A DNA stretch of 22,677 nucleotides from a virus. Position numbers and translations under genes: made by a program. Position 1 is the stretch's first letter. Each line of letters starts with the position of its first letter. The DNA lies in the IMG/VR virus record IMGVR_UViG_3300045912_000461, positions 1 to 22,677 of that record; one strand, given 5' to 3'. The notes beneath the pieces were generated by a model that did not search any database, was not told the origin of the DNA, and saw only the letters and a list, made by a program, of their open reading frames with translations. Of the stretch, positions 1 to 22,677 are shown one piece after another.

Positions 1-2
1 TG

Positions 3-482
3 GCGGCGCTGATGGGCGGGACGGACATCATCACCGAGTTGGCGGGCGGCCCCCGCCCGAAACTCGGTCCGCTCGCGGAGCGCCGCGCGAAGAGCGCGAA
101 GAGCACCCCGCGCATCCCCCGCGTGCCCAAGGTGCCCAAGGTGCCCAAGGTGCCCAAGGTGCCGAAGGTGAGGGTGCCCAAGACTCCCGCCGCGCCCAAG
201 GCGCCGAAGGTGCCGAAGGTCCCCGCCATGCCGAAGATCGCCGAGAACCCCCCGCTGAGCGGGAGCGCCTTCGACCGCATGCTCGGCGCGGTGGCGGTGA
301 AGCACGACACCCCCACCCCTACTCACACCCCCACCCACACCCCCACCCACACCCCCACCTCCCCCACCACTTCTCCCGCTACGCCCGCCACCTCCCCCGC
401 CACCTCCCCCGCCACCTCCCCCGCCACCTCCCCCACCGCTTCTCCCGCTACGCCCGACACCCCCATCGTCCTCGCGGACTGA
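3..482 (+). CDS. Low-complexity Lys/Pro/Thr-rich protein, probably 5' partial
   Basis: The frame is open from the left edge. The first ATG is at 12, with no Shine-Dalgarno sequence in the few bases before it, so the gene may start outside the window. From the ATG it would be 156 residues. After about 30 ordinary residues comes a run of Pro-Lys-Val tripeptides (about residues 38-75), a short ordinary segment containing SAFDRMLGAVAVKHD, then Thr-Pro-Thr-His and Ser-Pro-Ala-Thr tetrapeptide repeats to the end. The Lys/Pro part resembles basic DNA-binding tails such as those of histone-H1-like proteins, but this is composition only. I do not recognise a family. It runs toward terL, which is on the opposite strand, so it belongs to a different transcription unit. 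Confidence 0.5.
   Translation, partial: AALMGGTDIITELAGGPRPKLGPLAERRAKSAKSTPRIPRVPKVPKVPKVPKVPKVRVPKTPAAPKAPKVPKVPAMPKIAENPPLSGSAFDRMLGAVAVKHDTPTPTHTPTHTPTHTPTSPTTSPATPATSPATSPATSPATSPTASPATPDTPIVLAD
123..182 (+). repeat. 9-bp tandem repeat encoding Pro-Lys-Val
   Basis: The unit GTGCCCAAG occurs four times exactly in tandem (123-158), followed by a one-base variant with CCG (159-167) and, after six bases, another exact copy (174-182). The unit is a multiple of three and lies in frame, so changes in copy number would only lengthen or shorten the protein. Confidence 0.85.
321..434 (+). repeat. Two adjacent 12-bp tandem arrays encoding THTP and SPAT
   Basis: At about 321-356 a 12-bp unit encodes Thr-His-Thr-Pro three times. 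At about 385-434 the unit TCCCCCGCCACC, encoding Ser-Pro-Ala-Thr, occurs three times exactly with partial copies on each side. Both arrays are pyrimidine-rich on the plus strand and in frame with the 1-482 reading frame. Confidence 0.8.
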
Positions 483-599
483 ATCCGGGCTTGACCCGCG
501 CCACAGGCGCGGTGCAGAAGGGGAGCGTCACTGGCCGTGCGCGGCTGCGTGGCAATCCCGGCGTCTCCCACGAACTGGCCCGGTGGTCCTCGCGGACTG
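468..599 (+). repeat. 14-bp direct repeat flanking the end of the first gene
   Basis: GTCCTCGCGGACTG is present at 468-481 and again at 586-599. Each copy contains a short palindrome (GTCC, four bases, GGAC). The first copy spans the stop codon of the 1-482 gene; the second lies just upstream of the 11-bp array. They may be protein-binding sites or the trace of a small duplication. Confidence 0.55.
496..512 (+). terminator. Candidate terminator hairpin after the first gene
   Basis: A perfect 7-bp G/C stem (CCGCGCC with GGCGCGG) closes a three-base loop 14 bases after the stop codon at 482. No T-run follows on either strand, so it is not a standard intrinsic terminator. Its place between two convergent genes makes a transcription-end role reasonable. 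Confidence 0.3.
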
Positions 600-620
600 C
601 CGGGCCTCTCTTTGCGTCCC

Positions 621-706
621 CCTCCTACCTTCCTCCTACCTTCCTCCTACCTTCCTCCTACCTTCCTCCTACCTTCCTCCTACCTTCCTCCTACCTTCCT
701 CCTACC
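621..706. repeat. 11-bp tandem array between convergent genes
   Basis: CCTCCTACCTT is repeated seven times exactly, plus nine bases of an eighth copy, ending seven bases before the terL stop codon. The unit is not a multiple of three and the array lies outside every gene I accept, so it is non-coding. On the minus strand, the terL sense strand, each unit reads AAGGTAGGAGG and contains the Shine-Dalgarno core AGGAGG. On the plus strand each contains CCTCCT, the anti-Shine-Dalgarno core of 16S rRNA. The unit length is close to one helical turn, so each unit faces the same side of the helix. Confidence 0.9.
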
Positions 707-713
707 CCCACCT

Positions 714-2279
714 TCAGGTCCACGCCCGCGACGAGAACGGCCTGCGCGCTCCATCCGCGCCATCCGCGCCACCCGCGCCACCCGCGCCACCCGCGCCACC
801 CATCGCTCCACCCATCGCTCCACCCCACCCCAGGGTCCGCGCGCCGCGCATCTGCCGACGCTGCATGTCGCGCCGGATCGTCTCGCTGTAACTGCCGTCC
901 ACGCAGAGCGCGACATACTGAAGCGCGTCGCACAGGTCGCTCCACGGGTGGCGCTTCTCCGGGAAAGAGCGCGTCTCGCCGTCCTTGCGCTTGGCGAAGA
1001 GATACTTCGATTCCAGCGCGGCGACGAGGTTCGGGCAGCGGGTGCCGTCGATGAGCAGGCGCGGCTTGCCGCCGATGTTGGTGTTCATCAGCCGCTCCAC
1101 CGCCTCGATGCGCGGGTCCACGTCGTTGGTCGGTGCCGGGTAGGCGGTGAAGCCGTTCTGTTCCAGCACGTCGAAGCAGTTCAGTTCCGACAGGGCGCTG
1201 CGCGACGTGCCGGAGGGGTCGCCGACCACCACCACGCGCTTGCCGATGTAGTCCTCGCGGCGGTTTAGCGCGGGGCGCAGTTCCGTGTTGATGTGCAGTT
1301 CGAGTCCCTTGTTCTGCACCACCAGTTCTTCCAGCACGAGCAGTTGGCCGAAGTGGTTCTCCTGGCAGATCAGGGCGCAGGGGTTGCGGCCGAAGTCCTG
1401 GCCGACGATGAGCGGCAGCCCGGTGCTCGGGACGAGCGGGGACTTGGAGACGTGGAACTCGCGGTTGAAACTCTCGCGGAATACGGCGGTGCCGTCGGGG
1501 TCGTCGCCATACTGCGCGTGGACGTATCGCTTCACCCAGTTGGACGACTCGCGCCCGCCGACGAGTCGGCGGTAGTATGAGCGCCCCGCTTCCAGCCGGT
1601 CGGGGTGGTCGAGCGGCAGGCGCAGGGTTGCCGAGGTCTGGGTGAGGTAGGCGAGGTTCTCCGCGCCCTCGCTGAGCCCGCCGGGCTGGATGAACACGCC
1701 CCACTCTTCGGGGGTTTCGATGTCCAGTTGCTGGTGCCAGCGGCTGCCCGCGTTCGGCATGTTCGAGTCGCCCACCAGCCCATACCAGGACGGGCCGCCC
1801 TGCGCTGCCGATGGGTAGCGGCCGAGACGCCCGCAGATGGCGGCGATGAGGTCGGGGTCCACTTCGATGAACTCGTTGATCCATGCGCCGGTCAACTGAA
1901 GCGAGAGCAGCCGCTGCTGGTTGGCGGGGTCGTCGAGCGGGATCAGATACCAGTCGCTCCACACGTCGTCGAACCTGATCTGGATGACGTTCTCGGAGGA
2001 CTTGAAGTAGGCGAACCGGCCGAACCACGTCTCCACGTCCTTCAGCACGGTCTGCTTCATCTGGCTGAGGGTGTTGCGGACGATCACCCACCGCGTCCTG
2101 CGGATGCCGTCCGGTCCCGGGGCCTGCTCGCAACTGCGGCGGAACACCTCGAACATCACCCCCGTCGTCTTGCCCGAGCCCACCGGGCCGAGAAGGAAGC
2201 GGACGAACTTGTCCGAGGTCATGAACTTGGCGATGGTCGGCGGGGCGACATACTCGATGCTGTTGCCGACCGCACTCAT
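714..2279 (-). CDS. terL: Terminase large subunit (ATPase and nuclease)
   Basis: This is the DNA-packaging motor that pumps phage DNA through the portal and cuts it. The product is 521 residues, normal for the family. The Walker A motif GPVGSGKT is at residues 31-38. A Walker B-like hydrophobic strand ends in WINE (residues 133-136), with Asn where Asp is commoner. The C-terminal RNase H-like nuclease shows the acidic positions expected, in VGQDFGRNPC, VVVGDPSG and HPWSDLCDALQY. The ATG is in an ATGA overlap with the terS stop and has AGAGG just upstream; the frame stays open further upstream, but that part lies over terS. The last 40 residues are a Gly/Ala tail made by a 9-bp repeat. It is odd that it runs opposite to the portal operon. 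Confidence 0.93.
   Translation of the reverse strand: MSAVGNSIEYVAPPTIAKFMTSDKFVRFLLGPVGSGKTTGVMFEVFRRSCEQAPGPDGIRRTRWVIVRNTLSQMKQTVLKDVETWFGRFAYFKSSENVIQIRFDDVWSDWYLIPLDDPANQQRLLSLQLTGAWINEFIEVDPDLIAAICGRLGRYPSAAQGGPSWYGLVGDSNMPNAGSRWHQQLDIETPEEWGVFIQPGGLSEGAENLAYLTQTSATLRLPLDHPDRLEAGRSYYRRLVGGRESSNWVKRYVHAQYGDDPDGTAVFRESFNREFHVSKSPLVPSTGLPLIVGQDFGRNPCALICQENHFGQLLVLEELVVQNKGLELHINTELRPALNRREDYIGKRVVVVGDPSGTSRSALSELNCFDVLEQNGFTAYPAPTNDVDPRIEAVERLMNTNIGGKPRLLIDGTRCPNLVAALESKYLFAKRKDGETRSFPEKRHPWSDLCDALQYVALCVDGSYSETIRRDMQRRQMRGARTLGWGGAMGGAMGGAGGAGGAGGADGADGARRPFSSRAWT
751..825 (-). repeat. Tandem repeat encoding the Gly/Ala tail of TerL
   Basis: On the plus strand the 9-bp unit reads CCATCCGCG twice and CCACCCGCG three times with a partial copy, then a 12-bp unit (ATCGCTCCACCC) occurs twice. 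Read on the minus strand it encodes repeated Gly-Gly-Ala, Gly-Ala-Asp and Gly-Gly-Ala-Met near the C-terminus of the terminase, after the conserved nuclease domain. It is probably a disordered extension. Confidence 0.75.
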
Positions 2280-2806
2280 GCGTCCTCTCCCGTGGCTTCG
2301 CGCAGCCCGGATTCGTGCTCGATGACCGGAGTCGCGGAGACGCTCTTCACCATCTCCTGGCCGTTGATGACGATCTTCACGCTGAGTCCGCCGCTGCCGT
2401 CGCCGGGACCGGCGGCGTTGGGGTGGAGCGCCATGCCCGCGAGGTCGCGCATGACCTTGGTGGCGTTCACCCGGTCGGCGGGGTCCACGCGCTCGGACAC
2501 CATGAGCGCGTGCAGGTTGGGCAGGGAGGCTTCGAGGCTCGCCTGGGCCTTCAGTTGGATGCGGCGCTTGGTGGTGTCGGCGGCGTTCCACTCCCGCTGC
2601 GCCTGTTCGAGCAGGCGGCGGAACTCGGCGGAGGCGCACAGTTCCTGCCAGAGCGGGTCGCCGCTGCCGCTGAAGCCGTAGTCGGCGAGGATGGCGTCGG
2701 CGGGGCGGATGTCCTGGGCCAGTTCGCGTGCCAGGGAAGCGGCCGAGGGGTCGAGGATCGTCGCCCCCGCACCCCCCAGAACATTGCCCCCGAAGGTGGT
2801 CAGCAT
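2276..2806 (-). CDS. terS: Terminase small subunit
   Basis: This protein probably recognises phage DNA and loads the large terminase subunit. The product is 176 residues, in the usual range. The assignment rests mainly on position, directly upstream of terL with an ATGA overlap, and on the character of the protein. It is mostly helical, with a segment around EFRRLLEQAQREWNAADTTK and a conserved-looking ERVDPADRVNATKVMRDLAG followed by a flexible tail. The ATG at 2806 is preferred because AAGAGG lies six bases upstream. Two in-frame ATGs further upstream would extend over the divergent intergenic region and lack a comparable site. Confidence 0.75.
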   Translation of the reverse strand: MLTTFGGNVLGGAGATILDPSAASLARELAQDIRPADAILADYGFSGSGDPLWQELCASAEFRRLLEQAQREWNAADTTKRRIQLKAQASLEASLPNLHALMVSERVDPADRVNATKVMRDLAGMALHPNAAGPGDGSGGLSVKIVINGQEMVKSVSATPVIEHESGLREATGEDA

Positions 2807-2883
2807 GTCGTGCCTCTTGCTTTTGCCGGGCTCACCCGGCATGGATACCACATCTGGCGGCATTTCCAGGCTGAGGCAACCAA
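2807..2883. promoter_or_regulatory. Divergent terS/portal intergenic region with hairpin
   Basis: These 77 bases separate the minus-strand terminase pair from the plus-strand structural genes. They hold the ribosome binding sites of both (AAGAGG for terS, GAGG for the portal). A perfect inverted repeat, GCCGGG-CTCA-CCCGGC, lies at 2825-2840 with a run of four T on its plus-strand 5' side. No promoter matching the sigma-70 consensus is convincing. Because the genes to the left run the other way, a plus-strand promoter for the structural operon must lie here, or inside terS or terL. The inverted repeat could be an operator or an mRNA hairpin. Confidence 0.45.
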
Positions 2884-5157
2884 ATGAGCGATGCCATGGG
2901 GCCTGCGCCCTTCGCCCCGACCGCACCCGGAGCGCCCGGAGCCCCCTCCCCGCAGGGTGGCGTCGGCGGCGCCTTCGGTGCCGGGCTGCTGCGCGTCGTG
3001 CCGGGCTCGGTGCTGAGCGAGATGGAGGCGCGCGAGCGCGCCGAGAAGGAACGGGCCAGGGCCGAGGCGCGCATGGAGCCCGCCATGGACGACCTCGCGG
3101 CCTATGTGATGCGCCTGTTCGACACCATGCGGCGGCACCGCGACTCGGCGGATGGCTGGACGCACCGCCTCGTCCACGCCATGCGGTGCTTCAACGGGGA
3201 GTATGACCCGGCCACCCTGGCCGAGATCAAGCGGTTCGGGGGGTCCGAGGTCTACGCGCGCATCATCGCCGTGAAGTGCCGCGCTGCGGCGTCCATGCTG
3301 CGCGACATCTACCTCTCCGGCGGGCCGCGCCCGTGGGGGGTGGAGCCGACGCCCGATCCGGTGATCCCGGACGACGTGGAGGCCGACATCGAGAAGGCCC
3401 TGGCCGCCGAGCAGGGGACGGCCACCCTCGCCGCGCAGCAGGGCATGACCGATCCGGAGACGGGGCAGCCGCTGAAGCCGCCGACCGAGGAAGAGGTGCT
3501 CGCCCGGCGCGAGGCGCTGAAGCGCGAGGCGCGGTCGGCGGCGCTCAAGAAGGCGCGCGAGCACGCCGAGCAGGCCGAGAAACTGCTGGACGACATGCTG
3601 GTGGAGGGCGGGTTCTATCAGGCGCTGGCCGAGTTCCTGATGGACCTGCCGCTGTTCCCCTTCGCCGTGATCCAGGGGCCGGTGGTCTACCTCACGCCGA
3701 GCGTGAAGTGGGAGCGCGGGCCGGACGGGCAGGTGCGGGCGGTGAAGAAGAACGTGGCGCGCATGTTCTGGAAGCGCGTCTCGCCGTTCGACATCTGGTG
3801 GTCGCCGGGCGCCTCCACGGTCGAGGCTGCCGACTTCATTGTGCGCGAGCGCAAGTCGCGCGCCGAGATCAACGCCATGCTCGGGGTGCCGGGCTACAAG
3901 GAAGAGAACGTCCGGGCCATCCTGGACGAGTTTCCGGGGGGCTTCACCCTGCCGCCGGATTCGTCGGATTCGACTCGGGCCGCGCTTGAGAGTCGCGAGA
4001 GCACGGACAGCGACTCGGGCATGTATGACTGCCTGATGTTCCACGGCAGCGTGCAGGGGCGCATGCTGCGCGAATACGGCATGTCGCGGAAGGACGTGCC
4101 GGACGAGACGCGCGACTACTCGGTGCAGTTGTGGCTGATTCACAACAAGGTCATCAAGTGCCAGTTGTCGCCCTCGCCGCGCGAGCGCCCGCCGTTCTAC
4201 ATCACGTCCTACAACAAGGTGCCGGGGACGATGGTGGGCAACGCCATCACCGACGTGCTCTCGGACATCCAGGACGTGTGCAACGCGACGCTGCGCGCGC
4301 TGGTGAACAACATGGCGATGTCCTCCGGCCCGCAGGTGGCGGTGAACGAGGACGTGGTTTCGTTGGGCGAGAACACCAACGAGATGTGGCCGTGGAAAAT
4401 CTGGAAGTATACCAACGGGCGGCCGGGTTCGACGGTGAACGACCCGATTCGCTTCTTCATGCCGAACAGCAACGCGCAGCAGTTGCTCGGCGTCTACGAG
4501 AAGTTCACCCAGATCGCCGACGAGACGAGCGCGCTGCCGCGCTACGTGACGGGTTCGGAGCGCATGGGCGGCGCGGGACGCACGGCGTCCGGGCTCGCCA
4601 TGCTGATGAACAACTCGTCGAAGATGCTTCAGACCGTCGTGGCGAACATCGACAACGACATCTTCGAGCCCCTGTTGCAGATGCTCTACGACCTGCTCAT
4701 GCTCACCGACCGCACGGGCCGGATGCGCGGGGACGAGCGGATCATGGTCAAGGGCGTCGCCGTCGCCATGCAGCGCGAGACGGAGCGGCAGCGCCAGATC
4801 GAGATGCTTCAGGCCACGGCGAACCCCATCGACGCGCCGATCATGGGCATGCGCGGGCGCGCGGCGCTGCTGCGGGCGGTGTCCAAGACGCTCGGGCTGG
4901 ACGGGGAGGCGATCATCCCCTCCGACGAGGAGCTCGCCGCGCGCGAACAGGCCGCGCAGGCGGCGGCGATGGCGCAGGCGATGGCGCCGCCCGGAGGGGC
5001 GCCAGGGGCGCCGCCGGGCGGACCGCCCGGCCCGCCGCAGGAACAGGCTGCCCGGCAGGCGCAGGGAGCGCAGCAGGGCGGTGCAGAGACGGGTCCACGC
5101 CCGATCCAGGGGCCGCGCGTGAACCTTCAGCAACAGATGCCCCGAGGGACGGCGTGA
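2884..5157 (+). CDS. Portal protein
   Basis: The portal forms the dodecameric ring at the head vertex through which DNA enters and leaves and to which the tail attaches. The product is 757 residues, in the range of large podovirus portals. It is identified by its position after the terminase genes and before scaffold and capsid, and by typical segments: FDTMRRHRD near the N-terminus, VSPFDIWWSPGASTVEAADF, YNKVPGTMVGNAITDVLSD, and the conserved-looking GGAGRTASGLAMLMNNSSKMLQ region, followed by NIDNDIFEPLLQMLY. A charged helical insert lies around residues 200-240. The N-terminal 40 residues and C-terminal 80 residues are Pro/Gly/Ala/Gln-rich and probably disordered. GAGG about nine bases before the ATG supports this start; a second ATG lies four codons on. 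Confidence 0.88.
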   Translation: MSDAMGPAPFAPTAPGAPGAPSPQGGVGGAFGAGLLRVVPGSVLSEMEARERAEKERARAEARMEPAMDDLAAYVMRLFDTMRRHRDSADGWTHRLVHAMRCFNGEYDPATLAEIKRFGGSEVYARIIAVKCRAAASMLRDIYLSGGPRPWGVEPTPDPVIPDDVEADIEKALAAEQGTATLAAQQGMTDPETGQPLKPPTEEEVLARREALKREARSAALKKAREHAEQAEKLLDDMLVEGGFYQALAEFLMDLPLFPFAVIQGPVVYLTPSVKWERGPDGQVRAVKKNVARMFWKRVSPFDIWWSPGASTVEAADFIVRERKSRAEINAMLGVPGYKEENVRAILDEFPGGFTLPPDSSDSTRAALESRESTDSDSGMYDCLMFHGSVQGRMLREYGMSRKDVPDETRDYSVQLWLIHNKVIKCQLSPSPRERPPFYITSYNKVPGTMVGNAITDVLSDIQDVCNATLRALVNNMAMSSGPQVAVNEDVVSLGENTNEMWPWKIWKYTNGRPGSTVNDPIRFFMPNSNAQQLLGVYEKFTQIADETSALPRYVTGSERMGGAGRTASGLAMLMNNSSKMLQTVVANIDNDIFEPLLQMLYDLLMLTDRTGRMRGDERIMVKGVAVAMQRETERQRQIEMLQATANPIDAPIMGMRGRAALLRAVSKTLGLDGEAIIPSDEELAAREQAAQAAAMAQAMAPPGGAPGAPPGGPPGPPQEQAARQAQGAQQGGAETGPRPIQGPRVNLQQQMPRGTA

Positions 5158-5161
5158 GCCG

Positions 5162-5335
5162 ATGGTGTGCATGAAGGGCGTGAAGAAGAACCCCATGTCG
5201 AAGATGAACCTCAAGGGCGCGGCGCGCGGCGGCGGCTCGGCGGGCAGCATGTCCGGCGGCAAGTCGGCCGGTGGCGGCAAGATGACCCCCGTGCCGCGCG
5301 CGCCGGGGGCCAACAACGGCTCCAAGTCCCGCTGA
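5162..5335 (+). CDS. Small basic Gly/Lys-rich protein, 57 residues
   Basis: This is a short gene five bases after the portal stop. The product begins MVCMKGVKKNPMSKMNLKG and continues as a Gly/Ser/Lys-rich chain ending in NNGSKSR. It has no recognisable domain and no membrane segment. The composition suggests a flexible, nucleic-acid-binding or virion-associated peptide, but no function can be assigned. The Shine-Dalgarno match is poor, so translation probably depends on coupling to the portal. A second in-frame ATG three codons downstream is an alternative start. Third positions are G/C-rich, as in the neighbouring genes. Confidence 0.55.
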   Translation: MVCMKGVKKNPMSKMNLKGAARGGGSAGSMSGGKSAGGGKMTPVPRAPGANNGSKSR

Positions 5336-5349
5336 CGGTTCCCCCGACC

Positions 5350-5646
5350 ATGAGCGGCAACCCTCCCGACAGCCCGGTTCGACTGGAAGCGGCGGCGCAC
5401 CTGCTCGACCGGGCCGCTCATCAGCAGTTCGTGCAGTTCCTCGAAGCCCTGGATGCCGAATACGAGCATGCTGTGCGGATGATGCTCAACGCGGACTCGG
5501 AGATGGTTCGAGTCGCGCAGGGCGCGGCGGTGGCGATCCACAATCTCTGCGCCCGCCTGCGGAACGCTGAGCGGTCGCTGATCGAGTATCAGCGCCGACT
5601 CGACGCCCACACCCGCGCCAACAGCCAGACGGAGACGATCCAGTGA
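5350..5646 (+). CDS. Small helical protein between portal and scaffold, 98 residues
   Basis: The product is predicted to be almost entirely helical, with segments such as LEAAAHLLDRAAHQQFVQFL and AAVAIHNLCARLRNAERSL. I recognise no family. The frame is open further upstream, but ATG 5350 is the first start after the previous gene. There is no good Shine-Dalgarno sequence; the 14-base gap to the preceding stop suggests re-initiation. Its stop overlaps the GTG of the scaffold gene. Its position suggests a head-assembly accessory role, which is inference only. Confidence 0.65.
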   Translation: MSGNPPDSPVRLEAAAHLLDRAAHQQFVQFLEALDAEYEHAVRMMLNADSEMVRVAQGAAVAIHNLCARLRNAERSLIEYQRRLDAHTRANSQTETIQ

Positions 5647-6854
5647 GCGCCACGAACGAGCAGGCCCTGCGCGAGAAGTATGCGCCCCCCATGCCCGATG
5701 CCGTGCGGCGGCAGAAGGAAGCCGTCGAGCGCATGCTGGCGCAGCAGAATGGCGACCCGGCATCGGGCACGCCGGACCCGGCGGCCCCTGTGGGGGTTCA
5801 GGATGGTCCGCCGGAATCCGGGAGCGACGCTCGCGCCGATGGCGCGGACGCCGCCCCGGCGGACGCAGGGGGAGCGAGTGCCGTCGCTCTGCCGGAGGGT
5901 GATTCTCCTGCCCCTTCGGCACCCCCTGCGGACGCCCGCAAGAAGCGCACCGAGGACGGCTCGGGCGACTCGGGCGAGAGTGTTGAGTCGCTGCGGCGTC
6001 GGCTGGCCGAGGCGACGCAGGAAGCGCGCACCTGGAAGGGGCGGCACAACAAGACCGCCGAGGAACAGAAGGCTCTCGCCGACAAGGTGGCGGAACTCGA
6101 AGCGAAACTGCGCGAGGCGACCCGCAAGCCCGAGCCCGAGATCAAGGAACTCACGGCCGAGGAACTCGACGCCTACGGGGAGGACCTGCTCGACGTGGCG
6201 AAGCGGTTCACCATGCCCGCCGTGAAGGAACTGCTCGAAGCGGCGCTTGCCCCGCTGCGCGACCGCATCGCGGACCTTGAGCGCGGAGTCGGCAACGCCC
6301 AGTCCTACGTGGCCAAGACCGAGTGGGACCGCTTCCTCGAACGCCTGGACGCCCGGGTGCCGGGCTGGCGCGAGGTGGACACCACCGAAGCGTTCGCCAA
6401 CTGGCTCGACGAAGAGGATCAGTTTTTCGGGCTTCCGCGTCGCGTGGGGCTTGTAAAAGCCACCGAAGCGCGCGATGATGTCCGCGTAGCGAAGGTCTTT
6501 GAGGCGTTCTTCGACCAGACGAAGGCGCGCTCGGGACGGTCGCGGACCGCCAAGCGGGTGGGCGACTCGACGGCTGGCACGGAGTCCGGGAACGTCCTGA
6601 CCACCGCCCAGACCGAGCCGGAGCCGCCTCCGAGCCTGGAAGCGTTCGCCGCCCCCGGCAGACCGGCTCCCTCGCAGGCGGGCTCGCCCCCGCCCCGTGC
6701 TGGGGAAAAGCGCATCTGGACCATGGCCGAGGTCAACCTCTACTACCGTGCTCGCGCCAAGGGCGAACATCCGCACTCCCGCGACCCCGCAGCGGCGTCG
6801 CGCATGGATGAGGAAATCGCGCTGGCGAACATGGAAGGGCGGATCAGGCCGTGA
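5643..6854 (+). CDS. Head scaffolding protein
   Basis: Scaffolding proteins guide coat assembly and are later removed. The product is 403 residues and sits directly before the major capsid gene, the standard position. It has an acidic, disordered Pro/Ala/Asp-rich N-terminal part (residues 40-110), a clear heptad-rich coiled coil (about 113-165, containing LRRRLAEATQEA and VAELEAKLREA), a helical middle, and a charged C-terminal region (WTMAEVNLYYRARAKGE) of the type that contacts coat protein. The start is GTG, sharing GTGA with the previous stop, with GGAG about ten bases upstream. No protease motif is visible, so there is no sign of a protease-scaffold fusion. Confidence 0.78.
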   Translation: MSATNEQALREKYAPPMPDAVRRQKEAVERMLAQQNGDPASGTPDPAAPVGVQDGPPESGSDARADGADAAPADAGGASAVALPEGDSPAPSAPPADARKKRTEDGSGDSGESVESLRRRLAEATQEARTWKGRHNKTAEEQKALADKVAELEAKLREATRKPEPEIKELTAEELDAYGEDLLDVAKRFTMPAVKELLEAALAPLRDRIADLERGVGNAQSYVAKTEWDRFLERLDARVPGWREVDTTEAFANWLDEEDQFFGLPRRVGLVKATEARDDVRVAKVFEAFFDQTKARSGRSRTAKRVGDSTAGTESGNVLTTAQTEPEPPPSLEAFAAPGRPAPSQAGSPPPRAGEKRIWTMAEVNLYYRARAKGEHPHSRDPAAASRMDEEIALANMEGRIRP

Positions 6855-6887
6855 TTCCCTGACCCATTCGCATAGGAGTCCGTAAGG

Positions 6888-7868
6888 ATGGCCTTTCCTG
6901 TCGCATCCTCCCCGTTTGCGGGGGCGAACCCGAGCCCGGCCTACTCCGGGGTGTTCATCCCGGTCGTTTGGTCCACGAAACTAATCGAGAAGTTCTACGA
7001 CGCGACGGTGCTCGCGGCGATCTCGAACACCAACTACGAGGGCGAGATCAGCCGCCACGGCGACAAGGTGGAGATTCGCACCCGCCCGACCATCGTGATC
7101 CGCGACTACGAGGCGAACATGCCTCTCGAAGTGGACCGGCCGTCGTCCAACAAGGTCGAACTCTTCATCGACCAGGGCAAGTATTTCAACCTGCACCTGG
7201 ACGACGTGATGAAGATTCAGAGCGACATCAACCTGATGGAGCAGTGGTCGGCCGACGCCTCGGAGCAGATGAAGATCGAGATCGACACCGACGTGCTGAC
7301 CTTCATGGTCAACAAGGCGGCTGCGGCGAACCGTGGCTCCGCCGCCGGTCGCATCTCGAACAACATCAACCTGGGTGTGGCGGGCACGCCGGTCGTCATG
7401 TCGCGGACGAACGTCATCGACTACCTGATCCTCATGGGGCAGGCGCTCGATGAGCAGAACATCCCCGAGACGGGCCGGTGGGTGGTCATGCCCGCGTGGG
7501 CGTGCTCGTTGCTGAAGCGGTCGGACCTGCGTGACGCCTCGCTCACCGGCGACGGCACGAGCGTGATGCGGAACGGCCGTCTCGGCATGATCGACCGCTT
7601 CACGGTCTACTCGTCCAACCTGCTGCCGACGAGCGCCACCGACGGCGTGAACGGCAACGACTCGGATGGGGCCTACTACATCTACGCGGGCCACAAGAAC
7701 GCGCTCACCTTCGCCTCGCAACTCACCGAGATGGAGGTGATCCGGTCCGAGCGGTCGTTCGGCAACATGGTGCGCGGGCTTCAGGTCTACGGCCGTCAGG
7801 TCATCGACCCGACCGCGATGGTCCAGTTGTATGCCGCGCCCGCGTCGGGCATCGGCTCGCCGACCTGA
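6888..7868 (+). CDS. Major capsid protein
   Basis: This is the coat subunit of the icosahedral head. The product is 326 residues, a usual size for an HK97-fold coat protein without a long prodomain. It opens with a short flexible N-terminus, then FIPVVWSTKLIEKFYDATVLAAISN, a GDKVEIRTRPTI strand, a helical stretch (WSADASEQMKIEIDTDVL) matching the spine-helix region of coat proteins, and a C-terminal SQLTEMEVIRSERSFGNMVRGLQVYG segment typical of P-domain strands. AGGAG lies nine bases before the ATG. Strong G/C third positions and its position after the scaffold fit high expression. A strong hairpin follows the gene. Confidence 0.88.
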   Translation: MAFPVASSPFAGANPSPAYSGVFIPVVWSTKLIEKFYDATVLAAISNTNYEGEISRHGDKVEIRTRPTIVIRDYEANMPLEVDRPSSNKVELFIDQGKYFNLHLDDVMKIQSDINLMEQWSADASEQMKIEIDTDVLTFMVNKAAAANRGSAAGRISNNINLGVAGTPVVMSRTNVIDYLILMGQALDEQNIPETGRWVVMPAWACSLLKRSDLRDASLTGDGTSVMRNGRLGMIDRFTVYSSNLLPTSATDGVNGNDSDGAYYIYAGHKNALTFASQLTEMEVIRSERSFGNMVRGLQVYGRQVIDPTAMVQLYAAPASGIGSPT

Positions 7869-7891
7869 TCGGCAACGGCGCTGGAACCGGG

Positions 7892-7924
7892 GAGCGGCTC
7901 GTCCTATAACGGGGCGGGCCGCTC
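7892..7924 (+). terminator. Long hairpin after the capsid gene
   Basis: Fourteen consecutive pairs (11 Watson-Crick, 3 G-U) join 7892-7905 with 7911-7924 around a five-base loop, ATAAC. There is no T-run after the stem, so complete rho-independent termination is unlikely. Such a hairpin could give partial termination, or protect the 3' end of capsid mRNA so that coat protein is made in excess of the downstream adaptor genes. The next ribosome binding site, GGAGG, starts seven bases after the stem. Confidence 0.45.
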
Positions 7925-7939
7925 TCGCATGGAGGCACC

Positions 7940-8290
7940 ATGGCACGGACGGTTGGGCAGGTGATCTCGGCGGCGCGGGGCATCGTCCAGGACGAGCGGC
8001 CCCCGTTCCGCTACTCCACGACGGCGCTCGCGGGCTACGTGTCCGAAGCGGTTGCCGAAGCGCGGCGCGTGCGCCCGGACCTGTTCCTCGACACCCTGCG
8101 CGACCCGGTGCCGGTCTACACCGAGGCGGACCTGTCGGTGGTGGTGCCCCTGCCGGACTTCTACTTCCCGCAGGTGGTGAACTACGTCGCGGGCCGCTGC
8201 GATCTGCGTGAGGACACCTTCGCGCAGGATGGTCGGGCGATCACGCTGCTTCAGGCGTATGGCATGGCGCTGGTGGGGAGCGGGCGATGA
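7940..8290 (+). CDS. Head-tail adaptor-like protein, 116 residues
   Basis: This small protein follows the capsid gene, where adaptor or head-completion proteins are coded. The N-terminal half is helical (VGQVISAARGIVQDE, TTALAGYVSEAVAEARRVRPDLFL); a beta-containing middle (VPVYTEADLSVVVPLPDFY) and another helix follow. This pattern resembles phage adaptor proteins that sit under the portal, and from memory I would compare it with the family DUF6682. GGAGG four bases before the ATG makes the start secure. Its stop overlaps the next ATG. Confidence 0.6.
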   Translation: MARTVGQVISAARGIVQDERPPFRYSTTALAGYVSEAVAEARRVRPDLFLDTLRDPVPVYTEADLSVVVPLPDFYFPQVVNYVAGRCDLREDTFAQDGRAITLLQAYGMALVGSGR

Positions 8291-8922
8291 GCGGCACGGC
8301 GGCCGGGTTCGAGGGTATCAAGCAGGCGGCGCTGCTGCGCCTGCCGGGTGCGACGCCGGAGGTGGTGGACGCCGAGGCGCGGTGGGTGCTGCACGAGTTC
8401 CTCTCCGAGACGCGCGTGTGGTGGATCGACGCCTCGCTGCCGCTGCTCCCCGAGTCCCGCGATTACGCCGTGCCGCTTCCCGTGCCGTGGGCGTCGGCGG
8501 CGGTGCTGCTGACCGCGAGCGTGGACCACGGTCCCGCACTCACTCCCGGCCTGCCAATGAACGACGGCGCGACCGGGTTCCCCTCGCATGTCGGGCTCGT
8601 GAACGACCGGACTCTTCGAGTCTACCCCACTCCGACGCTCGCCGAGTTCGGGCGTAACCTGACCTTCCGTGTCGCGCTGACGGTGGTCCCGAACGACGCC
8701 GCCGTGGAGATGCCTGAGCGCCTGCGACCATACCACCGACACATCCTCGATGGGCTGCTTGCCCGCATGTATTCGATCCCCGACAAGACCTGGACCAATA
8801 CCCGCATGGCGGACCCGCATCAGCGGCGCTTCGTGGCGGCCATCAACATGGTGCGCCGCGAACTGGATGGCGCGCGCACATACGGGACAGTCGTCATGCG
8901 CGGGCCACGGTTCGGGCGGTAA
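8287..8922 (+). CDS. Putative second adaptor or tail-completion protein, 211 residues
   Basis: The gene overlaps the previous one by ATGA and has GGGGAG just upstream. The product begins with a helix (FEGIKQAALLRLPGATPEVVDAE), has a beta-rich middle, and ends with long helices (LRPYHRHILDGLLARMYS, HQRRFVAAINMVRRELDG). The layout is like that of connector proteins joining portal and tail in short-tailed phages. I recognise the general type but cannot name a family. Position between capsid and fibre supports a head-tail joining role. Confidence 0.55.
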   Translation: MSGTAAGFEGIKQAALLRLPGATPEVVDAEARWVLHEFLSETRVWWIDASLPLLPESRDYAVPLPVPWASAAVLLTASVDHGPALTPGLPMNDGATGFPSHVGLVNDRTLRVYPTPTLAEFGRNLTFRVALTVVPNDAAVEMPERLRPYHRHILDGLLARMYSIPDKTWTNTRMADPHQRRFVAAINMVRRELDGARTYGTVVMRGPRFGR

Positions 8923-8934
8923 GGAGAGGCACGC

Positions 8935-10176
8935 ATGGCTCTCGTGTTCGCCAACAACGCGGCGGCGCAACTGGCGGCGACGGCGACCGTTTCCGACACG
9001 GTGCTCGTGCTCGGGGCCGGTGAGGGAGCGCGGTTCCCGAGCCCTGGCGCCGGACAGTCGTTCATAGCGACTATCCAGGAAGGGACACAGTTCGAAATCG
9101 TCGAATGCACGTCGCGCACAGGCGACAACCTCACCGTGGTGCGGGCGCGCGAAGGCACGGCGGCGCAGACATGGGGTGTCGGTTCCAGCGTGACGATGCG
9201 GAACACGGCGGGCACGATGGCGGCGCTTGAGCAGCGCGCGCGGGCACTCGCCGAGTTCGCGCCTATCAACGGCCCCATCTCCCTCAGCGCCGACCCCGCC
9301 GACCCGACTCACGCGGTTCGCGAGTCGTATCTGGCCGGGCGCGAGACGGCGATTCGCGACGACATGAACACGCTCGTGCAGCGGCGCGGGCGGCTGGTCG
9401 GCGAAGTCATCGAATACTACGGCATGGATACACCGAACGGATTCCTGTTCTGCGACGGGTCCGAGCGGTTCCGCACGGTCTACGCCGAACTGTTCAACGC
9501 GATCACTCGCGCGCTGACGGTGACGGCCGTGGCGGGCTCGCCCACGGTGACGGTGACGGCAGGCTCGCTCACGCACATCGTCGCGGGCATGCCGATCTCG
9601 ATGGCGACTTACTTCCCGGCGGGGACCACCATCGTGTCGGTGGGAACGGGGACACTCACGCTCAGCGCGAACGCCCTCTTCTCGGATACCGACAAGGAAC
9701 TGCGCGTGTGTCCCTACGGCGCGGGCAACGACACGACCACCTTCAACCTGCCGGATCGCCGAGGGCGGGTGGCGTTCACACGTTCGGACACGAGCGGGCG
9801 GCTGACGAGCGCGGTGTCCGGCGTGGACGGTCCGAGGTTCGGTGCGACTGGCGGCGATCAGCGCCTGCACCAGCACTTCCACAACATCACACAGACTCCG
9901 CACACGCACGCCGCCTCTTCCGACGTGCAGGGTGATCACGCGCATTTCTACAACGAAACACCTATCGGTGTCGGCGGGTCCTTCTTCGGGTCCAGCGGCA
10001 ACAGCATCACGCAGCGTCTCGCGGCCACCAGCGTAGCCGGAGCGCACGCGCACAATATCTTCATCTCGGCAGCGAACGCCAGCATCACCGTGAACAACGC
10101 GGGTGAAGGCTCGTCGCAGAACATCCCGCCTGCTATCGTGTGCAACCACGTCATCTTCACCAACGTATTCTCGTAA
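8935..10176 (+). CDS. Tail fibre or tip protein with phage tail collar domain
   Basis: The product is 413 residues. The N-terminal 110 residues are beta-rich (TVLVLGAGEGARF, GDNLTVVRAREGTAAQ) and probably attach to the virion. A collar domain (PF07484 type) starts around residue 163 with GFLFCDGSERFRTVYAELF and resumes with FNLPDRRGRVAF at 270. Between these two halves is an Ig-like insert (about 190-262) with Pro-Ala-Gly-Thr-Thr-Ile and Thr-Leu-Ser motifs. The C-terminal part has four histidine clusters (H312/314/316, H323/325, H335/337, H371/373) before ENIPP-type residues (SSQNIPPAIVCN). It probably binds the cell surface. AAGGAG lies eight bases upstream of the ATG. Confidence 0.78.
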   Translation: MALVFANNAAAQLAATATVSDTVLVLGAGEGARFPSPGAGQSFIATIQEGTQFEIVECTSRTGDNLTVVRAREGTAAQTWGVGSSVTMRNTAGTMAALEQRARALAEFAPINGPISLSADPADPTHAVRESYLAGRETAIRDDMNTLVQRRGRLVGEVIEYYGMDTPNGFLFCDGSERFRTVYAELFNAITRALTVTAVAGSPTVTVTAGSLTHIVAGMPISMATYFPAGTTIVSVGTGTLTLSANALFSDTDKELRVCPYGAGNDTTTFNLPDRRGRVAFTRSDTSGRLTSAVSGVDGPRFGATGGDQRLHQHFHNITQTPHTHAASSDVQGDHAHFYNETPIGVGGSFFGSSGNSITQRLAATSVAGAHAHNIFISAANASITVNNAGEGSSQNIPPAIVCNHVIFTNVFS

Positions 10177-10189
10177 GGAGAGAACAGAG

Positions 10190-10273
10190 GTGGCCCGTTA
10201 TCAGCGCGCGCTTCGCTACCGCGAGTTCTACGACATGCAGTTCGTCGCCGCCTACCAGCGCGGCGAGCCGTGA
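10190..10273 (+). CDS. Very short gene, 27 residues, GTG start
   Basis: A 28-codon frame begins with GTG at 10190, preceded by a strong AAGGAG at 10175-10180 with nine bases of spacing, and ends three bases before the muramidase ATG. The product, starting MARYQRALRYREFYDMQF and ending AYQRGEP, is aromatic and Arg-rich. The Shine-Dalgarno sequence has no other use, because the muramidase start is about 100 bases away. Function unknown; it may serve to couple translation into the lysis genes. Confidence 0.5.
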   Translation: MARYQRALRYREFYDMQFVAAYQRGEP

Positions 10274-10276
10274 TTC

Positions 10277-10960
10277 ATGGCTGGCCCATCCAAGGGGGAC
10301 GTGGCGCCCCCGCCCACCTATGATCCGATTCTGCCTCCCAGGATCGAGTCGGGTCCGCCTGACCGGCTCGGGCTGACCGAGCGCGATTATCAGGATGCCG
10401 CGCGCGTGATCGGCTGCGAGGTGGCGGTCATCAAGGCCGTCGCCGAGGTCGAGAGCGCGGGGCGCGGGCTGCTGCCGGATGGGCGACCGACGATCCTCTA
10501 CGAAGCCCATGTGTTCCACCGCCTGACCAATGGGCGCTTCGCCGGAGCCAGGGACCGGCACGGTGTGCCGCTGTCGGTGCCGAGGTGGGACCGGACGCTC
10601 TATGGGCGCTCGGGCGCGCACCAGTATGACCGGCTGCACGACGCCATGAAACTGGACGAGCGGGCGGCGGTCATGGCATGCTCGTGGGGCATGTTCCAGA
10701 TCATGGGGTTCAACTTCGCCTCGCTCGGCTTCCCGGAGGTGGACACCTTCCAGGAGTTCATCGAGGCGAACGACGAGCCCCATGAGCATCTGGACTTGTT
10801 CGTGCGGTTCATCATGGTGAACGGGCTGGACGACGAACTGCGCGCCAAGGACTGGCGTGGGTTCGCGCGCGGCTACAACGGGCCGGGCTACGAGCAGAAC
10901 GGCTACCACACGAAGATGGAGGCGGCCTACAACCGCATCGTCTCCGGGGGGCAGCGATGA
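10277..10960 (+). CDS. Endolysin, N-acetylmuramidase family
   Basis: This enzyme cuts the glycan chain of peptidoglycan at lysis. The product is 227 residues. It matches the N-acetylmuramidase family (formerly DUF3380, PF11860): LTERDYQDAARVIGCEVAVIKAVAEVESAGRG contains the expected catalytic Glu (Glu57 or Glu59), followed by RPTILYEAHVFHRLTNGRF, WDRTLYG, ACSWGMFQIMGFNF and the C-terminal YNGPGY region. There is no signal peptide or transmembrane segment, so it needs a holin for release. The first 35 residues are a Pro-rich extension. The Shine-Dalgarno sequence is weak, and the gene probably depends on coupling to the 27-residue gene three bases upstream. Confidence 0.88.
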   Translation: MAGPSKGDVAPPPTYDPILPPRIESGPPDRLGLTERDYQDAARVIGCEVAVIKAVAEVESAGRGLLPDGRPTILYEAHVFHRLTNGRFAGARDRHGVPLSVPRWDRTLYGRSGAHQYDRLHDAMKLDERAAVMACSWGMFQIMGFNFASLGFPEVDTFQEFIEANDEPHEHLDLFVRFIMVNGLDDELRAKDWRGFARGYNGPGYEQNGYHTKMEAAYNRIVSGGQR

Positions 10961-11325
10961 CCGGCAAGTTCGCGCTCTACGGCATGCTCGGGCTCGGGGC
11001 GCTGCTCTTCGTCTCGACGGCCTATGCCTACGTGGAGCGTGAGCGGCGGCAGGCGGCGCAGACCCGCGCCGAGATCGCCGAGGCGCAGGCGCAGTCCCGC
11101 GAGCGGGCGATGGAGGCGCTTCAGGCAGAGGTTCGGGCAGCCAGGGAGCGGGCGGCCCGGTATGAGAGGATCAGGCAGGATGTGGCCGTTTCGCCGAACT
11201 CCCGTGCCTGCGTGGATAGCCCTGCTGTCCGCGCTGCCCTTCGCGGCCTGCGCGCCACGGACGGTGCCGCAGGACATCCCGCTGGTGCTGACCGAGGTGC
11301 CGCGTCCGGCACCCCTGCCCGCTGA
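10957..11325 (+). CDS. Inner-membrane spanin (Rz-like)
   Basis: The product is 122 residues with a short cytoplasmic N-terminus, one membrane helix (about residues 6-26, LYGMLGLGALLFVSTAYAYV) and a long charged coiled coil rich in Arg, Glu, Ala and Gln (about 28-78). It ends in a segment with NSRACVDSPAVRAALRGL, a pattern seen at the C-terminus of many Rz-like proteins. The order after the endolysin and the embedded lipoprotein gene in another frame support the call. The ATG overlaps the endolysin stop (ATGA) and has a GGGGGG tract upstream. It would span the periplasm with the o-spanin to fuse the two membranes. Confidence 0.8.
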   Translation: MTGKFALYGMLGLGALLFVSTAYAYVERERRQAAQTRAEIAEAQAQSRERAMEALQAEVRAARERAARYERIRQDVAVSPNSRACVDSPAVRAALRGLRATDGAAGHPAGADRGAASGTPAR

Positions 11326-11743
11326 CCCGACCGACAGGGACGTGGCTATGCTCATCATCGCACAGGACGAGGCACTTCAGGCGTGCTACAGCCAGATGGA
11401 CCGCATCCGGTCGCTGTTGGAGCCCCGCCGGGGCGCAAGGGTTCGGGCAAGTCCCCCTTGGCAGGCGAGTTCAACCCGCCACCTGACAAGAGCGATGAGG
11501 TTCCCAAGCGGAAGCGGAGGCGGTGATGGCGAAGTCCCCGGCCTGGACTCGGAAGGAAGGGAAGAATCCGAACGGCGGGCTCAACGCCAAGGGCCGGGCG
11601 AGCGCACGCGCGCAGGGGATGAACCTGAAGCCGCCGCAGCCCGAGGGTGGTCCGAGGCGGGATTCGTTCTGCGCTCGGATGAAGGGGATGAAGGCGAAAC
11701 TCACCTCGAAAAAGACCGCGAACGACCCGAACTCCCGGATTAA
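11180..11743 (+). CDS. Outer-membrane lipoprotein spanin (Rz1-like), C-terminus uncertain
   Basis: The start lies inside the Rz-like gene in another frame, as in classic Rz/Rz1 pairs, with GAGAGG upstream. The N-terminus MWPFRRTPVPAWIALLSAL is a lipoprotein signal with lipobox PFAAC (Cys24), followed by a Pro-rich mature region and a helix around MLIIAQDEALQACYSQMDRIRSLL. The frame stays open to 11743 (187 residues), much longer than usual, but after about 11430 its third positions lose their G/C bias and the sequence covers the next gene. From there another frame becomes G/C3-rich and stops at 11526. The functional protein probably ends near residue 85, or continues in that other frame by a shift. 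Confidence 0.6.
   Translation: MWPFRRTPVPAWIALLSALPFAACAPRTVPQDIPLVLTEVPRPAPLPADPTDRDVAMLIIAQDEALQACYSQMDRIRSLLEPRRGARVRASPPWQASSTRHLTRAMRFPSGSGGGDGEVPGLDSEGREESERRAQRQGPGERTRAGDEPEAAAARGWSEAGFVLRSDEGDEGETHLEKDRERPELPD
11383..11526 (+). CDS. Basic-tailed frame between o-spanin and next gene, 47 residues if separate
   Basis: This frame (GTG at 11383, stop at 11524-11526) has the G/C-rich third positions expected of a gene from about 11430 on, while the o-spanin frame loses them there. It encodes GRKGSGKSPLAGEFNPPPD and then ends in Lys-Arg-Lys-Arg-Arg-Arg. Its TGA shares bases with the ATG at 11526 (TGATG), as at other gene joints here. It is either a small gene started at GTG 11383 (GAGG about ten bases upstream) or, more likely, the true C-terminus of the o-spanin, reached by a -1 shift or lost to a one-base deletion near 11424-11435. 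Confidence 0.4.
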   Translation: MLQPDGPHPVAVGAPPGRKGSGKSPLAGEFNPPPDKSDEVPKRKRRR

Positions 11744-11771
11744 CAAGAGCCTTCGGGCCTGGAACTGCTAA
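11526..11771 (+). CDS. Small basic conserved phage protein, 81 residues (DUF6321-like)
   Basis: The product begins MAKSPAWTRKEGKNPNGGLN and continues with KGRASARAQGMNLKPPQPEGG, SFCARMKGMKAKLTSKKTAN and a C-terminal KSLRAWNC. I recognise this motif string from small proteins found in many phages and, from memory, place it with DUF6321; no function is known to me. It is strongly basic and lacks a membrane segment, so it is probably not part of the lysis machinery despite its position. GGAGG lies five bases before the ATG; a GTG one codon upstream is a less likely start. Confidence 0.72.
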   Translation: MAKSPAWTRKEGKNPNGGLNAKGRASARAQGMNLKPPQPEGGPRRDSFCARMKGMKAKLTSKKTANDPNSRINKSLRAWNC

Positions 11772-11841
11772 GGGAAACAACCCATACCCACCAAAGCCGG
11801 TCGGTTCCTGTAACGTTAGATCGCCGTGAATTGAGGGTGAA

Positions 11842-12177
11842 ATGAGCGACACACCGCAGCCGCGTCGCGGGCTTGGCGTTAAGATCGAGCCCGTGGTGAC
11901 ATACGGGCATCTCTTCACCGCTGCCATATTCCTGTTCACGGGAGCGGCTGCGTGGTCGGACCTGAACTCGCGCCAGAAGGACGCGGACGTGCGGATCGCT
12001 CGCCTTGAGCGCCTTCAGGAAGAGGGCGCTCGGGACGCTTCGCGTGCGCGCGAGGTGCTCGGCAGACTCGAAGAGAAGGTCGAGGGCCTCAACCGCGCGC
12101 TCAACCGACTCGACAACACGCTGAATCGCATCAGCCCGGTGATCGCCCCGCCGCCGACGAACAGCGGGCCGCGCTGA
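11842..12177 (+). CDS. Membrane protein with coiled coil, possible holin or anti-holin
   Basis: The product is 111 residues: a short N-terminus, one membrane helix at about residues 20-40 (YGHLFTAAIFLFTGAAAW), then a long amphipathic coiled coil with regular Leu/Arg heptads (residues 45-95, including IARLERLQEEGARDASRA and LNRALNRLDNTLNRI). Phage lysis cassettes often code such a protein beside a holin. It might be a holin partner or an extra spanin-like protein. GAGGG precedes the ATG by four bases. The 70-base gap before it is less G/C-rich than its surroundings and could contain a promoter, but no clear consensus is present. Confidence 0.55.
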   Translation: MSDTPQPRRGLGVKIEPVVTYGHLFTAAIFLFTGAAAWSDLNSRQKDADVRIARLERLQEEGARDASRAREVLGRLEEKVEGLNRALNRLDNTLNRISPVIAPPPTNSGPR

Positions 12178-12189
12178 CAGGAGGGACAT

Positions 12190-12381
12190 ATGAACGTCGC
12201 GCAGACCGCCAACGGCATCTGGTGGCCGGTGGTGCGCCAGATGGTGCAGCACGCCGCAGGCTTCGTCCTGGGTGCCGGGGTGCTGACCGAGAGCGAGGTG
12301 TCCATCATCGCCGGGCTGGTCCTGGCGGTGGGGAATGTCGTATGGATGGTGGTGGCCCGGGCTAAGGCCGAGCATCCCTGA
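12190..12381 (+). CDS. Putative holin, 63 residues, two membrane segments
   Basis: The product has two hydrophobic stretches (about residues 11-31 and 38-57, the second IIAGLVLAVGNVVWMVVARAK) joined by a short acidic turn (LTESEVS), with a charged C-terminal tail. This is the layout of small two-helix holins, and it resembles the Pam3-gp28-like holin family as I remember it. Together with the muramidase and spanins nearby it completes a lysis set. AGGAGGG just before the ATG gives a strong start. It would form holes in the inner membrane to release the muramidase. Confidence 0.72.
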   Translation: MNVAQTANGIWWPVVRQMVQHAAGFVLGAGVLTESEVSIIAGLVLAVGNVVWMVVARAKAEHP

Positions 12382-12387
12382 CGCCCG

Positions 12388-12410
12388 GACTCGACGGGAG
12401 GGCTTGAGTC
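12388..12410 (+). promoter_or_regulatory. Hairpin presenting the ribosome binding site of the large tail gene
   Basis: Seven pairs (GACTCGA with TTGAGTC, one G-U) form a stem whose nine-base loop contains the Shine-Dalgarno sequence GGGAGGG (12396-12402). The 3' arm ends one base before the GTG start at 12411. The site is displayed in the loop rather than buried in the stem, which could favour ribosome loading or serve as a protein-binding switch. Confidence 0.4.
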
Positions 12411-14282
12411 GTGGTCGGCATGCGGATGGAGAACTTCGGCGGGATGGTCCCGCTGCTGTCCCGGCGCCTGCTGCCGGAGAACATGGCGACCTTCGCCGTC
12501 AACGCATACCTGCGGGCGGGCGAGGTGCGCGGGCTCCGCGAGCCGACCAAAATCCACTCGTTTCCCGAAGGTCCGCCGAACTACGAGAAAGCCTACCGGG
12601 TGCCTGACCCGGACGACCCCAACAACCCGGTGTGGGTGCCGTTCATTTCGCGCAACGCGGACTTCTTCCCGAACCCGCTCGCCAACGACGCTTTCAACCG
12701 CTTCGTCTGGGTGGATGAGAACGGTCCGGGCTCGCCGCAGCCGCTGAAGGTGAACAGCCTTCAGCGCATCAAGGACGGCGACCCGGCGCTGCTTCTGGGT
12801 GTGCCTGCGCCCACTGGCGCGATGACGCTGACCCCCTCGGGCGGGACGGGACCGACGATCACACGGTCCTACGTCTACACCTACGTGAACATCTTCGGCG
12901 AGGAAGGTCCGCCGTCCGACCCGGTGACGGCATCGGGCAACCAGGATGGCAACTGGGACTTGGCCGACATCGTGAACCCCACCTTCGCTGCCGACCGGGG
13001 GATCGACCGGGTTCGCATCTACCGCACGATCACTGGCCAGTCGGGTGCGACCACGTTCTTCCGCGTTGTCGAGCAGTCGGTCAGCACGAGCACCTACAAC
13101 GACACCTCGCTGGACTCGGCCATCGCGCTTGAGTCGCTCATCCTTCAGTCCACGACCTGGGAGCCGCCCCCGGACATGGAGGGTATCATCTCGATGCCGA
13201 ACGGCATCTTCGCGGGGTGGGCGGGCAAGGACATCTACTTCAGCGAGCCGTATCGACCGTGGGCGTGGCCGCCGGAATACACCCTGGCGACCAACTTCCC
13301 GATCCTGGACTGCGGCGTGGTTGAGCAGACCCTGGTGGCGCTGACCGAAACGGCGCCGGTGCTCGTGACCGGCATCCAGCCGTCCACTATGTCGGTCGCC
13401 AAGACCGCATACATCGAGCCCTGCGTGAACCCGGCATCCATCGCGCAGGCGCCGGAAGGCGTCTACTTCGCGTCCAAGAACGGACTCATGCTGATATCGA
13501 GTCAGGGACTCGTGCCGGTGACGCGGCAGATCATCAACCGGGACGAGTGGGCCAACGATTTCGTGCCCGCGATCAACTCGGCGGTCGTGTTCGACTCGCA
13601 GTATATCGCGCACGGGTCCACCGGCATCGGGTTTGTGTTCGACTCTCGCGGCGTGCAAAGCGGCGTCATCACGCTCGCCAACTATCCGGTGGTGCGCTCG
13701 ATCTGGTCCGACCCATGGACTGCTGAAGCGCATCTTATGGTGGGCAATGACGTGTATGAGTGGAGCCGTCCGACGGCGCCGTTCATCGCGGCGGTGTGGT
13801 TGTCGAAGGAGTTCCAGTTTCCGCGCCCGCTCAATCTCGGCGCGGTCATGGTGTCGCTCGACCCTCGCGCGTTGACGAGCACGCAGTCCGAGTCGCTCAC
13901 CGAGCCGCCGGAGGTGCCGGAGGGGGGTCCGTGGCTTGAGTTCATGGACCTCTACAACTACTCCATCTACAATGGCGCGCCGTATAACGCCGCGCCGGAA
14001 GATGGCGACCCGCCGCCCGGCAATCCTGACGCCGATCCCTGGCCGTTCTGGTATGGCGTGGTCGCTTCCGGCCTTGCGCCCCCGCTGCCGCCGGGAGCGG
14101 TGTGTGAACTGGTCGTGTTCGCGGGGAATGCCATCGTGTTCCGCCAGATCGTGAATGACGGCGTGGTCTATCGCCTGCCGAGCGGCTACAAGTCGGACGT
14201 GTGGCAGGTGCAGGTCAGGACGCGCGTGCCGGTGCTCAATATCCAGATCGCGGAGACGAGCAAGGAGATCGCGCGTGTCTGA
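12411..14282 (+). CDS. Large beta-rich tail protein, nozzle/stabilisation type
   Basis: The product is 623 residues and contains almost only beta-type segments. An N-terminal MENFGGMVPLLSRRLLPENMA motif resembles podovirus tail proteins that cap the adaptor ring. A fibronectin-like module follows (YVYTYVNIFGEEGPPSDPV to STYNDTSLDSAIALESL, about residues 150-240). Then come repeated blades with GIFAGWAGKDIYFSEPYRP and FASKNGLMLISSQGLVPVT, as in beta-propeller tail proteins. The C-terminus (YKSDVWQVQVRTRVPVLNIQ) looks conserved. I compare it with the P22 gp10 or T7 gp12 nozzle role; this is inference from fold type and position. GTG start, with GGGAGGG eight bases upstream. Confidence 0.62.
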   Translation: MVGMRMENFGGMVPLLSRRLLPENMATFAVNAYLRAGEVRGLREPTKIHSFPEGPPNYEKAYRVPDPDDPNNPVWVPFISRNADFFPNPLANDAFNRFVWVDENGPGSPQPLKVNSLQRIKDGDPALLLGVPAPTGAMTLTPSGGTGPTITRSYVYTYVNIFGEEGPPSDPVTASGNQDGNWDLADIVNPTFAADRGIDRVRIYRTITGQSGATTFFRVVEQSVSTSTYNDTSLDSAIALESLILQSTTWEPPPDMEGIISMPNGIFAGWAGKDIYFSEPYRPWAWPPEYTLATNFPILDCGVVEQTLVALTETAPVLVTGIQPSTMSVAKTAYIEPCVNPASIAQAPEGVYFASKNGLMLISSQGLVPVTRQIINRDEWANDFVPAINSAVVFDSQYIAHGSTGIGFVFDSRGVQSGVITLANYPVVRSIWSDPWTAEAHLMVGNDVYEWSRPTAPFIAAVWLSKEFQFPRPLNLGAVMVSLDPRALTSTQSESLTEPPEVPEGGPWLEFMDLYNYSIYNGAPYNAAPEDGDPPPGNPDADPWPFWYGVVASGLAPPLPPGAVCELVVFAGNAIVFRQIVNDGVVYRLPSGYKSDVWQVQVRTRVPVLNIQIAETSKEIARV

Positions 14283-14967
14283 GAAGTTTCCCGCGATTCC
14301 GAACCCGGTAGCCGACCTCGAAGCCCACCAGCGGACTCTGCTCGCATTGAAAGAGTCGGTGGAGATGCTGACTGGCCAGCGCGGGAGGCTGCGCGCGGCG
14401 CTACTGCGTGACATACCGGAGCCTATGCCTCCCCCGCCACCTATCCCACCTGACGACTTCAGGCTGGTCGCCGACATCCCGATCACGAGCGTAACGACGG
14501 TGGATGTCGAGTGGACGACCGGCGACTACAGCGCGCTGACCGTCTACGTTCTCGGCGTGTATCCGGCGTCGTCTCCGGGGTCGAACAACCTCGCCGTCCG
14601 GTTCCGGCAGGGCACGTCGTATCTGAGCGGCGCGACGGACTACACACGCCATTGGGCGTATTGGTGGCTCGCAACCGGCGCGTCGAACGAAGATATGGCC
14701 ACGCAGGCGCTGCTCCAACTCAACGGAAACACCGGAGGTGACGACCTGTTCTCTGTCGCGCACTTCCACGTTGGTGGGACAAATATGGAGCCCGGCATGA
14801 TTGCCCATTCCCGGTGGTCTACAAACACACCGAGCGCGCGAGCGTGGGGGTTCTTCGTGTCGTCGCTGCACGCTGAAGGCGAGATCAATGGGCTGCGGTT
14901 CTTCTGGTCGAGCGGCGACAACTTTGCCGCGCGAGGGCGGATCGTCGTCTACGGGGTGCCGAAATGA
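14275..14967 (+). CDS. Virion protein with coiled N-terminus and beta-rich C-terminal domain, 230 residues
   Basis: The start is GTG at 14275, inside the end of the previous gene, with AAGGAG seven bases upstream; upstream codons in this frame belong to no plausible gene. The N-terminus (FPAIPNPVADLEAHQRTLLALKE) is a short helix with heptads, then comes a Pro-rich linker (PEPMPPPPPIPPDD), then about 170 residues of beta-rich sequence with many aromatic residues (HWAYWWLATG, WSTNTPSARAWGFFVSSL). This layout suits a protein anchored by its N-terminus to the tail and carrying a surface-binding domain. No family recognised. Confidence 0.65.
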   Translation: MSEKFPAIPNPVADLEAHQRTLLALKESVEMLTGQRGRLRAALLRDIPEPMPPPPPIPPDDFRLVADIPITSVTTVDVEWTTGDYSALTVYVLGVYPASSPGSNNLAVRFRQGTSYLSGATDYTRHWAYWWLATGASNEDMATQALLQLNGNTGGDDLFSVAHFHVGGTNMEPGMIAHSRWSTNTPSARAWGFFVSSLHAEGEINGLRFFWSSGDNFAARGRIVVYGVPK

Positions 14968-15338
14968 AGCGGCTGGTAGTGCGTGACGGCAAGCAGATCA
15001 TCGAGGACATTCCCGCTGAAGCGCGGCATGTCGTTGTGCCGGAGCCCAAGGTTCCGCCGCCGGAGGATGTCGTCGCCCGCCTCGCGGCGCTGGAAGCGAA
15101 GGTGCAGGGTGTGGAGCGCGAAGTGGCGTATGTGCGCCGGGCGACGCCCGCCGCGCCCACTCCCGAACCTCCCACTCCCGAACCTCCCACTCCCGAACCT
15201 CCCACTCCCGAACCTCCCACTCCCGAACCTCCCACTCCCGAACCTCCCACTCCCGAACCTCCCACTCCCGAACCTCCCACTCCCGAACCTCCCACTCCCG
15301 AACCTCCCAAGGGTCAGCCCACGGGACGCAAACGATGA
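14964..15338 (+). CDS. Coiled-coil protein with ten TPEPP repeats, 124 residues
   Basis: The ATG overlaps the previous stop (ATGA). The N-terminal 60 residues hold two short strands (MKRLVVRDGKQIIEDIP) and a coiled coil (DVVARLAALEAKVQGVEREV). Residues 66-115 are ten exact Thr-Pro-Glu-Pro-Pro units and the protein ends in a basic Lys-Gly-Gln-Pro-Thr-Gly-Arg-Lys-Arg tail. The repeat would form an extended polyproline-type rod or spacer. The coiled coil could let the protein trimerise on the tail. I know of no named family; a structural spacer is inference. Confidence 0.65.
   Translation: MKRLVVRDGKQIIEDIPAEARHVVVPEPKVPPPEDVVARLAALEAKVQGVEREVAYVRRATPAAPTPEPPTPEPPTPEPPTPEPPTPEPPTPEPPTPEPPTPEPPTPEPPTPEPPKGQPTGRKR
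15159..15308 (+). repeat. 15-bp perfect tandem repeat, ten copies
   Basis: ACTCCCGAACCTCCC is repeated ten times without a single base difference, encoding Thr-Pro-Glu-Pro-Pro each time. Identity at silent positions as well as at protein level points to recent expansion by slippage or recombination rather than old selection on the protein alone. Confidence 0.95.
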
Positions 15339-15790
15339 GGCGCGTCGTCGCGAACGCCTATGATGTGGGCGTGTTCGTCTCTCGCATGGCGCGATGCCAC
15401 TTCGACGAGCGGGTGGACCGCACGCTTGGCGTGGTGGACGACTCGTTCGAACCCTCGAATCCGGCCTGGGTGCGCGGTGGGGTGATCTACACGAACTACA
15501 GCGACGCGGCGATCTGGATGCACGTCGCCGGGCGGGGTGAGGCGTGGATCACCAAGGAGATGCTCTGGAAGGCGTTCCACTACCCCTTCGTGCAGTTGGG
15601 GTGCGTCCGCATCTACGGCCTCGTGGAAGCCGCCAACGACCCGGCGCTCCGGTTCGACCTGCGGCTGGGCTTCAGCGTCGTCGCGTCTCTGCCCGAGATG
15701 TTTGCGTCCGGGCCGGGGCTCGTAGTATCCATGCGCCGAGACGAGTGCCGCTGGCTGCGGCTGGCTCCGGCGGAGATGATGGAGGCGTAG
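15335..15790 (+). CDS. GNAT-like acetyltransferase protein, 151 residues
   Basis: The ATG overlaps the previous stop (ATGA). The product resembles GNAT-fold proteins coded in the structural region of many phages: GGVIYTNYSDAAIWMHVAG on the beta4 strand region, WITKEMLWKAFHYPFVQLG as the following helix, VRIYGLVEAANDPALRFDLRLGF, which corresponds to the C-terminal motif B where Asn and Phe shape the acetyl-CoA site, and the ending LVVSMRRDECRWLRL. The usual Q/RxxGxG/A pyrophosphate loop is not obvious, so acetyl-CoA binding may be altered. Substrate unknown. It lies among virion genes, so it could modify a virion or host protein. Confidence 0.65.
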   Translation: MRRVVANAYDVGVFVSRMARCHFDERVDRTLGVVDDSFEPSNPAWVRGGVIYTNYSDAAIWMHVAGRGEAWITKEMLWKAFHYPFVQLGCVRIYGLVEAANDPALRFDLRLGFSVVASLPEMFASGPGLVVSMRRDECRWLRLAPAEMMEA

Positions 15791-16615
15791 ATGGGCGGCA
15801 AGGGCGGAAAGGCACCTCCACCGCCGGACTATACCCCGGTCGCGGCGGCGAACGAGCAGGCGGCGAAGTTGTCGGCCGAGATCGCGCGCGAGCAGTTGAC
15901 GTGGGCGCGCGAGCAGTATGCCATGGATGCGGCGGTGACGCAGCGGTTCATGGACGTAATGCTTCCTGCGATGGTCCGCGAGGACGCCGCCGCTGCCGCC
16001 GACCGCAAGCGATACCAGGAGGTGTTCCAGCCCGTCGAGGACCGGCTGGTGCGCGAGGCGGAAGAGTTCGTCACCCCGCAGCGCATGGAGTTCGAGGCGG
16101 GCCGGGCGCAGGCCGACGTGGCGCAGGCGTTCGACGCGCAGCGCCGCGCGGCGCTCGCGAACCTCGAATCCTACGGGGTGGACCCCTCCACCGCCCGGGC
16201 CGGGGCGCTCGACCGCGCCGCGCGCACCGCGCAGGCCGCCGTTGCCGCCGGTGCCGCGAACCAGACCCGCCAGAACGTGGAGATGACGGGCCGGGCGCTG
16301 CGCGGCGAGGTCATCAACCTCGGGCGCGGCTACCAGAGCCAGATCGCGCAAGCCTACGCCACCTCCCAGAACGCCGGTGGCGGGGCGGTGAACGCCAACC
16401 TCGCCACGACCGCCTCGGGCGCCGGGACCATGGGCACCGGCGTGCAGTGGACCGGGGCGCAGCAGGGTTTCCTCGGGAACTGGGCGGGGGCGCTCGGCGG
16501 GCAGGGGCAGTCCACGGCGCTCGCGATGCAGCAGCAGGGGCAGAAGCAGGCCAGCCAGGGCGCGATGATCGGCGCTGGTATTGGCGCCGTCGCGTCTGTA
16601 GCCGTCGCCATCTGA
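15791..16615 (+). CDS. Internal virion (ejection-type) protein, 274 residues
   Basis: The gene begins directly after the previous stop with GGAGG five bases before the ATG. The product starts MGGKGGKAPPPPDYTPVAA, continues as long Ala/Gln/Arg/Glu-rich helices (residues 20-180, containing LESYGVDPSTARAGALDRAA), then a Gly/Asn/Gln-rich segment, and ends in a glycine-zipper membrane-type helix (GAMIGAGIGAVASVAVAI). Helical proteins with a hydrophobic tail at this place in short-tailed phages are usually packed in the head and ejected to form the channel for DNA. That role is inferred from context and composition. Confidence 0.65.
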   Translation: MGGKGGKAPPPPDYTPVAAANEQAAKLSAEIAREQLTWAREQYAMDAAVTQRFMDVMLPAMVREDAAAAADRKRYQEVFQPVEDRLVREAEEFVTPQRMEFEAGRAQADVAQAFDAQRRAALANLESYGVDPSTARAGALDRAARTAQAAVAAGAANQTRQNVEMTGRALRGEVINLGRGYQSQIAQAYATSQNAGGGAVNANLATTASGAGTMGTGVQWTGAQQGFLGNWAGALGGQGQSTALAMQQQGQKQASQGAMIGAGIGAVASVAVAI

Positions 16616-18054
16616 TGTCGGCGACCGGGCTCGCGCGGATCGACCCCGCCGTTCTTGACCGCCACGAGCGGGTGGCGTTCTCGTTCTCGGGTGGCAAGGA
16701 CTCGACCGCCGTGTGGCACCTGCTCGACGAGGCGGGGCTGCTCGACCGGGTGACGACCTACCACATGGACACGGGCGACCTGCTGCCCGAGATGCGCGCC
16801 GTGGTGGCACACTACGAAGCCCGGACTCCGCGATTCGTCCGAATCACCGGGCGGGTGAACGAGTGGATCGCCGAGCACGGCCTGCCGACCGACCTGCTGC
16901 CGCACACCGCGCATCCGGTGGCGCACCTCATGGGCGAGGCGCGCGTGCCGCTCGTGAGCCGCTACGATTGCTGCTACGCCAACCTGATGCTGCCGACCTT
17001 CAGGCGCATCATCGAGGACGGGAACACCCTGTTGATTCGGGGCACCAAGCGCGTGGACATGCGTCGCCTGCCGTGTGGCACCGGCGAGCATGTGGATGGG
17101 GTGGAAATCTACTACCCCATCGAGGACGCGACCAACGACGAGGTGTTCGCCTACCTGCGCGCCGTCGGCGCAATGGTGTCGCCCATCTACCAGCACGTCA
17201 CCAACTCGCCAGAGTGCGCCACCTGCTCGGCGTGGTGGGGCGAGAAGCGCGCGTCCTACCTGAAGTCGCGACACCCGCTGCTCTATGCGCGCTACAAGGC
17301 GCGCATGGACGCCGTGGCCGCTGAGATCGAACCCATGCTCGGCAACCTTGTCGCGGAGGCGAATGAACCCCTCGATGCGCCTGCGCTGCCCATGGCGCTG
17401 ATGGAGCAGGCCACCGACGCCATGCCGGACGGGCTGCGCGTGCTTCAGGCGAACCGGCTCGGCAAGGGCGACATCGCGCATGTGCGCGAACTCATGCGCT
17501 ACATGCCGATCCCCAAGGGCGCCACGGTGCTCGATGCCGGATGCGGACTCGGGGAGGTGTCACGAATCCTCGGCGCGCACCGGCTCGACCTGTCGTTCAT
17601 CATGGTGAACAAGTCGGAGGCTCAACTGGCGCATGCGCCATCAAACCACCGCTTCCATCGCCTCGTGGGCGACTTCCACAACCTCCCGCTGCCGGATGCG
17701 AGCGTGGACTTCACGATGTTCTGTTACGCGCTCTGCCACGCTGATCACATGGTGGCGCTTCGCGAGGCGGCGCGTGTGACCCGTCCTGGCGGGCAGTTGT
17801 TCGTCTACGACTACGAGCGCGTCGGCGGCGACAACGCGCTCATGGAGCAGCACATGTTCGCCCGGGCGTATCGGCTCGACGAGATCGCCGCGCTCGCCTC
17901 GCGCGCCGGATGGGCGCTCACGTTCGAGGCGTTCCCGGCGGGCTACGACCTGTTCGCCGACATCTTCAGCGGGGATGAAGAGTTGCAGGCGCTGCACAGG
18001 GCTATTTTCTCCGACCTGCGCCCGGTGGTATGGAGGTTCGAGCGCCGCCCGTGA
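16615..18054 (+). CDS. PP-loop (PAPS reductase-like) domain fused to SAM-dependent methyltransferase
   Basis: The product is 479 residues with two enzyme domains. The N-terminal domain (about 1-240) has the PP-loop SGGKDS at residues 25-30, RGTKRVDMRRLP, and YYPIEDATNDEVFAYLR, which together mark the PAPS reductase/DndC-like ATP-pyrophosphatase superfamily. Cys119-Cys120 and Cys201/Cys204 (CATC) could hold a metal or iron-sulphur cluster. The C-terminal domain (about 290-479) is a class I methyltransferase with motif I VLDAGCGLGEVS (305-316), LPLPDASVDFTMFCYALCHAD and RVTRPGGQLFVYDYE. The ATG shares bases with the previous stop (TGATG) and lacks a Shine-Dalgarno site, so it is translationally coupled. 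It sits between two internal-protein genes. Substrate unknown. Confidence 0.85.
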   Translation: MSATGLARIDPAVLDRHERVAFSFSGGKDSTAVWHLLDEAGLLDRVTTYHMDTGDLLPEMRAVVAHYEARTPRFVRITGRVNEWIAEHGLPTDLLPHTAHPVAHLMGEARVPLVSRYDCCYANLMLPTFRRIIEDGNTLLIRGTKRVDMRRLPCGTGEHVDGVEIYYPIEDATNDEVFAYLRAVGAMVSPIYQHVTNSPECATCSAWWGEKRASYLKSRHPLLYARYKARMDAVAAEIEPMLGNLVAEANEPLDAPALPMALMEQATDAMPDGLRVLQANRLGKGDIAHVRELMRYMPIPKGATVLDAGCGLGEVSRILGAHRLDLSFIMVNKSEAQLAHAPSNHRFHRLVGDFHNLPLPDASVDFTMFCYALCHADHMVALREAARVTRPGGQLFVYDYERVGGDNALMEQHMFARAYRLDEIAALASRAGWALTFEAFPAGYDLFADIFSGDEELQALHRAIFSDLRPVVWRFERRP

Positions 18055-18081
18055 CCGGGGGCCTGACCAGGGGGTAGAGCG

Positions 18082-20196
18082 ATGGCGTCCTTCGGTGAGG
18101 CGCTGGTTTCAGCATTCAATAGCACCTACAGCACGGTCATGCGGGGCATGATGCAGGCCGAGGCCATCGCCGAGTCCCGCGACCAGCGTGCCCGCCAGCA
18201 GCGTCACCGCGACCAGACGGCGGCCAATATGCGCGACGCCGGGCTTCTCCCCGGCGGCCAGGGCGGCGAGAGCACCCCCGCCGTTGCCCCGGTGCAGGTG
18301 CCGACCGGCGACGCTGGTGGCGCGGCAGGTGGCGCGGCAGGTGGCGCGGCAGGTGCCGCTGCTGCGGGTGCGGGCCAGAACTTCGCCACCGGCGTCCAGC
18401 AGGGCCAGCAGACCGGGCAGCAGGTGGGCAACGCGCTCGGCGCCGTCGGGCGGGCGGCATTCGGTGCTCCCGGCGGCGAGACGGGCGGGGAGCAGGGGGC
18501 AGCACCGCCGCCCGAGGCTCCGGCCATGGCGCCTCCGGCCGAGACTCCGGTCGCCCCTCCGAGTCCGGCGCCCGCGCAGGGTGCGGTGCAGGGCACCACG
18601 CCTACCGCGCCTGCGCCGCAGCAGCCTGTCATCTCCCCGCAGGCGTTCCAGGAGGCTGTGCGGCGTGTGGGGAACGACCCCGTGAACGCGATGATCGTCG
18701 CGCCCTTCGCTGTGTCGCCGCAGCAGCGCCAGCCGGGCGGGACCGGAGAGCGGGAAGCGGCGGCGCGGGCGCCGCAGTTGCTGCGCGAGATCGCTGCTAC
18801 GCGCCCGGAAGGGCAGACGGGACCAATCGTTCGGGCGGACTGGGATCGGTTCTTCCGGAACGAGATGATCAACATCATGCAGAACCTCAGTCCGCAGGAG
18901 CAGGCGGTGGCGTTCGCCAACATCGAGCGCATCCGCACCGCCGGTATGCGGCAGGCGGCCGGGCTCGCCGTGGCGGCGGCGCAGGCGGGCGACGCCGAGG
19001 GCGCTGCCCGCGCGCTCGGGGTGATGTCGCAGTTCGTCCCGGATGGCTACCGCACCAGTTTCCGCGTGCAGGGCAACGGACTCGTGATGACGCGCGCTCG
19101 CGAGGACGGGCGGGGCGAAGCGACGACGGTGCCGGTGACGCTGGATCAGGTTCAGCGATACGCCGTGTCCGCGCTCGATCCGCTGTGGAGCCTCAACCAC
19201 TTCCTCAACGTGGAGAAGCACAACGAGCAGGTGCGCCACAATCGCGTCAATGAGGGGCTGCGCGCGGGTGAGTTGGCGGTGCGGAGGGCGGAACGCGCCG
19301 AACGTGAAGATGAGCGCCGTCGCTTGCAGGAAACCGACGCCAATGTAGCCAGAGCGCAGCGGCAGTTGGAGCGCGCACAGGCGGAATACGACGCGCTTAG
19401 CCGCGCGGAAACGCGCGAGCCGGGTGCGCTCGCTCAGGCGCGGCTTGCTGTCGAGCGCGCGAGTGATGCGTATGACACTGCGATTGAGCGCGGTGGACTA
19501 CGTGGGCTTCAGGTCGCTGGCGGCCTCGACGAGCGCGCTGCTGCACGGCGGGCGCAGCGCGAACGGGCTGAAGGTCGCGGACCGCTCACGGAACAGGAAT
19601 ACACCAGGATCGACCGAGTCAGCGAGGCCCTACCGAACGACGATGCCGGAAACTGGGCGCGCGCCAACCTCCCGGAAGCCGTCATGCGGAACCGTGGGGA
19701 GGATTTCGGCACTCTGGGCAACGCGCTGATGAACTTCTTCCGCAATGCGCCCCCGCACCTTCGCGAGAATCCACCTTCGACGATCACGTATCAGGGTCGG
19801 ACAATCTCGCTTCGTCCGCCGCGACGCGAGGCTCCGGAAACTCCGGCTCCCGCGCGTGTTGCGCCTACCGACGGCCCGGCGTCGATGGGCGGCGCCCGCA
19901 CGCCTCCGGCGCGCAGCGGCAGCATCCTGGGCGCCGTGCAAAGTTCCATCGCGACACAGGTTCCTGTGCCTCCGCCCACGCGCGAAGAGCGGCAGGCGCT
20001 TCAGGAGCAGCGGCAGCAGCAGCAGATAGAGCGGCAGCGGCAGGCGCGCTCGGCGTATGAATCCGAACTGATCGCTGTGCTTCAGCGGCACAACGTGCAG
20101 CGTGTTGAGCAGTTGCCGCCGCGAGAGCGAAATAGGCTGTTCCAACTCCATTACCGCGCGCTTACCCCCGAAGAACGTCGGTTCATGGCGAGGTAA
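18082..20196 (+). CDS. Internal virion (ejection-type) protein, 704 residues
   Basis: The N-terminus is helical (FGEALVSAFNSTYSTVMRGM). A Gly/Ala/Pro/Gln-rich disordered stretch follows (about residues 55-190, including three Gly-Gly-Ala-Ala units), then a folded helical region (VISPQAFQEAVRRVGNDPVN to FVPDGYRTSF), a long charged coiled coil (about 395-470, rich in Arg/Glu/Ala) and a C-terminal helical end (LPPRERNRLFQLHYRALTPEERRF). No enzyme motif is visible. Size, helical content and position before another giant protein match podovirus core or ejection proteins. A purine-rich GGGGGTAGAG precedes the ATG. Confidence 0.65.
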   Translation: MASFGEALVSAFNSTYSTVMRGMMQAEAIAESRDQRARQQRHRDQTAANMRDAGLLPGGQGGESTPAVAPVQVPTGDAGGAAGGAAGGAAGAAAAGAGQNFATGVQQGQQTGQQVGNALGAVGRAAFGAPGGETGGEQGAAPPPEAPAMAPPAETPVAPPSPAPAQGAVQGTTPTAPAPQQPVISPQAFQEAVRRVGNDPVNAMIVAPFAVSPQQRQPGGTGEREAAARAPQLLREIAATRPEGQTGPIVRADWDRFFRNEMINIMQNLSPQEQAVAFANIERIRTAGMRQAAGLAVAAAQAGDAEGAARALGVMSQFVPDGYRTSFRVQGNGLVMTRAREDGRGEATTVPVTLDQVQRYAVSALDPLWSLNHFLNVEKHNEQVRHNRVNEGLRAGELAVRRAERAEREDERRRLQETDANVARAQRQLERAQAEYDALSRAETREPGALAQARLAVERASDAYDTAIERGGLRGLQVAGGLDERAAARRAQRERAEGRGPLTEQEYTRIDRVSEALPNDDAGNWARANLPEAVMRNRGEDFGTLGNALMNFFRNAPPHLRENPPSTITYQGRTISLRPPRREAPETPAPARVAPTDGPASMGGARTPPARSGSILGAVQSSIATQVPVPPPTREERQALQEQRQQQQIERQRQARSAYESELIAVLQRHNVQRVEQLPPRERNRLFQLHYRALTPEERRFMAR
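18316..18351 (+). repeat. 12-bp tandem repeat encoding Gly-Gly-Ala-Ala
   Basis: GGTGGCGCGGCA occurs three times exactly with a short partial copy after it. It is in frame inside the disordered part of the 704-residue internal protein. Unlike most arrays in this window it is purine-rich on the coding strand. Confidence 0.8.
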
Positions 20197-20198
20197 GG

Positions 20199-22677
20199 AT
20201 GTCCGACTCGAACTACGATCCTGAGGCGGATACCTACAACGTCCCGTCGCCGACTGCGCCGGGCGCCGGTCGGCGCACGGCGGTTGCTGACCCGAACTAC
20301 GACCCCGAGACAGACACATACCACGTTCCTAGTGCTCCAAGCGGTGGGCGGTCCATTCTTGGCGACATCGCGCGCGGGTTTGGTTCCAGCGCGGTCGGCA
20401 CGGTGGCGGCTGGCGTCGGCGCCGCCGAGTATGCGTTCGGCTCGGGCGGGCGACTCACGGAGTGGCGCGAGTCGCTCTCGCGCCTGTCCGACAGCATCGC
20501 CGAGGGCATGTCGCCCGAGATGCGCCGCGCGCTCGCGCGCGAGTTTATCCCCGGCGGCGAGGGCGAGAGCGCGTGGTCCAGTTTCGGCAACTTCATCGGC
20601 TCCGCCGCCGCGCAAATCGTCGGCACATCGGGTTCGCTGGTCGCGGCGCTCCCCGCCATTCTCGGTGCCGCGCTCGCCGGTCCCTACGCGGGTCCGGTCG
20701 CGGTTGGTATCGCGGGCGCCACCGGCACGGCGCTCGGCGCGGGCACGGTGTGGAACGAGGCTGCCGAACACTTCAGCGGGCTGTCCGAGGAACAGCGGCG
20801 GCGCAACCCGACCTATGCGCGCCTGCGCGACGAAGGTGTGGATGTCGCGTCCGCCATTAACGAGACGGTGCGCGAGGCTGCTTCAGGCGCGGTGGAACTG
20901 GCTGGCGTGGGATCGGGCGCGATCAACGCCTTCACCGGCGGCTTCCTTGCCCGGCTCGGCACCGGGCGGCTTGGCGGCATCCGTCGCGGCGCCGTCGAGG
21001 GCCTCCGCACCGAGGGCACGACCGAGTTTTTCGAGGAAGGGCTTCAGACCGATCAGGGCCAGCGGGTTCGCGAGCGGCTGACCGGCGAGCCCTACAGCCT
21101 GCGCGAGACGGCCGAGGGCGCGGTGCGCGGGGCCATCGCCGGTGGTGGGCTCGGTGCCGGTATGGGTGCCGTCGGCGGGGTGTTCTCCCGACGCGCGGGT
21201 GGCGCCGAGCGGGATGAGCGCGAGCCGCCGCCGGATGGTGCTCCGGGCGCTCCGGGCGCTCCGGGTGGGTCGCCGCTGCTTCCCGGCCCGACCACCGACT
21301 TCACCGTGGACCCGCAGGGGGGCATTACTCCGGGCGGCCCCACGGTCAACAACGCCCCCGTCACACCGCCGTCGCCGCCGCGCCCCGGCGCGGTGTCCGA
21401 CACCGTATCCCGGCTGACGCCTGACCCGCGCGAGGCGCAAGACCCGGGCATCCTCGCCGCCCTCGAATCCGCAGGCGCGGGCGAGCGCATCCTACAGTCG
21501 TTCCAGGATCGGCCGCCGGGGACGGTCGAGGCGCTTGCCGCCGAAGGTGCGCTCGCGAACATCACCAGCCGTGATCCGTCCATCACCGCCGCGTTCGACG
21601 AACAGTTCAACCGCAGCGCCGCCCGCACGCTCGGCGCGGAACCGGAGGGCAGGTTCGACTTCAACGCACCTACTCCCCCCACGCCTGACCCGCTCGGTGC
21701 CGTCCAGCGGTCGCAGCCCCCGGCGGCGCAGAGCGCCCCCGCGCCGCAGGCGCAGAGTGCCCCCGCCACGCCCGAGCAGTCCGCGCCGAACCTCATCGCC
21801 GCGTTGCGGCAGACAAATCCGAAGCAGGCGCAGGCGGTCGAGCAGGCTGCCGCGCTCGCGCAGGCCGCCATCGCCGACTCGCGGCTTCCCCAGAATCCAA
21901 CGGTGCAGCAGTTGCGGCAGGTGCTCGGCCTGCCCGCCGCCATCGCGGCGCTCACGCGCACCGTGCTTACCACAGAACCCGCACCGGCCGTGGCTGCTAC
22001 CGGGTCCGCCCCGGCGGCGGCTGGCGCGGTAGGGGGGACGCCTGCCCAGACCGACCCCCTGACGCAGCCCGGCGGGGCTGCGCCGCAGTCGTCCCCACGA
22101 CTCGAAGCGCCGCCCGAGTCCGCCCCACTCGTGCCGCAGACCGGCGAGCCTGCGTCGGCACCGGAGACACCGGTGCAGGGGGAACTTCCGCTCCCTCCCG
22201 TGGACCCGGCAGCGCCGAAGGGCGTGCAGACGGCGCAGGAGCGGCGCGCTCGCGCCAAGCGCAAGAATCAGGCGCCCAAGGACGAGCGCGCTGCCGAGAA
22301 ACGCGCGCAGGCCGAGGAACAGAAGCCCGAGACGCCGGACATCACGCCCCGCACCGAGGCGGCGGCAGCGGCGCCCGAAACGCCCAAGGCACCGGCCGCA
22401 CGGCGCGCGGCGGCAAGAGGCGATGACGCCGAACTCGCCCGGTATGGGCTGTCCCGGAACGCCACCGTGGCACGGGCTCCCGCCGCCCCCGCCGCCCCCG
22501 CCGCCCCCGCCGCCCCCGCCGCCCCCGCCGCCCCCGCCGCCCCCGCCGCCCCCGCCGCCCCGGCGGTGCCCGCCGTCCAGGAGGGCAAAAAGACCGCCGA
22601 GGTCCGCCGCATCCTGCGGAACGACCTGCTCCCGCGCGCCCGGCGCGTGGTGGAGCGCGTGCTTGGCGAGCGCGCGA
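20199..22677 (+). CDS. Very large ejection-type or polyvalent protein, 3' partial
   Basis: The frame opens at ATG 20199, with GAGGTAAGG just upstream overlapping the previous stop, and stays open for 826 codons to the right edge. The N-terminus carries the motif NYDPExDTYxVPS twice (residues 5-17 and 33-45). A helical region and Gly/Ala-rich hydrophobic segments follow (about 150-190, with LVAALPAILGAALAGPYAGP; and about 307-330, with GAIAGGGLGAGMGAVGG) that could enter a membrane. A helix-rich segment (IRRGAVEGLRTEGTTEFFEE) lies between them. From about residue 340 the chain is mainly Pro/Ala/Gln-rich linker, with an (AAP)9 run. Enzyme domains, if any, would lie beyond the window. It is probably packed in the head and delivered into the cell. 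Confidence 0.7.
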   Translation, partial: MSDSNYDPEADTYNVPSPTAPGAGRRTAVADPNYDPETDTYHVPSAPSGGRSILGDIARGFGSSAVGTVAAGVGAAEYAFGSGGRLTEWRESLSRLSDSIAEGMSPEMRRALAREFIPGGEGESAWSSFGNFIGSAAAQIVGTSGSLVAALPAILGAALAGPYAGPVAVGIAGATGTALGAGTVWNEAAEHFSGLSEEQRRRNPTYARLRDEGVDVASAINETVREAASGAVELAGVGSGAINAFTGGFLARLGTGRLGGIRRGAVEGLRTEGTTEFFEEGLQTDQGQRVRERLTGEPYSLRETAEGAVRGAIAGGGLGAGMGAVGGVFSRRAGGAERDEREPPPDGAPGAPGAPGGSPLLPGPTTDFTVDPQGGITPGGPTVNNAPVTPPSPPRPGAVSDTVSRLTPDPREAQDPGILAALESAGAGERILQSFQDRPPGTVEALAAEGALANITSRDPSITAAFDEQFNRSAARTLGAEPEGRFDFNAPTPPTPDPLGAVQRSQPPAAQSAPAPQAQSAPATPEQSAPNLIAALRQTNPKQAQAVEQAAALAQAAIADSRLPQNPTVQQLRQVLGLPAAIAALTRTVLTTEPAPAVAATGSAPAAAGAVGGTPAQTDPLTQPGGAAPQSSPRLEAPPESAPLVPQTGEPASAPETPVQGELPLPPVDPAAPKGVQTAQERRARAKRKNQAPKDERAAEKRAQAEEQKPETPDITPRTEAAAAAPETPKAPAARRAAARGDDAELARYGLSRNATVARAPAAPAAPAAPAAPAAPAAPAAPAAPAAPAVPAVQEGKKTAEVRRILRNDLLPRARRVVERVLGERA
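22482..22562 (+). repeat. 9-bp tandem repeat encoding Ala-Ala-Pro
   Basis: GCCGCCCCC occurs eight times exactly, followed by a ninth copy with a final G. Every copy is in frame and reads Ala-Ala-Pro, forming a stiff linker in the last gene. The strand is pure C/G with one strongly C-rich side, so it is prone to slippage and to assembly error. Confidence 0.92.

Follow-up and report, generated by a model that had tools for sequence, protein, structure and literature searches.

The window analysed here is the whole of a 22,677-nucleotide (22.7-kb) IMG/VR viral fragment, whose genes include those for a portal-like head-tail adaptor, major head, tail-fibre, endolysin and internal-virion proteins. 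Within this late virion block, where a sequence-only reading had rightly placed it, lies one gene that joins a PP-loop domain (P) to a class I methyltransferase domain (M). The gene, its neighbours and its internal features are as follows:

15335-15790, plus strand: GNAT-family N-acyltransferase (PHROG_4470), a frequent neighbour of P in the neighbourhood scan
15791-16615, plus strand: virion protein (PHROG_8003, E 6.5e-65), with a one-base TGATG overlap with the fusion gene
16615-18054, plus strand: P-M fusion gene, 479 aa, PP-loop domain followed by methyltransferase
16615-17358, plus strand: P domain, residues 1-248, PP-loop domain of the PAPS-reductase superfamily (PF01507, PHROG_424; AlphaFold2 pLDDT 96.5)
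16687-16704, plus strand: PP-loop SGGKDS, residues 25-30 (sequence motif)
16969-16974, plus strand: C119-C120, first half of a putative four-cysteine site of APS-reductase type (62/62; aligns with the APS reductase CC)
17215-17226, plus strand: C201-x-x-C204, second half of the putative four-cysteine site (62/62; aligns with the APS reductase CxxC)
17359-17388, plus strand: short P/M linker, about residues 249-258, between the end of P homology and the start of the M profile match
17389-18048, plus strand: M domain, class I SAM-dependent methyltransferase (PF08241; phage M family profile 3e-91)
17533-17553, plus strand: SAM-binding motif I, DAGCGLG, residues 307-313 (sequence motif)
18082-20196, plus strand: 704-aa open reading frame 3' of the fusion gene, assigned to the ejection-protein position by its placement

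Translation of positions 16615-18054 yields a single uninterrupted frame of 479 aa beginning at the ATG at 16615. The Pfam PAPS_reduct model matches residues 20-202 with 31.3 bits (cutoff 22.5) and Methyltransf_11 (PF08241) matches residues 306-397 with 59.8 bits (cutoff 21.2); as both scores exceed the curated cutoffs, the P and M domains are recognised far above chance. Homology to P stops near residue 248, and the match to the M profile begins at position 17389. The union of a PP-loop domain and a class I methyltransferase in one frame, proposed from the letters alone, is therefore confirmed as one gene with two domains.

The predicted TGATG coupling to the upstream gene was found as an overlap at that position. 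Both flanking genes had also been taken to encode internal proteins. For the upstream gene this holds, since it belongs to PHROG_8003 and its counterpart in phage JC1 was detected in virions by mass spectrometry (PMC9144972), but the downstream frame (18082-20196) has no PHROG or Pfam family match and is so placed by position only. The JC1 GNAT and P genes are described in the same study only as moron genes (PMC9144972). An identical gene order is found in Burkholderia phage BcepIL02 (GNAT gp65, virion protein gp66, stand-alone P gp67), in an IMG/VR contig (L005) whose P is 55% identical to that of the window, and in a Chromobacterium plasmid. Given that the slot is shared with these three, P is an ordinary occupant of it, and it is the presence of M that calls for explanation. 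The possibility that the GNAT next door modifies DNA in the manner of Mom was considered and rejected, hhalign against Mu Mom giving a probability of 1.3% with a single Mom sequence. The GNAT gene at 15335-15790 also occurs in phages that were not screened for P.

Deduplication of P+M pairs at P sequences at least 95% alike left 40 distinct pairs. Half of these (20/40), all from phage or prophage sequences, are fused in the order M-P, opposite to that of the window; an example is the 420-aa protein of a Comamonas phage-plasmid (L010, 11452-12714), in which M lies ahead of P. Neighbouring separate genes are ordered M-P in 10 pairs and P-M in 7, while two pairs were binned by script as further apart, one of which (L126) actually comprises neighbours and the other (L145) is separated by about 4 kb. 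Separate neighbouring P and M genes in either order thereby amount to about 18 distinct pairs, and the window is the sole fused P-M (1/40). The earlier impression that such a fusion was not familiar from phages is overturned by these 20 distinct M-P fusions and the neighbouring gene pairs. Indeed, the PHROG_424 profile, which the window protein matches with E 2.2e-32, covers M roughly from position 10 to 93 and P roughly from 150 to 375; since it spans both domains, the fusion already exists within that family, though unnamed, and the family name ("phosphoadenosine phosphosulfate reductase") is silent on its N-terminal M domain. PHROG_424, to which BcepIL02 gp67 and JC1 gp65 belong, represents the same PP-loop family in the same slot after the GNAT and virion protein genes; those of its members met with in this analysis consist of P by itself or of M-P, whereas the window is P-M. 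Our literature searches found no papers describing a P/M fusion.

Scans seeded with M were made irrespective of P and so provide an independent sample of M loci. P was nearly always present on the same record, and most M loci were fused to or beside it. Where P was absent from the flanks of M, the whole record was searched; P was not found on the whole record for short contigs (<13 kb) and for two records carrying the most divergent M. M also occurs without P in Roseomonas plasmids. Conversely, M was present at 13/80 viral loci in the P-seeded scan, and many phages, BcepIL02 among them, carry P without M, showing that M is not obligatory for P. A single-protein scan seeded with the methyltransferase half alone gave no matches, a first methyltransferase alignment contained no usable motif, and the combined full-length alignment, in which MAFFT placed M rows on the P half, was excluded from folding.

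These counts bear on whether the association reflects physical linkage only, with gene rearrangement in a densely packed late operon bringing independent enzymes together time and again. P often occurs without M, the location of M varies, and the co-divergence of P and M does not rise above background: a Mantel r of 0.855 was obtained across the 40 pairs, but the P-M distance correlation of 0.92 compares with 0.94 for P and the virion protein, taken as a control. Because the control is equally high, co-divergence reflects the shared gene block and not a specific coupling, and it was dropped as proof of the latter. On the other hand, the occurrence of both fusion orders and of four arrangements, with motifs nearly always kept, exceeds what neutral shuffling would be expected to produce, and we regard linkage alone as unlikely. 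Every possible P/M arrangement is represented, with catalytic residues kept in nearly all, and the coupling of P and M, as judged from repeated fusion of their sequences, is well supported.

A coupled module might alternatively modify a protein, for example the upstream ejection protein, in the manner of the QueC-like Cap9 of type IV CBASS, for which nucleobase-protein conjugation is a published precedent (PMC11996544). P directly adjoins the virion protein gene in many phages, and Cap9 was among the matches of a PDB profile search. However, the Cap9 match is weak and partial (E 2.4e-7) and the gene order may reflect operon synteny only, leaving protein modification a decidedly unlikely explanation.

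The identity of P was examined from its fold and conserved residues. An AlphaFold2 model built on an alignment of 62 sequences reached a pLDDT of 96.5, and its best Foldseek matches were APS reductase (2goy), TtuA, CysH (6vpu) and NcsA. The sequence-only reading was right to single out four cysteines as candidate cluster ligands: C119, C120, C201 and C204 are invariant in 62/62 phage relatives, are the sole well-conserved cysteines among them, and coincide exactly with the CC and CxxC of APS reductases from two proteobacterial genomes in a profile alignment. The PP-loop, SGG[KR]DS, is likewise present in 62/62, a count partly biased by the inclusion of this motif in the scan that collected the sequences; among P proteins reached only via M, SGGxDS, CC and CxxC occur in 23/23.

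The annotation carried by BcepIL02, JC1 and PHROG_424 would make P a sulphonucleotide (PAPS/APS) reductase that boosts host sulphur assimilation, with M incidental. The assimilatory APS reductases (CysH type, CC...CxxC [4Fe-4S]) do share with P both the fold and all four cluster cysteines. They differ in two respects, P having the intact SGGKDS loop of ATP users where the aligned APS reductase has a degenerate SSLGAED, and lacking the catalytic tail ECG(L/I)H in all 62 sequences (ECGLH in the reductases). P also falls short of the curated sulphonucleotide reductase cutoffs, and a reductase role is accordingly considered improbable. Equally improbable is DNA phosphorothioation of the DndC/SspD type protecting phage DNA, to which M would add a second protective mark. 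An intact PP-loop ATP pyrophosphatase and an Fe-S-type site are common to P and DndC/SspD/BrxP, and relatives of P give weak SspD/BrxP profile matches. Nevertheless, P scores 14.6 bits against the NCBIfam DndC model TIGR03183 (cutoff 290.4), the DndC-specific cysteine dyad was not found in the 62 P sequences, DndD was detected in 0/20 large contigs of relatives, and M lacks a DNA-methyltransferase motif IV. DndC has only three cysteines in common with APS reductase, plus a dyad of its own (PMC12193691, PMC10853773), whereas P has the CC pair and, in the 20 large contigs, no DndD partner. The original assignment to a PAPS-reductase/DndC type thus stands for the PAPS-reductase superfamily and fails for DndC. 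With an intact ATP-type loop and without the catalytic cysteine tail, P is neither a PAPS reductase nor a DndC by the tests made; on its sequence it is an ATP-type PP-loop protein with a putative APS-reductase-type metal site. Among its best fold matches, the [4Fe-4S] tRNA thiolases TtuA and NcsA combine a PP-loop ATPase with an Fe-S site, as is predicted for P. These thiolases hold their cluster with three cysteines, leaving one iron free, in contrast to the four conserved cysteines of the phage P family.

For M, the model of a fused homologue (L047; pLDDT 88) gave RebM, AtmM, SpnF and TleD as best PDB matches, all small-molecule methyltransferases or relatives of these. RebM, AtmM, TleD and MitM are the closest solved relatives of M in fold and sequence, yet they are natural-product enzymes about 20% identical to it, and none is known to have a PP-loop partner. 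Motif I (GxGxG) is kept in 39/40 distinct M sequences, and an N-x-x-x-x-Q element is constant in the family. The PP-loop and SAM-binding residues, whose loss among relatives would have spoken against the first reading, are thus kept in nearly all. The exception in motif I is the Comamonas fusion L010, where the SAM-binding GxGxG is gone from M while P is intact. The DNA-methyltransferase motif IV, sought as (D/N/S)PP(Y/F/W) or PCQ, is absent from the window sequence, and among M relatives the former occurs in 1/36 and the latter in 0/36. From both model and sequence, M resembles small-molecule methyltransferases. Of the two-step chemistry first suggested, the coupling of two steps gains support through repeated fusion and linkage, but direct methylation of DNA by M is not favoured, in view of the missing motif IV and the small-molecule methyltransferase folds.

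Taken together, our best reading is that podovirus-like phages carry, among their genes for ejection proteins, an accessory late module that would activate its target with ATP, probably transferring sulphur to it, and would then methylate it; that the gene encodes such a two-step modification enzyme is somewhat favoured. For substrate and chemistry we infer the following scheme. P would bind a [4Fe-4S] cluster and spend ATP (yielding AMP plus PPi) to adenylate a substrate oxygen, which would most likely be exchanged for sulphur supplied by the host, and M would next methylate the product or a nearby group. The host is the most likely sulphur donor because cysteine desulfurase, sought in that capacity, was detected in 0/20 large phage contigs. 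P and M would share one substrate, and their action on it may be why selection repeatedly unites them; that they act in sequence is likely. Thiolation as the P step has a precedent in the PP-loop plus Fe-S chemistry of DndC and TtuA (PMC12193691, PMC7138817), but is weakened by a four-cysteine cluster without a free iron and by the lack of a conserved relay cysteine, so that adenylation without sulphur is possible; we hold thiolation to be plausible at slightly less than even chances. The chances that the substrate is a nucleic acid or nucleotide are evenly balanced. A nucleoside or nucleotide, a tRNA or a small metabolite is more likely than duplex DNA, the methylation of which is the least favoured option. 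Counting against this two-step reading are the frequent occurrence of P without M, the background level of co-divergence, the loss of motif I in L010 and the absence of a cysteine desulfurase from the 20 large contigs.

Phage "PAPS reductase" genes are usually read as helpers of sulphur metabolism. The ATP-type loop, the missing reductase tail, the recurrent coupling to M and the fixed place beside ejection proteins indicate that this branch is mis-named, and that its members probably carry out an ATP-driven modification and then methylation. BcepIL02 and JC1 are among the isolated phages that carry the gene to which this prediction applies. With the window, both fusion orders of the two enzymes are represented. 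More speculatively, M and P may represent an unrecognised modification system of podovirus-like phages of Alpha- and Betaproteobacteria, fusible either way round. Late in infection it would yield a nucleoside or virion protein of a new kind, bearing both thiolation and methylation or some other double modification; to this possibility we give a low probability.

The origin of the P-M order was addressed with a tree of 63 P domains. On it the fused M-P state requires five changes, at least two of them forced by well-supported branches, and P without M is scattered throughout, a pattern that reflects repeated gain, loss, movement and fusion of M. The window falls within a 12-row P clade (98*) composed mostly of adjacent, separate M-P genes, and a clade-specific scan returned no second P-M fusion among the matches listed, from which near copies of the window record may have been missing. 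It had been asked whether homologues are split at the domain junction; the nearest relatives are indeed separate genes, but others are fused. In a Comamonadaceae genome (L220, 1285-2877), the M and P coding sequences share a reading frame that is interrupted by a single in-frame TGA at the junction. An error of sequencing or assembly joining two neighbouring genes would accord with the separate genes of close relatives and with a frame +2 TGA at 17364 and a frame-0 ATG at 17392, as in a split pair, but it requires an indel within a stretch of roughly 40 bases across which the frame is continuous and GC3 remains high on either side without a break, making it very improbable. The window fusion, as placed by the P sequences, is thus best described as a separate event in reverse order: fusion of the P and M families is not new, and only the P-M order is unique to the window among the sequences found.

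Several further observations were made. An M gene with 46.8% identity to that of the window, and close in score to the Roseomonas plasmid M, lies on a record labelled as a Bacillus safensis plasmid (L006, 4509-5300); the species named in this label may be mistaken. The central part of many methanogen proteins (L097-L123), each about 880 aa long, is distantly related to P. Directly upstream of the GNAT gene, the open reading frame at 14964-15338 includes ten perfect copies of a 15-bp, PTPEP-encoding repeat (15156-15309). Perfect short tandem arrays are also found at window positions 621-706 (11 bp x 7.8) and 22479-22561 (9 bp x 9.2), and may give rise to length differences between isolates.
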